Assembly: GCF_003986975.1 (NCBI RefSeq)
Contig: NZ_PIPO01000004.1
Span: 1 to 64,000 of the forward strand
Direction of reading: 5' to 3'
Source of the DNA: Aliidiomarina soli
Lineage (GTDB): Bacteria > Pseudomonadota > Gammaproteobacteria > Enterobacterales > Alteromonadaceae
DNA length: 64,000 bases
Part shown: positions 1-64,000 of the stretch, piece after piece
Position numbering within the stretch: position 1 is the first letter of the stretch
Layout of the letters: every line of letters starts with the position of its first letter
Notes under the pieces: generated by a model
What the model was told of the DNA's origin: nothing
The model's database searches: none
The model's input: only the letters and a program-made list of their open reading frames with translations
Program-made: the position numbers and the translations under genes

Positions 1-40
1 ACGTTGAAGTTGCAACAGCTTGTTGAAGTTGAACCAAATT
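1..40 (+). other. 3' end of the 23S-5S rRNA spacer
   Basis: These bases lie directly before the 5S rRNA gene and hold no gene of their own. Two imperfect copies of a GTTGAAGTTG-like string are visible. Because a 5S gene normally follows 23S in one transcript, the 23S gene should end just left of the window; that part is inference. Confidence 0.6.
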
Positions 41-160
41 TGTCTGGCGGCCATAGCGACGTGGAACCACCTGAATCCATTCCGAACTCAGTAGTGAAAC
101 ATGTCAGCGCCGATGGTAGTGTGGGGCCTCCCCATGTGAGAGTAGGACACCGCCAGGCAT
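41..160 (+). rRNA. rrf: 5S ribosomal RNA
   Basis: The 120-base segment begins TGTCTGGCGGCC and ends CGCCAGGCAT, so its ends pair as the 5S helix I. The internal strings CCGAACTCAGTAGTGAAAC and GCGCCGATGGTAGTGTGGGG are the conserved loop B/C and loop D/E segments of gammaproteobacterial 5S rRNA, and the length equals that of E. coli 5S. It is the last gene of an rRNA operon entering from the left and is followed 11 bases later by a strong terminator. Confidence 0.97.
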
Positions 161-171
161 CCAAACGAAAG

Positions 172-200
172 AAACCCCAGCCAACCGGCTGGGGTTTTTT
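172..200 (+). terminator. Rho-independent terminator of the rRNA operon
   Basis: An 8-bp stem, CCCCAGCC/GGCTGGGG with a four-base loop, is extended by an A run on the left and followed by six T residues. It lies just after the 5S gene and fits termination of the rRNA transcript. Confidence 0.93.
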
Positions 201-219
201 CGTTTGCGTAGCACTAAAG

Positions 220-308
220 CAGGCGCGGGGCTTGAATCTTGAATGGGTCCCCGGCGAGTTGACGTACCAACCATACTGCCCCCATTCAAGATTCAAGCCC
301 CGCGCCTG
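220..308. repeat. Perfect 28-bp inverted repeat with 33-base loop
   Basis: Bases 220-247 are the exact reverse complement of 281-308, with no mismatch over 28 bp; the loop is 248-280. Each arm carries two direct copies of CTTGAAT (or its complement) and a GC-rich outer part. The element lies between the rRNA terminator and sodC in DNA with no credible gene. There is no T tract after it, so it is not a standard terminator. It could be a dispersed palindromic repeat, the tips of a small non-autonomous element, or a structured RNA; the sequence alone does not decide. Confidence 0.9.
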
Positions 309-438
309 GTCTGCCCATCCCCAAACCGAGCACCCATCCACGCACCGACAGCCAATCCAAGCACCACCCTCCCCCGCAACCCCCCAATCTATGCTAACCT
401 ATTCATGTAGTTAATATTTTCCTTAAGGGAGTCAGACC

Positions 439-978
439 ATGAAGAAACTAATATTGGGTGTTATACCAGCGTTGATGCTGAGTGCATGTGGTGAAAGCGG
501 TACCGCCGATGTCCTACATCAGGCGGGCATTGAAGAGTACACCACCGCGATGGTAGCAACAGAAGGAAACGACGTAACAGGCATGGTGACGTTTCGCCGA
601 ACTGGCGACGGTATAGCGGTTACCGCGCACATTGAAGGGTTACAACCTAACCAGCAGCATGGCTTCCATATTCACCAGTACGGCGACTGCAGTGCTCCGG
701 ATGGTACCTCTGCAGGTGGTCATTTTAATCCGGAGTCCACTCGCCATGGGGGTCGTGACCACGATGAACGCCATGTTGGCGACCTCGGCAATTTAGAGGC
801 AAACGAAAATGGCGAAGCCCATGTTGAGTTTATTGACGATCGTCTGCAAATGGATGGCCCGCACAGTATTCTTGGTCGGGGTGTCATTGTTCACGCTCAG
901 GCTGATGACTTTGAAAGTCAGCCAACAGGGGATGCTGGTAGCCGCCTTAGCTGCGGTGTCATTGGCGTTGCAGACTGA
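439..978 (+). CDS. sodC: Superoxide dismutase [Cu-Zn], lipoprotein form
   Basis: This enzyme turns superoxide into oxygen and hydrogen peroxide in the periplasm. The 179-residue product starts with a lipoprotein signal (LSAC, lipidated Cys17), so it should be membrane-anchored. Copper ligands fit His77, His79, His95 and His152; zinc ligands fit His95, His103, His112 and Asp115. Cys84 and Cys172 can form the conserved disulfide, and Arg169 in GSRLSC is the active-site arginine. An AAGGGA ribosome site precedes the ATG. The gene stands alone between the rRNA operon and tamB, and ends at a shared terminator. Most bacterial SodC proteins are soluble and periplasmic; the lipobox is a less common variant. 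Confidence 0.95.
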   Translation: MKKLILGVIPALMLSACGESGTADVLHQAGIEEYTTAMVATEGNDVTGMVTFRRTGDGIAVTAHIEGLQPNQQHGFHIHQYGDCSAPDGTSAGGHFNPESTRHGGRDHDERHVGDLGNLEANENGEAHVEFIDDRLQMDGPHSILGRGVIVHAQADDFESQPTGDAGSRLSCGVIGVAD

Positions 979-997
979 AGCTGAATTCAGAGTAAAT

Positions 998-1027
998 AAA
1001 AACCCCTCCTGATGAGGGGTTTTTTTA
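998..1027. terminator. Bidirectional terminator between sodC and tamB
   Basis: The stem ACCCCTC/GAGGGGT has a five-base loop, flanked by an A run on the left and seven T residues on the right. It can stop sodC transcripts on the plus strand and tamB transcripts on the minus strand. Confidence 0.88.
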
Positions 1028-1030
1028 TTA

Positions 1031-4000
1031 TTAGTTACGCTCAATCGAATAGAAGAAATCAGCACCGCTTCGTTCGTTACCAGTGTGCGATTCGAAGTTA
1101 AGGTTGTCTGTTAACCGATACATAATGAAGAATGTACTGACCGGTTCGACCAAGCCTACCCCGTACTTGATATACAAACGAGATGAAATTTGTTTGCCAA
1201 TATAGAGTGAGGTTGATTCAAAGGTATCGCCTGCATCCAGACTGATCTCATCAACACCCAAGGTGTTAGTTAGTCGCTCACCGAGTCGGTTACCGCCGCT
1301 CATACCTAAAGCAAGAGTAGCCCGGGCCAGCATATTCGCTTCACCGGTGTCGCTTTGTCCTGGTCCCCGGCCAAATAAAAGGTAGGACAGAATGGCACTG
1401 TCCTGCATGTTTGGCGAACTAAATAAGTTGAATGTCGGGTTCTGTAATGTCCCGCCTACCCTTGCACCAGCGGTAACACTGTCCATTTCGATACGACGTT
1501 CTACGCGCAGATCGAGTCCAGGGTTGGCGACCGGCCCGCCGGTGAAAATAAGTCGGCCCCGTTCTATATTGAGGTTCTGTCCATAGATTTCATATTCACC
1601 CGTGGCAACGTCGATATTACCCACAGCAGATGTTTCCTGGCCAGGTTGTTCAATGATTCTTAGCTGACCGGTAAGTCGGCCTTCAAAGCCATAGGCACTA
1701 ACCTGAACGTCATCTCCCAGGCGAACGGTAAGATCCATATCGAGCGGTACTGCGGTGGCATCCATGTCATATTCAGTGCCGTCGCGTCCGATAAAAACCG
1801 TATCTGATGAGATGGAATCGACCGTTTCAAAATCGGGAGGGGTAATTCGGGCGCTAGGTACATCTACTGATCCTCGCAGACGTATAAGCTCAGGCGTATA
1901 TTCGATTTCGAGTTGAGGTGCAATGGTGACCTTAAGATCGCGGGTGTTCAACGCGGGAAACGCATCGCCTTGCACACTTACCTGCGCGCGTTGTTGCTGT
2001 AAATTATAGCTCCCTTCAATGCTGACTTGCCCTTCCCCTGCATCTACTGAGCCAGTGAACTGAAACGGTTCCTGGGCAGCACTGGGCGCTTCTACGCTCA
2101 TATTCAGATTGCGTAAATCGAGACCGGTAGCAGGGATCTCCGCATGTCCATCGCGTAGCTCTAGTCCGCCACCGACATTTAAATCATTTATAGTTCCTGA
2201 AAAATCGAGACGTCCGTTGAGGTTGCCAGAAATGTTCTGAACCTCTGGAACTACTGCGGAAATTAAGGTTAAACGTTGTACGTCGATGCCAACGTAGCCC
2301 TCGAACTCGCGGTCAGGCGTTAGCACGTCGAAGATATCGAATTCCGCTTCCACACCGCCTTCGAGTTGCTCTGAAAGCAGCTGAACGTAAACCTCAAGCT
2401 GCTCCTGGCCACCCTGAATACGCAGCACTTCGCCTCCATCGAGGTCAACGCGGAGGTCTTGAGTAGGGATCTGGACGGATGAATCGGAAATGGATAGACG
2501 AACGTCACTTTGTAGCTGGTCGTCTTGCAGACCGAGGTCGGCGAACAGGCTGAATTCACCCAGAATATTGAAATCCTCAGGAAACCAGGGCGCGAACATC
2601 TGATAGGGTACGTTTTCGGCGGCCACTTGCAAAGTCGTGTTGTTCGAGTCTCGTTGCCACTCCGCCTGAAGACATATTTCAGACTCTCGGGATGCTATTA
2701 AAATACAGCTTTGGCCCAGTTCTACGGCCCGCTCTGACAGATGCAACGGAGCCGGTTGCGTCAGACGCCATCGACCAAGTTCAGGATAACGAAGCTCCAG
2801 TTCCTGCAGTTCACCTTGCCAGGTAAACTGCTCCCGAGACCAGCGACCCTGCAGCTGTGTGCGCATCGTTAGCTGGTCGTATTCGACGTCGAGCGCAACC
2901 TGATGTGGTTGGTTGGAGCTTTGCTGTAGGGTTAAATTAACCTGTTCAATCTGGTGTTCGGCAATGGCTACATTAGAGACCTGCAGTGAACCTGTTGGTA
3001 AATTTTCAAAATCTGTATTCAGGTCAAGATTCAGCTCAACAGTGCCTATTGCGTAGTCGCCGTAGGCGAGGTCAGCGCCGTTAACTTCGACGTGTAGAAC
3101 AGGGGCGCCGGGATCACCACTTAAGCGGCCGCTGGACTGCAATTGTCCCTGAGCTTGAGAATACAGACTTTCGATGTTGGGCACTTGCAGGGTCCAGCTT
3201 AGTGTCAGATCGTCCGGACCGTAACGACCATCGGCTTGTAGTAAGGCATCGCCGAGCTGCAATTCAAAGTCGTTGGCCTGGATGCGGTCACCGTCGATTT
3301 CAATTTCGCCACGGCCACTAACCTCGGAGGAATCGAGGGTACCACTCAGGCTTTCAATGGAGGCAAACACCTGCAGGGTGTCTGTGTAGCGTCCTTGGGT
3401 AGTGATATGGGTATTAAGGTTCCCGGTCACTTGGTCAGTTAAACCTTCTAACTCCAAATTATCAACGCGAACTGCCAGGTCCCAACGTAAATCCGGTTGC
3501 CACAGAAAACTGCCGTCGATCGCTATTTCGCCCTGACCCGTTGCAGCACTGACACTTAACTGTGACGCCCCTTGTTGATCGCCTTCAGCCTGAAGGGAGA
3601 ACTCAGATAACGTAAAGCCAAGAAACTCTACTTCACCCTGAATATCAACCTCCAGCTGCTCGCCGAGTTGGGCAAATCCACTCAGGTTGAACTCTCCATC
3701 GTTGCTGTCCACTTCTGCTTTAAAGTGGTCAATGTCGAGCCTTTGATCGGCATAGGTGAACAGTCCATCGAGGTCGACACGACCCTGGGTCACACTATCT
3801 AACCAACCTGATACTTCAATATCGAGTTGCTCAAGGTTACCCTCTCCAGCAATGCTCACGTCAAGGTCGTTGATTACATCGTCCGTCGCGGCAAGGGATA
3901 ACTGGGTCAGGTGGAGGTTGGCTTGCCAGCGTAACCCTTCTGCTTGCAGATAGTTGCTTAGCTCTGCAGTCAGTTCACTATCGGCGATACCTTCAGTCGT

Positions 4001-4708
4001 GGTGGTAAGCTTCACTTGGTCCAGATCTCCATTCGCTTCAGCGACCAGAGTCAGTTCACCGGTATCGCCCAGATCAAGGGTCGCCTCGGCGTTCAGATCA
4101 AAGGGGTAGCGTCCTCGTGTATCGACTTCCCCGTAAAGAGTGACCATTCCCTGTGGCGCTTCAATCTTGAGGTACTCGATGTGCTGTTGGCTGCCCAGGC
4201 TTTGTGCTCGTAGTTCAATGGTATCCACCTGCTGCGTGCTGCCGTTACTGTGAATCCTGATGTTACGAAGTGCCACATGCTCGAGCTGGATATTTACCGG
4301 CAGATTAATATCGGGCGGTTGAAAAGGCTCTTGAGAGCTGTCTTCTGTTTCCTCGCTCGGCGGCAACTTTAATTGCATGGCGCTGAATTCAAATGACTCA
4401 ACATGTAGTAAGCGCTTACCTAGCTGAGTCGGCCTCCATTCCAAATGTACATCGGAAATATCCAGTTCGAGTTCACCTTGCTGATAACGAACCTGCCTCA
4501 GGTTGAGTTCGCCGAGCAGATGGCCATCAAGGTGTTCGACTTCAAGCGTGCCTGGTGCCAGTTTACTGGCCAGGCTGAAGGTTGCCCGGGTACCGGTTTC
4601 AGTCCCCAGTAACAGCAGAATAGCGACCACAAGGCTGATCAGTAGCGAGACTAATACAAGCAGCCCAACACCGGTGTAATGCAGCGTACGTTTAATGGCA
4701 GGCTTCAT
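1031..4708 (-). CDS. tamB: Translocation and assembly module inner-membrane protein TamB
   Basis: TamB is a large inner-membrane-anchored protein that spans the periplasm and works with TamA in outer-membrane protein assembly and phospholipid transport. The 1225-residue product (E. coli about 1259) has one membrane segment near residues 12-35, a long run of repeated beta-strand units typical of the AsmA/TamB bridge fold, and the C-terminal DUF490 domain with the sequences GRLIFTGGP and DSAILSYLLFGRGP. Its ATG overlaps the TGA of tamA by four bases (ATGA), which indicates coupled translation. It is the last gene of the minus-strand unit running from 10954, and ends at the sodC terminator. Confidence 0.95.
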   Translation of the reverse strand: MKPAIKRTLHYTGVGLLVLVSLLISLVVAILLLLGTETGTRATFSLASKLAPGTLEVEHLDGHLLGELNLRQVRYQQGELELDISDVHLEWRPTQLGKRLLHVESFEFSAMQLKLPPSEETEDSSQEPFQPPDINLPVNIQLEHVALRNIRIHSNGSTQQVDTIELRAQSLGSQQHIEYLKIEAPQGMVTLYGEVDTRGRYPFDLNAEATLDLGDTGELTLVAEANGDLDQVKLTTTTEGIADSELTAELSNYLQAEGLRWQANLHLTQLSLAATDDVINDLDVSIAGEGNLEQLDIEVSGWLDSVTQGRVDLDGLFTYADQRLDIDHFKAEVDSNDGEFNLSGFAQLGEQLEVDIQGEVEFLGFTLSEFSLQAEGDQQGASQLSVSAATGQGEIAIDGSFLWQPDLRWDLAVRVDNLELEGLTDQVTGNLNTHITTQGRYTDTLQVFASIESLSGTLDSSEVSGRGEIEIDGDRIQANDFELQLGDALLQADGRYGPDDLTLSWTLQVPNIESLYSQAQGQLQSSGRLSGDPGAPVLHVEVNGADLAYGDYAIGTVELNLDLNTDFENLPTGSLQVSNVAIAEHQIEQVNLTLQQSSNQPHQVALDVEYDQLTMRTQLQGRWSREQFTWQGELQELELRYPELGRWRLTQPAPLHLSERAVELGQSCILIASRESEICLQAEWQRDSNNTTLQVAAENVPYQMFAPWFPEDFNILGEFSLFADLGLQDDQLQSDVRLSISDSSVQIPTQDLRVDLDGGEVLRIQGGQEQLEVYVQLLSEQLEGGVEAEFDIFDVLTPDREFEGYVGIDVQRLTLISAVVPEVQNISGNLNGRLDFSGTINDLNVGGGLELRDGHAEIPATGLDLRNLNMSVEAPSAAQEPFQFTGSVDAGEGQVSIEGSYNLQQQRAQVSVQGDAFPALNTRDLKVTIAPQLEIEYTPELIRLRGSVDVPSARITPPDFETVDSISSDTVFIGRDGTEYDMDATAVPLDMDLTVRLGDDVQVSAYGFEGRLTGQLRIIEQPGQETSAVGNIDVATGEYEIYGQNLNIERGRLIFTGGPVANPGLDLRVERRIEMDSVTAGARVGGTLQNPTFNLFSSPNMQDSAILSYLLFGRGPGQSDTGEANMLARATLALGMSGGNRLGERLTNTLGVDEISLDAGDTFESTSLYIGKQISSRLYIKYGVGLVEPVSTFFIMYRLTDNLNFESHTGNERSGADFFYSIERN

Positions 4709-6462
4709 AAGTCCGGCCCTAAAGTAAGGTGTAAGCGCACATTGCTGCCTTCCGGACTGAAACCATGAGCTAGATCGATACGAATGGGCCCCACCGGACT
4801 TTGCCAGCGTACCCCAAAACCTGCGCCGTGGCGGAAGGCGGTCGAAATATCGTTGAAGGCTTTACCTGCGTCCCAAAACGCAGCGACCCGCCAGTTTGGC
4901 TTAAATTCATAATCGGCTTCGAGGCTGGTGACGATCAAATGACGTCCACCGCGCATGAATCCTTCGTCATCGCGTGGACCTACTTCACGATAGCCATAGC
5001 CACGAATGCTTGAGTCACCGCCTGCATAAAAACGCAGAGAGGTGGGGATACGCGAAAAATCAGAAGAAACAGTGGTGCCAAGATCAGCGCGGGTGAGTAA
5101 GCGAAAACGGTCCATAAAGGGAACCACCAGCTTTCCTCCCAGGGAAACCTGGAAGAAATTGGTACTGGAGAGCACTTCTTCGGTGGCGCCACGTAAGCCA
5201 AGTGAGGTACGAAAGCCCTCTTGCACATCGAGTCGGTTCGGTGTGTGTACGCGATCCCACTGAATGCCCGGGATTAAGAACTGGGTATCGCGGCGCTCTC
5301 CGGAAAGCTCATCTCTCTCATCTTGCCAGTCCAGACTGATGGTACGCTGGGTGCGATCGAGTTGATGCTGCCAGCTTACCCCCACGTTAATTAATTCGGA
5401 ACGGGTGGTTGAGGTGTCTTCGTCACTCCACGCGGCACGGACAATATACTGATCGGTCTGCGGTTGAGCACCCGGAATAATGTAGTTCGTACCGACCGCA
5501 GAAACCAATTCGGAAATTTGGAACTGGGTATTAAAACGATGCCCGCGGCGGTTTACCCAGCGTCGATTTTGTTCAAAGCTAATGCGAGCCCCCGTATCGG
5601 TGCCGTAGCCAATACCAGCACGATAATGAGTGCGCTTATTTGGCTCCAGGGTGATATCAATGGGAACCTGATAGTCTTCGCTTGTTTCGTCCCAAAGCGG
5701 CTGAATTTGCACCCGGCTGAAATAATTACTGTCGGCGAGGCCCATTTGCAGCTCGACCAGTTCCTCGGAGGTAATGTGCTCGCCTTCTTCGAACTGCACA
5801 AAGCGCTGTAAAATTTCTTCGTCAAGTTGTGATTCACTGAAAGTGACCCGGCCAAAACGATGACGCGGTCCCGAGTCAAAGTGAAGGATAACATCTGCTG
5901 CATAGTCGCCCATATCGAGGCGCAGCTCGCTTTGTTCGAAACTGGCATTGCGGTAGCCGCGGTCTGCCGCCAGGGACCGTAGCCGACTTTTCGCATTCTC
6001 GTAGTTGCGATGGTGAATGCTTTGGCCGGGTTGAATCGGAAGGTCGCTCAGAAGGCGGGAAAAGGCGGCGTCGTCCTGAGCATCGCCAATGAGGCGGATA
6101 TCGACCTCACGGATCGGCATCGCTTCACCTGTTTCGATACGGTAGGTTGCTCGCCATCCTTCGTCATGGCGTTGCAGTTCGCTATCGACGTTGCTGCGAT
6201 AATAGCCGGCCGGTGCCAGGGCGCGACGGATTTCCTGTTCAGCTCTGCGGTGAAGGTAGCGCACCCGCCCCGGGCCTGGTGCAGCCTGATTGTGATAGGC
6301 GTAAATAGAAAGACGGTTGCGGACATTGGTTAGCAATTGTCCACTGACCCCCTCAATGACAACCTGGAGTTGGGGCTCTGCTTCATCTTCGTCCTGCGCT
6401 GTGACTTGCAGGGACAGTACCATCAAACAAATTGTCCCGAGTGAAAGCCACCACAGTTTCAT
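4705..6462 (-). CDS. tamA: Outer-membrane assembly protein TamA (Omp85 family)
   Basis: TamA is the outer-membrane partner of TamB. The 585-residue product (E. coli 577) has a signal peptide ending near residue 22 (VTAQ), three POTRA-like domains over roughly residues 30-265, and an Omp85 beta-barrel with the family motif SIRGYGYREVGPRD, followed by VGPIRIDLAHG near the C-terminus. An AAGG ribosome site lies before the ATG, 13 bases after the hemY stop, so tamAB probably shares a transcript with the haem genes. That linkage differs from E. coli, where tamAB stands elsewhere. Confidence 0.95.
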   Translation of the reverse strand: MKLWWLSLGTICLMVLSLQVTAQDEDEAEPQLQVVIEGVSGQLLTNVRNRLSIYAYHNQAAPGPGRVRYLHRRAEQEIRRALAPAGYYRSNVDSELQRHDEGWRATYRIETGEAMPIREVDIRLIGDAQDDAAFSRLLSDLPIQPGQSIHHRNYENAKSRLRSLAADRGYRNASFEQSELRLDMGDYAADVILHFDSGPRHRFGRVTFSESQLDEEILQRFVQFEEGEHITSEELVELQMGLADSNYFSRVQIQPLWDETSEDYQVPIDITLEPNKRTHYRAGIGYGTDTGARISFEQNRRWVNRRGHRFNTQFQISELVSAVGTNYIIPGAQPQTDQYIVRAAWSDEDTSTTRSELINVGVSWQHQLDRTQRTISLDWQDERDELSGERRDTQFLIPGIQWDRVHTPNRLDVQEGFRTSLGLRGATEEVLSSTNFFQVSLGGKLVVPFMDRFRLLTRADLGTTVSSDFSRIPTSLRFYAGGDSSIRGYGYREVGPRDDEGFMRGGRHLIVTSLEADYEFKPNWRVAAFWDAGKAFNDISTAFRHGAGFGVRWQSPVGPIRIDLAHGFSPEGSNVRLHLTLGPDL

Positions 6463-6475
6463 GTCATTACCTTAT

Positions 6476-7636
6476 TCAGAGTTTATACGACTGCGCCTCT
6501 TTATACGCCTCCACTGCCTTTTCACTGTGCCCTGAAGCGAGGTAGGCATCGCCAAGCAGTCGATAGTAGTAGGGCGTACTATGCAGACTTAGCGCCGTTC
6601 TGAGTGCTCGCTGGGCAGGTTCTGAGTCACCTTGCTGCAGATACAACACTCCGAGTAACGCGATGGCATCCGCATCTTGTGGCGCCCCTTTTATATACGC
6701 TTCAATATAGCCAGTCAGGTCACTGGCTGTCTGCCAAGTATGTGTAAAGGGTGAGTATAGTAGCTCTGCAGGCGTCAGGTACTGCTTTTGCAGACCTTTT
6801 ATTAATACGCTCTGGCTTGCGCTTTGCTCTCCTCGCTGGTCGAGTACCGCGGCATAGGCCAGGCGAACTAATGCACGCTGGCGGGATTTTTTGTGTAGCG
6901 CGCGCCAACGCTGTTGTAAATCAGGACTGGAGGAGGCAGCAGTGAAATAGCCGATCACCGCTTTTCTTTGATACTCAGATAATAAAGTCGAGAGCAGTGC
7001 CCGGTCGTTTTCTAAGGCGGGCAATAGTTCGAAAAGTAACTCATGGCGATTATGACGCAGATAAAACGCGGCCGCCGCACGTGTTACCCCGGTATGGCCG
7101 GGATGTTCTGAAAGTAAGCGTTTAAACGCAGTAACACCAGCATCGGGTGCAGAGCTGGCGGCATGCTGGATCTGCAGTGCCAGAAGCGGATTTGCTTTGT
7201 CGCTGGCTTGTTCAAGCAAGCGACGTTCAGTGTCGTCATCTTTCAGTAACCGTGCTGAGGTGGCTGCAAGCAATAGAGCATCATGTGGTTCTTTAAGCAG
7301 ACTGGCTGCACGTTCGGCATGTTTCTGCGCCTGCTCGTAGTCACCCGCTGTTAGTTGCTGCAGCGCCTGAGTGAACTGCTCGTGGGCTTTACGCTCACGA
7401 CGCTGGCTTGCCCAGCGGGAGCCGCGCCGGGTGCTGCGGACTATCTTTTTAATTAACCAATCTAGCAGCCAGATGAGTAGCACCGCCGCAAGGATTAACA
7501 AAACCAGCACCACGACGCTGGTTTCTATCTGATACCCGGCCATCACAATAAGCACATAACCGGTTTGCCCGGAAAATAACGGCCCAGCGATGAACCCGGC
7601 TAGAACTATAAGGAGCAAGATCAGGGCTTTAACCAC
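6476..7636 (-). CDS. hemY: HemY protein, TPR-containing inner-membrane protein of haem synthesis
   Basis: Gammaproteobacterial HemY is an inner-membrane TPR protein linked with late haem synthesis; its exact role is unsettled. The 386-residue product has two membrane segments (about residues 4-24 and 41-62) with the family string GQTGYVLI between them, then a cytoplasmic helical TPR region ending in a clear repeat (ALSLHSTPYYYRLLGDAYLASG). The start codon is GTG, sharing its G with the TAG stop of the hemDX gene, and the N-terminus aligns with E. coli HemY from residue 1. It is not the HemY/PgoX protoporphyrinogen oxidase of Gram-positives. Confidence 0.92.
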   Translation of the reverse strand: MVKALILLLIVLAGFIAGPLFSGQTGYVLIVMAGYQIETSVVVLVLLILAAVLLIWLLDWLIKKIVRSTRRGSRWASQRRERKAHEQFTQALQQLTAGDYEQAQKHAERAASLLKEPHDALLLAATSARLLKDDDTERRLLEQASDKANPLLALQIQHAASSAPDAGVTAFKRLLSEHPGHTGVTRAAAAFYLRHNRHELLFELLPALENDRALLSTLLSEYQRKAVIGYFTAASSSPDLQQRWRALHKKSRQRALVRLAYAAVLDQRGEQSASQSVLIKGLQKQYLTPAELLYSPFTHTWQTASDLTGYIEAYIKGAPQDADAIALLGVLYLQQGDSEPAQRALRTALSLHSTPYYYRLLGDAYLASGHSEKAVEAYKEAQSYKL

Positions 7637-9540
7637 TAGTTTGCTCCTTCAAGTCGGTCATCTACTGCATCTTTAAGCATTGCTTCAGAAAGTAACCGTG
7701 TCGGGTAGTCAGGTTCTAAATCGTGCTCACTCAGTTGCCGTAATTCAGTGGCTAACTCTTGCACTCGTTGGCTTTCGATATCGAAATAGCGCTCTATCCA
7801 GTCTGCTGTCTGGCGTAATGCTTCACGGTAATTAACCGTTTGCCGTTGCATCAATGCCTGCTGGGCTAACTGCAATTGCAGTTGCAACTGGCTTACCAGT
7901 AAGCTCCGCTGCTCATGACCAAGCTGCATTGCTGGCAGTTCATCAGTGCGCTGAACGCGAATGAAGTCGTCGGTGAAGGAGTCCCAGGCTTTGGCAAGGT
8001 TGTTGCGCCATTCCGAGAAGTCTCCACTGATATCATTGTTGGTCTCTGCAGGTTGATCCAGTTGCGATTGTTGCTGATTGAATGGCAGGTCATGGATCTG
8101 ACGGCGCATCGAGCTTAAGCGAATAGCAAGTTCTTCCAGATTGGGTTCTTCGATGTTGTCGAGCAAATCAATGTCTGCCTGCAATTGCTGGCGCAGCGGA
8201 ATCAAACTCCGCTCATCCGCGTCGCGCAATAATTCGTCGGCTCGTTGCAGTAAACGAATCGCGGTTGGCCGGTCCATATCCAGCCACAGCGTTCGGCCTG
8301 CGGCCATGACCAGGTCCCGTGCTTCAACCAGGTAAAGGTCCTGCGACATGCGCATGCCTGAACTATCTAAATCCTCTTGCAGCCGCTCTAATTCATTGCG
8401 TTGCTGGGAAAATTCGTCATGCATCGCCTGGCGTTCTTCCGCCTGTTCTTCCCGTCGTTGGTTCGCCTCTCGTTCGCGCTCCTGTTGCAATCGGCTCATG
8501 CGTTCATCGAGACTACTTTGCAGGCCCCGGAAAAGATCGCCTTCCAGTCTTTCCTGCGCCCGGGCTGACGATTCAATCCGCTCATTCAGCGTTTGTAACT
8601 GAGCGTTGGTCTGCGCCCGATAACTCTGCTGCTGCGTCCATACCCAGTAGTTTCCTCCCGCGAGTATGACGACGCACACTAACAGGATGAGGCTGAATAA
8701 GAGGTAAAAGCGACTACGGGGAGCCGGCTCAGTCGGCTTGGCAGAATGTTCGGTGCGGTCAGAAGATTGACTGGTCACGGTTTTAGTCTCTTTAGTTTGC
8801 AGGTCTTGAATGGTCGTCACCAATGCGTTCGTGGTGGCATTCTGGGCCTTATGTACATGTGTGGTCTTGACCCCTTGCTGGGTCAACGCATCGTGCAGGC
8901 GCTGACTGGAAACGACCCAGTTTATACTGCGCGCCCATTGCAGCCCGTCATCAATGAGATCGGCAAAAAATAAATCCAGTTGCTGCACGCTGGTGACCAC
9001 GGCGATATCCACCTGTTGCTGCCACTCTGGAAGTTTCGTCGAGATATTCGGATGCAACGGGCTGCGCTGGTAGACCTCCAGCGTCTCAACACTGGCACCT
9101 CGCTGGCGCAGTGTATCGGCAATCAGGGTACGACCGTCTTTACCGGTAACAAATAACCAGTGCTGGTGATCCAGTTTACCTAATTCGTCGAGGGCGAGTA
9201 GTGACTCGCCGGTATGCTCGGGCGCCGGGTAGGTGACCGCTTGATGAGTAGCGGCAACGAGACGCTCAGCGGTGCCACTGCCGACACAGTAATAACGGCC
9301 TTTTGGCCAGGTAAGTTTGTGCCCGCTAAGCTGCTGATCGAGAAAACCAACGGCCGTCGGGCTGACCACGACAATGCCGTCATAGGTATCAGCAAGCTGC
9401 GCCAATACCTCGTCGGATAAGGTGATCTGTTGAGTTTCAATCACCGCATGACGAAACACCTGATAGCCTTCGCTGGACAGAGTTTGCTCAAGCGCATTGG
9501 CCTGATCATGCGGTCGGATTAACAGAACACCGGTGGTCAT
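7636..9540 (-). CDS. hemDX: Fused uroporphyrinogen-III synthase HemD / membrane protein HemX
   Basis: The N-terminal part (about residues 1-245) is uroporphyrinogen-III synthase, which closes hydroxymethylbilane to uroporphyrinogen III; VVSPTAV, CVGSGTAERL and LFVTGKDGR fit the two-lobed HemD fold. A polar linker leads to one membrane helix (about 277-300), a charged coiled coil rich in Q, E and R (about 305-400), and a helical HemX domain. In E. coli hemD and hemX are separate adjacent genes; here one uninterrupted frame of 634 residues joins them. The fusion tethers the enzyme to the inner membrane. Three bases separate it from hemC upstream. Confidence 0.93.
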   Translation of the reverse strand: MTTGVLLIRPHDQANALEQTLSSEGYQVFRHAVIETQQITLSDEVLAQLADTYDGIVVVSPTAVGFLDQQLSGHKLTWPKGRYYCVGSGTAERLVAATHQAVTYPAPEHTGESLLALDELGKLDHQHWLFVTGKDGRTLIADTLRQRGASVETLEVYQRSPLHPNISTKLPEWQQQVDIAVVTSVQQLDLFFADLIDDGLQWARSINWVVSSQRLHDALTQQGVKTTHVHKAQNATTNALVTTIQDLQTKETKTVTSQSSDRTEHSAKPTEPAPRSRFYLLFSLILLVCVVILAGGNYWVWTQQQSYRAQTNAQLQTLNERIESSARAQERLEGDLFRGLQSSLDERMSRLQQEREREANQRREEQAEERQAMHDEFSQQRNELERLQEDLDSSGMRMSQDLYLVEARDLVMAAGRTLWLDMDRPTAIRLLQRADELLRDADERSLIPLRQQLQADIDLLDNIEEPNLEELAIRLSSMRRQIHDLPFNQQQSQLDQPAETNNDISGDFSEWRNNLAKAWDSFTDDFIRVQRTDELPAMQLGHEQRSLLVSQLQLQLQLAQQALMQRQTVNYREALRQTADWIERYFDIESQRVQELATELRQLSEHDLEPDYPTRLLSEAMLKDAVDDRLEGAN

Positions 9541-9543
9541 AGC

Positions 9544-10485
9544 TCAGGCCTCGTTACTTTCGTAGACGTCGCGTAAAATTACACCAGCACCACGGGACAG
9601 CAGGTCATCGGCAAGCGCGGTGCCTAAGTCTTCAGCGTCAGCTTTATTGCCGCGGATCTCACCACGAACAATTTCACTTCCGTCAGGGCGGCCGACCAGG
9701 CCGCGCAAATAAATTTCGTCGCCGTGCAGTTCAGCAAAGGCTCCGATAGGAACCTGGCAGCCTCCTTCCAGACGTCGGTTCATGGCCCGTTCTGCGAGCA
9801 CACAAATACGGGTGATCTCGTGTTCCAGCGGTTTCAGGTAAGCCTTGACGCGATTATCGTCACTGCGACATTCAATACCTAAGGCACCCTGACCATTGGC
9901 CGGCAATGACTCCTCTGCGGGTAAGCGCATGCGGATCCGCTCACCAAGCTCGAGCCGAACCAGTCCCGACGTCGCCAGGATAATGGCATCGAACTCACCT
10001 TCATCGAGCTTGCGTAAACGGGTTTGCACATTGCCCCGTAAATCTCTAATCCGCAGATGCGGAAACCGTGCTGCGATCTGGCAGCGGCGGCGCAGGCTGC
10101 AGGTGCCGACCACGGCCCCCTCTGGCATCTGCTGTAAATTGTCGTACTGATTCGAAACAAAGGCGTCGCTGGGCTCTTCACGTTCACAAATAGTGAACAG
10201 CTCAAGACCAGGTGGGAACTCAACCGGCAGGTCTTTCATTGAGTGGACGGCCAGGTCAGCACGGCCTTCGATCATGGCAACTTCAAGTTCTTTGACAAAC
10301 AGTCCTTTGCCTCCGATTTTCGCCAGCGGGGTGTCCAGAATAACGTCGCCGCGCGTGCTCATTGGCAACAACTCCACCTGCAACCCCGGATGTAGCGCTT
10401 CCAGACGTGCCTTAATATGTTCTGCCTGCCATAAGGCAAGCGCGCTTTTGCGTGTTGCAATGACCAGTTTATCGTTTTTGCTCAT
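9544..10485 (-). CDS. hemC: Hydroxymethylbilane synthase (porphobilinogen deaminase)
   Basis: HemC joins four porphobilinogen units into hydroxymethylbilane in the cytoplasm, the substrate of HemD encoded next. The 313-residue product has full family length. Visible hallmarks are the catalytic Asp85 in HSMKDLP, the substrate-binding CSLRRRCQ and LRGNVQTRL stretches, and Cys243 in [10 protein letters not shown], which carries the dipyrromethane cofactor. The gene heads the hem cluster, 37 bases after the DUF2914 gene. In enteric bacteria cyaA is divergent from hemC; no cyaA is present here. Confidence 0.97.
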
Positions 10486-10522
10486 GAACCTGCTCTACTA
10501 CTTAAAGAATGAGGCAGCACGA

Positions 10523-10954
10523 TTAGCGCTGCACCTGGAAGTTATACTCTACCAATTCATCACCACCGTCATTGACCACACGCACGGTCCAGTCGCCTTC
10601 TTCCAGATGACTGATCTGTTTAGTGGAATAGGTGCGCCAGCTGTTACTGCCGACGGCAAGCTCAATTTCAGCATCCAGTTCGCCATTGCGGTACCAGCGG
10701 TGAGTAATACCGCGACCATCGTGATTAACCATATGGGTGAAAAAAGCCAGACGGTCGAACTCTTCACCGCTGTGAGTGTAACTGCTGCCGAGGTCATCAA
10801 CGGGTTCGCGATTTTCTACTGCAGTGGTTAGTACAGCGCGTTCAACATATTGTTCATTAAGAGTGACGTGGTTGGTTTCGGAAGCCGTCACAACAGAAAA
10901 CTGGAACAGGAAAAGTAAAGAAAGTGAAATTGTCGCGAGTTTGTTTAGCATCAT
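10523..10954 (-). CDS. DUF2914 domain secreted protein
   Basis: The 143-residue product has a signal peptide (hydrophobic to about residue 24, TASE) and then one DUF2914-like domain with the family pattern RAVLTTAVENREPVDDLG, FFTHM, THRWYRNGE, WRTYSTKQI and GDWTVRVVNDGG. The fold is probably a small periplasmic beta-sandwich; no enzymatic residues stand out and the function is unknown. It is the first gene of the minus-strand hem-tam unit and lies back to back with lptM, in the place where cyaA or cyaY sit in related bacteria. A link with haem or envelope assembly is only suggested by position. Confidence 0.8.
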   Translation of the reverse strand: MMLNKLATISLSLLFLFQFSVVTASETNHVTLNEQYVERAVLTTAVENREPVDDLGSSYTHSGEEFDRLAFFTHMVNHDGRGITHRWYRNGELDAEIELAVGSNSWRTYSTKQISHLEEGDWTVRVVNDGGDELVEYNFQVQR

Positions 10955-11117
10955 CTAAGTCCTTGTATTGGGCAGCCACCATGAGTACCACTTTAACTTG
11001 CCTGGCTGTCATTGAATAGCCGCGTGAATAGCCACACGAAAACCCCTGGAGTCGGGTGACAAATGCCCCTTTGAATGCGATTATAGGTCCTTTGCCGTCT
11101 TAAGTGTAACGCGAGCT

Positions 11118-11297
11118 ATGATAAAACGCATCTTCCACCTGGTAACTGTTGTTTCCGTTGTTTCGGTCCTTGCTGGCTGTGGACAAAAAGGGCCGCTTTA
11201 TATTCCACCGGAACCTGAAACCACAGATATTGAGCAACAACGCGATGACGCCGATCAGAATGCGCAGTCCCAGCAATCAGTGAGTAATAATGGCTAA
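11118..11297 (+). CDS. lptM: LPS-assembly lipoprotein LptM (YifL)
   Basis: LptM is a small outer-membrane lipoprotein that binds the LptD-LptE translocon and helps LptD disulfide maturation. The 59-residue product has a signal peptide ending in the lipobox LAGC (Cys21) followed directly by GQKGPLYIPPE, which matches the invariant CGxKGPLY core of the family. The rest is a short polar tail. The frame runs from the ATG at 11118 to TAA at 11295-11297 and overlaps the lysA start by eight bases, as in many gammaproteobacteria. Confidence 0.9.
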   Translation: MIKRIFHLVTVVSVVSVLAGCGQKGPLYIPPEPETTDIEQQRDDADQNAQSQQSVSNNG

Positions 11298-12561
11298 TCA
11301 GAGTTTTCAAGCATTTACGTTCCAGGCGACTCATCTCTATGCAGAAAACGTGACGGCTTCCAGTCTGGCCGAGCGTTTCGGCACGCCGCTGTATGTATAT
11401 TCCCGCGCTGCGATCGAGCAAAACTGGGATGCCTTTAATCAACACCTGCCGGCCCCACATCGCACCTGCTATGCGGTAAAGGCGAACAGCAACCTGGCGA
11501 TCCTGCAATTACTGGCGTTAAAAGGGGCGGGTTTCGATGTAGTTTCAGGCGGTGAGATCGCTCGCGTTTTAAAAGCCGGTGGCCGCGCAGACAGCATTGT
11601 TTTTTCCGGGGTAGCGAAATCGAAAGCTGAAATCGAGTACGCATTAGAGGTCGGCATCCTCCAGTTCAATGTCGAATCCTTAGCCGAACTTGAACGTATC
11701 AGTGCGATTGCGCAGCAGCGTAAACAGCAGGCGCGGATCTCATTGCGTGTTAATCCTGACGTAGACGCCCGCACTCACCCCTACATTGCGACCGGTCTTG
11801 AAGCGAATAAATTTGGTATTCCGATGCGGGATGCTCTGGCCGCTTTTAGCAAGGCGAATCAGTTGCCGGGTCTGCAGGTGGTCGGTGTGGACTGCCATAT
11901 CGGTTCGCAACTGACTGAGTTGACTCCGTTCCTTGATGCCATGGACCGTATGCTGAGGTTGATTGACGAACTGGCCGCCCAGGGTATTGATATTACTCAT
12001 CTCGACATGGGCGGTGGTTTAGGCGTGCAGTACGAGGATGAACAGCCTCCGGCAGTCGGTGACTACATCCAGGCGATGCTTGCTAAGCTTGCAGATTATC
12101 CTCAGTTGGCCTTGTACCTTGAGCCCGGTCGCGCCATTGTCGCCAATGCAGGCATTCTGTTGACCCGGGTTGAGTACATTAAAGCCAGTCAGAAAAAAGA
12201 CTTTGTGATTGTTGATGCAGGTATGAATGACATGTTGCGTCCTTCGCTGTATCAGGCCTATCATCGAGTTGAGAATACCGTGCAGGGTAAGCCACTTATT
12301 ACCAAGCCGGTCGACGTGGTCGGGCCGGTATGTGAAACCGGCGATTTTTTAGCGCAGGGACGAGCACTGGCCGCCGAAGAAGGTGATGTACTGGCGGTTT
12401 TTGGTGCTGGCGCCTATGGTTTTGCTATGAGTTCAAACTACAATACCCGGGTACGACCCGCTGAAGTCATGGTCGACGGCGATGCCGCTTATCTCATCCG
12501 CGAGCGAGAGGAGCTGGAACAGCTGTGGCAACACGAACGACTGGCGGACTTTAAATGTTGA
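11290..12561 (+). CDS. lysA: Diaminopimelate decarboxylase
   Basis: LysA removes CO2 from meso-diaminopimelate to give L-lysine, using pyridoxal phosphate. The 423-residue product has the alanine-racemase-like barrel with PLP lysine Lys64 in CYAVKANSN, the phosphate-binding loop around MGGGLG (about 245-250), EPGR (278-281), and Cys348 in GPVCETGD, which completes the active site of the dimer. The ATG lies inside the end of lptM and the TGA overlaps the dapF start by seven bases, so lptM-lysA-dapF are translationally coupled. Confidence 0.97.
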
Positions 12562-13382
12562 TTCACTTTTCGAAGATGCATGGGCTTGGCAATGACTTTA
12601 TGGTCATTGACAATGTGACTCAGAATGTCTTTCTGAACAACGACCAAATTGCCATGCTTGCTGATCGTCACCGTGGAGTGGGCTTTGATCAACTGCTGAT
12701 GGTCGAGGCGCCGTATGATCCTGACGTAGATTTCCACTATCGAATTTTTAATGCGGATGGCTCGGAAGTTCAGCAATGCGGCAATGGCGCGCGCTGTTTT
12801 GGGCGCTTTATCCGCCATAAAGGGTTGTCCAATAAGAACCGTTTTCGCGTCAGCACGAAGAAAGGTGTGATCAGTATTAGCCTGTTAAGCGATGGGCAGG
12901 TGGAAGTGGATATGGGACAACCCGTGTTCGACCCTGCGCAGATTCCGTTCCGGGCGAATAAAAGTGAGACCACCTATATTTTAAGAGCAGCGGAACAAAC
13001 CTTCCTTTGCGGTGTATTAAGTATGGGTAACCCCCATTGTGTGATGCTGGTTGATGATATCGAGCAAGCGCCAGTGAACGAGGTTGGCCAGTTGCTGACC
13101 CAGCATGAACGTTTTGCGGAAGGTGCCAATATTGGCTTTTTACAGGTTATAGACCGCCAGAATGCACGCTTGCGTGTCTTTGAGCGCGGTGTCGGCGAAA
13201 CACAAGCCTGTGGTAGTGGTGCATGCGCCGCCGCCGTTTGGGCAATGATGCAAGATAAACTGGATGCGACTGCCACGATTCAGCTACCAGGTGGACCACT
13301 ACAGATAACCTGGCAAGCAGGGCAAAGCGTAATGATGACCGGGTCGGCGACCCATGTATTTGATGGACAAATGGTATTATGA
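12555..13382 (+). CDS. dapF: Diaminopimelate epimerase
   Basis: DapF interconverts LL- and meso-diaminopimelate, supplying lysA and peptidoglycan synthesis. The 275-residue product carries both catalytic cysteines: Cys75 in [16 protein letters not shown] and Cys219 in [14 protein letters not shown]. Family length is normal (E. coli 274). The start overlaps lysA and the stop overlaps the next start (ATGA). Confidence 0.97.
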
Positions 13383-14074
13383 GCAAAGCCGAGATGTTAG
13401 TCAGCGAAAGTGAACTGCGCCTGGATGACCAGGCGATCGCAGAATACCTTAAAGAAAACCCAGAGTTCTTCGCTCGCAATCCGGAATTGATTGCATCGAT
13501 GAAGCTACCCCATGAACAGCAGGGGACAGTGTCACTGATCGAGCGTCAACAGCGTTTGCTGCGCGACCAGATTGAACTGTTGCAGGAAGAAATTACTGAC
13601 TTAATGAGCAACGCCCGGCGTAATGAACATATTTTCCGAGGTTACAGTGCGTTGTATACAAGGCTGCTACGCTGTCAGTCGTTGACTGAAGTGTCCGCGG
13701 CGTTGCATGACACTTTTATCAATGAATTAAGCTTGCCTGAGTTAACCTTAAAGTTCTTCATTGACGACCACCGAGTGCCGGATCGTTACCGTTTCAGCGC
13801 CGACACGCACAAGCAATTACTAAGCAAACGCTTTGTCGATGAGCCGGTCTATTTTGGCCGCCTTACTCAGGATGAACTGAATTTACTATTCCCGGGTAAG
13901 CCGGTGCAGTCCGTGGCCTTGATGCTGTTGGGGCGTGATCCTAAAGTCGGCTTGCTGGCGCTTGGCAGTCATGACCCGTCGCATTTTGAACCCAATATGG
14001 ATTACCTATTAATCAGCCAGTTACAGGCGCTGTTAAGTGTCGTTTTACCTGGACTGGTTACCACACCAGAGTAG
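13379..14074 (+). CDS. DUF484 family protein (YigA-like)
   Basis: The 231-residue product matches the DUF484 family, which is nearly always found between dapF and xerC. It opens with an acidic helix containing the family string [21 protein letters not shown], then a short coiled coil (about residues 55-80) and a GAF-like C-terminal domain ending around [24 protein letters not shown]. The biochemical role is not established. The four-base ATGA overlap with dapF and close spacing to xerC support one operon. Confidence 0.88.
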
Positions 14075-14085
14075 CGGAAGCCCCT

Positions 14086-15003
14086 ATGGCTGAGTCCATC
14101 GAGCTTGAACGATTGGTCGACCGGTTTATCGACTACCTACAGGGTAGTCGCGGCTATGCGACGCATACGCTCACTCAGTATCGCCGCCAGTTAGGGGTCA
14201 TTACTCAGGCGCTTGCTTCGCAGGGACTGCAACAGTGGTCCGAATTAACCGCCCGTGCCATTGAGGGCCTGGTGGTGAGCTGGCGTCGCCAGGAGATCGG
14301 TATTCCTTCTATTCATCAGCGTCTGGCCGCGTTGCGCAGCTTTTGCGATTATCTAGGCGAACGTGGTGAACTGCAACACAACCCGGCTAAACTGGTGCAG
14401 GCACCGAAGCAAGGTCGGCGTTTACCGAAAAACATGGATGTCGATGGGGTGGCTCATCTGCTTGATGAGGAGCCAGACGACGAACTCGGTGTTCGTGACC
14501 GCAGTATGTTTGAATTGATATACAGTGCCGGCTTGCGTGTGTCGGAGCTGGTTAGTCTCAACCTCTCAGATATCCCTACCGGGCGGCTTGCTACCCATGA
14601 ACTCAGAGTAACCGGGAAAGGTGGCAAGACCCGGATAGTACCTTATGGTGCTGAAGCCGGGTTGTGGTTAAAGCTATGGATAGCGACACGCAAAAATTGG
14701 CCGCAAACAGAACCAGAGGCACTGTTTTTAAGCCAGCGCGGACGGCGGCTATCGGTCCGTTCGGTGCAGTTGCGATTGAAACAATGGGCCTTGCGTCGGG
14801 GCATCAGCGATAACCTGCATCCACATAAACTGCGCCACAGTTTCGCCTCGCATATGCTGGAGTCGAGTGGCGATCTGCGAGCGGTGCAGGAGCTTTTAGG
14901 GCACGCCAATTTATCCACGACTCAGGTCTATACCCATCTCGATTTCCAGCATCTGGCTGGTGTCTATGACAACGCTCACCCACGAGCAAAGAAGAAACCA
15001 TGA
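14086..15003 (+). CDS. xerC: Tyrosine recombinase XerC
   Basis: XerC acts with XerD at dif to resolve chromosome dimers. The 305-residue product has the N-terminal SAM-like core-binding domain (about 1-100) and the catalytic domain with the full set of residues: Arg151 (SAGLRVSEL), Lys178 (TGKGGK), His247 and Arg250 (HPHKLRHSF), His273 (LGHANLS) and nucleophile Tyr282 (QVYTHL). Its place after dapF and DUF484 identifies it as XerC rather than XerD. The stop overlaps the next ATG. Confidence 0.95.
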   Translation: MAESIELERLVDRFIDYLQGSRGYATHTLTQYRRQLGVITQALASQGLQQWSELTARAIEGLVVSWRRQEIGIPSIHQRLAALRSFCDYLGERGELQHNPAKLVQAPKQGRRLPKNMDVDGVAHLLDEEPDDELGVRDRSMFELIYSAGLRVSELVSLNLSDIPTGRLATHELRVTGKGGKTRIVPYGAEAGLWLKLWIATRKNWPQTEPEALFLSQRGRRLSVRSVQLRLKQWALRRGISDNLHPHKLRHSFASHMLESSGDLRAVQELLGHANLSTTQVYTHLDFQHLAGVYDNAHPRAKKKP

Positions 15004-15710
15004 TCCAATTTCACCGTCGCTTACGACCGGTCAAAGTGATCAGCTTTGATCTTGATGACACTCTGTACGACAACCTCCCGGTGATGCAGCAGGCTGAACA
15101 GGCACTGCTTGAATACCTTCATCAGCAGTTCCCGCAAACGGCGGCCTTCGGCCTGCAGGACTGGCGCGCGCTGCGTGACAAACTGGCGGCGGCTGATGCC
15201 ATGCTGGCAACCAATATGACCGCGTTACGCCAGGCTACATTGCGCCATGGGCTGGAACAACACGGCCTGGCAGCTGATCTGGCCACGCGCGGTGCTGAAG
15301 ACGCCATGCTTCACTTTCTTCAACATCGAAACCAGGTGGACGTCGCGGATGATGTGCATCATCTGTTGGACGCCTTAGCCGCACGCTTCCCGCTGCTGGC
15401 TATTTCCAACGGCAACGCCGATATCAGTAAAATCGGCATTGGCGAGTACTTTACCCAGGCATGGCAACCGAGTGAGCATTTACGCGGTAAACCAACCACG
15501 GATATGTTTCGCGCCGCACAGCAGAAACTGGGCTTTAACCCAGCTGAACTGCTGCATATCGGCGACCATCCGGTGAGTGACGTGCAGGGCGCGGCCCGCT
15601 TTGGTGCGCAAACTGTGTGGCTGAACCAGAGTGGCCGTTTTGACCCGCGCCTGACCTGGTTGCCCACGGTCACAATTGCGCATTTGCCGCTGTTATCTGA
15701 TTTTCTGTAA
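15000..15710 (+). CDS. yigB: HAD-family hydrolase, YigB type
   Basis: The 236-residue product is a haloacid-dehalogenase-type phosphatase; E. coli YigB dephosphorylates the flavin precursor 5-amino-6-ribitylamino-uracil phosphate and FMN. Motif I is FDLDDTLYDN with nucleophile Asp17 and acid Asp19, motif II is ISNGNAD, and motif IV is HIGDHPVSDV. The alpha-helical cap lies between motifs I and II. It overlaps xerC by four bases, so it belongs to the same operon. The substrate is inferred from family and position. Confidence 0.88.
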   Translation: MIQFHRRLRPVKVISFDLDDTLYDNLPVMQQAEQALLEYLHQQFPQTAAFGLQDWRALRDKLAAADAMLATNMTALRQATLRHGLEQHGLAADLATRGAEDAMLHFLQHRNQVDVADDVHHLLDALAARFPLLAISNGNADISKIGIGEYFTQAWQPSEHLRGKPTTDMFRAAQQKLGFNPAELLHIGDHPVSDVQGAARFGAQTVWLNQSGRFDPRLTWLPTVTIAHLPLLSDFL

Positions 15711-15719
15711 CGCTGAGTG

Positions 15720-15735
15720 CTGGTTGCATATACAG
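15720..15735 (+). promoter_or_regulatory. LexA (SOS) box upstream of uvrD
   Basis: CTGGTTGCATATACAG has the CTG-N10-CAG spacing of the gammaproteobacterial LexA operator and agrees with CTGTATATATATACAG at 12 of 16 positions, with the right half nearly perfect. A TATAGG hexamer at 15752-15757 could be the -10 element, which places the box over the -35 region. E. coli uvrD is a known SOS gene, so position and sequence agree. Confidence 0.75.
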
Positions 15736-15815
15736 TATACGGGCCGTACACTATAGGCTGAACCGCCTGGGCAGCAGTCGCTGCCTTTTGCTTATCTAGT
15801 TATATGGGGCTCGCA

Positions 15816-17987
15816 GTGGACGTATCTTACTTACTTGATGGACTTAACGACAAGCAACGTGAAGCGGTCAGCGCGGGTGAGCAGCACATGCTGGTTCTAG
15901 CCGGAGCCGGCAGCGGCAAAACACGGGTGCTGGTCCATCGGATTGCCTGGCTGATCCAGGTTATGAACCAGTCACCGTTGTCGGTGATGGCGGTGACCTT
16001 TACTAATAAAGCGGCCGCGGAAATGCGCGGACGAATTGAAAAGCTAATGGGCCGCGATGTCCGGCAAATGTGGATCGGCACGTTCCACGGTCTCGCCCAC
16101 CGCCTGCTGCGCGCTCATTACAAAGATGCTGGTTTGCCGCAGAACTTCCAGATCCTCGATAGTGATGACCAACTTCGGCTGGTTAAACGCACCATTCGCG
16201 CTTTGAACATCGATGAAAAGCAATGGCCAGCGAAACAGGCACAGTGGTATATCAACGGCAAAAAAGATGAGGGCCTGCGTGCGCACCATATCGATGCCTA
16301 TGATATTGCCGAGCAAACCCACAAATCGATTTATCAGACCTACCAGGAGTCCTGTGATCGGGCCGGCCTGGTCGATTTTGCGGAGCTTTTATTACGCGCT
16401 CATGAGTTACTTCGTGACAATCAGTATGTACGGGAGCATTACCAGCGGCGCTTTCGCCATCTACTGGTCGACGAATTTCAGGATACCAACTCCATTCAGT
16501 ATGCCTGGGTCCAGTTGCTGGCCGGCAAAGACAATCATGTCACCATCGTCGGTGATGATGATCAGTCGATCTACGGCTGGCGCGGAGCCCAGGTTGAGAA
16601 TCTGCAACACTTTCTGCGCGACTTTCCGACTGCCGAGACCATTCGGCTGGAGCAGAATTACCGCTCGACCAGCACCATTCTTAATGCCGCCAACGAGGTT
16701 ATTGCCAATAACAGCGACCGCTTAGGCAAAGATCTCTGGACCGACGGGGTAAGCGGCGAGCCGATTAAGGTGTACGCTGCGTTTAACGAACAGGACGAAG
16801 CGCGTTATGTCATAGGGCGTATTCAGGAATGGCTGGATCAGGGCAATGCTTTGCAGGACGTCGCTATTTTGTATCGTTCCAACGCCCAGTCACGGGTGCT
16901 GGAGGAGACCTTGCTATATAACAGCCTGGCCTACCGTATTTATGGTGGCCTGCGCTTCTTCGACCGGCAGGAGATTAAAGACGCCCTCGCCTACTTACGC
17001 TTAATCAGCAACCGGATTGATGATGCCGCCTTTGAGCGGGTGATTAACACGCCCAGTCGCGGTATTGGTGATCGCACTTTAGGTTTGATCCGTGAAGCAG
17101 CGCGTGATCAGCAGCTACCGATGTGGGACGCCGCCGCGTTTCTGGTTCGCGAAGGGCGGCTCACCGGACGTGCTAAGTCAGCGGTACAGGGGTTTATTGA
17201 CCTTATTACCCAGCTGGAAGATGAAACCACGGATCGTCCGCTGGCAAAACAAACGGATATTGCGATTTCACGCAGTGGCCTGATGGCGATGTATGAGTCG
17301 GAAAAAAGTGAAAAGGCGGAAACCCGGGTAGAGAACTTACGCGAGTTGGTCAGTGCAACCGAAAGCTTCATGCCAACTGGTGATGAAGATATGACGCCGC
17401 TGGCTGAGTTTCTTTCTCATGCCGCGCTTGAAGCCGGTGATGAACAGGCGGATGAGCACCAGGATGCGGTGCAGTTGATGACCTTGCACAGCGCCAAAGG
17501 GCTTGAGTTTCCTCTGGTGTTTATGGTCGGTGTCGAGGAAGGTTTATTTCCGTCGCAGCAGTCGATGGGCGAACCAGGGCGGCTCGAAGAAGAACGACGC
17601 CTGTGCTATGTCGGTATGACACGTGCCATGCAGCAGCTGGTCATTACCTATGCCGAGAGCCGTCGCCTGTATGGGCAGGAACAGTTTCACCGTAAAAGTC
17701 GTTTTATTGGAGAAATGCCGCCGGAAGCATTGGATGAAGTGCGGATGCAAGCCCGGGTCAGTGCGCCGCAGACAGGTTTAGGTCGTTTCCATACCGGCGC
17801 CAGTCACGAAACCTTTGAGCAAACGGGTTTTCAGCTGGGGCAGCGAGTGTTACACGCTAGCTTTGGCGAAGGCACGGTGCTGAACTATGAGGGCAGCGGA
17901 CCGCAGAGCCGGATTCAGATTAATTTCGACGACCGCGGCAGTAAATGGCTGGTGGTGGCCTATGCTAAATTAACCCCGCTGTCTTAG
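15816..17987 (+). CDS. uvrD: DNA helicase II UvrD
   Basis: UvrD is a 3'-5' superfamily 1 helicase used in nucleotide excision repair and mismatch repair. The product has Walker A AGAGSGKT, motif Ia TFTNKAAAEM, Walker B VDEFQDTN, motif III GDDDQSIYGWRGA, motif IV EQNYRST, motif V TLHSAKGLEFP and motif VI VGMTRA. I chose GTG at 15816 (723 residues): it makes the N-terminus read MDVSYLLDGLND like E. coli UvrD, and a GGGG run lies eight bases upstream. An ATG at 15804 in the same frame would add four residues. A LexA-type box precedes it. Confidence 0.95.
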   Translation: MDVSYLLDGLNDKQREAVSAGEQHMLVLAGAGSGKTRVLVHRIAWLIQVMNQSPLSVMAVTFTNKAAAEMRGRIEKLMGRDVRQMWIGTFHGLAHRLLRAHYKDAGLPQNFQILDSDDQLRLVKRTIRALNIDEKQWPAKQAQWYINGKKDEGLRAHHIDAYDIAEQTHKSIYQTYQESCDRAGLVDFAELLLRAHELLRDNQYVREHYQRRFRHLLVDEFQDTNSIQYAWVQLLAGKDNHVTIVGDDDQSIYGWRGAQVENLQHFLRDFPTAETIRLEQNYRSTSTILNAANEVIANNSDRLGKDLWTDGVSGEPIKVYAAFNEQDEARYVIGRIQEWLDQGNALQDVAILYRSNAQSRVLEETLLYNSLAYRIYGGLRFFDRQEIKDALAYLRLISNRIDDAAFERVINTPSRGIGDRTLGLIREAARDQQLPMWDAAAFLVREGRLTGRAKSAVQGFIDLITQLEDETTDRPLAKQTDIAISRSGLMAMYESEKSEKAETRVENLRELVSATESFMPTGDEDMTPLAEFLSHAALEAGDEQADEHQDAVQLMTLHSAKGLEFPLVFMVGVEEGLFPSQQSMGEPGRLEEERRLCYVGMTRAMQQLVITYAESRRLYGQEQFHRKSRFIGEMPPEALDEVRMQARVSAPQTGLGRFHTGASHETFEQTGFQLGQRVLHASFGEGTVLNYEGSGPQSRIQINFDDRGSKWLVVAYAKLTPLS

Positions 17988-17994
17988 CGGGGTT
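17972..17994. terminator. Hairpin overlapping the uvrD stop codon
   Basis: The 9-bp stem AACCCCGCT/AGCGGGGTT with a five-base loop spans the last codons and stop of uvrD. It has no long T run on either strand, so it is only a possible weak terminator between the converging uvrD and rarD transcripts. Confidence 0.45.
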
Positions 17995-18028
17995 AATGTT
18001 AACGTGGATAACGTTAGCGAGAACGGGT

Positions 18029-18970
18029 TTAGTGTTGCTCGTTGCGATAACGGCGTGCTGCAAGTATGGTTTGACGATGGGTACGCGCGGCATCAAATGA
18101 GTAAATCGCCAGAGCGGTCCAGATAATCGCAAAGGTGATGACTTTGTCTTTGCTAAAGGTTTCGCCATACACCCCCACCGCGAGTAAAAACATCAGGCTG
18201 GGGCCAATGTACTGGAAAAAGCCAAGGGTTGAGTAGCGAATCCGCTGTGCCGCGCCGGTAAAAAATAGTAAGGGCACCGTGGTAACAACCCCTGCGGCCA
18301 TTAACAGCCCATTTAATTGCCAGCTGTTGGCCATCAGGTTGCTGGTTTCACTATCGGCCCAAAAGAAAAACCAAAGCAGAATAAACGGCAGTAATAACAG
18401 AATTTCCAGCCATAGCCCGGTCAGCGAATCAAATGGCAGTTTTTTACGGATCGCCCCGTAGGTGGCAAACGAAGCGGCCAGTGCTAATGCTATCCATGGA
18501 ATGGAGCCAAAGGTAATCAGCTGGAAGAGTACGCCGAAAAGAGCCAGAAAAACCGCCGCCAGTTGCAACCGGCGCAGGCGTTCAGCAAAGAATACCATGC
18601 CAATTACCACGTTCAGTAACGGGTTAATGTAGTAGCCCAGACTGGCCTCAAGAATAAAGTCATTGGCGATCGCCCAGATAAACAGCAACCAGTTAAAGCC
18701 GATCAGACAGGCCGCAATACCCAGCCGGAAGAGCAGTGCCGGCGCTTTAAAGGCGGCGGCGACCCGCCCCATTCGACCAGTCGCGATAATAAGTATCAGC
18801 ACCAGGACAAAGGCCCAGATAATCCGGTGGGCAAGAATTTCGAATGCTGGGACATGGCCCACGGCTTTGAAATAAATAGGCGCCAGGCCCCAGATGGTAT
18901 ACGCCACAATGGCGAAAATAACACCCTCGCGGGAACGCTTATGTTGTTCTGCAGCGTGCAGATCGTCCAT
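18029..18970 (-). CDS. rarD: EamA-family transporter RarD
   Basis: The 313-residue product is a drug/metabolite-transporter protein with about ten membrane helices and two EamA halves. The opening GVIFAIVAYTIWGLAPIYFK and HRIIWAF are typical of RarD, named for chloramphenicol sensitivity in E. coli; the true substrate is unknown. It lies two bases after yigI, matching the E. coli rarD-yigI pair between uvrD and recQ (corA and pldA of that region are missing here). Confidence 0.9.
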   Translation of the reverse strand: MDDLHAAEQHKRSREGVIFAIVAYTIWGLAPIYFKAVGHVPAFEILAHRIIWAFVLVLILIIATGRMGRVAAAFKAPALLFRLGIAACLIGFNWLLFIWAIANDFILEASLGYYINPLLNVVIGMVFFAERLRRLQLAAVFLALFGVLFQLITFGSIPWIALALAASFATYGAIRKKLPFDSLTGLWLEILLLLPFILLWFFFWADSETSNLMANSWQLNGLLMAAGVVTTVPLLFFTGAAQRIRYSTLGFFQYIGPSLMFLLAVGVYGETFSKDKVITFAIIWTALAIYSFDAARTHRQTILAARRYRNEQH

Positions 18971-18972
18971 TA

Positions 18973-19431
18973 CTAACCCACCATGTAAGTGCCGGTGCCA
19001 AAGGCAATCAGCATGTTGTCTTCATTATGCATTTCCATCCGGGCGACAGCGACTTTATTGCCCGAGCGAATGGTATGTGCCGTGGTGATAAAGGTCTTGC
19101 CCCGGCCTGGGCGCACATAGTCGACCCGTAAATCAATGGTGCCGCAACGTGAGATACGCTGAATCACTTCGTCAGGTGACGTATCGTCTGGCAATGTCTC
19201 GACCACGCCGGCAATAGCCACCAGGCCGCCACACATATCCAGAGCAGTAGCCGTCACCCCGCCATGCAAAATGCCCTGAGGTACGTTCCCAATCAGGTCA
19301 GCCTGCCAGTGGAACTGAACTTCCGAAATATCGGACGCGAATCGCTTTACCTCAAGCCCAATAAGGCGATGAAAGGGAATTTGCTCATTCATTAAGCGCG
19401 AAATTTGGTCAAGTAGCGGCGATGTCGGCAT
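18973..19431 (-). CDS. yigI: YigI-like hotdog-fold thioesterase
   Basis: The product (152 residues from the ATG at 19431) has the PaaI-type hotdog pattern: GNVPQGILHGGVTATALDMCGG holds the HGG turn, followed by TIDLRVDYVRPGRGKTFITTA. Such enzymes hydrolyse acyl-CoA thioesters; the substrate here is not known. An in-frame upstream start at 19509 would overlap the recQ start and add 26 residues that look non-coding, so the internal ATG is preferred. It is divergent from recQ and followed by rarD. Confidence 0.85.
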   Translation of the reverse strand: MPTSPLLDQISRLMNEQIPFHRLIGLEVKRFASDISEVQFHWQADLIGNVPQGILHGGVTATALDMCGGLVAIAGVVETLPDDTSPDEVIQRISRCGTIDLRVDYVRPGRGKTFITTAHTIRSGNKVAVARMEMHNEDNMLIAFGTGTYMVG

Positions 19432-19503
19432 TTGTAAATGGTTATTAAGGGTCGGGACGCATACAATAGGGGGCGAACAAATCGCCGTCAACTCTGGAGT
19501 ACC

Positions 19504-21330
19504 ATGCAAAGCCTAGCCACCTCAAACCACGATCACATGCAACAGGCCCTCGAGGTTCTGCAGCGGGTGTTCGGCTACCGTCAGTTTCGCGATGGTCAGG
19601 AGGGGGTGATAGAGCAGGTGCTGGCGGGGCGCGATGCGGTAGCGCTGATGCCGACAGGTGGCGGTAAGTCATTGTGCTACCAGTTGCCAGCGATGTTACT
19701 GCCCGGAGTGACCATTGTGGTGTCGCCGCTGGTCTCGTTAATGGATGATCAGGTCAGTGCCCTCAAAGCCATGGGTATTTCGGCTGGCGCTATCCACTCC
19801 GGGATGCAGGGACCTGAGGTGATGGAGGTGCTACGGGCGCTGCAGGATGGCTCTATTAAGCTGCTCTATGTCGCGCCTGAACGTATTTTGACCCCGGCGT
19901 TTCTGGAACGGCTGCAAACCTTGCAGGTGGCGTTGATTGCGGTCGATGAAGCGCACTGTATTTCACAGTGGGGGCATGACTTCAGACCCGAATACGGTCG
20001 CTTAGGCGAGCTGCGCCAACTGTTACCTAATGCCCCCCTGTTAGCACTCACCGCCACTGCAGACCACGTGACCCGTGATGATATCGTGCAACGCCTGGCG
20101 CTGCGCGACCCGTTTATATTCCAGAGTTCCTTCGACCGGCCCAATATCCGTTATCTGGTGCAGGAAAAGTTTAAGCCGCAAAAGCAGGTGATTGATTATG
20201 TCAAAGCACAGCGCGGGGCCTCCGGAATTATTTATTGCGGAAGCAGAAAGAAGACCGAAGAGCTGTCGCTGAAGCTGCAAATTGAAGGCGTGAAAGCGCG
20301 ACCTTACCATGCAGGCTTGCCGCACGAAGAAAAACGCGAAACGCTGCACGGATTTTTGCGCGACGACATTGATGTGGTGGTGGCGACCATTGCCTTTGGT
20401 ATGGGGATCAACAAGCCCAATGTGCGCTTCGTGTTGCACTATGATATTCCACGCAGTATTGAAGCGTACTACCAGGAAACAGGTCGGGCTGGCCGCGATG
20501 GTGTCGCCTCCGAAGCGGTCATGTTCTACGAGCCCAACGACGCCGGCTGGATCTGGCGCTTGTTCGATGAACAGCCTGATAGTGAGCGAATCCGTGTCGA
20601 GCGACAGAAATTTCATGCAATGACCTCGTTTGCGGAAGCACAAACCTGTCGTCGCCTGGTGTTACTGAATTATTTTGGCGAATACCGCGAGCAGCCTTGT
20701 GGCAACTGCGACCTCTGCATTGACCCGCCTAAACAGTACGATGGCACCGTGGATGCGCAGAAGGCGCTAAGTTGTGTCTACCGGACAGGCCAGCAATTCG
20801 GCGTTAATTATATTGTTGAAGTGCTGCGTGGGGCGCAAACGCAAAAGGTCAAACAGCATGGTCACAGCCAGCTTTCTACCTATGGCATCGGTAAAGAAGA
20901 AAGCGCGGAGCATTGGGTGTCGGTTATTCGCCAACTTATCCACCGTGGCCTGCTAATCCAGGATATTCGGCGCCATAGTGCGATGCATCTGGCTCAGAAC
21001 GCGCGGCCGGTGTTGCGTGGAGAAGTCGCGCTGACCCTGGCTAAACCGCGTTTGGATGCGATCAAAACTGGCGCGGCCGTGGCCGAGCGGGGCAACCACG
21101 ACAAAGTGCTGTTCGGACGCTTGCGCAAATTACGCAAACGCATTGCTGAGCAAGCGGAAGTGCCCCCTTTTGTCGTCTTTGGCGACAGCAGCTTGCAGGA
21201 CATGGCAACCCGTTTACCGACCACTGAAGCTGAGTTCCTGCTGGTATCCGGTGTCGGTCAGGTTAAGCTTGAGCGCTACGGCAAAGCCTTTCTTGAAGAG
21301 ATTACCAGCTACCTGACAGGAAACTTGTAA
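19504..21330 (+). CDS. recQ: ATP-dependent DNA helicase RecQ
   Basis: RecQ is a 3'-5' helicase of the RecF recombination route. The 608-residue product has Walker A PTGGGKS, the DEAH box VDEAHCISQWGHDFRPEY, motif V ATIAFGMGINKPNVRFV, motif VI QETGRAGRDG, the zinc-binding cysteines in CRRLVLLNYFGEYREQPCGNC, a winged helix, and a C-terminal HRDC domain (about 530-608). The ATG at 19504 has a TGGAGT ribosome site; the frame is open to 19438, but the added residues have no family counterpart. Divergent from yigI. Confidence 0.96.
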   Translation: MQSLATSNHDHMQQALEVLQRVFGYRQFRDGQEGVIEQVLAGRDAVALMPTGGGKSLCYQLPAMLLPGVTIVVSPLVSLMDDQVSALKAMGISAGAIHSGMQGPEVMEVLRALQDGSIKLLYVAPERILTPAFLERLQTLQVALIAVDEAHCISQWGHDFRPEYGRLGELRQLLPNAPLLALTATADHVTRDDIVQRLALRDPFIFQSSFDRPNIRYLVQEKFKPQKQVIDYVKAQRGASGIIYCGSRKKTEELSLKLQIEGVKARPYHAGLPHEEKRETLHGFLRDDIDVVVATIAFGMGINKPNVRFVLHYDIPRSIEAYYQETGRAGRDGVASEAVMFYEPNDAGWIWRLFDEQPDSERIRVERQKFHAMTSFAEAQTCRRLVLLNYFGEYREQPCGNCDLCIDPPKQYDGTVDAQKALSCVYRTGQQFGVNYIVEVLRGAQTQKVKQHGHSQLSTYGIGKEESAEHWVSVIRQLIHRGLLIQDIRRHSAMHLAQNARPVLRGEVALTLAKPRLDAIKTGAAVAERGNHDKVLFGRLRKLRKRIAEQAEVPPFVVFGDSSLQDMATRLPTTEAEFLLVSGVGQVKLERYGKAFLEEITSYLTGNL

Positions 21331-21405
21331 CCCGGTTGTGTCCCAACGTATGGTATCAGTTGCGCAATGTGCGTAAACCGACTTACCTATGTAAAGGATC
21401 TTCCG

Positions 21406-23097
21406 ATGCGGCAATTAGTTACTTCTACTTTGGTGTGTTCAGCTCTGCTGGCCTGCACCCCAACCTCAGGGCCTGACGACTCGAAAACGGCCAGTCAGTT
21501 TCCCCTGGTCGAAGACGCCGACGGCTATTTCGACACCGACTTCTCAACCTCCTATCGTGAGCACTTACGGACCCTCGCCTCTGATGAGTTTGAAGGGCGT
21601 GCCCCCGGAACCCGGGGTGAAGAACTCACTATCGATTATATTACCAACGTGTTTCAACAGGCCGGCGTGCAGTCGCTAAGCGGGACCGAAGGCGACTATA
21701 CGCAAATGGTGCCAATGGTTCGTATCGCGCCAACTCGGGTGACCGACATGAGATTACGCGGTGGCGAGGCTGAGGAAACCTTAGCGTACCGTCAGCAAAT
21801 GATGGGCTGGACCCATCGCGCTGTCGACGAGGTCGAAATTGCAGACAGTGAGATGGTCTTTGTCGGCTACGGCATTGTTGCCCCGGAATATGACTGGAAT
21901 GATTATGAAGGCCTCGACGTTGAGGGTAAGACCGTGGTGATGCTGGTGAATGACCCCGGTTATGCGACTCAGGACGAGGCGTTATTTAACGGCAATTCGA
22001 TGACCTACTACGGGCGCTGGACCTACAAGTTTGAAGAAGCAGCACGACAAGGTGCCGATGCGGCTATTATTGTCCACGAAACCGGGCCAGCAGGCTATGG
22101 CTGGGGCGTTGTGGCGGGTGGCTCACCGATTCGTTACAGCATGAAAAGTGAGAACATGAATGCGGGCCGCGCCAAGGTGGAAGGCTGGATCACCGAGGAC
22201 AGCGCAGAGCAACTGTTCGCCAACATCGACATGACGCTGGATCAGGCGCGGACTCAGGCTCTGGCAGCCGACTTTGAACCGCTGCCGTTGCAGCGCGAGC
22301 TGTCACTGATTATAGAGAACGAGATTGAGTATTTTGAAACCGCCAATCTGATCGGCAAGGTTGAAGGTAGCCGTTACCCGGATGAACATGTGATCTACAT
22401 GGCGCACTGGGACCATATGGGGGTCGAACCCATTAGCGGCGAAGTGTTTAACGGTGCCCAGGACAACGCGAGCGGAGCGGCTGCCTTATTAGCGCTGGCT
22501 GAAAAATTTGCTGCCATTGAGCAACCCGAGCGGACCGTGTTGTTTGCTATGGTCGGCGCTGAAGAGCGCGGCCTGCTAGGGTCCAAATGGTATGCCGAGA
22601 ACCCCTTGTTGCCACTCGACCAGGCGGTCGCCGGAATCAATATGGATATGCAGAATATGTACGGGCCGGTACGTGATTTCGTCGTGGTCGGTTGGGACAA
22701 TTCTGAAATGCAGGACATTGCGGCCCCTTATGTTGAGGCGCAACAACGCTATCTGGCGCCGGAAACCAACCCGGAACGAGGCTTCTTTTACCGTTCGGAC
22801 CACTTTAGCCTGGCCAATAAAGGCGTGCCAATGCTGTACGCGAAGGGGGGTATCGACCACTTTGAACATGGCAAAGACTATGGCCGTGAGAAATTTGATT
22901 ATTTATTTGCAGAGTTGTACCACAAACCAGCAGATGAGTATGACCCTGAGTGGGATTTACGTGGCATGCAACAGGACCTTTGGATTTACTTCCGGGTTGG
23001 CCATGAACTGGTTAACAGCCGCACCTGGCCAGCGTGGCGCGAAGGCAACGAATTTGAAGCAGAACGCCTGAGAACTGAGTCACAACGGGCTCAGTAA
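21406..23097 (+). CDS. M28-family zinc aminopeptidase, lipoprotein
   Basis: The 563-residue product has a lipoprotein signal with lipobox LLAC (Cys16) and is probably exposed in the periplasm or outer membrane. A PA-like inserted domain (about 150-290) is followed by the M28 catalytic domain with metal ligands in AHWDH, GAQDNASGAAALL and AMVGAEERGLLGS, plus a distal YRSDHFSLA. It should release N-terminal amino acids from peptides. The ATG at 21406 has AAAGGA upstream; an in-frame ATG at 21367 would bury the signal peptide. It converges on the TonB receptor gene at a shared terminator. Confidence 0.92.
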   Translation: MRQLVTSTLVCSALLACTPTSGPDDSKTASQFPLVEDADGYFDTDFSTSYREHLRTLASDEFEGRAPGTRGEELTIDYITNVFQQAGVQSLSGTEGDYTQMVPMVRIAPTRVTDMRLRGGEAEETLAYRQQMMGWTHRAVDEVEIADSEMVFVGYGIVAPEYDWNDYEGLDVEGKTVVMLVNDPGYATQDEALFNGNSMTYYGRWTYKFEEAARQGADAAIIVHETGPAGYGWGVVAGGSPIRYSMKSENMNAGRAKVEGWITEDSAEQLFANIDMTLDQARTQALAADFEPLPLQRELSLIIENEIEYFETANLIGKVEGSRYPDEHVIYMAHWDHMGVEPISGEVFNGAQDNASGAAALLALAEKFAAIEQPERTVLFAMVGAEERGLLGSKWYAENPLLPLDQAVAGINMDMQNMYGPVRDFVVVGWDNSEMQDIAAPYVEAQQRYLAPETNPERGFFYRSDHFSLANKGVPMLYAKGGIDHFEHGKDYGREKFDYLFAELYHKPADEYDPEWDLRGMQQDLWIYFRVGHELVNSRTWPAWREGNEFEAERLRTESQRAQ

Positions 23098-23125
23098 ACA
23101 GAAGACCCGTTCAATCAATATAAAA

Positions 23126-23157
23126 AAAGGCCCCTCACGTTGCCGTGAGGGGCCTTT
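23126..23157. terminator. Bidirectional terminator between M28 peptidase and TonB receptor
   Basis: A perfect 14-bp stem (23126-23139 with 23144-23157) with loop TTGC, flanked by an A run on the left and TTT on the right. It can end both converging transcripts. Confidence 0.9.
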
Positions 23158-23194
23158 CTAGTATGGGTAGTTTAACTACGTTTCTAAAAGCGTC

Positions 23195-26100
23195 TTAGAA
23201 GTCGTATTTAACACCAATGTTGATTTCCCACAGTGAAGGCGTTGCTTCACGTGATTGACCAGCCGGAGCGAAGAATTCGTTGAACTGGTACTGGTAGTTA
23301 CCAGCTGAACCAATCAGGTCCACATCAGCAACCTGAGTTGCTTGTGGGAAGCCTGCCTGATACAGCACGCCCCAGTCATCGTTCAGCAGGTTAGTCAGGT
23401 TGTTGATGGTGAAGAACGCTTTAGCGCGATGGGTTTCTTTGAAACCAGGCAGTTCTTGCTCAACACGCAGGTCAACCTTAGTCCACCAGTCACTGTAGAA
23501 CGCGTTACGCTCTGCAATGCCACCAGCATACTTATCCAGTCCTGAATTTTGCACGAACTCGAAGAATGCGTCAGTGTTAAAGTCAGCACCAAATACTACG
23601 TTCGGATCGTCGATACCAGTCGGTACATACAGCAGCTGACGGTTGTTACCGTAGTCACCGAAGTTTTCACCCGCGAAGGTGTAGCTGTACGGACGACCTT
23701 TGTTGTGAGTACCAACCAGGCTGAAGGTGGTGTCATAGCCATTCACAAACTGATGTTGGTAGGTTGCACGTAAGGTAAAGCGATGCGGGATCTCGTAGTT
23801 CGAAGTTGCCAGACCCGGGTTGTTCATGTCGCTACGTGCATAGTTAACAAAGTTAGAGTATGCAACAGAGCTGGTCATTGGGTTAGCATCTTCAGACTGG
23901 GTGTAAGCATAGGCCAGTGACCAGCTTAAGCCCCAGTCATATGACTTGCTCAAGGAGCTCGAGAACGCCAGTGAAGTTCCGTCTTCTGTGGCGTTGCCCA
24001 GAATTAAGTCTTCACGTGCTTCGTCGCCGAAACGAGGCTCATACAGTGGACGTCCATCTGGCAAGGTGCCAGTTGCTTCCATTGATGCGTCATAAATGAT
24101 GACCGAATCTTTTTTCTGAGCGTAGATTAGGTCGGCATTAACAACATAACCAGTGTCGAAGGTGTAAGTCGCACCTAAAGCGTACTTCCACTCGCTTGGA
24201 ATGTTGAAGTTCGGGTCCATGGTGTTAACCGCTGAATCCGGGCTTGCATTGGCTACTTCGTCAACCATATCTGCTGGCGCGTTAGCAATTGGGTTGCCGT
24301 TGCCGCTAATTTCACGGTCAAACAGGCTTTGGCCAGTGCGGTCAGTTAACTGAACCTGAGTAATACCGTCGTTCTGATAGCCGTTAGCTACCCAGACGTT
24401 CGGGTTACCACCAGAGTATAGGCCGATACCACCGCGAACTTCCAGCTCTGGCAGGGCGCGCCAGTTAAAGCCGAAACGTGGCTGCAACAGACCTTCGCCA
24501 TCAAAGTTCTGGGCGTTGCTATAACCATAGCGCTCAGTAAAGTTAGCGTTTTCTGTTGGTAAATCACTGCTGGTGTACCAATCGTAACGCAAACCGAAGG
24601 TGAAGGTTACATCCCAGTCGTAGTGATAATATTCGTCTTGCAGATAAACCGTGTTAATCGCATAGCTGTATTCAGCTGCTGCGTCACGTGGGTTTAAAGT
24701 ACCTGCCGCATTACCGTAGTAGATAGCGCTAGGAGTACCAGCTTCGAAATCATCGATTGAGCTAAAGCGATATTCACCGATGCTGTGCTGAACGAACATG
24801 TTGAAAATATCGAAGTCTTCACGCTCAAAACCAGCCGACAATGTATGGTCATTTAACTGGTAGGTGGCCATTGCATTGAAGAACGTAGAGTCGTAGCTGA
24901 GTGAGTTTGACTGACGTGAGTCATCCACACCAAGGTACACTGTTGCTTGTGACGGGTCAGTCTCACCAGGGGCAATGTTGGTAGTCGTAATCTGAACTTC
25001 ACCGAAGTTGCCTGGACCTGCGTTTACCTGTGAGTTATCAACCGATGTGGTACCAACACGAACTTCAGTTGAGAAGTCGTAAGTCCAGTCTGAGAATAAC
25101 TGAGCAACGTGTGATTCAAGTTTGGTGCTACGGTTGTAGTAGTGGTCTGAGAAAGAGTATTGCGTAGAACCACCATCTGACTGGCGTAAGTTACCGCCGT
25201 CATTGTAGTTGTAGGTATAAGCTAAGCGGTGTTCATCGTTGATGTACCAGTCTAACTTAACCAATAACTTTTCGTCTTCAACTGGCGAAGATGCGATTGG
25301 CTGGCCTACTTCGTAACCATATACATCACGCGCGATATCGGCGATACGGTCAAGTTGCGCCTGGTTTACACCAGCCACAGGAGTACCAGCACTTGAATCG
25401 GCCGCGCCCAGAGTGAAGTTCTCAACACCTTCGAATTTCTCGTAGGCAGTGAAGAAGAATAATTTGTCTTTAATCAGTGCGCCACCGACGTTGAAGCCGT
25501 AACGCTCTTCGGTGTAGTCACCGTTATCAAAGCTGTCACCTTCAAGGCTGTCGCCTCGTAATGCGTCGCTGGTGTAGTCAAAGAACACTGAACCAGAAAG
25601 TTCGTTACCACCTGATTTAGTAACGGCGTTGATGTTACAGGCGGTGAAGTTACCGTACTGAACATCGAAAGGTGCAAACTCAACAGCTACTTGCTGGATT
25701 GCATCATAAGAGAAAGGAATGCGTTCTGTTGGATAACCGTTGGCGTTCAGGCCGAAGTTATCGTTCATGCGCACGCCGTCAACTGTCAATGAGTTGTAAC
25801 GTGGGTGAGCACCACCACATTGAATGGCATCACCGAAACTCTCGTCAACGTATACGCGTGGGTCAATGCGCAGAACGTCTTTAATATCACGGTTAATTGC
25901 AGGCGCATTTTCTAAGTCTTCTTGCGAGAAAACGGCGGCTGGGCTGTTGCGACCGATCATTGGGTCGCTCATGCGGCTACCGGTGACCGCGATGCGTTCG
26001 AACTCTTCCTGAGAACGAATGGTTACGCTAACGTTTTGCGTATCACCCAGTGACAGGAACACGTTTTCAACGATATCGCGACGGCCTTCAGGGCCTTCGA

Positions 26101-26359
26101 CAACCATCATGTATGGACCACCAACCGCCAGACCGCGCGCGTTGAAAGTACCATTTGCATTTGAGGTGAGCGTGCGGCTTGTACCTGTGCGGGTATCAAT
26201 CAGCTGAATAGTCGCGTTTGCAACTGTCTGCCCCTGCTCGTTTGAGACAACACCACGTAACGCGGAGGTTGTTTCCTGAGCTAAAGCAACACCAGAGGAC
26301 ATTCCGATGGTAAGCGCGACTGCCGCTGCGATGCGAGTCAGTTTCGTCTTCTTAGTCAT
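23195..26359 (-). CDS. Oar-like TonB-dependent receptor with carboxypeptidase-regulatory-like N-domain
   Basis: The 1054-residue outer-membrane protein has a signal peptide (to about residue 28, ALAQ), a carboxypeptidase-regulatory-like beta domain (about 32-110; GVVSNEQGQTVANATIQL), a TonB-box-like FERIAVTG, a plug domain with YNSLTVDGVRMND, and a very long beta-barrel ending in IGVKYDF, the usual C-terminal aromatic signal. This layout is that of Oar-type receptors, common in peptide-using marine bacteria; the ligand is unknown. The ATG at 26359 with upstream AGGAA is preferred over one five codons earlier. It is divergent from cstA across a 273-base gap. Confidence 0.92.
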   Translation of the reverse strand: MTKKTKLTRIAAAVALTIGMSSGVALAQETTSALRGVVSNEQGQTVANATIQLIDTRTGTSRTLTSNANGTFNARGLAVGGPYMMVVEGPEGRRDIVENVFLSLGDTQNVSVTIRSQEEFERIAVTGSRMSDPMIGRNSPAAVFSQEDLENAPAINRDIKDVLRIDPRVYVDESFGDAIQCGGAHPRYNSLTVDGVRMNDNFGLNANGYPTERIPFSYDAIQQVAVEFAPFDVQYGNFTACNINAVTKSGGNELSGSVFFDYTSDALRGDSLEGDSFDNGDYTEERYGFNVGGALIKDKLFFFTAYEKFEGVENFTLGAADSSAGTPVAGVNQAQLDRIADIARDVYGYEVGQPIASSPVEDEKLLVKLDWYINDEHRLAYTYNYNDGGNLRQSDGGSTQYSFSDHYYNRSTKLESHVAQLFSDWTYDFSTEVRVGTTSVDNSQVNAGPGNFGEVQITTTNIAPGETDPSQATVYLGVDDSRQSNSLSYDSTFFNAMATYQLNDHTLSAGFEREDFDIFNMFVQHSIGEYRFSSIDDFEAGTPSAIYYGNAAGTLNPRDAAAEYSYAINTVYLQDEYYHYDWDVTFTFGLRYDWYTSSDLPTENANFTERYGYSNAQNFDGEGLLQPRFGFNWRALPELEVRGGIGLYSGGNPNVWVANGYQNDGITQVQLTDRTGQSLFDREISGNGNPIANAPADMVDEVANASPDSAVNTMDPNFNIPSEWKYALGATYTFDTGYVVNADLIYAQKKDSVIIYDASMEATGTLPDGRPLYEPRFGDEAREDLILGNATEDGTSLAFSSSLSKSYDWGLSWSLAYAYTQSEDANPMTSSVAYSNFVNYARSDMNNPGLATSNYEIPHRFTLRATYQHQFVNGYDTTFSLVGTHNKGRPYSYTFAGENFGDYGNNRQLLYVPTGIDDPNVVFGADFNTDAFFEFVQNSGLDKYAGGIAERNAFYSDWWTKVDLRVEQELPGFKETHRAKAFFTINNLTNLLNDDWGVLYQAGFPQATQVADVDLIGSAGNYQYQFNEFFAPAGQSREATPSLWEINIGVKYDF

Positions 26360-26632
26360 GCCATTTTCCTGCATAGTTTGTGAGAGAGTTTGAGAGTAAA
26401 GCTTGTTGAATGCGTGAGGTTACATCCAGTTTGTGACAACACCATGACAATGTGGCGCGTATTTTATGACAAAAATTAACCAATTTCATACTTTTTTCAT
26501 GTTTATTTACTCCAAAAATGGAACTTTCTGCCATTTTCGGTATTTGTCACCCTATACCTTAGTCTAATCTCGGGCTATAAACGTACATGGTAGAATCTCT
26601 AATTCTGTAAATATACCTAGTGAGAGCAACAC
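26360..26632. other. Divergent intergenic region between TonB receptor and cstA
   Basis: This AT-rich 273-base gap must hold both promoters. On the plus strand TTGTCA (26544-26549) and TATAAA (26576-26581) are visible but not at ideal spacing. I see no convincing Fur box or CRP site. Several GTCA/TGAC strings occur but do not form a regular array. Confidence 0.4.
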
Positions 26633-28321
26633 ATGAATGCAATCTTCGTACTCATAGTAGGGCTAGGCGCGATGGCGCTTGGTTACGTCTTTTACTCGAA
26701 GTTTATTGCCGAACGGATTTATCGGCTTGATCCTAATTTCCAAACGCCAGCGCATGAGTTTGAGGACGGCGTTGATTTTGTACCTACCAATAAATACGTG
26801 TTATGGGGCCACCACTTTACCTCCGTAGCTGGCGCAGCGCCGATTATAGGCCCTGCGATAGCGGTCATTTGGGGGTGGGTGCCAGCCTTCTTGTGGGTCG
26901 TATTGGGTACTATTTTCTTTGCCGGTGTGCATGATGCCGGGGCGGTATGGGCGAGCAACCGCAACAAAGCGAAGTCAATGGGTGCATTGACCGGGGATGT
27001 GGTTGGAACACGTGCCCGCAGCTTGTTTATGATTGTAATCTTCCTTGTACTGCTGATGGTAAATGCCGTATTTGCCACCGTAATTGCAGGCTTACTGGTT
27101 GATTTTCCGACATCGGTAATTCCGGTCTGGGGCGCCATTTTTGTGGCCTTGATTATCGGGCAATTGATTTACCGTAAGTACATTGGTCTTATTACGGTTT
27201 CTATTGTCGGAGTGATTGCACTGTACGCGTTGATCGGACTCGGTCCGGTGATGCCTATCAGCTTACCTGAAACTATGGTCGGGCTGTCTGACCGCGCGAT
27301 GTGGATTGTCATCCTCTTCGGCTATGCAGCAATTGCCTCGCTACTGCCAGTCTGGATGTTGCTTCAGCCACGCGACTATATCAATGGTTTGCAGCTGTTT
27401 ATCGGCTTGATTTTACTCTATGGTGCCGTGTTACTGATGGGGCCAGAAATGGTTGCTCCAGCGTTTAACAACAACGTACCCGAGGGCACGCCATCGATTA
27501 TCCCACTGCTCTTCGTGACGATTGCCTGTGGTGCGATTTCTGGCTTCCACGGCCTGGTTGCGGGCGGCACCACGTCTAAGCAGCTGGATAAAGAAACCGA
27601 TGCCCGTTTTGTTGGTTATTTTGGGGCGGTAGGTGAAGGCTCGCTGGCCTTAGCCGCTATCATTGCCGCCACCGCCGGCTTTGCAACCTTTGCTGACTGG
27701 AATGCGGTTTACTCGGCCTTCGGTCAGGGTGGTGTCAATGCCTTTGTCGAAGGGGGCGCATACATCATTAATAATGGGCTCGGCATTGAGATTGGTCTGG
27801 CTGAAACGCTGCTGACCGTAATGGCGGTATTATTTGCCGGAACCACTATGGATACAGGTTTACGCTTGCAGCGTTATATCTTTCAGGAGTGGGGTAGCAT
27901 CTACGATATAAAATGGATGCAAAAGATTATGCCGGCTACCTTACTCGCTGTGGGTACCTGTTTGTTACTGGCGTTCGGTGCCGGTGGCGCGGACGGCTCT
28001 GGTGGTCTGGTTATCTGGCCGCTGTTTGGCACCACCAACCAGTTACTTGCTGGCCTGACCCTGATGGTAATTACGGTGATTCTGGTACGCATGGGCCGCC
28101 CTGCTTACTACACGCTTGTTCCCTTGATCTTCCTGTTGCTAATGACGGTTGCGGCGTTGATTCTGCAATTGAAGACATTCTACGCCAGTGGCAACTGGTT
28201 CCTCTTCAGTCTGGATATTGTGGTGCTGGTTGCTGCTATCTTTATAGTGTTTGAGTGTGGCACTACATTGAGCCGACTGCGTAAAGAGCGGGTTGAAGAA
28301 GGAAGCAATGAAAATTCATAA
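26633..28321 (+). CDS. cstA: Carbon starvation protein CstA, pyruvate/peptide transporter family
   Basis: CstA proteins are multi-spanning inner-membrane transporters; in E. coli the family imports pyruvate and has been linked with peptide use. The 562-residue product has about 14-16 hydrophobic segments and family strings such as WGHHFTSVAGAAPIIGPAIA, SGFHGLVAGGTTSKQ and FAGTTMDTGLRLQRYI. It is the shorter form (E. coli about 700). Its stop overlaps the next gene by 14 bases. The usual small YbdD/YjiX partner is replaced by the Cys-Cys-ending protein described next. Confidence 0.94.
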   Translation: MNAIFVLIVGLGAMALGYVFYSKFIAERIYRLDPNFQTPAHEFEDGVDFVPTNKYVLWGHHFTSVAGAAPIIGPAIAVIWGWVPAFLWVVLGTIFFAGVHDAGAVWASNRNKAKSMGALTGDVVGTRARSLFMIVIFLVLLMVNAVFATVIAGLLVDFPTSVIPVWGAIFVALIIGQLIYRKYIGLITVSIVGVIALYALIGLGPVMPISLPETMVGLSDRAMWIVILFGYAAIASLLPVWMLLQPRDYINGLQLFIGLILLYGAVLLMGPEMVAPAFNNNVPEGTPSIIPLLFVTIACGAISGFHGLVAGGTTSKQLDKETDARFVGYFGAVGEGSLALAAIIAATAGFATFADWNAVYSAFGQGGVNAFVEGGAYIINNGLGIEIGLAETLLTVMAVLFAGTTMDTGLRLQRYIFQEWGSIYDIKWMQKIMPATLLAVGTCLLLAFGAGGADGSGGLVIWPLFGTTNQLLAGLTLMVITVILVRMGRPAYYTLVPLIFLLLMTVAALILQLKTFYASGNWFLFSLDIVVLVAAIFIVFECGTTLSRLRKERVEEGSNENS

Positions 28322-28589
28322 GCTGACAGCCATCAAAAAGTGGTGGCAAAAGGCGAACTACTTCGCGGAGGAGGCGTATAACGCCCCCTACCGCGCTGCC
28401 ATAGCAAGAGCAAAACGCGAGCAGGATGATTTATTCATGCTGCTCGTTTTTTCTGAAATGATGGGTGTTCCCAACCCCGCCAGCTATTACACCCTTGAAT
28501 TACAACCCTTGTTACTGGAACGTTTTCATGACTGGCATATGCGCATGGGCATGGAAAAATCACCTTTGGACCATTTCAAATGCTGCTAA
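28308..28589 (+). CDS. Small CstA-linked protein ending in Cys-Cys-stop (cory-CC-star type)
   Basis: The 93-residue soluble product starts at the ATG at 28308, which has GAAGGA upstream and lies inside cstA. It is rich in aromatic and basic residues (KKWWQKANYFAEEAYNAPYR) and ends in DHFKCC followed by the stop. The CC-stop ending recalls the C-terminus of YbdD/YjiX, the normal CstA partner, although the rest is different apart from a GVPN/GVPD-like string and a tyrosine. I know this type of protein under the database name cory-CC-star; no function is established. It overlaps cstA by 14 bases and the ArsA-like gene by 10, so the three are tightly coupled. Confidence 0.82.
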   Translation: MKIHKLTAIKKWWQKANYFAEEAYNAPYRAAIARAKREQDDLFMLLVFSEMMGVPNPASYYTLELQPLLLERFHDWHMRMGMEKSPLDHFKCC

Positions 28590-29590
28590 CTGATAAAAAT
28601 GTCCTCCTTGTCGGCGGCAAAGGCGGGGTCGGCAAGACGACGATGTCGGCGACCCTGGCTTTACTGGCTGCGTCGCGGGGGCGTAAGACACTGGTGATCT
28701 CAACGGATCCGGCTCATAGTCTGGCGGATGCCTTTGGTCAGCCGGTGGGTGATCAGGAAGTTAAACTACGGGAAAACTTGTGGGCATTGGAAATCGACCC
28801 TGATCGGGAAGTAAAAGCTCACATCGATCGGGTGGCGGCGGAAATGAAAAAGCTCACGCGCCCTGAGATGTATCACGAGATTGAACGTCAGTTACGTCTC
28901 ACGCAGCAGTCACCGGGGGCGCAGGAAGCGGCCTTGTTAGAACGCATAGCGTCTATTCTCGATAGCGGCCTCAATGAACAGGGCTATGACCTGATTATTT
29001 TCGACACCGCGCCGACCGGGCATACCCTGCGACTGCTCAGCCTGCCAGAAGCAATGGCGGCGTGGACCCAGGGTTTGCTAAAACACGACAGCAGATCGCA
29101 GAAACTGGCGGGGGTGCTCGACCACCTGACGCCGAAGCAGGGCCGTGATATTGCCAACCCGATGGCGGACCCGAAAGAGCATGAAACGGATGGCATGAGT
29201 AAACGTAACCAGGCTATTACGGAGCGCTTACTCACGCGGCAGCGTCTGTTTCAGCGGACTCGACGACTGTTTACCGACAGTAAGCGTTGTGCCATGTTGT
29301 TTGTGCTGACCCCGGAAAAGCTGCCGGTACTGGAAACCGGTCGTGCCGTAGAGACACTCAAGGGTGAAGGCTTACCGCTGGCTGGCCTGATCGTGAACCG
29401 GGTTTTGCCAGACGACGCGGATGGGGAGTTCCTGGCGAAGCGACGAGAACATGAGAAACAATATCTGCGGCAGATAGATCAGCGCTTTGCGAATTTGAAG
29501 CGTTATTTTGTGCCATTGCAGGCAATGGACATTGAAGGAATGGAAGGGCTTGAACGAATGAGTTCGCTGCTGGAAAGCGCGGGTCTTTAA
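28580..29590 (+). CDS. ArsA/Get3-family ATPase
   Basis: The 336-residue product is a deviant-Walker P-loop ATPase with GGKGGVGKTT (signature Lys14, P-loop Lys19), switch I STDPAHSL with Asp43, and switch II DTAPTGHTLRLLSLP. ArsA proteins drive arsenite efflux and Get3 targets tail-anchored proteins. Here the arsenite-binding cysteines are missing (only one Cys, in SKRCAML) and no arsB, arsR or arsD is nearby, so arsenic resistance is unlikely. Its start lies inside the CC-ending gene, suggesting it energises or assembles something made with that protein and CstA. That role is inference. Confidence 0.85.
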   Translation: MLLTDKNVLLVGGKGGVGKTTMSATLALLAASRGRKTLVISTDPAHSLADAFGQPVGDQEVKLRENLWALEIDPDREVKAHIDRVAAEMKKLTRPEMYHEIERQLRLTQQSPGAQEAALLERIASILDSGLNEQGYDLIIFDTAPTGHTLRLLSLPEAMAAWTQGLLKHDSRSQKLAGVLDHLTPKQGRDIANPMADPKEHETDGMSKRNQAITERLLTRQRLFQRTRRLFTDSKRCAMLFVLTPEKLPVLETGRAVETLKGEGLPLAGLIVNRVLPDDADGEFLAKRREHEKQYLRQIDQRFANLKRYFVPLQAMDIEGMEGLERMSSLLESAGL

Positions 29591-29636
29591 AAGCTCAGGC
29601 CTTTATAACTCAGGATACGTAACCGGAGGGACCTCT

Positions 29637-30650
29637 ATGCAAGCAATTGTTGCGCGTAAAGGCGAGTTAGTGGATGTGGAAATGGCTAAGCCAAGTCCGC
29701 AGGAGCACGATATATTAGTCCAGGTGCAGGCGGTATCGGTCAATCCGGTAGACACCAAGGTACGGATGCGAGCAAAGCAAAGTGGCGACGAAAAAGTGCT
29801 TGGCTATGATGCGGTTGGTATCGTTGAAGCCGTCGGTGAGCAGGTAGAAGGCTTTAAACCCGGTGACCGTATCTGGTACGCCGGCGACGTCACCCGCCCT
29901 GGCAGCAACGCTGAATTTCAGTGTGTTGACTGGCGAATAGTCAGTCATGCACCGAAGTCATTAAGTGATGCAGAAGCCGCTGCAATTCCGTTAACGGTAT
30001 TAACCGCCTGGGAACTGCTGTTTGACCGCTTGCAATTGACCTCGGATGCCAGTGACGATGCAGGTGACACAGCCAGTAGCGAACGAGTACTTTTAGTCGT
30101 AGGGGCCGCTGGCGGGGTTGGTTCGATGTTGGTGCAACTAGCCCGGCAGTTAACCAAAGCGACTGTGATAGGCACTGCATCTCGTCCTGAATCAAAAGAC
30201 TGGGTGAGTCGTTGTGGCGCACATCATGTGATTGACCATTCTGAACCGCTCTCAGCAGGGCTTGCAGAATGTGGTCTTAGCGATATCACCGATGTGGCAT
30301 CGTTAACGCACACGGACAGTCATTTCGATGAGTTGGTGCGAATGCTCAGACCACAAGGGCGCTTTGCATTGATTGATGACCCCGAGCAAGCACTGGATAT
30401 TGGCTCAATGAAACAAAAGTCCCTGTCATTGCACTGGGAGTTTATGTTTACCCGGGCCATGTTCAAAACCGCTGACATCCAACGTCAGGGCGATATTCTG
30501 AAACAAGCGGCAAGGTTAATTGATAGTGGGCGTTTACAAACAAGCTTGCAGCAACACCTGTCTCCGCTGAACGCGGCGACGCTTGAGCAGGCCCACCAGC
30601 AACTGATGTCGCAGCGCACCGTAGGTAAAGTGGTGGTAACGCGAGACTAA
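29637..30650 (+). CDS. MDR-superfamily oxidoreductase (zinc-type alcohol dehydrogenase-like)
   Basis: The 337-residue product has a GroES-like N-domain with VSVNPVDTKVR and GYDAVGIVEAVGE, then a Rossmann fold with VVGAAGGVGSMLVQLA for NADPH binding. It belongs to the quinone-oxidoreductase-like branch that keeps the fold but lacks catalytic zinc cysteines; the substrate is unknown. A strong GGAGG ribosome site precedes the ATG, 46 bases after the ArsA-like gene, so it may share the cstA transcript. It ends at a bidirectional terminator. Confidence 0.9.
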   Translation: MQAIVARKGELVDVEMAKPSPQEHDILVQVQAVSVNPVDTKVRMRAKQSGDEKVLGYDAVGIVEAVGEQVEGFKPGDRIWYAGDVTRPGSNAEFQCVDWRIVSHAPKSLSDAEAAAIPLTVLTAWELLFDRLQLTSDASDDAGDTASSERVLLVVGAAGGVGSMLVQLARQLTKATVIGTASRPESKDWVSRCGAHHVIDHSEPLSAGLAECGLSDITDVASLTHTDSHFDELVRMLRPQGRFALIDDPEQALDIGSMKQKSLSLHWEFMFTRAMFKTADIQRQGDILKQAARLIDSGRLQTSLQQHLSPLNAATLEQAHQQLMSQRTVGKVVVTRD

Positions 30651-30673
30651 AACTCAGATAGAGCCTGAGCTAT

Positions 30674-30704
30674 AAAAAAAGCATGCCACGCGGCATGCTT
30701 TTTT
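30674..30704. terminator. Bidirectional terminator after the MDR oxidoreductase gene
   Basis: The GCATGCC/GGCATGC stem with a four-base loop is flanked by seven A and six T residues, so it can terminate the plus-strand cstA unit and the minus-strand tricorn-like gene. Confidence 0.92.
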
Positions 30705-30721
30705 ATCCCCGTTGAGCGTCA

Positions 30722-33700
30722 TTAGGGCGTAATGTCATCAGCGACTGGTAACATAATAGGCTGACTCCGCAGCTCCGGAATAGGCTCATCATCCAGTTTG
30801 CGCTGCAACAGTTCGATGGCGTAATTGAGCTGGGCATCGATGCCGGTGAAGGTGGCATGGGGCAGATTGTCTACTTCAATGTCCGGCTCCACGCCGTAGC
30901 CTTCAATGACCCAGCGTCCGTCCATGGCAAACTGCGCGGTTTCAGCCACTCGTGCCAGTCCGCCATCTGCTAACTGATTACGCCCTGAGAGCCAAACTCC
31001 GGCCCCGGCGGTTCGCTTACCCACCAAAGGCCCGAGGCCAAGCGCTTTGACCCCGGCGGCGAACGTCTCACCGTCAGAATAGGTCAGTTCATCAGTCACA
31101 ATGACCAGATGCCCGCGAAACGTTTGCTGCATATTTGTGTACGGTGCGCCGTGCGTATTAGGCTCCCAGAATGACCAGGCGCGGCGCAGCAGTTTTTCGA
31201 TAATCCAGCTGTCAATATTGCCGCCACGGTTGCGCCGCACGTCGATAATCAGGCCCTCACGGTCGACATTGGCATAGAATTCACGGGCAAATGAAGCGAT
31301 GTCGTTGGGTCCCATCGCATACAGATGCAGGTAGCCGAAATTCTGTTCCGAGGCCACATCTACTTTCTCGCGGTTGCGCTGCACCCAGTCCTGATAACGT
31401 AACTGATGGTCTTGCTGCACAGTAGCGGGGTACACCATGGTTTGTAGCGTGGTTCGTTGGCGTCGCAGATCTAAGCGCACCGGCTTATTGGCCTGGTTGC
31501 GCAGCGCCTGGTTAAGATCCGCCTGAGTGCTGATGCGGCGACCATTGACAGCCGTTATGTAGTCTCCCTCAGTCGCATTAACACCAGGTTTGGCCAGCGG
31601 CGAGGCTTGCTCGGGCAGCTCAGGATCGGTCCGGTAGATACGCAGAATACGTACGCCGTTGTCGGTTGTTTCTAATGCGGCTCCCAGGGTTGCCGCCGAT
31701 GGCTGATCATCAGCGGCTGGATAGTCGCCTCCGCGAACTTGCGAATGCAAGACGCTAAGCTCGCCCATCATCTGTGCGAATAAGTCATCTAATTCATGCC
31801 GGTCGGTAACTCGGGGCAACAATGACTGATACTTTTCCCGTGTGGCACGCCAGTCTAACCCACGCATGTCGGCGTCAAAGAGGAAGTCACGGTGCATCAG
31901 CCAGGCATCGCGGAACATTTGCTGCCACTCTTCAACCGGGTTGAACGCCAGTTGCCACTGGTCAGTTGCTAAATGCGATCGGGTTAGATCCTCAGGTGCG
32001 GTGGCCTGAACGTCATCAATATAGAAGTCATTGTTGCTGGTTCGCCAATACAGGCTATTAGTCTGAGAGCTTACGGCGTAGTCCTCGACCTGACTCGCAA
32101 ATACCTTCACCTCTGGTTGATGCGGGTCAATGGCAACGCTTATCAGCTGCTGATGGTTGTCTCCGGCGCGCAGCAGGTAGAGAAATTCATCGGTCATTTG
32201 CAGCTGGCGATAATTGCCGGCTTCCAGTGGAACTTGCCACAGGCGACTAGCAAGACCGTCCCAGTCAACTGGTTGGCGGCGCGAACGTTCTTCAGTAGCA
32301 CCCTGGTCACACTGACTGACTTCGCTTTCTGGCTGAAACGGAAAACATGCCTGTGACTTCAGACTCACTGCAAACACTAGCCCACGTTTATCGAACATCG
32401 GCCCAAGGTTGCGATCGCCCCAGGGGGAACGCGGATTGGCATCGAAATTACGGTTAGACACAAAATACAACCAATGACCGTCAGTACTAAAGGCCGGTGA
32501 GAACGAATCATACTTAGTCGTGCTAACCGCTTGTTGACGCTCTTCATCCACCGAATAGAGTAAAACCTGTGAGCGGTCGCCGTCCTGATTGCTTTTACTG
32601 AATGCTACTAATTTACTATTGGTGGACCAGACGACGTCTGCGTAGGGAGAGTGACCCCAGCCGCCTTCGGCGATGCGGCTGTTGTTGCCATTGCTTAAAT
32701 TGAGCAGCCAAAGATCGCCGTTTTTATCGTCATGGGCAAGGTAGTTGCCATCTGGAGAGAGGTGGATACCCCAGCGGAATACACTGCCATCATCAGTTAG
32801 TTGGCTGGCACCACTGGAGCCATCCGCTGGGAAACGCCAGATTTCATTTTCACCACTGTGATCATTGATCGCGTATATCCAGCGCCCGTCAGGGCTCATG
32901 ACTGCATTACGGGAGCGGCTGCCAACCGGGGTCTGCACTTCAAACAGGCGCTGGTGGCTTTTACCGGCAACCGCAATTTGTGACCGGGCTGTTATTACTA
33001 CCCGCTCCTGCTCGCCGTTATAGCTGGTGTCAGTCAGGTAATCCAGTGGATTCTCAATCCAGCGTTCCTGGCGTTGAGCAAAGTCACTGGTAAGGTGGAT
33101 ATCGAGTGTTTCGCTGTGCCCTGATTCGAGTTCCAGTAGTTTCAGATCTGCGCCAAGCTGGTAGACAATCCGCCCCTGGCTTATATCTGCCGACCAGACT
33201 TGCCAGTCATTGTATTCCGTTAACTGCTGCTTTTCGCTACCATCGCCATTCATTGACCACAAGTTCGGCGTACCAGTGGCGTCCGAAATGAAATAAACAC
33301 GAGTGCCATCCACCATAGGTTGGCGAACGGATGCAATATGGTCATCGGTCAGCAGTTCTGCTTCTTCGTCTCCGGGGCTAAAGCGCCATAGCTCGCCCAT
33401 TGCGCCGCCACGATAAATACGTGTGTTATCGCCAGTAGCCTGCAGACCGAAACGGATAAAGTACAGAGTTTCGGGGTTAACCGGGTGAATGGTTTCGCTG
33501 CGAACTTCATAATTACCGTCGGCATCCGGCTCCTCGCTGCGGTGCTCTATTACTCGGCCCTCAGCGCGCAGGTTGTAACTGCCTTCTATCGCATCAGTCA
33601 GCGGGATTGTGCTGGTGGTCAGCGACTCCGGGTTGACACTGCGCAGTAGCCATTGATTTGCCGGGCCCATGACATGATCAGTGCTGTAAAGCACCTGACC

Positions 33701-34060
33701 GTCGGCCGTCCAGCCCTGCACTCGTACGCGGCTGTTTTCAAACGTAATCCGTTTTGGAATACCGCCCTGTAGCGGCATGACATAGGCTTCTGGTGCGCCC
33801 TCGTAGTCTGCTACAAAGGCAACCGAGTTGCCGTCGGGAGAGATGGCGGCATAGCGTTCTTCAGCATCACTTGTGGTAAGGCGGGTGGCGTTACCACCAT
33901 GCACCGTGGTACGCCAAAGGTCACCTTCCGCGGTAAAAACGATCTGGTTCTGATGAATGCTGGGGTTGCGATAATAGCCACGAGTACTATCGTCGGCGAC
34001 TACGTGCATCGAGCCACTCGCCAAGAGCGCACCGGACGCCAGGTACAGCGCTAACTTCAT
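30722..34060 (-). CDS. Tricorn-like S41 family peptidase
   Basis: The 1112-residue product is a secreted tricorn-type protease. After a signal peptide (cleavage near residue 22, HVVA) come two beta-propeller regions (repeats such as AISPDGNSVAFVAD and LSPDGNYLAHDD, about 30-680), a helical segment, a PDZ domain (about 800-880) and the S41 catalytic domain. VRRNRGGNID and TYSDGETFAAG hold the oxyanion and nucleophile region, with Ser995 as likely nucleophile. Such enzymes degrade oligopeptides, which fits the M28 peptidase and Oar-like receptor nearby. An AGGA site precedes the ATG. Confidence 0.93.
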   Translation of the reverse strand: MKLALYLASGALLASGSMHVVADDSTRGYYRNPSIHQNQIVFTAEGDLWRTTVHGGNATRLTTSDAEERYAAISPDGNSVAFVADYEGAPEAYVMPLQGGIPKRITFENSRVRVQGWTADGQVLYSTDHVMGPANQWLLRSVNPESLTTSTIPLTDAIEGSYNLRAEGRVIEHRSEEPDADGNYEVRSETIHPVNPETLYFIRFGLQATGDNTRIYRGGAMGELWRFSPGDEEAELLTDDHIASVRQPMVDGTRVYFISDATGTPNLWSMNGDGSEKQQLTEYNDWQVWSADISQGRIVYQLGADLKLLELESGHSETLDIHLTSDFAQRQERWIENPLDYLTDTSYNGEQERVVITARSQIAVAGKSHQRLFEVQTPVGSRSRNAVMSPDGRWIYAINDHSGENEIWRFPADGSSGASQLTDDGSVFRWGIHLSPDGNYLAHDDKNGDLWLLNLSNGNNSRIAEGGWGHSPYADVVWSTNSKLVAFSKSNQDGDRSQVLLYSVDEERQQAVSTTKYDSFSPAFSTDGHWLYFVSNRNFDANPRSPWGDRNLGPMFDKRGLVFAVSLKSQACFPFQPESEVSQCDQGATEERSRRQPVDWDGLASRLWQVPLEAGNYRQLQMTDEFLYLLRAGDNHQQLISVAIDPHQPEVKVFASQVEDYAVSSQTNSLYWRTSNNDFYIDDVQATAPEDLTRSHLATDQWQLAFNPVEEWQQMFRDAWLMHRDFLFDADMRGLDWRATREKYQSLLPRVTDRHELDDLFAQMMGELSVLHSQVRGGDYPAADDQPSAATLGAALETTDNGVRILRIYRTDPELPEQASPLAKPGVNATEGDYITAVNGRRISTQADLNQALRNQANKPVRLDLRRQRTTLQTMVYPATVQQDHQLRYQDWVQRNREKVDVASEQNFGYLHLYAMGPNDIASFAREFYANVDREGLIIDVRRNRGGNIDSWIIEKLLRRAWSFWEPNTHGAPYTNMQQTFRGHLVIVTDELTYSDGETFAAGVKALGLGPLVGKRTAGAGVWLSGRNQLADGGLARVAETAQFAMDGRWVIEGYGVEPDIEVDNLPHATFTGIDAQLNYAIELLQRKLDDEPIPELRSQPIMLPVADDITP

Positions 34061-34086
34061 GCTTAGTTCCTGCTGGTCGTTGGTAA

Positions 34087-34710
34087 TTATTTAATTGTGG
34101 TGTTTGGCGCCTTCTTGCTCCCAAGCCCGCCGCTCAGAACCAGTTGCAGAGCTTCAGCAGGTTTCATGCTTAAATTGCGTGTATAGGATTTGGGCACCAT
34201 GATCATATAACCACCAACGTTGTACGCCATTGGTAAAAAGACTGCAAGTTGTTCTTCATCCAGCAAATCTGCAATTTTGTCGTTTTGATCTGTACCTTTC
34301 TTGGTCACTATTCCAATCATTTCGATCTCGGAATTAGGCATTTTCACCATAACCACTGACTCGTCTTCAAAGTTTTCACCGCTCATCACTTCAAAGAGGT
34401 CCTGAATAATACCGTATACCTGACTCACCCCCGGAATGTGCGCCAGGATACGACCAGGAATTTTCCATAACCGCGCACCGCGCCGGGAGTACGCGGTAAA
34501 ACCAATCAGGGCGCAGATAGCAAGAAAGGCAAGCAGCGCCATGCCTGGGATATACCAATGGGCAGGAACAAACGCCTCAAGTGTGGGCGACAACCAGCTT
34601 TCGATGGTCATTAGTAGCCAGCGCACCAACTCGATGGTGATGACCAGAGGTAAAATAATGAATAGGCCGCGCACGATAAAACGCGATAGCTTACGCATGG
34701 TAAACCGCAT
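34087..34710 (-). CDS. DUF502 family inner-membrane protein
   Basis: The 207-residue product has two membrane segments (about residues 8-32 and 51-72) followed by a cytosolic or periplasmic beta-rich domain with FEDESVVMVKMPNSEIEMIGIVTK and VFLPMAYNVGGYMIMVPK, which are DUF502 hallmarks. The family is widespread and uncharacterised in bacteria. It precedes the tricorn-like gene on the same strand with a 26-base gap. A second ATG four codons in is possible. Confidence 0.85.
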   Translation of the reverse strand: MRFTMRKLSRFIVRGLFIILPLVITIELVRWLLMTIESWLSPTLEAFVPAHWYIPGMALLAFLAICALIGFTAYSRRGARLWKIPGRILAHIPGVSQVYGIIQDLFEVMSGENFEDESVVMVKMPNSEIEMIGIVTKKGTDQNDKIADLLDEEQLAVFLPMAYNVGGYMIMVPKSYTRNLSMKPAEALQLVLSGGLGSKKAPNTTIK

Positions 34711-34823
34711 ATAAAGCTCCGAATAATGTTAAGAGACAACTATAGTGCATTTTCGTAAGCCGGGATAATCGCGGCCTGCTCAGTCAGCATTCGCTGGTTT
34801 AGCTCTGAACTGGTCTCAGCCCA

Positions 34824-35246
34824 TTAAAATAATGCAACCAGTGCGCTGATCAGCAATGCCAGGTTCGCGACCCAGGCCAGCATGAAAAAATAGCTGCGGG
34901 GGCTCGGATTGGTGTTGGTCGCAATTGCATAGTAAAGCACCATATGCAGCACACGGGCGAGCAGCATAATCCAGGTTAGCCAGGCAACCAATACTGGGCT
35001 CACGCCGACCACTATAGCTAATACGCTGGCGCCCAACATGGTACCGAGGTTCTCCAGTGTATTCTGGTGGGTACGCCAGGCGCGAAAGGTGAAGCTATGA
35101 TGGTCGCTGGCCTTTGGAGCAGTGCCTGGAATCGCGCCTTCTTCGCGCGCTTTGCGTCCACTGGCAATAAGCCACTGCACAAACACCATTAATAACAGCA
35201 GGCCAATAGCCAGCAAACTTATGCGATAGTCAGTCAAGTCGATCAT
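34824..35246 (-). CDS. MAPEG family membrane protein
   Basis: The 140-residue product has four membrane helices and the MAPEG pattern RTHQNTLENLGTML followed by ARVLHMVLYYA, the glutathione-binding arginine and asparagine/glutamate region of eicosanoid/glutathione transferase-like membrane proteins. Bacterial members are mostly uncharacterised. A good AAAGGATCTT ribosome site precedes the ATG. Confidence 0.88.
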   Translation of the reverse strand: MIDLTDYRISLLAIGLLLLMVFVQWLIASGRKAREEGAIPGTAPKASDHHSFTFRAWRTHQNTLENLGTMLGASVLAIVVGVSPVLVAWLTWIMLLARVLHMVLYYAIATNTNPSPRSYFFMLAWVANLALLISALVALF

Positions 35247-35392
35247 GAGATAAGATCCTTTTTTGTCGTTCTTAATTTGGATTAGCCTAGCAGCTATAGG
35301 TTAAAACTGGTTACAATTATTTCTGCCTGATCTGTTGGCAGCAATACATACTAAAGTTATCAGGGTCAGGATCGAAAATACGGGAGATTTCT

Positions 35393-36790
35393 ATGTATCC
35401 AAGACGGTATCCAAGACGAAAAACCATTGCGGTCATGGCTGGTCTGGTAGCTGGCTTGCTAAGCCTTATGGGAAGTGCCAACGGCGCTGATATTTCAACT
35501 GCAGTCGAGGCACGTATTGAGGGTGACAGCTCAGGCGGATGTCTGGCTGTGGGACGACTTCAAGTGATAGAGGACGGTGCAGATATCAGGCGCGAGACCG
35601 CTTTCGCCTGTGCCGACAATGACACAAGCAGAGCTGACGCACGCACAGTTTTTGAAATAGGCTCCATCAGTAAAGCAATGCTTGGCGTGTTAGCAGCCGA
35701 TTTAGTGCTGCGAGGGGACCTTGATATTGACCGTCCGGTAGCGGATTACCTGCCTCACGCTGGTCCGCCGGATACCGCTGACACCATACTGGTGCGTCAC
35801 CTGCTAACGCATACCTCCGGGCTGCCGCGGCTACCCGCTTTGCAACCAGCGGACCATGAAGACCCTTATGCGGATTTCACCGATGACGCTTTATGGCGTT
35901 CGTTCGAGAACGCACCACTGGCAAGCGAACCGGGGGAAGCCTACAGTTACTCAAATTTTGCTTACATGATCCTGTCTAAGCTCATTGCGGAGGTGAGCGG
36001 TCAGTCGGTGCAGGATTATTACCAGACACGCTTATTTGAGCCTCTGGCAATGGAGCATTCCGGATTCGGGGTGGAAACCATTGAAGGGCGGTTGGCGAAT
36101 GGCGATGCGGCTAAAAACTGGAATTTCCCGAAGGACATGGAAGCCGTCGGTGGAGTGCGCAGCAGCTTACATGACATGCTTAATTTTGCGCAGTTGCAGC
36201 TCGGCTTAGGACCGTCAGAGTTGGTCGAGGCGGCGCAGCAATCGCATCAGCTGCTGGCCGAAGTCGGGGAGCAGCGTATCGCCTGGGGCTGGATGCTGCA
36301 TGAGCGCAACAATCGTCAGTATATTATGCACGGGGGTGGCACGGGTGGCTTTAATGCGACGCTTATTATTGAACCGGCAGAACAGAAAGCGGTGGTGGTA
36401 CTGGCCAATGCTGCCCTCTATAACACTCAGGATGTGCAATCGCTGGGCCTGCATTTACTGGACGACTCTGTCGAACCTGGTCTGGCGCACCGTGTAGCCG
36501 CTCGGCCCGAGGCAATAAGCCTGGAAGATTATGAGGGAGATTATCCATTGGTGCCCGGCTTTAATGTGCGCATTTTTGCTGAGGATAACCAGCTGTACTT
36601 GCAGGTAAGCGGGCAGCCTTCGGCACCTCTCAACTATCAGAGCGAGGATGTTTTTGAAAATCTTCAGTACGGCGTCGAAATCGAGTTTGAACGTGACGAA
36701 ACAGGGCAAGTTAGCGGGCTGGAACTCCGGCAATACGGGCAGACGTTGAGCGGACCACGGGACGTCGCGGATGGCAATGCTAATCCGTAG
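35393..36790 (+). CDS. Serine hydrolase, class C beta-lactamase/esterase family
   Basis: The 465-residue exported product has a signal peptide (about residues 10-31) and a penicillin-binding-protein-like fold. Catalytic motifs are SISK (Ser91, Lys94), YSN (Tyr186-Asn188) and HGGGTGG in place of KTG, which points to a D-aminopeptidase, esterase or peptidase rather than a true AmpC. A C-terminal beta domain follows (about 370-465). The N-terminus has a tandem YPRRYPRR made by a 12-base direct repeat. Its last 11 bases overlap the converging methyltransferase gene. Confidence 0.88.
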   Translation: MYPRRYPRRKTIAVMAGLVAGLLSLMGSANGADISTAVEARIEGDSSGGCLAVGRLQVIEDGADIRRETAFACADNDTSRADARTVFEIGSISKAMLGVLAADLVLRGDLDIDRPVADYLPHAGPPDTADTILVRHLLTHTSGLPRLPALQPADHEDPYADFTDDALWRSFENAPLASEPGEAYSYSNFAYMILSKLIAEVSGQSVQDYYQTRLFEPLAMEHSGFGVETIEGRLANGDAAKNWNFPKDMEAVGGVRSSLHDMLNFAQLQLGLGPSELVEAAQQSHQLLAEVGEQRIAWGWMLHERNNRQYIMHGGGTGGFNATLIIEPAEQKAVVVLANAALYNTQDVQSLGLHLLDDSVEPGLAHRVAARPEAISLEDYEGDYPLVPGFNVRIFAEDNQLYLQVSGQPSAPLNYQSEDVFENLQYGVEIEFERDETGQVSGLELRQYGQTLSGPRDVADGNANP

Positions 36791-37448
36791 CTTTTTGCCA
36801 CAGCACGGTATCGCGACCTCGCTCTAACTCTTGCAGCGGCCAGTGTTGACTGATGTAGTCCATGCTTTTATCACTGAACAGGCTGATATGGGTCGGATCG
36901 TGAATATAGCGCCAGCTAGCGAACTCAGCTTTGCTAATAGCACGCTGGGTCATGACCATCAGTAAGCCGCCAGGCTTAAGGCACTGACAGAGGGTATCGA
37001 GAACCTGAGCTGGCTGGCTCAGGTGTTCAAACACTTCGGTGGCCGTAATGAAGTCGTACGTTTGTTGCAGGCGGGCAGGTTCATTGGCGTAGTAAATGTC
37101 GTAATTGGCACAGCTAAAACCAGCCTCTGCGAACATCAGGGAAAGGGTCGGGCCGGGGCCACTGCCAAAGTCCAGCCCGCTTGCTCCCGGTTGCAGCCGT
37201 GTTACCACAGGTTCAAGCGCTCGGCTCAAAAAACGCCGGTAACCTGGATCCTGTGGGTTGTTCTTGTGCAGTTCATAGATTGCTTGCTCGTCGCTGGCGC
37301 CCGGCTGCTGCTCAGCTGGCACCTGTACCAGACCACATTCAAGGCAGGCAAAGTAGTCACGATTTACAATCGCGCCATGCTGACCCTGATACCAGTGTTC
37401 GAAATCTGTTGAGGCGCATAAGACACAGGGTGTCGACAGAGTTTTCAT
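36780..37448 (-). CDS. Zinc-ribbon class I SAM-dependent methyltransferase
   Basis: The 222-residue product begins with a four-cysteine zinc ribbon (Cys8, Cys11, Cys35, Cys38) and continues with a Methyltransf_23-type SAM domain: motif I LDFGSGPGP (about 96-104), then FITATEVFEHLSQPAQVLDTL and LKPGGLLMVMTQR. The substrate is unknown. Its final 11 bases run into the end of the converging serine hydrolase gene, leaving no room for a terminator between them. Confidence 0.87.
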   Translation of the reverse strand: MKTLSTPCVLCASTDFEHWYQGQHGAIVNRDYFACLECGLVQVPAEQQPGASDEQAIYELHKNNPQDPGYRRFLSRALEPVVTRLQPGASGLDFGSGPGPTLSLMFAEAGFSCANYDIYYANEPARLQQTYDFITATEVFEHLSQPAQVLDTLCQCLKPGGLLMVMTQRAISKAEFASWRYIHDPTHISLFSDKSMDYISQHWPLQELERGRDTVLWQKATD

Positions 37449-37505
37449 GGGTGGCAGGTGTACGTAAAGTAACTGGAGGCGCTACTTTAGCGCAGCAAGA
37501 GGAAT

Positions 37506-37528
37506 TAAAAAAGGGCCCGCAGGCCCTT
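37506..37528 (-). terminator. Terminator of the lipoprotein/TonB receptor operon
   Basis: Read on the minus strand, an AAGGGCC/GGCCCTT hairpin with a four-base loop is followed by about six T residues. It lies 22 bases after the stop of the TonB receptor gene. Confidence 0.88.
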
Positions 37529-37549
37529 AGTAGTTAGGCTTAATCTGAC

Positions 37550-40222
37550 TTAGAAACGGTAGGTCAGGCTGGCACTGACACTAGTTCCAGGGTCGCGCCC
37601 TTGCAGAATTTCCCCTTGTTGGAGAATTTCAGTGCGTTCCCCGAGCAGGTTCTTGGCCGCCAGTTTCAACGACAGTCCCTCTACCGGATAGTAGCTGTAT
37701 GTGGCATCGACAGAGTGGAACGGTTGCTCATAGGCATCGTCTTTGCCATTCACGCCGGCAAAGTTAATCCGTTCGCCAAATACGTTGTAGCTAAGCGTTG
37801 CCGAGTGGCGTTCATTGTTGGAGTCGAAGCCGAGCTGCGCATTGACTACATACTCTGAGTGCCCGCTCATGCGACGTTCCAGGTTAGTGATATTGGACGC
37901 GCCAAACCGCTGGATACGAATATCTGAGTCGCTCAGAGTCAGGTTACCGGCAACAAAGAACTGATCCAGCCAGCCCGGAGAGGTTGACCATAGCCCACCT
38001 AAACGGCGCACAAACTCGGTTTCAACACCATAAATGCTGCCTTCTTCCGCATTACGGAACGAGACCAGTAAGTTACCGTCCGAGCCCATGATTTCAATGC
38101 TTTCAATCGGCGCGTCAATGTCCTTATAGAAGGCGCCAACACTGAGGCTGTTGCCGGAGGGTAAGTACCACTCCCAGCGCACGTCAGCATTAAGCAGCTT
38201 TGAGCTTTCCAGATCCTGAAAGCCGATCACGTTGAAGTCAGTTATTGGGTCGACGTAGAGCACCGGCGTGACCTCACGTAAATCCGGACGCACTACCGAC
38301 TGACTGAGACCAAAACGTACCTGCATATCCGGGTGGAACAACCAGGTCAGTGCAGCGCTGGGGTACCAGTCTTCATCCAGCAACGGATATTCTGCAGGGT
38401 CACCCTGAATCTCACCCGTGGATGGGCTTAATGGTAACGCCAATTGGCGGAAGTCTTCGTAGCGAGCACCCAGTGTAAAGCGCCAGGTGTCATTCAGCAT
38501 CGAGTCGAGGCCGAGATAAAACGCATCCAGTTGCTGAGCGGCCACATAGTCGTCCGCCTGGGCGGTAACATCTGAGATAGCGAAATTCTTCGACGGGTCG
38601 AGAATATTGGCATCGGAAAATATCTCCGAAAAGCGCTGCTGCAGCTCAACATTATCGAAGCCACGGCTGTCCAGCTTGAAGCGGTCGACTTCTGAGTTCC
38701 GTGAGCGTTGGAAGTACATATAACCGCCCTGCAGTTCCAGCTCCCAACTTGCCAGACTCACTGGTAGCTTGAAGTCGATGCTGCCGTTCTCGGTCCGATC
38801 TTTCATATCGCCAAAGATATACTGCACCGCATTGTCGCTGCGGCGCAGGGTGGCGGTTTGACTACCGTCATCCTGAGTCGAGCGAATGTAGCGGTACTCA
38901 ACTTCGCCCGGTGCGTAGCGGCGGGCGCGGGCATCTGTCCATTGCCACTGCATATTGAGGTCACTGAGGAAATCAAAATGATGGTCGCCGCGAAACTGGT
39001 TAGCAGTTAATGTGCGTTCTTCATAACGGGCCGAGTAGTCCATGTTTTCACGGTTCGGTTCGTTGATGGTTTCGATGGTATCGCCAACTTTCAGTTTTAC
39101 TTCATCGCTCGTATCAAGCAGGTAAATGGTGCTGCTTTCGAGCGTATGCATGTTGTCATAATTCAGCCCGAAGTTAACAATCGAGGACACCTGTGTGCTG
39201 TATTCGGTGCCTGAAATGTCGTCGTAGCGAACCAGTGGAGTCAGTTCACTGCCACTGGTGATTGAGTAATAACGTTCCTGTTCGTCGATATTGCGGCTGG
39301 AGCGATCATAGGCAAATGAGCCAATAGCACCAAAGGTCAGTTTGTCAGTTAACTGCAGACTGTCGCCGTAGGTCAGGCTGGCGTCCATGTCTGGACCAAT
39401 TGAGGTACGCTCAATGTCCATATCCCGGTTTAGCGCGACACCCAGTTCACGGTTGATGGTTTCGGCTCGCGCCAGGTTTTCGGCGTTAATACCACCAAGT
39501 TGGCGGGCAATTGGAATGGTTTCCAGCGAGCCATACAAATCCAGCGCCTGCTGAATGTCGGTTGGTAAACCGCGGGTGCCGTCATCACGGCCGCGCCAGT
39601 CATCGTCTCCGCCGGCGTATTCGAGCCCGTCGTCGGAGTTCAGACTGTTGTAGCCGGTACCCAGCGACAGTTCGAACACACGCTCACGAGGCAGGCTTAG
39701 GGTACGGATGTTTACGCCACCACCACCAAATGAAGCTGGTTGATCAACCGAGAAGGTTTTCTGCACCATCAGGCTTTCGATGATAGCAGTCGGAAACATA
39801 TCCAGCGGTACCACGTTGCGGGTCGGGTCAGGGCTGGGCACCATAGCGCCGTTGAGTAAGGTACTGGAATAACGCTCGCCGAGACCACGGACGTAGATAA
39901 ATTTATTATCAATCAGGGTCAGGCCAGTGATTCGTTTCAGTGCCGCGGCAACATCCGAGTCGCCAATACGGCTGATCATTTCTGCATCCAAAATTTCGGT
40001 AACCTGCGATTGCTCACGGCGTTCAGCCGCGGTGATCGCCGCCGAACTCATTAATCGGCCGGTTACCTGAATACGCTCAATGCTAGGTGCCACATTACTG
40101 TCGGCTGCTTCTGCGCTCTCTGCACTCTCAGCCCAAGCGGGCTGAGAGATACAAGAGACAGAGGCGAGCGCGAGCAGGATGGCCTTGGCCAGCGGGCGTA
40201 AGGTCATGTTTGAACAGCTCAT
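37550..40222 (-). CDS. TonB-dependent receptor
   Basis: The 890-residue outer-membrane receptor has a signal peptide (to about residue 31, AWAE), the TonB-box-like string IERIQVTGR, a plug with ITGLTLIDNKFIYVRGLGERYSS and LDMFPTAIIESLMVQKTFS, and a beta-barrel ending in VSASLTYRF. RGLGERYSST is typical of a subgroup often paired with secreted lipoproteins. It starts 14 bases after the duplicated lipoprotein gene, with GAGAGG before the ATG, so the two form an operon. The ligand is unknown; the upstream Pho-like array suggests a phosphorus compound, which is inference. Confidence 0.92.
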   Translation of the reverse strand: MSCSNMTLRPLAKAILLALASVSCISQPAWAESAESAEAADSNVAPSIERIQVTGRLMSSAAITAAERREQSQVTEILDAEMISRIGDSDVAAALKRITGLTLIDNKFIYVRGLGERYSSTLLNGAMVPSPDPTRNVVPLDMFPTAIIESLMVQKTFSVDQPASFGGGGVNIRTLSLPRERVFELSLGTGYNSLNSDDGLEYAGGDDDWRGRDDGTRGLPTDIQQALDLYGSLETIPIARQLGGINAENLARAETINRELGVALNRDMDIERTSIGPDMDASLTYGDSLQLTDKLTFGAIGSFAYDRSSRNIDEQERYYSITSGSELTPLVRYDDISGTEYSTQVSSIVNFGLNYDNMHTLESSTIYLLDTSDEVKLKVGDTIETINEPNRENMDYSARYEERTLTANQFRGDHHFDFLSDLNMQWQWTDARARRYAPGEVEYRYIRSTQDDGSQTATLRRSDNAVQYIFGDMKDRTENGSIDFKLPVSLASWELELQGGYMYFQRSRNSEVDRFKLDSRGFDNVELQQRFSEIFSDANILDPSKNFAISDVTAQADDYVAAQQLDAFYLGLDSMLNDTWRFTLGARYEDFRQLALPLSPSTGEIQGDPAEYPLLDEDWYPSAALTWLFHPDMQVRFGLSQSVVRPDLREVTPVLYVDPITDFNVIGFQDLESSKLLNADVRWEWYLPSGNSLSVGAFYKDIDAPIESIEIMGSDGNLLVSFRNAEEGSIYGVETEFVRRLGGLWSTSPGWLDQFFVAGNLTLSDSDIRIQRFGASNITNLERRMSGHSEYVVNAQLGFDSNNERHSATLSYNVFGERINFAGVNGKDDAYEQPFHSVDATYSYYPVEGLSLKLAAKNLLGERTEILQQGEILQGRDPGTSVSASLTYRF

Positions 40223-40236
40223 CGCAGCCTCTCTTC

Positions 40237-42930
40237 TTAGTTAGCTTGCAAACCAATCGTCCAGCCCTGAGTCCAGTCATAGTCAGCAGACGCTGCACCG
40301 ATGAACGGAACATTGAGGAAGAACTCATCACCGCTATAGTCTTTGCTTGGGTTGGTGCTAATGGTCAGGTAACCGTTGAGCACATCGTCGATACCAGCCT
40401 CGACCGCATTACCATCCTGCGCTAAGAACCACTGTTCGGTTGTTTGCGTAGCACTGACATCGCCAAGGAAAGGTTCGGCACAGGCAATCACCGAGTGAGT
40501 CATCTCAGTAGTGAAGTCAGCGGCAAGGTCCTCTGACTCCTGAGAGTTGAATTCCAGGCATTCACCCATTCCGTTCGGGCCGGTTACCAGCATGTTGTGA
40601 AGTTTACCGGTGGTACCTGCACGCAACAGAATGCCCTCAGAGTCTTTATCCGCTGAGGTGTAGTCATTTCCGATAATAGTCATGTTGGCAATGACAGGGT
40701 TGGAAATAGGTGTCGCTGTAAAGTCACCAGACTGGTTGTCTGCTTCGATACCGCGGTTGGCTTCGCCGTTATGAACCGCAAGCATGAACTGTAAACGACC
40801 TGTCCAGCCATCGGCCCAATCCAGTGAATCGTCACCGGCACCCGTGGTAACCACATAACGCGCATCCACTGTGCCACCGAAGAACTCAATGCCATCGTCG
40901 AGGTTTTCATGTACCTGAATAAAGGCTACCCGGGTTTGATCGCCAATGCCTGCGAACGTGATACCGTTTAACTCGTTGTCAGGTAATACTTCGTAACCCG
41001 CGTACTGAACCCGGACAAACTTCAGTTTGCCAGAATCGTCGTTGGCGTCGGCACCACCATATGGACCAGCATCACCTTCTGCTTCGATGTCACAGCTGGC
41101 AAGGTCGGCCTGGTCGCATTTATTGCTTGGCGCGTTACCCAGTAACACCACACCGCCCCACTGACCTTTGCCTGTGTTGGCATCAATTACATCCTGTAGC
41201 GAGGTCATAGTGATAGGCGCGTTTGGACGCCCTTCTGCGATAATTTTAGAACCGCGCGCGATAACCAGGAAATCAGCACCGTTTTCACCGTAAAGGCGCA
41301 CACCCGGGTCGATAAACAAAGTCGCTGAATCGGCGTTGTCGTTACCGATACGGACCAGGCCATCAAGTTGGTAGTCAGCGCCAACTGGCAAATGCAGGTT
41401 CTCGGTGTACGTGCCACTTAGTTCGCAGGTCAGCTTGTCAGTCAGCGATTCAACCTGTGTCGTTCCGGCCGGGCAACTAATGGCCGATGCGTCGTTGTGT
41501 AACGCGTAGGTCCAGTCCAGTGTCCAGTCGTTCTCGCCGTCAAAGGCACCGATGTAGTCCACGTCGTCAAACCAGGTATCTACCTCGTTGGCAACGTTCA
41601 GTCCGGCACCCAGTGCAGGTGAAACTGCTGACGGGAAGTAGCCACCTAACAACGGGTCGGCGGTTGAGTTACCAGGCTGCGCCAGGAACCAGGTTTCAGC
41701 GTCAAAAATGACGGTGTCGGTCTCATCAACGCTGTCTTTGAATGGTTCGCTGCAGTGAATAATAGAATGCTCAAAACGTAAGTCACCGCTGTCGGCGTTG
41801 TCGACCGTTTCCTGATCATTCAGCTCAAAGCATTCACCCATGCCCGGCTCACCGGTCACAATGAAGTTATAAAGCTCAGCACTGGTGCCGCGGCGCAATA
41901 AAATACCTTCACCATCATCGTCACCATCCCACTCATTGCCGATAATCGTCATGTTGGAAATAATCGGGCGGCTGCGCGGGGTTGCGCTGAAATTGCTTGA
42001 ACTGTTATCGGCCTCGATGCCCCGGTTGGCTTTGCCATTGACTGTATTGTGTTGCACCAGAACGTGCTGCATACGGCCATTCCAGCCAGCATCCCAGTCC
42101 AGCGAGTCATCACCATTGCCGGTCAGAACTACATATTTGGCGTCCGCAGTACCGCCGAAAAACTCGATGCCATCGTCGAGGTTATTGTGCACCTGAATGT
42201 ATTCAATGGTGGTGCCTTTGCCGACGCCGCCGAAGGTAATACCATTCAGTTCATTGTCAGGCAGGACTTCGTAGCCTGCGTAACGTACCTGCAGGTAGCG
42301 CAACGTTCCGCTATTGTCATTTACATCGGAGCCACCGTAAGGACCCGCATCACCCTCTGCTTCAATAGCACAGTCATCCAGGTTGTCCTGATCACATCCG
42401 TTGACAGGGGCCTGACCAAGTAACACTAAACCGCCCCATTGCCCGATTGAAGTGGCATCGGTTAGTCCGAGCAGGTTCTGCAGCGAGGTCATCACGATAG
42501 GCTCGTTGCGGGTACCTTCGGCTTCAAGTTGAGAGCCGCGGCGCACGACCATGAAGTCGGCACCACTTTTACCGAACAGCGTGGTGCCGCGTTCGATGGT
42601 CAGTACTGTGTTGTCAGCTTTGTCGTTGCCCACTGCTACTCGGCCGTCTAAGGCCCACAGCACGTCGTTGGTTAACGTCCGGTCGGTGGTGAAAGTACCA
42701 CTGATTTCACAAACAGTTGCATTCATGCCATCCACTGGATCGCCGGTTACTGCCCACTCCGGGCAATCAGCACCGGTAGGAGGTGGAGTACCACCGCCGC
42801 CACCGGGAGGAGGTGTATTACCGCCGTCGCCGCCACTGCCACTGTTAATGTTGATATCACCGCCACAGGCAGCCAGCGTTAATGCGGCTGTGACCAGACT
42901 CAGCCGGAATAATTGTTTTAGTTGGAACAT
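40237..42930 (-). CDS. Internally duplicated beta-helix-like surface lipoprotein, TonB receptor partner
   Basis: The 897-residue product has a lipoprotein signal with lipobox LAAC (Cys22), a Gly/Pro linker (about 28-53) and two homologous halves (about 56-475 and 486-897). Both halves contain EAEGDAGPYGG, YAGYEVLPDNELNGITF, LDDGIEFFGGT, GDDSLDW, ANRGIEADN and NMTIIGN in the same order; the many short strands with Asn/Gly/Asp turns suggest a right-handed parallel beta-helix. No catalytic motif is recognised. The gene precedes a TonB receptor gene by 14 bases, so it may capture or process the receptor's ligand at the surface. GGAG precedes the ATG. Confidence 0.85.
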   Translation of the reverse strand: MFQLKQLFRLSLVTAALTLAACGGDININSGSGGDGGNTPPPGGGGGTPPPTGADCPEWAVTGDPVDGMNATVCEISGTFTTDRTLTNDVLWALDGRVAVGNDKADNTVLTIERGTTLFGKSGADFMVVRRGSQLEAEGTRNEPIVMTSLQNLLGLTDATSIGQWGGLVLLGQAPVNGCDQDNLDDCAIEAEGDAGPYGGSDVNDNSGTLRYLQVRYAGYEVLPDNELNGITFGGVGKGTTIEYIQVHNNLDDGIEFFGGTADAKYVVLTGNGDDSLDWDAGWNGRMQHVLVQHNTVNGKANRGIEADNSSSNFSATPRSRPIISNMTIIGNEWDGDDDGEGILLRRGTSAELYNFIVTGEPGMGECFELNDQETVDNADSGDLRFEHSIIHCSEPFKDSVDETDTVIFDAETWFLAQPGNSTADPLLGGYFPSAVSPALGAGLNVANEVDTWFDDVDYIGAFDGENDWTLDWTYALHNDASAISCPAGTTQVESLTDKLTCELSGTYTENLHLPVGADYQLDGLVRIGNDNADSATLFIDPGVRLYGENGADFLVIARGSKIIAEGRPNAPITMTSLQDVIDANTGKGQWGGVVLLGNAPSNKCDQADLASCDIEAEGDAGPYGGADANDDSGKLKFVRVQYAGYEVLPDNELNGITFAGIGDQTRVAFIQVHENLDDGIEFFGGTVDARYVVTTGAGDDSLDWADGWTGRLQFMLAVHNGEANRGIEADNQSGDFTATPISNPVIANMTIIGNDYTSADKDSEGILLRAGTTGKLHNMLVTGPNGMGECLEFNSQESEDLAADFTTEMTHSVIACAEPFLGDVSATQTTEQWFLAQDGNAVEAGIDDVLNGYLTISTNPSKDYSGDEFFLNVPFIGAASADYDWTQGWTIGLQAN

Positions 42931-42987
42931 AGAGTTGTCTCCGCAGAGGGTTGTGAGAGAAAAGCGCGATTAGTCTGCTCCCTCTGC

Positions 42988-43048
42988 GTGACATTATGGT
43001 TATTAAACGATGACAGCTGGGTGTCATCTTGGTTTCATTTCAATGACA
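42988..43048 (-). promoter_or_regulatory. Six-unit, 11-bp-period TGTCA repeat array (putative tandem PhoB boxes)
   Basis: Read on the minus strand, hexamers at exact 11-base steps are TGTCAT, TGAAAC, TGACAC, TGTCAT, AATAAC and TGTCAC (plus-strand starts 43043, 43032, 43021, 43010, 42999, 42988). A Pho box is a direct repeat of CTGTCAT with a four-base spacer, thus an 11-base period, in the direction of transcription, as here. The array lies 58 bases before the lipoprotein ATG. Unit five is poor and the spacers are not all AT-rich. PhoB binding is inferred. Confidence 0.6.
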
Positions 43049-43059
43049 TAGCTGTATAG

Positions 43060-44895
43060 CTAGCTTACATCTTCGGCCAGAAAACCTCCCGACTGGCGGC
43101 GCCAGAGCTTGGCATACAAACCGTCCTGAGTGATCAGTTGTTCATGCGTACCCTGTTCGATAACTCGCCCCTGATCCATGATCACCAGACGGTCCATCGC
43201 AGCAATGGTGGATAGTCGGTGGGCAATGGCGATCACCGTTTTACCTTCCATCAGGTTATAGAGGTTTTCCTGGATAGCGGTTTCCACTTCACTGTCGAGC
43301 GCGGAGGTCGCTTCATCCAGAATCAGAATGGGGGCATCTTTTAACATTACTCGGGCAATAGCGATCCGCTGGCGCTGGCCTCCGGACAGTTTCACCCCAC
43401 GTTCACCCACATGCGCATCGTAGCCAGTGCGACCTTTGTGGTCACTTAAGTCGGCGATAAACTCATCGGCATGGGCGCGTCGCGCGGCATATAAAAGTTC
43501 ATCTTCGCTGGCATCCGGACGGCCGTACATAATATTGTCGCGCACCGAGCGATGCAGTAACGAGGTGTCCTGCGTGACCATACCAATGTGTGCTCGCAGG
43601 GTGTCCTGCTGCACGTCAGCAATGTTCTGACCATCAATTAGAATACGACCACTCTGCACATCGTAGAAACGCAGCAACAAGTTGACCAGGGTCGACTTAC
43701 CGGCGCCGGAGCGGCCAACAATACCAACTTTTTCGCCGGGTTTGATATTCAGTTTGAGCCCGTCCATCACACCGCTGGCTTTACCGTAGTGGAAGTTAAC
43801 GTCGTCGAATTCGATACCACCTTTGCTGACCTGCAATGGAAGCGCGTCGGGCTTGTCTTCGACCGTACGCGAGACCGCAATCGAGCCGATCCCATCCTGC
43901 ACAGTACCGATGGCTTCAAACAACTGAGTCAGTTGCCACATCACCATTTGTGACATCCCAAACAACCGCAACACCAGGCCTACTACTACCGCCACGGCGC
44001 CTAAGGAGACCGCTTCATTGAGCCATAAACCGATCGCCAGTGCGGCAGAAGCAAACAGCAAGAGGCAGTTGATGACGTATAGCAAACCATACAGCAGCGT
44101 CACCAGGCGCATTTGTTTGTGCACGGTAAGCAGAAAATCATCCATGCCATCGCGGGCAAAACTGGTTTCACGCGCGCCATGAGAGAACAATTTCACGGTC
44201 TGGATATTGGTGTAACTGTCGACGATACGACCCGTCATAATCGAGCGGGCATCGGCCTGTTCCTGGGAGATTTTGCCGAGCCGCGGGACAAACACATAAA
44301 GCAGCAATGCATAGATAACTATCCAGCCCGCCAGTGGCAGGATCAGACGCCAGTCGGCAGTAGCAATCAACACAAACATGGCAAGGAAATAGACGCCAAT
44401 GTAGTTGACCACTTCGATAAAGCTGACCACCACCTGACGCACCGAGAGCGCGGTTTGCATCAGCTTGGTTGCAACCCGGCCGGGGAATTCGTCCTGGTAG
44501 TAGCTCATAGACTGCTTCAACAGATAGCGATGCACCAGCCAGCGAATACGCATCGGGTAGTTGCCGAGCAGGGTCTGGTGCATAAGCAGCGACTGAAACC
44601 AAACCAGTGTAGGCAGGCCAATCAATACCACTGCCGACATGGCGGTCAGTTTTATCCATTCGTTGGCGAGAAAGTTAGCGCGATCCTGCTCTGACAGCCA
44701 GTCGACAATACTGCCAAGAAAGCCGAACAACCAGACTTCGGTAATGGCTACCAGCGCCATCAGAATGGCGACCATAATCAGGTACTTTTCTGAGCCTTTG
44801 GTGAAGTGGTAACAGAAGGCAAAGAAACCCTTCGGCGGTTGGGCCGGCTCGGCTTCAGGAAATGGGTCTAAACGATTTTCAAACCAACGAAACAT
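43060..44895 (-). CDS. ABC transporter, fused permease and ATP-binding half-transporter
   Basis: The 611-residue product has an exporter-type membrane domain with six helices (about residues 35-320) and a nucleotide-binding domain with Walker A GRSGAGKST, signature LSGGQRQRIAIARVML, Walker B ILILDEATSALDSE and the H-loop IAHRLST. It should act as a dimer exporting lipid, peptide or drug; the substrate is unknown. The ATG at 44895 is preceded by AAGGAAG; a frame extension to 44946 lacks a ribosome site and does not resemble the family. Confidence 0.9.
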   Translation of the reverse strand: MFRWFENRLDPFPEAEPAQPPKGFFAFCYHFTKGSEKYLIMVAILMALVAITEVWLFGFLGSIVDWLSEQDRANFLANEWIKLTAMSAVVLIGLPTLVWFQSLLMHQTLLGNYPMRIRWLVHRYLLKQSMSYYQDEFPGRVATKLMQTALSVRQVVVSFIEVVNYIGVYFLAMFVLIATADWRLILPLAGWIVIYALLLYVFVPRLGKISQEQADARSIMTGRIVDSYTNIQTVKLFSHGARETSFARDGMDDFLLTVHKQMRLVTLLYGLLYVINCLLLFASAALAIGLWLNEAVSLGAVAVVVGLVLRLFGMSQMVMWQLTQLFEAIGTVQDGIGSIAVSRTVEDKPDALPLQVSKGGIEFDDVNFHYGKASGVMDGLKLNIKPGEKVGIVGRSGAGKSTLVNLLLRFYDVQSGRILIDGQNIADVQQDTLRAHIGMVTQDTSLLHRSVRDNIMYGRPDASEDELLYAARRAHADEFIADLSDHKGRTGYDAHVGERGVKLSGGQRQRIAIARVMLKDAPILILDEATSALDSEVETAIQENLYNLMEGKTVIAIAHRLSTIAAMDRLVIMDQGRVIEQGTHEQLITQDGLYAKLWRRQSGGFLAEDVS

Positions 44896-44952
44896 AAGGC
44901 TTCCTTGTATACGGCGCGCTTTATGGGGTACGACAAAAACGCGCATAACAAA

Positions 44953-44973
44953 CAGGGGCTATAAGAGCCCCTG
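44953..44973 (-). terminator. Terminator after the zincin-like lipoprotein gene
   Basis: A perfect 8-bp stem CAGGGGCT/AGCCCCTG with a five-base loop. Read on the minus strand it is followed by TTTGTT, so it can end the transcript from the lipoprotein gene at 45001 before the ABC transporter gene. Confidence 0.7.
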
Positions 44974-45000
44974 AGTATACAATAAAAGCGACCTATTCAA

Positions 45001-46428
45001 TCAGAGCTCTATGACATCAATATGTAAATGACTTCCTTGCTGACGAATACTGGTCTCGGCAGCATGGCTAAACTCAACACCCTGCCAGGTAAAGTCAATC
45101 GACTCGAGCTGACAGCTCTCGTTGCCATCACACAAGACCGGCAATGAATCGACTTTAACCTGCAGTCGCAATACCGGACGTTCATCACCCGGTGACTGCA
45201 TATGAGTTGCAGCACCTTCGATAAGAAGCTTGGTCATGTTGCCGTAAATAGAAATCGACTGCGGCTGCGGCAGAACATACGAGCCCTGCTGCGGCTGGGT
45301 AAAGCCCCCCGTACCGCTTGAGAAATTAACATCGAGCCCAGCGGTCGCCTGCTTACTCTTTAAATGAATGGCGAAATCCAGGGTGGCGTCAGTCAGCGCG
45401 GCGAACTGTTCAAGGTTAAGAGCCTGGTCCGGGCTACTTTGTTGGTAGGCCCATTCGACAAGTGCCTCAATCGGGTAGCGGGCTAACAGCTCATTGATGC
45501 GCGCTTCATCAGGCTCTTCGAACTGACGCCACTCGGCGAGCAGGGCGTTTAATGACGAGGCATCGTTGATCTGTTGCTGCGCATTCTGTTCCACCCGGGT
45601 TGCCAGGATCACCTGGGCGGCCCCGGTCCCATAGGAATAACGGCGCAGGTCACTGCTGTTGTGAACCCCTTCAGGGTTTACTTGCAGATGGTCTTTAACG
45701 CGCCGTGTGACGTTAAAACGCGGATGAACCAGACGACCGGCGGTGAGCCCGATGTATTCAGCAGTACCTTCAATAATTTCAAGCTGGTGCAGGCGTTCCA
45801 TCGGTCCAGCGCCCATTTGCATGACCAGTAAATGATCAATGGTCAGCAGGTCATCCAGTAATCCGGGTACGCGCTCGGCAGGGGCATCCAGTGCCTGCTC
45901 CAGCAGATCGCGGCGAAGCTGCAGTAAGGCGCGAATTTGCGGATTTTTAAACGCGTCAGGATCGACAAACTCAGCCACTGCGGTGCGGGAAAAGTGGCGA
46001 CGTTGATAGCCATGGAAGGCTTCATGAAACAGCAGGTTTAAGGTGTCCTGGGGGTTGCTTTGCAAACTCACTGCCGTGGCGACGATATTGCCGAGCTGGT
46101 AGTCAATATGAAAGCTGTCGCTGAGTCTTGGCAGGCTATCTTCATAGTAATAATAGCGCTCGCTAAGCTGTTGGTAGTCGCCCTCTGGCACATGCTCGCT
46201 CACCAGCAACGCGGGCCCTTGTCGAAAATACACAATGAAGGGGGTGTTGGCACTCCAGAAATCCGGCCATAGCTCTTCAGCCTGGGCAGCAGCGCGTTCG
46301 ATATACTGAGCATGCTCGACCAGCTCGCGCTGGGTTTCGTTTTCGGTGGCTATCTGTGAGCTACAGGCCGCCAACCAGGTAACTAATAAACTGCTAATGA
46401 GTAATGAACGCCAGGCAGTAAATTTCAT
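45001..46428 (-). CDS. Uncharacterised lipoprotein with zincin-like HEXXH motif
   Basis: I do not recognise a named family. The 475-residue product has a lipoprotein signal with lipobox LAAC (Cys22). Residues 135-139 read HEAFH in a hydrophobic helix (LNLLFHEAFHGYQRRHF), and EIIEGTAEYIG (Glu220, Glu224) follows about 85 residues later, the layout of a gluzincin-type metallopeptidase where the second element gives the third zinc ligand. The C-terminal part (about 345-475) is beta-rich. It could be an envelope peptidase. It stands alone on the minus strand with a terminator behind it. Confidence 0.75.
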   Translation of the reverse strand: MKFTAWRSLLISSLLVTWLAACSSQIATENETQRELVEHAQYIERAAAQAEELWPDFWSANTPFIVYFRQGPALLVSEHVPEGDYQQLSERYYYYEDSLPRLSDSFHIDYQLGNIVATAVSLQSNPQDTLNLLFHEAFHGYQRRHFSRTAVAEFVDPDAFKNPQIRALLQLRRDLLEQALDAPAERVPGLLDDLLTIDHLLVMQMGAGPMERLHQLEIIEGTAEYIGLTAGRLVHPRFNVTRRVKDHLQVNPEGVHNSSDLRRYSYGTGAAQVILATRVEQNAQQQINDASSLNALLAEWRQFEEPDEARINELLARYPIEALVEWAYQQSSPDQALNLEQFAALTDATLDFAIHLKSKQATAGLDVNFSSGTGGFTQPQQGSYVLPQPQSISIYGNMTKLLIEGAATHMQSPGDERPVLRLQVKVDSLPVLCDGNESCQLESIDFTWQGVEFSHAAETSIRQQGSHLHIDVIEL

Positions 46429-46511
46429 AGTTCAGACCATCCTAGTGGTTAATTTCCGTGCCAGACTTCAGTCCCAATTGGGGCCCTCGGCAATGCGTTA
46501 GTATAAAAACG

Positions 46512-46530
46512 AATAATTTATCCGATTATT
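46512..46530. promoter_or_regulatory. AT-rich inverted repeat upstream of the Old Yellow Enzyme gene
   Basis: AATAAT and ATTATT form a 6-bp inverted repeat with a seven-base spacer in the 213-base gap before the flavin oxidoreductase gene. It could be an operator for a TetR- or LysR-type regulator, but none is encoded nearby. The rest of the gap shows nothing else. Confidence 0.25.
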
Positions 46531-46641
46531 GTCTTTTTAGCAGACCTTGTGAAGCACCAAATCTGACCTCATAGCGTAGACAAGCTTAGCTTACTTGTCC
46601 TGGTTGCTATTCAACCAACAGTCTCTTGAAAGGATCGTCTA

Positions 46642-47685
46642 ATGCACACCAACCTGTTTTCCCCGGTGACCCTAAACCCCACACTAACCCTGAAGAACCG
46701 TGTCGCCATGGCGCCATTAACCCGCTGCATGGCGGCTGCGGATCTGACTCCTACCGATGACATGGCCGCTTATTATGCGCGCCGTGCCGATGTCGGTTTG
46801 ATAATTTCCGAAGCGACCATCATCCGCGCTGATGCGCAGGGCTACCCGAACGTGCCGGGTATCTTCCGCCCGTCCCACATTGAAGGCTGGCAGAAAGTCA
46901 CCGACGCGGTGCATGAAAAAGGTGGCACCATCTTTTGCCAGTTGTGGCACGTGGGTCGGGTTTCGCATCAGGTCTTTCATGGCTCGCGCCCGGTCTCAGC
47001 GTCGGCGATTGGCCTTAATGAACGCATTCCACGGATGCCTGGTCTGACGTACCCGGTGCCGCGCGCGCTCGGCAGCGGTGAAATCGAGCAGCTTATTGAA
47101 GACTATGCAGTGGCCGCTTCCAATTCACGCTCCGCAGGGTTTGACGGGGTCGAAATCCATGGAGCCAATGGCTACCTGCTTGACCAGTTCCTGCACTATG
47201 CCAGCAACCATCGTGAGGATGAGTTTGGTGGTACCCCGGAAAATATGGTGCGCTTCCCACTGGCGGTGGTCGATGCAGTCATTGCTGCAGTCGGTGCTGA
47301 CCGCGTTGGCCTGCGTTTATCGCCGGGCGCTTATGCCCATATGACCGAAGATCCGCGCGATAAAGCGGTCTTTCAATTATTGTTAGCAGAGCTGGATAAA
47401 CGCGACCTGGCCTATCTGCACGTGGGTATTTTCGATGACAGCATGACCTTCGATGCCCTTGACGGCATGCGCTCCAGCGAGTTCCTGCGGGCCAACTACA
47501 AAGGCACCTTTATGGGTTGCGGCAGCTACACCGCCGATCAGGCTGATCAGGGTATCGCTGAGGGCAAATTCGACCTGGCTGCCATCGGCCGACCGTTGAT
47601 AGCCAACCCGGATTACATCCAACGCGTGCAACAGGGCGAAGCGCTGGTTGAATACGACGCCGAGATGCTGAAAACGCTGGTTTAA
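46642..47685 (+). CDS. Alkene reductase, Old Yellow Enzyme family
   Basis: The 347-residue product is an FMN-dependent ene-reductase of the NemA/OYE family that reduces activated C=C bonds and often nitro compounds with NADPH. Hallmarks are LKNRVAMAPLTR, the LWHVGRVSH segment, HGANGYLLDQFL with the active-site region, and AIGRPLIANPDY near the C-terminus for FMN phosphate binding. AAGG lies nine bases before the ATG. It ends directly against the stop of the converging gene, with no base between the two stop codons. Confidence 0.93.
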   Translation: MHTNLFSPVTLNPTLTLKNRVAMAPLTRCMAAADLTPTDDMAAYYARRADVGLIISEATIIRADAQGYPNVPGIFRPSHIEGWQKVTDAVHEKGGTIFCQLWHVGRVSHQVFHGSRPVSASAIGLNERIPRMPGLTYPVPRALGSGEIEQLIEDYAVAASNSRSAGFDGVEIHGANGYLLDQFLHYASNHREDEFGGTPENMVRFPLAVVDAVIAAVGADRVGLRLSPGAYAHMTEDPRDKAVFQLLLAELDKRDLAYLHVGIFDDSMTFDALDGMRSSEFLRANYKGTFMGCGSYTADQADQGIAEGKFDLAAIGRPLIANPDYIQRVQQGEALVEYDAEMLKTLV

Positions 47686-48372
47686 TTAATCGCCGGCTTG
47701 CAGCAACTGCTGACTGCGTTGCTGCAAGTCCTGCAGATATTGGGTTTCTGATTCAATCGAGTCATATTCATCAATCGTACGGCCGAGCGTGACCACTTTA
47801 ACCTGCTTGTCGCCGGAGCCGTTACTGGTGCCGGGCATGCTGAAGGTTAGTGCCATTAGCGCAGCAGACTCACAGTCAAGTGCTCCGCGCACCTCATCAC
47901 TGAACTCTGTTTGCCGCACGAACCGCTCATCGACCCGCTGGTAAGTATGCATGTTGAGTTGGCCGTTCTCGCTGTTTTCGGTCACCAGGCTAAAGCCGGT
48001 CAGTTGCTCATTGTCGGTCCGCGTGTCCGCCTGACTATAGAGGTGAAGTACATAGGTGCGTTCATTGTCCGTCAGTGTAGGGGCAGACTGAATGTCTGTG
48101 GCGAATTGGTTTAGCAACGCATGCCGGGTAAAGGTCTGCAGTGTAGCAGCAGGCATCCAAAGCGTATCCTGAGCTAGCTTTCTGATGCCGTAAGCACTTA
48201 CGTCTTCATACCCGTCCGTACCGTAGGTTCCCATCCATTCAGACGAAAGTATCTGCCGCACTTCGATCTCCTGGCCAAGCAGCGTGACTTCCGTAGACGG
48301 CTCTTCTGCCGCCGCGAAGGGCAAAACAATGCAGCTAAGTACGGCAACAAGTAATCGAGTAAAAAAGACCAT
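47686..48372 (-). CDS. Hypothetical secreted protein
   Basis: I do not recognise this family. The 228-residue product has a signal peptide (about residues 1-22, LPFAAAEE) and a soluble domain with TYVLHLYSQADTRT and RQTEFSDEVRGALDCES; the last 30 residues are Gln-rich and helical. The ATG at 48372 with AAGG eight bases upstream is preferred over a TTG two codons earlier. It is followed upstream by another exported protein gene on the same strand, with an 87-base gap. Confidence 0.65.
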   Translation of the reverse strand: MVFFTRLLVAVLSCIVLPFAAAEEPSTEVTLLGQEIEVRQILSSEWMGTYGTDGYEDVSAYGIRKLAQDTLWMPAATLQTFTRHALLNQFATDIQSAPTLTDNERTYVLHLYSQADTRTDNEQLTGFSLVTENSENGQLNMHTYQRVDERFVRQTEFSDEVRGALDCESAALMALTFSMPGTSNGSGDKQVKVVTLGRTIDEYDSIESETQYLQDLQQRSQQLLQAGD

Positions 48373-48459
48373 GAACAAATCCTTATGTGGTTTCTTCCTC
48401 CCCAGCTAACCTGATCCCAGGTTGGTTGTAAAGACCTGAGCCCGGCGGCACGGATCAGT

Positions 48460-49170
48460 TTAAAGGGACTGAGCGGGGTTCACCCTTAGGCCCTGAACAA
48501 ACCCGCAATTTTCAATTTGGCGGTAGTTCTGGCTTTCTAACGGTCGCAGTTTCGTGATGTCTACCCGGCCGGAAAAATCATGCGTCACTTCACTTTCAAT
48601 CTGATAGTAGAAGTTTACATAGGGACTCTGCTTCGACAGGTTAATATAAGGCATGCCATCAATCGCCCACTGACCCTGCAAGGTCTCGCCGTCTGTATAG
48701 GTCAGTGTAAAGCGATAATCGTTGGTCAGGGTGAGGGTTTGCATCAACTCGCAATTGTCTGCCTGATAGGTCCCGATAACAGAATGCACTGCTCCATTTA
48801 CGAGTCTGTCATCAACCAGGTACAGCCCCATATTGCCGCCTCGATACCAGTGGTTACCGCGCTGGATAATTGACGTGCCAATGCTCTCGTAGCCTAAGCC
48901 ATTAAGAAGCGACACCACGCTGTCGACCTCGCGGCCAAGAGTCGCCGCTGAGCCCAGAATTATGGTCGAAGCATCCATCGTTGCGGGGTGTGGAATCGAG
49001 ATAACCGTAACCTCAAGCCCCGCTTTCTCCAGTTCGTGCTGTATTTCTATAACGCTGGAGGGGTTTAACTTATAGTCATTGAGAAAAACTGTAGGTGATG
49101 CGCAGCCGCTGACAGTGATTAAAGTCACCAGGATCACGCAAATACGTTGCACAGATTGATAAACAGGCAT
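48460..49170 (-). CDS. Hypothetical lipoprotein
   Basis: The 236-residue product has a lipoprotein signal with lipobox VSGC (Cys23). The first half contains a segment resembling a sporulation-like or LytR-C-like alpha/beta element (VIEIQHELEKAGLEVTVISI and DSVVSLLNGLGYESIG), and the second half a beta-rich region with a possible disulfide (Cys in ADNCELM and ENCGFVQ). No function can be assigned. The ATG at 49170 is chosen; a TTG two codons upstream is an alternative. Confidence 0.65.
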   Translation of the reverse strand: MPVYQSVQRICVILVTLITVSGCASPTVFLNDYKLNPSSVIEIQHELEKAGLEVTVISIPHPATMDASTIILGSAATLGREVDSVVSLLNGLGYESIGTSIIQRGNHWYRGGNMGLYLVDDRLVNGAVHSVIGTYQADNCELMQTLTLTNDYRFTLTYTDGETLQGQWAIDGMPYINLSKQSPYVNFYYQIESEVTHDFSGRVDITKLRPLESQNYRQIENCGFVQGLRVNPAQSL

Positions 49171-49287
49171 TGGCAAAAGTTTCCGTCCTTGATTCTTTCT
49201 TCTACTGTACGGTAGAAGTGCGCTGAGGGGAACGAATCGCTTTTTTCTTTAAACACTTTAATTTGATCAAAACTCAAGGAATAAGAT

Positions 49288-50016
49288 TTGAAATCTTTTG
49301 TGTTAATTATTGTTCTACTATCCAGTGTTTTCAGTGCCGCAGCTGGTACCGTTTATGATGAATCGAGAGACAGGTATATTCCGATAGAAATATCGCATCC
49401 CACTTCACAAAGAGAATGCAGTGAGGCTGAAAAATGTCCGGTAGCATTTCTTAGTGCGGGTTATGGTGTCTCTCATATCAAATACTCCTTTTTGTCGCAG
49501 CAGTTAAATCAATTGGGTTACATGGTTGTAGCTATCGGGCATGAACTAGAGAGTGATCCGCCGTTATCAGTATCTGGTGACCTGTATGAATCCCGCCGCG
49601 AGAACTGGAGTCGAGGCGCTGAGACATTGGATTTTATTAAACACAATCTTGAACATGTTCATCAAAATTACGACTTTAATAACTTGTTGCTTATCGGTCA
49701 TTCAAATGGAGGTGATATATCGTCCTGGCTTGCCAATCAGGGTACAGACTACATAGCAACCGTCATTACGCTTGATCACCGGCGCGTTCCGCTTCCACGT
49801 AGTACGGAAATCGAGGTGCTTTCAATTCGAGGCAGTGACTACCCTGCGGACGATGGGGTTTTACCTTCATCACAAGAAAGCGAGCGCTACGGTATTTGCG
49901 TTAAGAAAATAGCGGAATCGCGGCACAATGATATGACAGACTACGGCCCCGTCTGGCTTAAAGACGAGATTGCTCGTACAGTCGCTAATTATCTAACGCG
50001 TGAGCGCTGTGGCTAA
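49288..50016 (+). CDS. Secreted alpha/beta hydrolase
   Basis: The 242-residue product has a signal peptide (about residues 1-19, FSAAAG) and an alpha/beta-hydrolase fold with the nucleophile elbow IGHSNGG (Ser about 138) and a late SRHNDM histidine that may complete the triad. The substrate is unknown. The start codon is TTG, with AAGGA eight bases upstream. The gene and its flanks are clearly richer in A and T than the neighbours, which is compatible with acquisition from elsewhere. Confidence 0.8.
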   Translation: MKSFVLIIVLLSSVFSAAAGTVYDESRDRYIPIEISHPTSQRECSEAEKCPVAFLSAGYGVSHIKYSFLSQQLNQLGYMVVAIGHELESDPPLSVSGDLYESRRENWSRGAETLDFIKHNLEHVHQNYDFNNLLLIGHSNGGDISSWLANQGTDYIATVITLDHRRVPLPRSTEIEVLSIRGSDYPADDGVLPSSQESERYGICVKKIAESRHNDMTDYGPVWLKDEIARTVANYLTRERCG

Positions 50017-50051
50017 TTAGGTTGCCTGGTAAAAGGGTATGGTTTTAGCCG

Positions 50052-51239
50052 TTAAACCGACTCGCCGCAGACCCAGGCGCTGGACCAGGCCCATTGGAAG
50101 TTGTAGCCGCCGAGCCAGCCGGTGACATCGAGCACTTCGCCAATGAAGTAGAGGCCTGGTTGCAGTTTGCTCTGCATGGTCTTGGAACTGACCTCATCAA
50201 CGTCAACGCCACCGAGGGTGACTTCGGCGGTGCGGTAGCCCTCGGTACCGTTGGGTTTAAGCGGCCAGTTGTGGAGGCATTCGGCGATGCTGCTGAGTTC
50301 GGCGTGACTGTAGTCGGCGAGGTTCTTCTGTGGCCATTGTTCGCGCTCCAGCAGAATGGTTACTAAACGCTTGGCGATGTGCTGGCTTAACCAGGCTTTG
50401 AGGCCCATTTTTGGCTGTTGCTGTTTGCTCGCTTTCAGCGCTTCAAAAGCATCTGCGTCGGGCATTAAGTTAATGTGCACGCTTTCGCCCGGCTGCCAAT
50501 ACGAGGACACCTGCAAAATTGCCGGGCCGCTGACGCCGCGGTGGGTAAATAGCATGGCTTCTTTAAAGCTGGCACGGTCGCTGGCAGCAATGACATCACA
50601 GGCGGTGCCGGCAAGGGGCTCAAACTGCGCTTTGTCGCTGTCATGCAGGGTGAATGGCACCAGCCCGGCACGCACGGGCTGGATGCTGTGACCGAACTGT
50701 TCCGCGAGCTTGAAGCCAAACGCGGTCGCGCCGAGTTTTGGCATTGATAAACCGCCAGTCGCGACCACCACTGACTTAGCTTTGTATGCTCCCTGCGATG
50801 TGTCGAGCTGGTACTCCTGGCCGTCGAAACTGACATCAGTCACGTTGGTGCGCAGTTGAACCCGCGCGCCATATTCAGCGCATTCATCAAGCAACATGCG
50901 GACGATCTGTTTAGCAGAGTCGTCGCAAAATAGCTGACCCAGGGTTTTCTCGTGGTAAGCAATACCATAACGGCTAACCTGCGCAATGAAGTCCCATTGG
51001 GTGTAGCGGCTTAATGCAGACTTGCAGAAATGCGGGTTTGCCGACAAAAAGTTGTCTGGCGCGGTGTACATATTGGTGAAATTGCAGCGTCCGCCGCCGG
51101 AAATCAGGATCTTTTTGCCAGCCTGCTTGGCGTGATCGAGTACCAGCACCGACTTTCCGCGTTTAGCGGCGGTGGCGGCGCAATGGAGGCCAGCCGCGCC
51201 AGCGCCCAGAATAATGCAGTCAAATGTCTTAGTTTCCAT
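50052..51239 (-). CDS. NAD(P)/FAD-dependent oxidoreductase, HI0933/YhiN family
   Basis: The 395-residue flavoprotein opens with the FAD-binding LGAGAAGLHCA motif (about 12-22) and has GGGRCNFTN and the second-strand VVATGGLSMPKLGATAFG typical of the HI0933 (YhiN) family, plus a C-terminal GEVLDVTGWLGGYNFQWAWSSA that closes the FAD site. Family members are widespread but their reaction is not established. It is divergent from the YfcC-family carrier gene. Confidence 0.9.
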   Translation of the reverse strand: METKTFDCIILGAGAAGLHCAATAAKRGKSVLVLDHAKQAGKKILISGGGRCNFTNMYTAPDNFLSANPHFCKSALSRYTQWDFIAQVSRYGIAYHEKTLGQLFCDDSAKQIVRMLLDECAEYGARVQLRTNVTDVSFDGQEYQLDTSQGAYKAKSVVVATGGLSMPKLGATAFGFKLAEQFGHSIQPVRAGLVPFTLHDSDKAQFEPLAGTACDVIAASDRASFKEAMLFTHRGVSGPAILQVSSYWQPGESVHINLMPDADAFEALKASKQQQPKMGLKAWLSQHIAKRLVTILLEREQWPQKNLADYSHAELSSIAECLHNWPLKPNGTEGYRTAEVTLGGVDVDEVSSKTMQSKLQPGLYFIGEVLDVTGWLGGYNFQWAWSSAWVCGESV

Positions 51240-51385
51240 TTACTTAGCTCAAAGCAGGCAAGTTCGCGGTTGGCTTCAACCGTTAAAAGCGGGCAGTTTA
51301 GCACAGTTGTGAACAAATCGGATTTGCCTCGGAGCCCCCTTTTGCATAGTCTAGAGCGCGTTTAAATTTCGGGAACTGATTTGTT

Positions 51386-52759
51386 ATGTCAAAAATAAAA
51401 ATTCCACACACGCTGGTGCTGATGTTCATCATGATGATGGTGGCGCTGGTGTTAACCTGGATTTTGCCAACCGGTTCATTTGACCGTCAGGTTGAAGATG
51501 GTTTGACCGTCGTGGTACCAGGCAGTTATGAAATGCAGGAAGATGTCCCCCGGCTGAGCCCTGTGCGCTTGCTTACGGTGATTCCGGAAGCGCTGGAAGC
51601 GGCTCAAAACGTTATTTTCTTCGTTTTTCTGATCGGTGGCGTGCTCGGTATTATTCGTCACACTGGCGCATTGGATGCGGTGATCGGCAAGCTGCTGGAG
51701 AAATTCGGTAGCCGCATGGGTCTGCTCATTTTCGGTGGCATGTTCATTTTTGGCCTGTTCTCATCGGTGATCGGCATGGCTGCCGAGTACGTGGTCTTCG
51801 TGGCTCTGCTGGTCGGGTTGTGCAGGGCCATTAAGCTCGATGCAATGGTGGCGATGGGGATCCTGGTGGTCGGCTATGGTGTCGGGTACGGTTTGTCGTT
51901 AACCAATCCCTTTACCGTGGTGATCGCTCAGGCCATTGCCGAAGTGCAGCCGGGCAGCGGCGCCTGGTTGCGTATTCTGTTGCTGATCCCGGTCTTTGCT
52001 GTTGGCTTCCACCATGTGTACAGCTACGCCAAAAAAGTCAAAGCGGACCCGGCTAACTCGCTATTGGCGGACTTACCGACCGAAGAGATCAAACAGGACG
52101 CTGACGCTTATCCGAAAATGAATAAAACCCATATTGCGGTAATCAGCGCCTTTGGTTTGGCCCTTGCGTTACTGGTTTATGGCATTCAATGGCACGGCTG
52201 GTATTTAACAGAGCTGAGTGCGCTGTTTATTGGCCTGGGGATAGCGACTATCTTTATTGGCCGGCTTGGCTTCGATGAAGCGGCGCAAAAGTTCATTGAC
52301 GGCGCTGCCCAGTTAACCGCGACGGCATTACTGGTTGGTTTTGCCCGCAGTATCGCGATGATCCTGGAAGATGGTCAGGTTCTCGACACCGTTATCCATT
52401 ACTTGTCGATGCCGGTTGATGCCATGGGGTCCTATTTTGGTGCGGTAGGCATGCTCTTCATCCAGTCGTTCCTTAACTTGTTCATTCCATCGGGCTCAGG
52501 GCAGGCGTTTGTAACCATGCCTATTATGGTGCCGATTGCGGACACGGCTGAAATTGGTCGTCAGGTGGCTGTACTGGCGTTCCAGATGGGTGATGGTTTC
52601 ATGAATATGATTGTACCGACTAACCCGGTGTTGATGGGTATTCTTGGCCTGGCCGGAATCCCTTACGACCGCTGGTTCCGCTTTATGGCACCTTTGATGT
52701 TGAAATTGCTGGTAGTGTGTTCGTTCGCACTGATGTTTGCGGTGTTTGTCGGCTACTAA
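51386..52759 (+). CDS. YfcC-family transporter (C4-dicarboxylate/basic amino-acid carrier-like)
   Basis: The 457-residue product is an inner-membrane carrier with about 11-12 helices. It begins with the family pattern KIPHTLVLMF followed by LTWILPTGSFDR, and has GMAAEYVVFVALLVGLCRAIKLD and FLNLFIPSGSGQAFVTMPIM, matching the YfcC/arginine-ornithine exchanger group. The solute is unknown. It stands alone and is followed by a terminator. Confidence 0.88.
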   Translation: MSKIKIPHTLVLMFIMMMVALVLTWILPTGSFDRQVEDGLTVVVPGSYEMQEDVPRLSPVRLLTVIPEALEAAQNVIFFVFLIGGVLGIIRHTGALDAVIGKLLEKFGSRMGLLIFGGMFIFGLFSSVIGMAAEYVVFVALLVGLCRAIKLDAMVAMGILVVGYGVGYGLSLTNPFTVVIAQAIAEVQPGSGAWLRILLLIPVFAVGFHHVYSYAKKVKADPANSLLADLPTEEIKQDADAYPKMNKTHIAVISAFGLALALLVYGIQWHGWYLTELSALFIGLGIATIFIGRLGFDEAAQKFIDGAAQLTATALLVGFARSIAMILEDGQVLDTVIHYLSMPVDAMGSYFGAVGMLFIQSFLNLFIPSGSGQAFVTMPIMVPIADTAEIGRQVAVLAFQMGDGFMNMIVPTNPVLMGILGLAGIPYDRWFRFMAPLMLKLLVVCSFALMFAVFVGY

Positions 52760-52780
52760 CTGGCCACCGCGGCAATCAGA

Positions 52781-52811
52781 AGCCTCGTTGCGATTGCAGC
52801 GGGGCTTTTTT
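52781..52811 (+). terminator. Terminator of the YfcC-family gene
   Basis: An 11-bp stem (52781-52791 with 52796-52806, two G-U pairs) with loop GATT is followed by six T residues, 21 bases after the stop codon. Confidence 0.85.
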
Positions 52812-52871
52812 GTGTGCGTGGTTTTGTAGGTGCAGTAGTTGTCTGCATGGCAGTTAAGCGCCAATGGCGCG

Positions 52872-53675
52872 TTAGTAGGCTTGTTTTATATAAATATCGA
52901 AGCGGTGCTTCTTGCTGGGAACCTGCGCACTCGGATGCTGCCCCGCCAGATACGGTGCTTTCGCCGGGCGCTTGACGACCACCCGGTGCGTGGCAACCGC
53001 CAGCGCTGCCGGTAACAGCTGGTCGCTGTCTTCATCCGTTCCTGCCAAATGTTGCAGCATCTGCATGTCTTTTTTGACTGCCGCTGATTTATCCCGGTGC
53101 GGAAACATAGGGTCTAGATAAATCGCCATGGGGGGCTCTTTCGCCAGCTGTTGAGCGTAGGCCTGCTCAATGATACTGCCGCGAGGCAGCACGCGTGCGC
53201 GTTCAGTCACCCATGGACCTATGCTGTCATCATGCTGAGCGCGGTTGATCGCGTCACTCAACAAAACATGAATGGCTGGGTTTCGTTCTAAAAAACGTAC
53301 CTGACAACCTGCATGCACCAGGATCATGCCGTCCCGGCCCAGGCCCGCAGTCGCATCCAGAATGTTTGGCCGATGCCCCTTAGCAATGCCAAGGGCGCGG
53401 ACAATGGCTTCGTCGCGAGCGCCGCCAGCCTGACGACGCCAGGCTTGTTTCCCGCGAACAAAGTCGACCAACAAAGGCGTTACTTTCGGTTGTGATTTCC
53501 AGCGCAGTTGAACCCCAAACTGGGTGAGCTCAAGAACAAAGTCATGCTCATTGGCTTCTTCAGGTAACTGATAATGCCTGGCTAATTGTTGGGCGGCGGC
53601 TGCGAGTTCGGGTTCCGCAGCCATCAGTGCAGGGGTCTGTAAACAACCCGGGGTGTGCTCAGTGTCTGTGGTCAT
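52872..53675 (-). CDS. rsmJ: 16S rRNA (guanine-1516-N2)-methyltransferase RsmJ
   Basis: RsmJ methylates G1516 of 16S rRNA with S-adenosylmethionine. The 267-residue product has motif I LDATAGLGRDG, FLERNPAIHVLL and the catalytic-region string IYLDPMFPHRDKSAAVKKDMQ, which are family hallmarks. The frame is open upstream to 53804, but that part overlaps elaA; the ATG at 53675, one base after the elaA stop, fits the family N-terminus. It is the last gene of the minus-strand aro-dam unit. Confidence 0.93.
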   Translation of the reverse strand: MTTDTEHTPGCLQTPALMAAEPELAAAAQQLARHYQLPEEANEHDFVLELTQFGVQLRWKSQPKVTPLLVDFVRGKQAWRRQAGGARDEAIVRALGIAKGHRPNILDATAGLGRDGMILVHAGCQVRFLERNPAIHVLLSDAINRAQHDDSIGPWVTERARVLPRGSIIEQAYAQQLAKEPPMAIYLDPMFPHRDKSAAVKKDMQMLQHLAGTDEDSDQLLPAALAVATHRVVVKRPAKAPYLAGQHPSAQVPSKKHRFDIYIKQAY

Positions 53676-53676
53676 C

Positions 53677-54159
53677 TTAGTCAGCCCTGGCGATGTAGCG
53701 CATGTCCTGGTGCGGAATACCGTCTTCGAGGTATTCCGACCCTTCACAGACAAAATCGAGGGAACGATAGAAGTCGAGCAGGTAGCATTGCGCACCGATG
53801 ACAATCTGCTGGCTAAGGCTATTACTCAGGGCTACCTGCATCGCTTTTTTCATCAGCACCCGACCCAGCTGTCGTCCACGAGCATGCGGCGCAACAATAA
53901 CCCTGCCAATTCGATGCACATCCGCATCGGCGCCGTGCAGGCTCGTTTTCGTTTTGCCTGTGGCATGAAAAATACGCGCGTAGGCGATCAGTTGCTCATT
54001 CTCGTAACTAAGCAGATGCAACGCCTGTTGATCTTCGCCGTCGGCGTCCTGATAAGGACAGTTTTGTTCGACTACAAAAACGGCCTGGCGCAGAGCCAGT
54101 ACCGCATAAAGGTCCGCTAAGCTAAGCTCGTTAAAGGTCTTTAATTGCCAGTCAATCAT
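53677..54159 (-). CDS. elaA: GNAT-family acetyltransferase, ElaA type
   Basis: The 160-residue product has the ElaA opening with LYAVLALRQAVFVVEQNCPYQDADG and the acetyl-CoA-binding stretch RVIVAPHARGRQLGRVLM (motif A, R/Q-x-x-G-x-G/A variant). The acceptor substrate is unknown. It sits 16 bases after dam and one base before rsmJ, within the same transcription unit. Confidence 0.9.
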   Translation of the reverse strand: MIDWQLKTFNELSLADLYAVLALRQAVFVVEQNCPYQDADGEDQQALHLLSYENEQLIAYARIFHATGKTKTSLHGADADVHRIGRVIVAPHARGRQLGRVLMKKAMQVALSNSLSQQIVIGAQCYLLDFYRSLDFVCEGSEYLEDGIPHQDMRYIARAD

Positions 54160-54175
54160 GGTTTGTCAGCCTGAA

Positions 54176-55003
54176 TCAGGTGAAAAGCTGGGCCGGATAA
54201 AACGCCAGCAACTCGGCGGCTTTGCTGCGGCCGTCGCCTTTCTGTGAAATGTAGCGATTAACCTGCAACTCGGTCAGCTTAGCTTTATGGTAGAACAAAC
54301 GGCTGTGTTCTGTGTCATGGTTGCTGATTAATACCGGGATCCCGCGTTTGAATGCTGCTCGTTCTGCTTTTTGTGCCAAAATGGCCTGTTCGTCCAGGCT
54401 GAAACCACCGCTGGCATAGCTGGTAAAGCTGGCAGTCGGACTAAGCGGTAAATAGGGCGGATCGCAGTAAATAGCGTGCCCTTTACGTGCTCGCCGAAAG
54501 CTATTTTGAAATGGCTGGCAGGTGAAGGTGGCTTTTTTCGCTTTCTCAGCAAAAAACTCCAGTTCGGCTTGAGGAAAATAAGGTTTCTTGTATTTTCCAA
54601 ATGGCACATTGAACTGGCCGCTGGCGTTGTAACGGCACAAGCCATTGTAGCCGTGACGGTTGAGGTACAAAAAAAGCAACGATCGGTGGTAAATGTCGTC
54701 GCTTTGGTTGAACTCACGGCGCAGCGCATAGAAGGCATCGGCCTGGTTGTTGCGCATCTCAAACAAGCGCCTGGCGTCTTCAATAAAGGTTTTCGGGCGA
54801 CGTTTAATAATCTGGTAGAGGTTAATCAGGTCGGCATTGATGTCGTTCAGCAAATAATGGTCATAGTCGCTGTTTAAAAACACCGAACCGGCGCCGACGA
54901 ACGGCTCAATTAGCTTGTCAGCGGGCGGCAACAACTGGTTAATAGCTTCAACCAGTGAGTATTTGCCGCCGGCCCACTTTAAAAAGGCGCGTTGCTTTTT
55001 CAT
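54176..55003 (-). CDS. dam: DNA adenine methylase Dam (GATC)
   Basis: Dam methylates adenine in GATC and controls mismatch-repair strand choice, replication timing and gene expression. The 275-residue product closely follows E. coli Dam: RAFLKWAGGKYSLVEAI, motif I EPFVGAGSVFLN (33-44), RYNASGQFNVPFGKYKKPYF, and motif IV DPPY (181-184). Its place after damX in the aroK-aroB-damX-dam order identifies it as the housekeeping enzyme rather than a phage or restriction methylase. Confidence 0.96.
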   Translation of the reverse strand: MKKQRAFLKWAGGKYSLVEAINQLLPPADKLIEPFVGAGSVFLNSDYDHYLLNDINADLINLYQIIKRRPKTFIEDARRLFEMRNNQADAFYALRREFNQSDDIYHRSLLFLYLNRHGYNGLCRYNASGQFNVPFGKYKKPYFPQAELEFFAEKAKKATFTCQPFQNSFRRARKGHAIYCDPPYLPLSPTASFTSYASGGFSLDEQAILAQKAERAAFKRGIPVLISNHDTEHSRLFYHKAKLTELQVNRYISQKGDGRSKAAELLAFYPAQLFT

Positions 55004-55005
55004 TT

Positions 55006-56523
55006 TTAGTTGGTCGCAGCGGCGTTGTCGCCCATCACCGGTGCCAGATCCTGACGCACGCCAGCGATGGACTTCGGCCAGGGCTGCAGTCCTTGCAATT
55101 CGCTGTCTTCCTGTTCGCTTTGCTCTGTTACATAGTCGCGTGCAGCCTGTGCCGATGGATAATCACCGACCACCACGAAGTACCAGCTTTCATCGTCGCG
55201 CAGGGTTTGGTATATCCGCAGTTGCGGATGACTGAACTCGTTAAGGAACAGCTCTAAGCGAGCCTCGTCACTGAATGCGGCAACCTGCAGTACATAGCGT
55301 TGCGCGTTGCGCTGCCATAGCTCCTGGTTATCGTAAGCCGTCTCAGCTTGGTCGCTAGTGTCAGCTGTGGCACTGGCTTCTGCCGTTTGCTCTGCAACTG
55401 GTGCTGGCGCAATGGTATCCGGTTGCTCGTTTAACGGAGCGGTAAGTTCCTCCACCGAGGCTTGCGCCTGGCGTTGACTACTGCGTTCACGCAGCCTTGT
55501 CATGGCCTGGTCGTAATCCATTGCAACGCCGTCGTCAGCGGGCTCAACCACCACAGGTGGTGTTTCCTGTCCGGCTGACGTGGGCTCCGGTTGGCTTGTG
55601 GTTTCGACCTCTGCCTCGACAGGGCGGCTCTCAGGTTCGCGGTCACCGGGCTGTCCTTCGTGCAACATCCAGGCGACGTAGAGCGCCAGTGCAAAAGCAA
55701 TCACTGTCATCAGCAACAGTAGCTTATTCAGTGCCGAACCTGACTTAGGTGCTTTGGCGGTCCCTTTTTCGCTACTCGTTTGCTCGCCGCGTTTTGCTGA
55801 CCGGGCTGCTGCTTTCGGTTTAAGCAGCAAGGTTTCTAATGCCTGCTGGATTTCACCAGGGTAACCCTGGGTTTGTTGCAGCACGGCGCTTAGTTTTTCT
55901 TCCGGAATTGACTTGGACTGAGTTTCAACCAGCTTACGGGCAAAACTCGCCTGCTCACGCTTGCTAAAAGGTGAAACCTCAATACGTGATGCCGGTTCCT
56001 TGCTGCCCAATGAAAGCCCTTTGCTGGCCCGCTTAATCCACTCCGCCGATCCGGCAATAACGACACTGACTCGTTGATCGGGTTTAAATAAATGGCGGCT
56101 GGTCGCCAGTTCCTGCAGTTCACTTAAAATAGCCGCGGGTAATGATTCGCCGTTGTCGACGCAAACCACCAAATGCTGGCGGCCTGGTTTCATATTACGT
56201 TGCAGTGCTTCGAGGATCCGGTCATCGGTGGAAAAAGCGTCGAGACTGACAAGCTGACGCAAAATTTTGCTGCGCATGGCGTCGGCATTGATCTTGGACG
56301 GCTGTGGCAGATAAGCGAGGTTGGCGTAATCTGAGGCCTGCTCAAGAAAAACTTCGAGAATAGTGGACTTGCCAGCGCCCGGCGGGCCGCTCAGGAAAAT
56401 CAGGCTCTCGCTGAACGCTACATGGTTATGTAGCTGGTCGAGGATAGCCTGTTGGCTGGCCGTTATTTTAGTGGCAATTGCCAACCCTGGCTCTTGAGAC
56501 TGCTCTGGTGCTTCAATGCGCAT
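55006..56523 (-). CDS. damX: DamX, AAA ATPase and SPOR-domain cell-division protein
   Basis: DamX localises to the division septum through its SPOR domain, which binds denuded glycan strands. The 505-residue product has an N-terminal ATPase domain with Walker A SGPPGAGKST (about 44-53), one membrane helix (about 265-285), an acidic Pro/Glu-rich periplasmic linker, and a C-terminal SPOR domain (about 410-485; YVLQVAAFSDEARLELFL). The ATG at 56523 has GGAAAGA upstream and overlaps aroB by 11 bases; a GTG at 56547 is an alternative start. Confidence 0.93.
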   Translation of the reverse strand: MRIEAPEQSQEPGLAIATKITASQQAILDQLHNHVAFSESLIFLSGPPGAGKSTILEVFLEQASDYANLAYLPQPSKINADAMRSKILRQLVSLDAFSTDDRILEALQRNMKPGRQHLVVCVDNGESLPAAILSELQELATSRHLFKPDQRVSVVIAGSAEWIKRASKGLSLGSKEPASRIEVSPFSKREQASFARKLVETQSKSIPEEKLSAVLQQTQGYPGEIQQALETLLLKPKAAARSAKRGEQTSSEKGTAKAPKSGSALNKLLLLMTVIAFALALYVAWMLHEGQPGDREPESRPVEAEVETTSQPEPTSAGQETPPVVVEPADDGVAMDYDQAMTRLRERSSQRQAQASVEELTAPLNEQPDTIAPAPVAEQTAEASATADTSDQAETAYDNQELWQRNAQRYVLQVAAFSDEARLELFLNEFSHPQLRIYQTLRDDESWYFVVVGDYPSAQAARDYVTEQSEQEDSELQGLQPWPKSIAGVRQDLAPVMGDNAAATN

Positions 56524-57622
56524 GGATCTTTCCGCTATCTGCGTCACGTTGGCGGCTCACCGCCTGACGGATTAATTCTGGGTCAAGCTCTGCGGTGAGA
56601 ACCGCATGGCCTAAATTTTCGGGTAATACAAAGCGGACTTTGCCTTGCTTCACCTTTTTATCACGCAACATCAGATCTTGCCACTGCTGCCAGGGCATTT
56701 CTACGGGAGCGTTCACTGGTAGGTCCGCGGCTTTCAATAGTTTCAGGGTACGTTGGTAATCACTTTCGCTGAGCATGTTGCGTTGGCAGGCTATGTCGGC
56801 GGCGATGGCAATACCTGCGGCGACCGCTTCACCATGCAGCCAGCTACCAAAGCCCTGTGCCTTTTCAATTGCATGGCCGAAGGTGTGGCCGAGGTTAAGT
56901 AAGGCGCGTTGCCCCTGTTCTTTTTCGTCGGCTGCCACTATCTGCGCTTTAATTGCACAACTGCGGACGATCGCTTGCTCGAGTTTGCCCTCATCGAGGC
57001 CAACTAAAGCAGGCATGGTGTTTTCCAGCCAGCTAAAAAAGTCGTGATCGGCCATGACGCCGTACTTGATGACTTCAGCCAGGCCTGCGCTGAGTTCTCG
57101 CTGTGGCAAGGTCTGTAAACAGTTGGTATCGATCAAAACCGCTCGCGGTTGGTGAAAGGCACCAATTAGGTTCTTTCCGCGTGGATGGTTAACCGCCGTC
57201 TTACCTCCGACCGAGGAATCGACCTGAGCCAGCAAGGTGGTGGGGATCTGAATGAAATCAACGCCACGATGGAAGCTGGCGGCGACAAACCCGGCGAGGT
57301 CACCGACTACACCACCGCCTAATGCCAGCACGGTACAGTCACGGGAAAAGCCACTGGAAAGCAGGGCATCCAGTGCCGCTTGCCAGGTTTGCAGGCTTTT
57401 CGCCTCTTCGCCATCGGCCATGATAAAGATATCCAGCTGATGGTCGTTGGATAACGCAGCTTTAATCTTTTCCAGGTACAGGGGCGCCACAACCTCATTG
57501 GTAATGACGAAGACCTGTTGGTTCAGATAGGGTTTTAAATGCAGAGCCAGGGTCGACAGCAGACCGCTGCCGACCAGTATCGGGTAACTACGCGTGCCAA
57601 GTTGCACAGAAAGCTGTTGCAT
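56513..57622 (-). CDS. aroB: 3-Dehydroquinate synthase
   Basis: AroB converts DAHP to 3-dehydroquinate in the shikimate route, with NAD and a metal ion. The 369-residue product has the NAD-binding LGGGVVGDLAGFVA, QIPTTLLAQVDSSVGGKTAVN and the metal-binding region with LNLGHTFGHAIE. Length matches the family (E. coli 362). It follows aroK by 48 bases and overlaps damX. Confidence 0.97.
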   Translation of the reverse strand: MQQLSVQLGTRSYPILVGSGLLSTLALHLKPYLNQQVFVITNEVVAPLYLEKIKAALSNDHQLDIFIMADGEEAKSLQTWQAALDALLSSGFSRDCTVLALGGGVVGDLAGFVAASFHRGVDFIQIPTTLLAQVDSSVGGKTAVNHPRGKNLIGAFHQPRAVLIDTNCLQTLPQRELSAGLAEVIKYGVMADHDFFSWLENTMPALVGLDEGKLEQAIVRSCAIKAQIVAADEKEQGQRALLNLGHTFGHAIEKAQGFGSWLHGEAVAAGIAIAADIACQRNMLSESDYQRTLKLLKAADLPVNAPVEMPWQQWQDLMLRDKKVKQGKVRFVLPENLGHAVLTAELDPELIRQAVSRQRDADSGKIHAH

Positions 57623-57670
57623 AGACCTACCCTGCTAAGAAAGTTCGCTGACCTAAATCGGAAATGGCGT

Positions 57671-58189
57671 TTAAAAGCCGAGCTTTTCGATGATCTGAGT
57701 GGCTACGACTTTAGCACTTTGATCGTCAGTTTCCACCACTACATCGGCAATTTCTTCGTACAGCGGGTCACGCGTTTCAGCCAGGTCTTCCAGCACTTCG
57801 CGAGGATTCTCTGCTTCAGCGATGAGCGGACGGCGTTTGTCCCGTTCGGTGCGGGCGACTTGTTTGTCGATGGTGGTTTTGAGGTACACCACGATGCCGC
57901 GTGCCGATAAACGGTTACGGTTTTCTTTACTGACAATCGAACCGCCACCAGTGGCAAGGACAATGCCCATGTGTTCGGTCAATTCTTCAATGACTTTCTC
58001 TTCGCGCGTGCGGAAGCCTGCTTCCCCTTCAAGCTCAAACACCCAACTAATATCCGCGCCGGTTCGTTTTTCGATCTCAGCGTCAGAGTCATAGAAGTCA
58101 AGGTGGAGCGAGCGTGCGATTTGACGGCCAATGGTGCTTTTACCTGCGCCCATCGGGCCAACTAAGAAAATGTTACGTTTTTCAGCCAT
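57671..58189 (-). CDS. aroK: Shikimate kinase AroK
   Basis: AroK phosphorylates shikimate at the 3-hydroxyl using ATP. The 172-residue product has the P-loop GPMGAGKST (11-19), the shikimate-binding DSDAEIE (Asp34, Asp36), FRTREEKVI and the GGG motif ATGGGSI, then the lid region around RDKRRPL. Length matches E. coli AroK (173). In relatives with type IV pili the gene before aroK is pilQ; here a pilP-like gene lies 106 bases upstream. Confidence 0.97.
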
Positions 58190-58295
58190 ATCTTTGTTTA
58201 CTTCACTTAATAGCTGTTACTTACCAAAAGAAACGAGTGTTTAATTAGCACCCCTGAACTTGCAAAAAAGACACGCGATTATGGCAAAAAGACGG

Positions 58296-59084
58296 CTAAA
58301 TGGCAACCGCCACGCGGTGCATTTGTTGGCAGCCAGGATTTTGACTGGTCCATTGAAATTCTAACCAATCGCGGCTTATTCGCTTCAGTTGCCAGCTATT
58401 TTCAAGTACTTGATTTAATTGCAAGCGGCGGGTTTGCCCCTGATAGACGACCATAACGTAGTCGCGTTGAGGCCAGTTTGCGGTCACAACTAGCTGCGGC
58501 GGTAACGGCGATTGGCAGTCGCTGGGCGTTGATGAATGACCTGCATCATGGTGACTCGCATCATTCAACCAGTCCGTTAACTCGGAAAAAGCGCGCTGAT
58601 CAGCGGCAATAAACTGGCCTGGCTGCAGCGAGAGGGTAAGCTGAGCGTTTGCTCGACCGCGGCTATCTGCAGCCTGGCTCTTACCAGGCAAGACTAACTG
58701 ATAGCGCCCCGGGCTGTGTGACGAGGTGGCAAGGCTTGCCATTAACGCTGTTAGCTCTAACAGTCCACCGTTGGCGCTAAGTTGATAATGTTGATCGCGA
58801 ATCGTTAATGACGGTGAGTCGAGCGCCTGCAAGGCATGCTGCAATGCCGACAGTGACAGTTCAGGCAACGCCATTTGCGACGCTTTATCCGGCAACGCGG
58901 TGGGGCGAGCGAACGTGTCCACAGCAATTTGATGCTCTGAATGCTGTGGACCTGGAGCATCGGCGACATAGGCTATCAGCCATGCGATCACGGCCAGCAA
59001 TGCCACCGCTAGCAAGCGGAGCCTGGGGGCGATCAGGCTCCAGCGATAACCGAGGTGATAAAGACCATGGTTAAGGCTAGTCAC
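58296..59084 (-). CDS. PilO/PilP-like pilus assembly protein (HofO/HofP-like), divergent
   Basis: The 262-residue product has one membrane helix (about residues 22-42) and a long periplasmic part. The middle (LLELTALMASLATSSHSPGRYQLVL) recalls PilO, and the C-terminal region (VVYQGQTRRLQLNQVLENSWQLKRISRDWLEFQW) recalls the PilP domain that binds the secretin. Assignment rests on layout and position upstream of aroK more than on strong motifs. Its ATG overlaps the preceding gene by four bases. If it is PilO-PilP-like, it is a fusion or a shortened pair. Confidence 0.55.
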   Translation of the reverse strand: MTSLNHGLYHLGYRWSLIAPRLRLLAVALLAVIAWLIAYVADAPGPQHSEHQIAVDTFARPTALPDKASQMALPELSLSALQHALQALDSPSLTIRDQHYQLSANGGLLELTALMASLATSSHSPGRYQLVLPGKSQAADSRGRANAQLTLSLQPGQFIAADQRAFSELTDWLNDASHHDAGHSSTPSDCQSPLPPQLVVTANWPQRDYVMVVYQGQTRRLQLNQVLENSWQLKRISRDWLEFQWTSQNPGCQQMHRVAVAI

Positions 59085-59533
59085 GGCCCGTTGACCTCAA
59101 TCACAATCAGGTAACCGGCACCATGGGAATTGCTGCTCACCAGTTGAGTCGTCCACTGCTGCTGTTGCAGGGTTGTACTAAACATGGCTAACCAGTCGCT
59201 GAGCCAGAGTGTGTTGTCCGCTTGCAGCGTTAATTGCCAGTTTGCTGTTGCACCACGGACAAAGTGGATCGTCTTCAGTTCAGCAGCGACCGGAAGCGTG
59301 GATAGCGTAAGTAGCCATAATCGCGCATGCGCAGCAAGCGGGTGTTGAGCAAGAGGCTTGGCCACAATGGCAGGAATTTCTCCTGGCCTTACAACGGCGG
59401 CAGAGGATGTCTCAGCGCTCAGTCGTGGTCCGACAATAGCCACCATCAATATCAGCATAGCGCCAAGCTGTGCCTGAGCGATGCGAATCTGACGGCGTCG
59501 TCGAATTCGTTGCGGCCGGGCTAGGTTCAACAC
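59081..59533 (-). CDS. PilN-like pilus assembly protein (HofN-like), short
   Basis: The 150-residue product has a basic N-terminus (RPQRIRRRRQIRIAQAQ) and one membrane helix (about 22-40), then a periplasmic domain with LSTLPVAAELKTIHF and a two-strand C-terminus, the outline of PilN/HofN. Full-length PilN is usually nearer 180-200 residues. It overlaps both neighbours (7 and 4 bases), so the three pil-like genes are coupled. Confidence 0.55.
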   Translation of the reverse strand: MLNLARPQRIRRRRQIRIAQAQLGAMLILMVAIVGPRLSAETSSAAVVRPGEIPAIVAKPLAQHPLAAHARLWLLTLSTLPVAAELKTIHFVRGATANWQLTLQADNTLWLSDWLAMFSTTLQQQQWTTQLVSSNSHGAGYLIVIEVNGP

Positions 59534-60156
59534 AATGACCCCGAGCCCAACAAAGCACTGAGTGCGATATCACGACTGGCCGTACACAACCACGGACCGC
59601 TAACCGAGTCTGCGAACGTTGTATCGCCGCAGTCAGTTGGGGAAGGCGGTGCCCCTGCAAACCTGACTTGCCTGGGGTTGAGGTTAAGTGCGCGATAGAA
59701 GTCCTGCAGTTTTTCTTTGTTGGTCAGCATCACCTGATAGCGTTGTTCAGTGTCGTTCGTGATGTCGCTGGTGGTAATTTTCTCTGCGTCCCAGATGAAT
59801 GTATCCAATGGAGCAAACCCCTGTTGTTCGAGGAGAAAGCCGAGCGTCGAGTCGAGCTCAGCCAGGGGGACATCCTGCGGCAGTGCTAATTCGAGGTGAG
59901 TTAGTGCAGAGCAAGGTAAAAATAATGCAATGCTGGCTGAACTTTTAAATTGAGCGACTATCCTAGCAATGTGAGAGAGAGCATATGACTGGGTTAAAGC
60001 GAGTAATTCAAACTCGCCTCCCAGTCCTTTTTTTATCTGCGGTCCGTTGTTTGCTTTTTTTGTTTTTATAACCGCGATACTGACATGGTCGTCAGTCCAG
60101 ACAATACCGAGGCGATTACCTTTACCTGAATGTCGTAAAGCGTGCCAAAGCGCCAT
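59527..60156 (-). CDS. PilM-like protein (HofM-like), shortened
   Basis: The 209-residue product has GIVWTDDHVSIAVIK at the start, similar to the opening strands of the actin-like PilM fold, and ELDSTLGFLLEQQG in the region where PilM contacts PilN. Canonical PilM is about 350 residues; this one lacks most of the second half and shows no clear ATP-binding motif. It is the first gene of the minus-strand unit and is divergent from mrcA, the classical position of pilM. Confidence 0.6.
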   Translation of the reverse strand: MALWHALRHSGKGNRLGIVWTDDHVSIAVIKTKKANNGPQIKKGLGGEFELLALTQSYALSHIARIVAQFKSSASIALFLPCSALTHLELALPQDVPLAELDSTLGFLLEQQGFAPLDTFIWDAEKITTSDITNDTEQRYQVMLTNKEKLQDFYRALNLNPRQVRFAGAPPSPTDCGDTTFADSVSGPWLCTASRDIALSALLGSGSLC

Positions 60157-60331
60157 GCTACGTATCCTTTTATAAATATAACATCCTTAATTTGACATCC
60201 TGTCAGTTGTTCGCTGTGTACACTGGGAGAAGATGGGATTAAGCATAGATGTTCGCGCCGCGAAGTAGAGGGCCAATTCTGTAAGTAATCGCTGAATGGT
60301 CGAAATTGGTTAAATTTAACGCGAAAATCAG

Positions 60332-60337
60332 TATAAT
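60332..60337 (+). promoter_or_regulatory. Candidate sigma-70 -10 element of mrcA
   Basis: A perfect TATAAT lies 33 bases before the mrcA ATG. With a 17-base spacer the -35 position reads GTTAAA, a moderate match. The divergent pilM-like gene starts at 60156, so the 213-base gap holds both promoters; nothing else stands out in it. Confidence 0.55.
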
Positions 60338-60369
60338 GCCGGATTGTTTTGCACCTTACTCTGCGCTAA

Positions 60370-62946
60370 ATGGGGCCTGCCTTGAAGTTTCTTAAATATT
60401 TGCTGCTGACGTTGCTGACCCTGATCATTTTTGGCCTGGGTAGCGTGGTCGCGCTTTATTATTATGTGAAGCCTGAATTACCCAGTGTTGAAACCTTGCG
60501 CGATGTTCGCTTGCAGATACCGATGCAGGTTTTTACAGCAGATGGCAAGCTGATCTCGCAGTTTGGTGAACAACGGCGTATTCCGCTTACCCTGGACGAA
60601 ATTCCGCAGCAGTTAAAAGATGCGATTTTAGCCACTGAAGACAGCCGTTTTTACGAGCATTTCGGCGTTGACCCTATTGGTGTTGCGCGTGCGTTTAGCG
60701 TGCTGATCACGACGGGCTCTATCCGCGAAGGTGCGAGTACCATTACCATGCAGCTGGCGCGGAATTTCTTTCTGACCCGCGAACGGGCGTGGATGCGCAA
60801 GGTGAAAGAAGCCTTTATCGCGATCCATATCGAGCAATTGCTCAGCAAAGACGAAATTCTGGAGTTGTATCTGAACAAGCTGGCGCTGGGGCACCGCGCC
60901 TACGGTGTTGGAGCCGCGGCAGAAGTCTATTACGGTCGTTCGCTGGACGAACTTACCCTGGCGGAAATAGCGACTATCTCGGGTTTGCCGAAAGGACCCT
61001 CGATTCTCAACCCAATCTCAAATCCACCGGCGTCGGTTGAACGTCGTCGGATCGTGCTGCGTCGGATGCTGGATGAAGGCTATATTAGCGAAGAAGCCTA
61101 TCAGGTTGCGTATGATGCCCCTGTCACTGCGCGGCTGCACGGCGCCACGATTGAAGTTTCAGCGCCCTACCTGGCTGAAATGGTGCGGCATGAGATGGTA
61201 GAGCGTTTTGGCGCCGAGCAGGCTTACACCAGTGGGTATCGGGTTTACACCACCGTAGAGTCAAAGCATCAGCTAGCGGCGGAAAAGGCCGTGCGTGACA
61301 ACCTGCACGCCTATGATGAGCGGCACGGCTATCGTGGTCCGGTGAACCGTTTGTGGGGCGAGTTTACGGCGAGTGAAGAGGCGGATCAGCAACAGCAGAA
61401 TTTGATCAACCCTGAGACCATGGCGATTCCGGAAAACCGAGGCGTTGAACCCTGGTCAGCCGAGGAAATCACCGCGTATCTGAGTCGACAACCAATGTAT
61501 GGCCCTCTGCATCCGGCGGTGGTTACTGAGGTCGGAGAGCAAAGTGCTGTGATCCTGGTTCGCGAAGGGGTGGCAGGCGCCAGTGAAGTTGAACTGGACT
61601 GGGCGGCCCTTGATTGGGCAAGGCCTTATATTGATGAGAGCACCCAGGGCGAAGCACCGCAACAAGCCAGTGATATTTTGCGCGCAGGCGATCATATTTG
61701 GGTGCGCCGTCCGCAACCAGATGCACCCTATAAGCTGGCACAAATTCCCGGACCGAGCTCGGCGTTGGTCGCTATGCATCCGAATAACGGCGCACTTGCT
61801 GCCGTGGTAGGCGGTTACAGTTTCCAAATGAGCCAGTATAACCGGGCTTTGCAGGCTGAACGTCAGGTAGGTTCAACCATAAAGCCGTTTATCTATGCTG
61901 CGGCTATCGAAGATGGTTACACCCTGGCCACGATTATGAATGATGCACCTATTACCCAGTGGAACCCGGGATCAGGGTCTGCCTGGCGGCCACGAAATTC
62001 ACCTGAAGTCTATGACGGCCCGATTCGTCTGCGCAAGGCACTGGCACGCTCAAAGAACGTCGTTTCAGTCCGTCTGATCCGCTCGGTAGGAGTCGACCGT
62101 ACCGCCGATTTCATGCAGCAGTTTGGGTTTGAAGCAGGGGACATTCCGCGTAACGAATCGCTATCCTTAGGTTCTGCGTCTTTTACTCCGCTTGAGTTAA
62201 CTCGTGGCTTTGCGGTGTTTGCCAACGGTGGCTATCTGGTGGAACCGCATTTCGTGGCGCGTATTGAAGACGTCAACGGCGAAGTGCTGGAAGTCGCTAA
62301 TCCGGTCCAGACCTGCGCCGATTGTGTGCTGCAGGATCTCTATGAAAACTGGTGGGAACATGAGCTGCCGCAGGCGCCGCGAGTGCTATCCGAGCAAACT
62401 GCCTTTCTGGTGAGTGATGCGCTAACCTCAGCGGTGTGGGGCGGCGGCAGCTGGCCTAATCAAACTGGCTGGAATGGCACCGCATGGCGGGCACAAACGC
62501 TGCGTAACCGCAATATTTCCGGTAAAACCGGTACCACCAATGACGTCAATGATGCCTGGTTCGTGGGCTATGGCAGTGGCTTAGTGGTTAGTACCTGGGT
62601 CGGTTTCGATAATCTCGAGTATTCGCTTGGGCGGGCGTCGCTGAACCCTAACCTTGGCCGTGACCGGCAGCCGATCGTCGGTTCCGAAGCGGGTGCCACC
62701 ACCGCTTTACCAGGCTGGATTGATTTTATGCAGGTAGCGATGGAAGACTTCGCTTTTGATCCCTTTGATTTGCCAACTGATATTGTCTCAGTCCGGATTG
62801 ACGATAAGACTGGTAAGCTGAGCAATCAGTCTGACTACACCAGCTTGTTTGAATATTTCATTTCTGGCACTGAGCCCACTGAGTTCGTGGATGTAGAGGG
62901 CAACTCGCCGCGTTTGTTTGAGGATGACGACGACGAGTTGTTCTGA
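60370..62946 (+). CDS. mrcA: Penicillin-binding protein 1A
   Basis: PBP1a polymerises and cross-links peptidoglycan. The 858-residue product has an N-terminal membrane helix (about 8-32), a GT51 glycosyltransferase domain with Glu90 in ATEDSRFYEHFG and GASTITMQLARN, an OB-like insert, and a transpeptidase domain with STIK (Ser502, Lys505), SKN (561-563) and KTGT. The PBP1a-specific opening DVRLQIPMQVF is present. A TTG four codons in (60382), behind GGGG, would start the protein at LKFLKY, nearer to E. coli MKFVKY, and is a possible true start. Confidence 0.96.
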   Translation: MGPALKFLKYLLLTLLTLIIFGLGSVVALYYYVKPELPSVETLRDVRLQIPMQVFTADGKLISQFGEQRRIPLTLDEIPQQLKDAILATEDSRFYEHFGVDPIGVARAFSVLITTGSIREGASTITMQLARNFFLTRERAWMRKVKEAFIAIHIEQLLSKDEILELYLNKLALGHRAYGVGAAAEVYYGRSLDELTLAEIATISGLPKGPSILNPISNPPASVERRRIVLRRMLDEGYISEEAYQVAYDAPVTARLHGATIEVSAPYLAEMVRHEMVERFGAEQAYTSGYRVYTTVESKHQLAAEKAVRDNLHAYDERHGYRGPVNRLWGEFTASEEADQQQQNLINPETMAIPENRGVEPWSAEEITAYLSRQPMYGPLHPAVVTEVGEQSAVILVREGVAGASEVELDWAALDWARPYIDESTQGEAPQQASDILRAGDHIWVRRPQPDAPYKLAQIPGPSSALVAMHPNNGALAAVVGGYSFQMSQYNRALQAERQVGSTIKPFIYAAAIEDGYTLATIMNDAPITQWNPGSGSAWRPRNSPEVYDGPIRLRKALARSKNVVSVRLIRSVGVDRTADFMQQFGFEAGDIPRNESLSLGSASFTPLELTRGFAVFANGGYLVEPHFVARIEDVNGEVLEVANPVQTCADCVLQDLYENWWEHELPQAPRVLSEQTAFLVSDALTSAVWGGGSWPNQTGWNGTAWRAQTLRNRNISGKTGTTNDVNDAWFVGYGSGLVVSTWVGFDNLEYSLGRASLNPNLGRDRQPIVGSEAGATTALPGWIDFMQVAMEDFAFDPFDLPTDIVSVRIDDKTGKLSNQSDYTSLFEYFISGTEPTEFVDVEGNSPRLFEDDDDELF

Positions 62947-62952
62947 AGCAGC

Positions 62953-62981
62953 CGTCTTGTCGCTTAGGTAGCGGCAAGACG
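62953..62981. terminator. Hairpin between converging mrcA and metL-type genes
   Basis: A 12-bp stem with one G-U pair (62953-62964 with 62970-62981) and a five-base loop covers the stop codon of the metL-type gene. No T run follows on either strand, so it may be a weak bidirectional terminator. Confidence 0.5.
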
Positions 62982-64000
62982 TGCTAGTAGCTGGTGCAGG
63001 TCAGACTGCACGCCGCCTGCTGTGACATGGCGTCCGGCCCCCGGGCCACTGATAACAAGGGGCATTTCCTGATACCAGTCACTGTGTATAACGAAAATGT
63101 TCTCACCCGGAATCAAATTGGCGAGCATATCGCCTTCTGCGATGAACTCGATACCAACCCGGGCGTAGCTGCGCTCATTGTCCACCGAGAAACTGGCCAT
63201 TAAACGGGGCACTTTGCCGTCCTTTTGCGCCTCATCCCATAGCTGCTGCATCGGTGCATCAAGCTCTTCGATACGCTCCCAAAACTCTTCAGGGCTGACA
63301 TTCTGCAGCTGCCAGGGCAGCAAACTGTTTACTTCGACGTCCTGCCAGTCCAGTTGAGCGCCAATGTCACGAGCCACAATTAATAATTTACGCACGATGT
63401 CGTGGCAGGATAAGTCTTCGCGAGGGTCCGGTTCGGTTAAGCCGGTGGTTTTTGCTTCCTGCACCAGCTCGCTGAACTTCACCTTGCCGTCGAACTTTTC
63501 GAACAGCCAGCTCATGGTGCCGGAGAATATACCGGCGATACTGCGAATGTGATCACCGGAGCGGATCAGGTCATTGAGCGCATAATTGAGCGGCAACCCG
63601 GCACCCACCGTGGTGTTGTAGAGCCATTCGCGTTTGTATTCGTGCTGAATGGTGCGGATTTCCCGGTACAAAGCCTCTTCTGCAGCACCGGCCCGTTTGT
63701 TGGCGCCGATAATGTGCATGCCGTTGGCGAAGAAACTTGGATACATCCGGGCCACTTCACGGGCGTCGGTGAGGTCCATCACCACCAACTCATCGTAAGG
63801 AGCATTCGGGAGTTCGCGAAGCAGCTCTGTTAATACGTAGGGGCGCGCCAGACGTTCGAAATTGTCCTGCCAATCCTGCAAATCAACGCCGCTGTAGTCA
63901 AGCCACAGACGGGTTGAGTTGGCGATGCCCATAATTCGTACATCAACGTTTTCATTCAGGCGGTCGCGCTGCTGGCGGAACATATCCAGCCACTGACTGC
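62964..64000 (-). CDS. metL: Bifunctional aspartate kinase / homoserine dehydrogenase, C-terminal part (MetL type), cut by window edge
   Basis: The frame stays open to the right edge of the window, so only the C-terminal homoserine dehydrogenase half (about 345 residues) is visible. It reduces aspartate semialdehyde to homoserine. Hallmarks are GIANSTRLWLDYSGVDL, VIGANKRAG-like IIGANKRAG, NTTVGAGLPLN, SGTMSWLFEKFDG and TEPDPREDLSCHDIVRKLL with catalytic Asp and Lys. The end, GPGAGRHVTAGGVQSDLHQLL, is closer to E. coli MetL than ThrA, but without the kinase half the choice between them is not certain. Confidence 0.88.
   Translation of the reverse strand, partial: SQWLDMFRQQRDRLNENVDVRIMGIANSTRLWLDYSGVDLQDWQDNFERLARPYVLTELLRELPNAPYDELVVMDLTDAREVARMYPSFFANGMHIIGANKRAGAAEEALYREIRTIQHEYKREWLYNTTVGAGLPLNYALNDLIRSGDHIRSIAGIFSGTMSWLFEKFDGKVKFSELVQEAKTTGLTEPDPREDLSCHDIVRKLLIVARDIGAQLDWQDVEVNSLLPWQLQNVSPEEFWERIEELDAPMQQLWDEAQKDGKVPRLMASFSVDNERSYARVGIEFIAEGDMLANLIPGENIFVIHSDWYQEMPLVISGPGAGRHVTAGGVQSDLHQLLARLAAT

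Follow-up and report, generated by a model that had tools for sequence, protein, structure and literature searches.

CstA carriers function when carbon is limiting and in peptide and pyruvate uptake, and they are accompanied by a small protein whose last two residues are cysteines. In E. coli, this companion is YbdD, which is reported to be required for full CstA-dependent pyruvate uptake (PMC5847655). In some Epsilonproteobacteria, members of the same family (YbdD/DUF466) carry a C-terminal selenocysteine, which has been read there as a redox sign (PMC4607533). A different arrangement was described by Castillo and Saier in 2010, who counted 26 cases of cstA-cstX-arsA operons (PMC2963123). In their account of these operons, CstX is about 90 aa long, the ATPase is a single-domain protein of about 330 aa that lacks the cysteines of ArsA, ars genes are absent, and the ATPase is proposed to energise CstA through CstX.

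The window analysed here, 64,000 nucleotides of an Aliidiomarina soli contig (NZ_PIPO01000004.1), carries a trio that belongs to this already published operon type, with adjacent genes for CstA, a small protein and a single-domain ATPase and with no ars genes in the part scanned. The small protein is the NCBIfam family NF041419, "cory-CC-star" (cory in the following), and probably corresponds to CstX, judging by size and place. A preliminary description of the locus had proposed an undescribed system; this view was abandoned, since the operon type and the energising proposal are found in PMC2963123 and the small protein already has a family name. What is new is the support from linkage, reordering and co-occurrence. 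Experiments on how CstA, cory and the ATPase work were not found in the literature searched.

The locus and its three products

All three genes lie on the plus strand, and both overlaps given in the preliminary description are present at the lengths it stated (Table 1). The start codon of arsA falls within the Lys-Cys-Cys-stop codons of cory, AAA TGC TGC TAA. A purine-rich AAGGAAG is located directly 5′ of the cory ATG, and an alternative TTG start at 28293 would yield a protein of 98 aa. The earlier statement that no ars genes are nearby agrees with a scan of 29637-30650 and of nine larger ORFs within 18029-40222, in which none was detected. Scans for promoters (one promoter-like site, 3.5 expected) and terminators (seven terminator-like sites, 4.0 expected) were of little use, and a search against Rfam gave no match.

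Table 1. Positions of the trio and its features in the window
Feature	Positions	Strand	Description
cstA	26633-28321	+	ORF of 562 aa; CstA-family transporter (PF02554), LeuT/APC-type fold predicted
cory-CC-star gene	28308-28589	+	93 aa; ATG 28308, stop 28587-28589; NF041419
arsA-like ATPase gene	28580-29590	+	336 aa, ATG 28580; single domain; TIGR00345, PF02374
cstA/cory overlap	28308-28321	+	14 bases (sequence)
cory/arsA overlap	28580-28589	+	10 bases (sequence)
cory His74-Asp75-Trp76-His77 codons	28527-28538	+	His74, Trp76, His77 invariant in alignments

The window CstA belongs to the CstA superfamily (PF02554, 457 bits, cut-off 27) and falls below the cut-off of the pyruvate/proton symporter family NF011590 (245 bits, cut-off 1188); E. 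coli CstA is longer, with 701 aa. Foldseek with its AF2 model (pLDDT 78.0, pTM 0.83) matched LeuT, ApcT, NKCC1 and LAT1, all of them distantly (rmsd 7-15 among the 50 matches listed), and the protein models as a LeuT/APC-type carrier. This fold is known from ion-coupled carriers, which normally have no need of an ATPase, so that ATP need not drive CstA. Two cysteines, Cys299 and Cys443, are invariant in 75/75 rows of the CstA alignment, which includes the window and excludes short or low-scoring rows. As Cys299 is found in every CstA aligned, partner present or not, and Cys443 is retained in two partnerless CstAs (L118 and L120) and missing from the YbdD-type CstAs, CstA yielded no cysteine whose presence depends on a partner, and the pair was dropped as evidence.

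The small protein scores 137.3 bits against NF041419 (cut-off 80, profile positions 2-80 of 80) and ends, as had been claimed, in KCC-stop, the last residues being DHFKCC. The terminal Cys-Cys occurs in all 81 rows of an alignment that includes the window and excludes short or low-scoring rows, as well as in 30/30 Gemmatimonadota loci, both counts coming from searches that select for CC-ended cory. It is also invariant, together with His74, Trp76 and His77, in 54/54 rows of one further alignment (A2) and 17/17 of another (A5). An explanation of the two cysteines as a mere consequence of the gene overlapping the start codon of arsA was rejected, since they persist in reordered loci and in two loci (L010 and L012) where the genes do not overlap and the P-loop of the ATPase is encoded about 500 bases further on. 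An AF2 model of cory (pLDDT 71.0) predicts helices at residues 3-51 and 57-79 followed by a C-terminal tail of 14 residues; the last residues are modelled at only about 52, so the model does not allow the geometry of a site to be judged. Searches with this model for similar folds (five matches, E 8.5-9.8) and with the sequence for solved structures (one match, E 0.89) returned nothing useful. The usual hydropathy threshold for a TMS is 1.6 over 19 residues. Cory reaches a maximum of 1.02 in such a window, and its 81 aligned rows average 1.09 (range 0.9-1.3). It is thus below the usual TMS level, whereas the CstX of archaeal cluster 14 has been reported, with a different program, to have one TMS (PMC2963123).

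The third protein exceeds the cut-offs of PF02374 (ArsA; 252.7 bits, cut-off 24.3) and TIGR00345 (270.3 bits, cut-off 135), remains below that of the arsenite ATPase profile TIGR04291 (150 bits, cut-off 650) and has the P-loop GGKGGVGKT. Its sole cysteine, C237, is conserved in 8% of the 79 rows aligned (window included, short or low-scoring rows excluded); the family therefore has no conserved cysteine, in line with the initial claim that arsenite-binding cysteines are lacking. The ArsA arsenite ATPase is of the same family and, like the window protein, has a proposed role beside a carrier, but it has two domains and three metalloid cysteines, and the window trio is without ars genes among the ORFs scanned. 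Among solved chains the closest are algal ArsA1 (5zme) and the archaeal 3zq6 and 3ug6. Get3/TRC40 proteins share the single ATPase domain, the P-loop GKGGVGKT and a TIGR00345 score above the cut-off; however, their zinc-binding CxxC at the dimer interface is absent from the window ATPase, where ADGEFL aligns with SDCEFC of 3zq6, and the window ATPase is encoded in an operon with a carrier. In the groove region, the trio ATPases and 3zq6 do not differ appreciably in hydropathy (-0.71 vs -0.70, with 47 of the 79 rows parsed). The trio ATPases have a lower methionine content there (0.026 vs 0.094), which argues weakly against a Get3-like groove.

Linkage and co-occurrence of the three genes

The assembly, redox or energising system for CstA suggested in the preliminary description would have been refuted by neighbourhoods lacking recurrent linkage. 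A neighbourhood survey did not refute it: the order cstA-cory-arsA on one strand is found in 78/80 loci from other genomes, the 80 being the best of 572 confirmed matches on genome contigs, and by this count the linkage is more than would be expected by chance. These loci come from 74 Gammaproteobacteria, 3 Betaproteobacteria, 2 unplaced Pseudomonadota and 1 Gemmatimonadota and span 28 genus labels, 23 of them named genera. Of the 18 ORF clusters listed as most widespread, the cstA and arsA clusters alone are represented under all genus labels, the cory ORF being too small for this count. In the Gemmatimonadota, 16/30 loci have the order cory-arsA-cstA and 10/30 the order cstA-cory-arsA, with cstA about 3 kb away in one further locus.

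Presence and absence follow the same pattern. Cory occurs in 15 of 58 relatives. The same 15 have an ATPase at more than 240 bits and also carry cstA, while 4/17 genomes of the same genus are without any of the three. Across 349 Pseudomonadota genomes, cory is found in 7 and a TIGR00345 match (E up to 1e-20) in 18; single-domain ATPases occur in exactly the 7 cory genomes. Where the linkage is broken, parts persist on another contig: cstA in one genome (G531) and arsA in a second (G632), with 418.6 bits to the trio profile. As far as can be seen from these genomes, which are related by kinship and hence non-independent, comparison shows that cstA, cory and arsA are present, lost and reordered as a set. 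Protein distances within the trio are correlated (0.79, 0.88 and 0.86 over 74 rows), for which shared species history alone may be the cause. Two relatives (G030 and G033) have kept a trio-type CstA without cory, ATPase or YbdD; the partners are thus not always needed, which counts against a strict dependence of CstA on them.

Cory and YbdD

The E. coli system resembles the trio in that a CstA-family carrier adjoins a small CC-ended protein. Likeness to YbdD had been suggested for the C-terminus of cory only, the remainder being different; the shared ending and the difference elsewhere are confirmed, and profile comparison detects no homology behind them (hhalign probability about 1%, with a YbdD alignment, A6, of 12 rows from which L114 was left out). 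On this result, the idea that sequence comparison can reveal cory as a divergent YbdD was rejected. The YbdD/YjiX family PF04328 has no match in the window cory or 54 relatives, and NF033934, for the same family, has none in the window cory. Unlike the trio, YbdD loci gave no match to cory or ArsA in the scanned region (0/15). Members of one carrier family are thus accompanied by either of two CC-ended small proteins without detectable kinship, of which cory brings its own ATPase, in distant bacteria.

Possible modes of action

The reading favoured here, held with about even confidence, is that the trio forms one transport module in which the ATPase activates or gates CstA by way of cory. CstA would be an ion-coupled importer of the LeuT/APC type for peptides or small carboxylates, e.g., pyruvate. 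Cory would be small, cytosolic and helical, its Cys-Cys tail flexible, and may serve as the adaptor in this CstA branch, in the role that YbdD has for CstA in E. coli. As a dimer, the single-domain ATPase would have an ATP-dependent open/closed switch, relayed by cory to CstA and possibly assembling the carrier; neither arsenite handling nor Get3-type zinc would be expected of it. This module is suggested by linkage, reordering, co-occurrence, persistence of parts when unlinked, the need for YbdD in E. coli and the LeuT/APC-type fold, and against it count the lone CstA in the two relatives, the lack of detectable homology between cory and YbdD, the fact that carriers of this fold normally work without an ATPase, and the distance of the fold matches. 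It is quite improbable that cory carries a metal or thiol centre, made of His-x-Trp-His and the terminal Cys-Cys, that the cysteine-free ATPase loads or resets and that matures or switches on a secondary carrier; ATP-driven activation of a transporter by such a centre on a small protein was not met in the literature searched. What the CC tail does, and what an ArsA-like ATPase does when it has no part in arsenic resistance, can be tested directly.

That the ATPase makes CstA a primary, ATP-driven transporter, with cory as the coupling linker, is unlikely given a CstA modelled on the fold of ion-coupled carriers, the existence of lone CstA of the same type, and an ATPase without a conserved cysteine, to which the arsenite mechanism is therefore not transferable. 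This 2010 proposal nevertheless stands in print, cites the ArsA/ArsB precedent (PMC2963123) and is consistent with the recurrent linkage and co-occurrence of the trio. The archaeal Get3-like proteins and algal ArsA1 among the closest solved relatives instead bring to mind a targeting or chaperone ATPase of the Get3 type, delivering or folding cory or CstA and taking no part in the transport cycle. Such a biogenesis factor is doubtful, however, with the zinc CxxC replaced, no evident tail anchor in cory by hydropathy and, as a weak point, the lower groove methionine.

A metal site or thiol switch formed by His74, His77, Cys92 and Cys93 of cory, loaded or reset by the ATPase and gating CstA, would fit the invariance of these residues, the retention of CC in genes without overlap and the selenocysteine of some Epsilonproteobacterial YbdD/DUF466 proteins (PMC4607533). 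E. coli YbdD also scores 70 bits against the KCU-star selenoprotein family, below its cut-off of 85. The low confidence of the modelled cory tail and the lack of both a conserved cysteine in the ATPase and a partner-dependent one in CstA nonetheless make such a module a rather unlikely explanation. Finally, the three may be nutrient-limitation genes that share regulation without physical interaction, with which the lone CstA and the lack of interaction data for the trio in the literature searched agree. This is very improbable in view of the way the genes occur together across the sets of 349 and 58 genomes, the survival of linkage through changes of gene order and the persistence of parts in the genome when unlinked.

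The operon and its products

The three genes of the trio, cstA, cory and an arsA-like ATPase gene, were read in the preliminary description as overlapping by 14 and 10 bases, and the ORF coordinates, all on one strand, bear this out (see the table). The cory codons for Lys-Cys-Cys-stop contain the ATG of arsA. Against the model for pyruvate symporters of the E. coli type, the CstA of the window reaches no more than 245 bits, where 1188 are required.

Features of the operon, its flanks and two partnerless cstA loci
Feature	Location	Strand	Evidence or remark
cstA	window 26633-28321	+	ORF; PF02554, 457 bits
cory	window 28308-28589	+	ORF, 93 aa, KCC-stop end; NF041419 'cory-CC-star', 137 bits (cut-off 80)
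ArsA-like ATPase	window 28580-29590	+	ORF; TIGR00345, 270 bits; PF02374, 253 bits
M28 peptidase gene	window 21367-23097		one side of operon
TonB-type receptor gene	window 23195-26374		
Tricorn-like S41 peptidase gene	window 30722-34060		other side of operon
TonB-type receptor gene	window 37550-40222		
Partnerless trio-type cstA	L118:789-2468		profile match
Partnerless trio-type cstA	L120:4048-5733		profile match

Among the matches listed, the nearest named record to the window cory is that of Aliidiomarina sedimenti (79/79 residues identical). The terminal CC is present in 81/81 aligned cory rows, and His74, Trp76, His77, Cys92 and Cys93 are invariant both in 54/54 rows and in 17/17 rows including a Bacillota member. 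No transmembrane segment is evident by hydropathy, and the AlphaFold model has helices at 3-51 and 57-79 (mean pLDDT 71.0) with a low-confidence tail. The protein had been described as sharing its C-terminal end with YbdD, the small CstA partner of E. coli, and as otherwise different. Both points stand: the end alone is common, and profile comparison finds no homology. The invariant residues of YbdD are Y25, Y28, H36, C64 and C65 (12 rows, 3 of which end in CPC). Some Epsilonproteobacteria carry YbdD/DUF466 proteins with a terminal selenocysteine, according to passages of PMC4607533 and a table row of PMC13188914, a hint that this end is chemically active. Should the CC of cory act like the end of YbdD, convergence or very old common descent would account for it.

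The ATPase has an invariant P-loop, GGKGGVGKT, and invariant or nearly invariant STDPAHSL and DTAPTGHTLRLL motifs (79 rows). It had been said to lack arsenite-binding cysteines, and indeed no cysteine is conserved in the 79 aligned trio-type rows. The CEFC of the archaeal homologue 3zq6, a CxxC that we take to be the Get3 zinc site, reads GEFL in the window ATPase. The ATPase is therefore expected to use neither arsenite chemistry nor zinc chemistry of the Get3 type.

The trio is one module by occurrence and linkage

A survey of cory neighbourhoods finds the linkage to be recurrent: in 78/80 loci (the best 80 of 572 matches, with 23 named genera) the order is cstA-cory-arsA on one strand. Of the two exceptions, L046 begins at a contig edge and L045, from a MAG, has cory-arsA behind a different gene. 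In the L045 genome cory and cstA each occur once, and the cstA lies on a separate contig without cory within ~0.9 kb. Only the cstA and arsA clusters reach all 28 genus labels (ORFs of at least 180 aa; 18 clusters listed); the widest of the remaining 16 reaches 12, and several of these appear to be antisense frames of the trio. Six plasmid records have a cory match, and the trio is present in the three inspected (Cytobacillus, Pseudochrobactrum and Paracoccus).

Across 58 relatives (G000, one of the sampled genomes, included) cory occurs in 15, exactly those whose ATPase match exceeds 240 bits; the next-best among the matches listed reaches 48.8 bits. All 15 have cstA, and the trio is adjacent in 15/15 cory loci. 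Within the genus it occurs in 13/17 genomes, and G006, G009, G013 and G014 have none of the three genes. Among 349 Pseudomonadota genomes cory is found in 7 and a TIGR00345 match in 18 (E up to 1e-20). In 7 of the 18 the match is single, its frame measures 329-417 aa, and these genomes are exactly the 7 with cory. The other 11 show at least two matches each: in 10 genomes the frames reach at least 579 aa, the pattern of a two-domain ArsA, and in G236 the matches lie in fragments. Because the sampled genomes are related, these co-occurrence counts are less than independent. YbdD (PF04328) is found in 2/58 relatives, which have a full-length CstA and no cory. The 15 YbdD loci scanned (12 from a 143-genome class sample, these 2 and E. 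coli) include CstA in 13 and, in the stretch scanned, no ArsA or cory match in any.

In Gemmatimonadota, the phylum of G530 (which holds L102, titled Longimicrobiales), cory occurs in 30/150 genomes, G530 included. The fetched stretches of these 30 loci show cstA-cory-arsA in 10 and cory-arsA-cstA in 16. In L167 cstA lies ~3 kb past arsA, and L143 is cut off by the end of its contig. At L146 and L147 no arsA adjoins cstA-cory, and both genomes (G632 and G633) have a single-domain ArsA match elsewhere; the one rescored, in G632, reaches 418.6 bits on the trio-ATPase profile, and G632 additionally has two-domain ArsA. The set is kept while gene order changes, which argues for a common function.

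Several loci carry additional features. A 95-aa protein without NCBIfam match lies between cstA and cory on the Cytobacillus plasmid (L136:4693-4980), and a second cstA lies directly 3' of arsA in a Natronospirillum MAG (L042:7391-9070). About 500 bases separate cory from the start of the ATPase match in three same-genus genomes (L010:1741-2230, L012, L008), a gap that in L010 seems by eye to contain a short opposite-strand frame. L082:3-1613 (-) presumably encodes a sensor kinase that includes a sodium-solute-symporter domain, and members of its ORF cluster lie close to the trio in 16 loci (4 genus labels). Downstream of cstA-cory at L179:2048-5275 and L180:1303-4605, where arsA does not adjoin, are what we take to be a sodium-solute-symporter-like gene and a CobW-like GTPase.

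Prior description and possible mechanism

The trio had been proposed as an undescribed assembly, redox or energising system for CstA. The observation is correct and the gene set is already known: a 2010 paper printed both the arrangement and the main idea. Castillo and Saier 2010 (PMC2963123) found CstA together with an ArsA homologue in 26 cases, 24 with a CstX of ~90 aa, and reported largely matching trees and single-domain ATPases missing the ArsA cysteines; they proposed that CstX couples CstA to ATP hydrolysis. By size and place, cory-CC-star would be CstX. Among open-licence PubMed Central papers, searches for CstX with CstA, or for CstA/ArsA/ATPase/carbon starvation, gave nothing beyond PMC2963123; none was found for the name 'cory-CC-star', for 'carbon starvation protein' with 'ArsA family ATPase', for 'carbon starvation protein A' with ArsA, or for YjiX together with BtsT. 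YbdD together with CstA gave six papers, PMC5847655 among them. The comparative evidence here reaches further than in 2010, and simple tests exist.

The ATPase is probably a dimer, as its family suggests. In the likeliest reading cory would sit between it and CstA, and nucleotide binding by the dimer would act via cory to activate or gate the carrier, with the CC tail as the presumed contact or reactive end. The ATPase might instead drive pumping, serve biogenesis, or take part in metal or redox loading. The CstA model (pLDDT 78.0, pTM 0.83) matches LeuT, ApcT, LAT1 and NKCC1 in a fold search (E down to 3.5e-6; TM-scores by query length 0.35-0.53 over 50 rows listed), and sequence search found no solved CstA structure. 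The matched fold is one that ion-coupled carriers have, which makes it more probable that the ATPase switches or assembles CstA than that it drives transport. Activation through cory has to accommodate G030 and G033, whose CstA closely resembles that of the trio (865 and 869 bits with the trio-CstA profile) and in whose genomes neither cory, trio-type ATPase nor YbdD was found. A lone CstA of this kind speaks against strict dependence on the partners; either these were lost or a trio-type CstA is able to work alone. Downstream of the partnerless cstA lies, in L118, an ORF that matches LiaG weakly (45 of 285 bits) and, in L120, a leucyl aminopeptidase-like ORF (154 of 432 bits). The peptidase and receptor genes flanking the window operon hint, not specifically, at peptide use.
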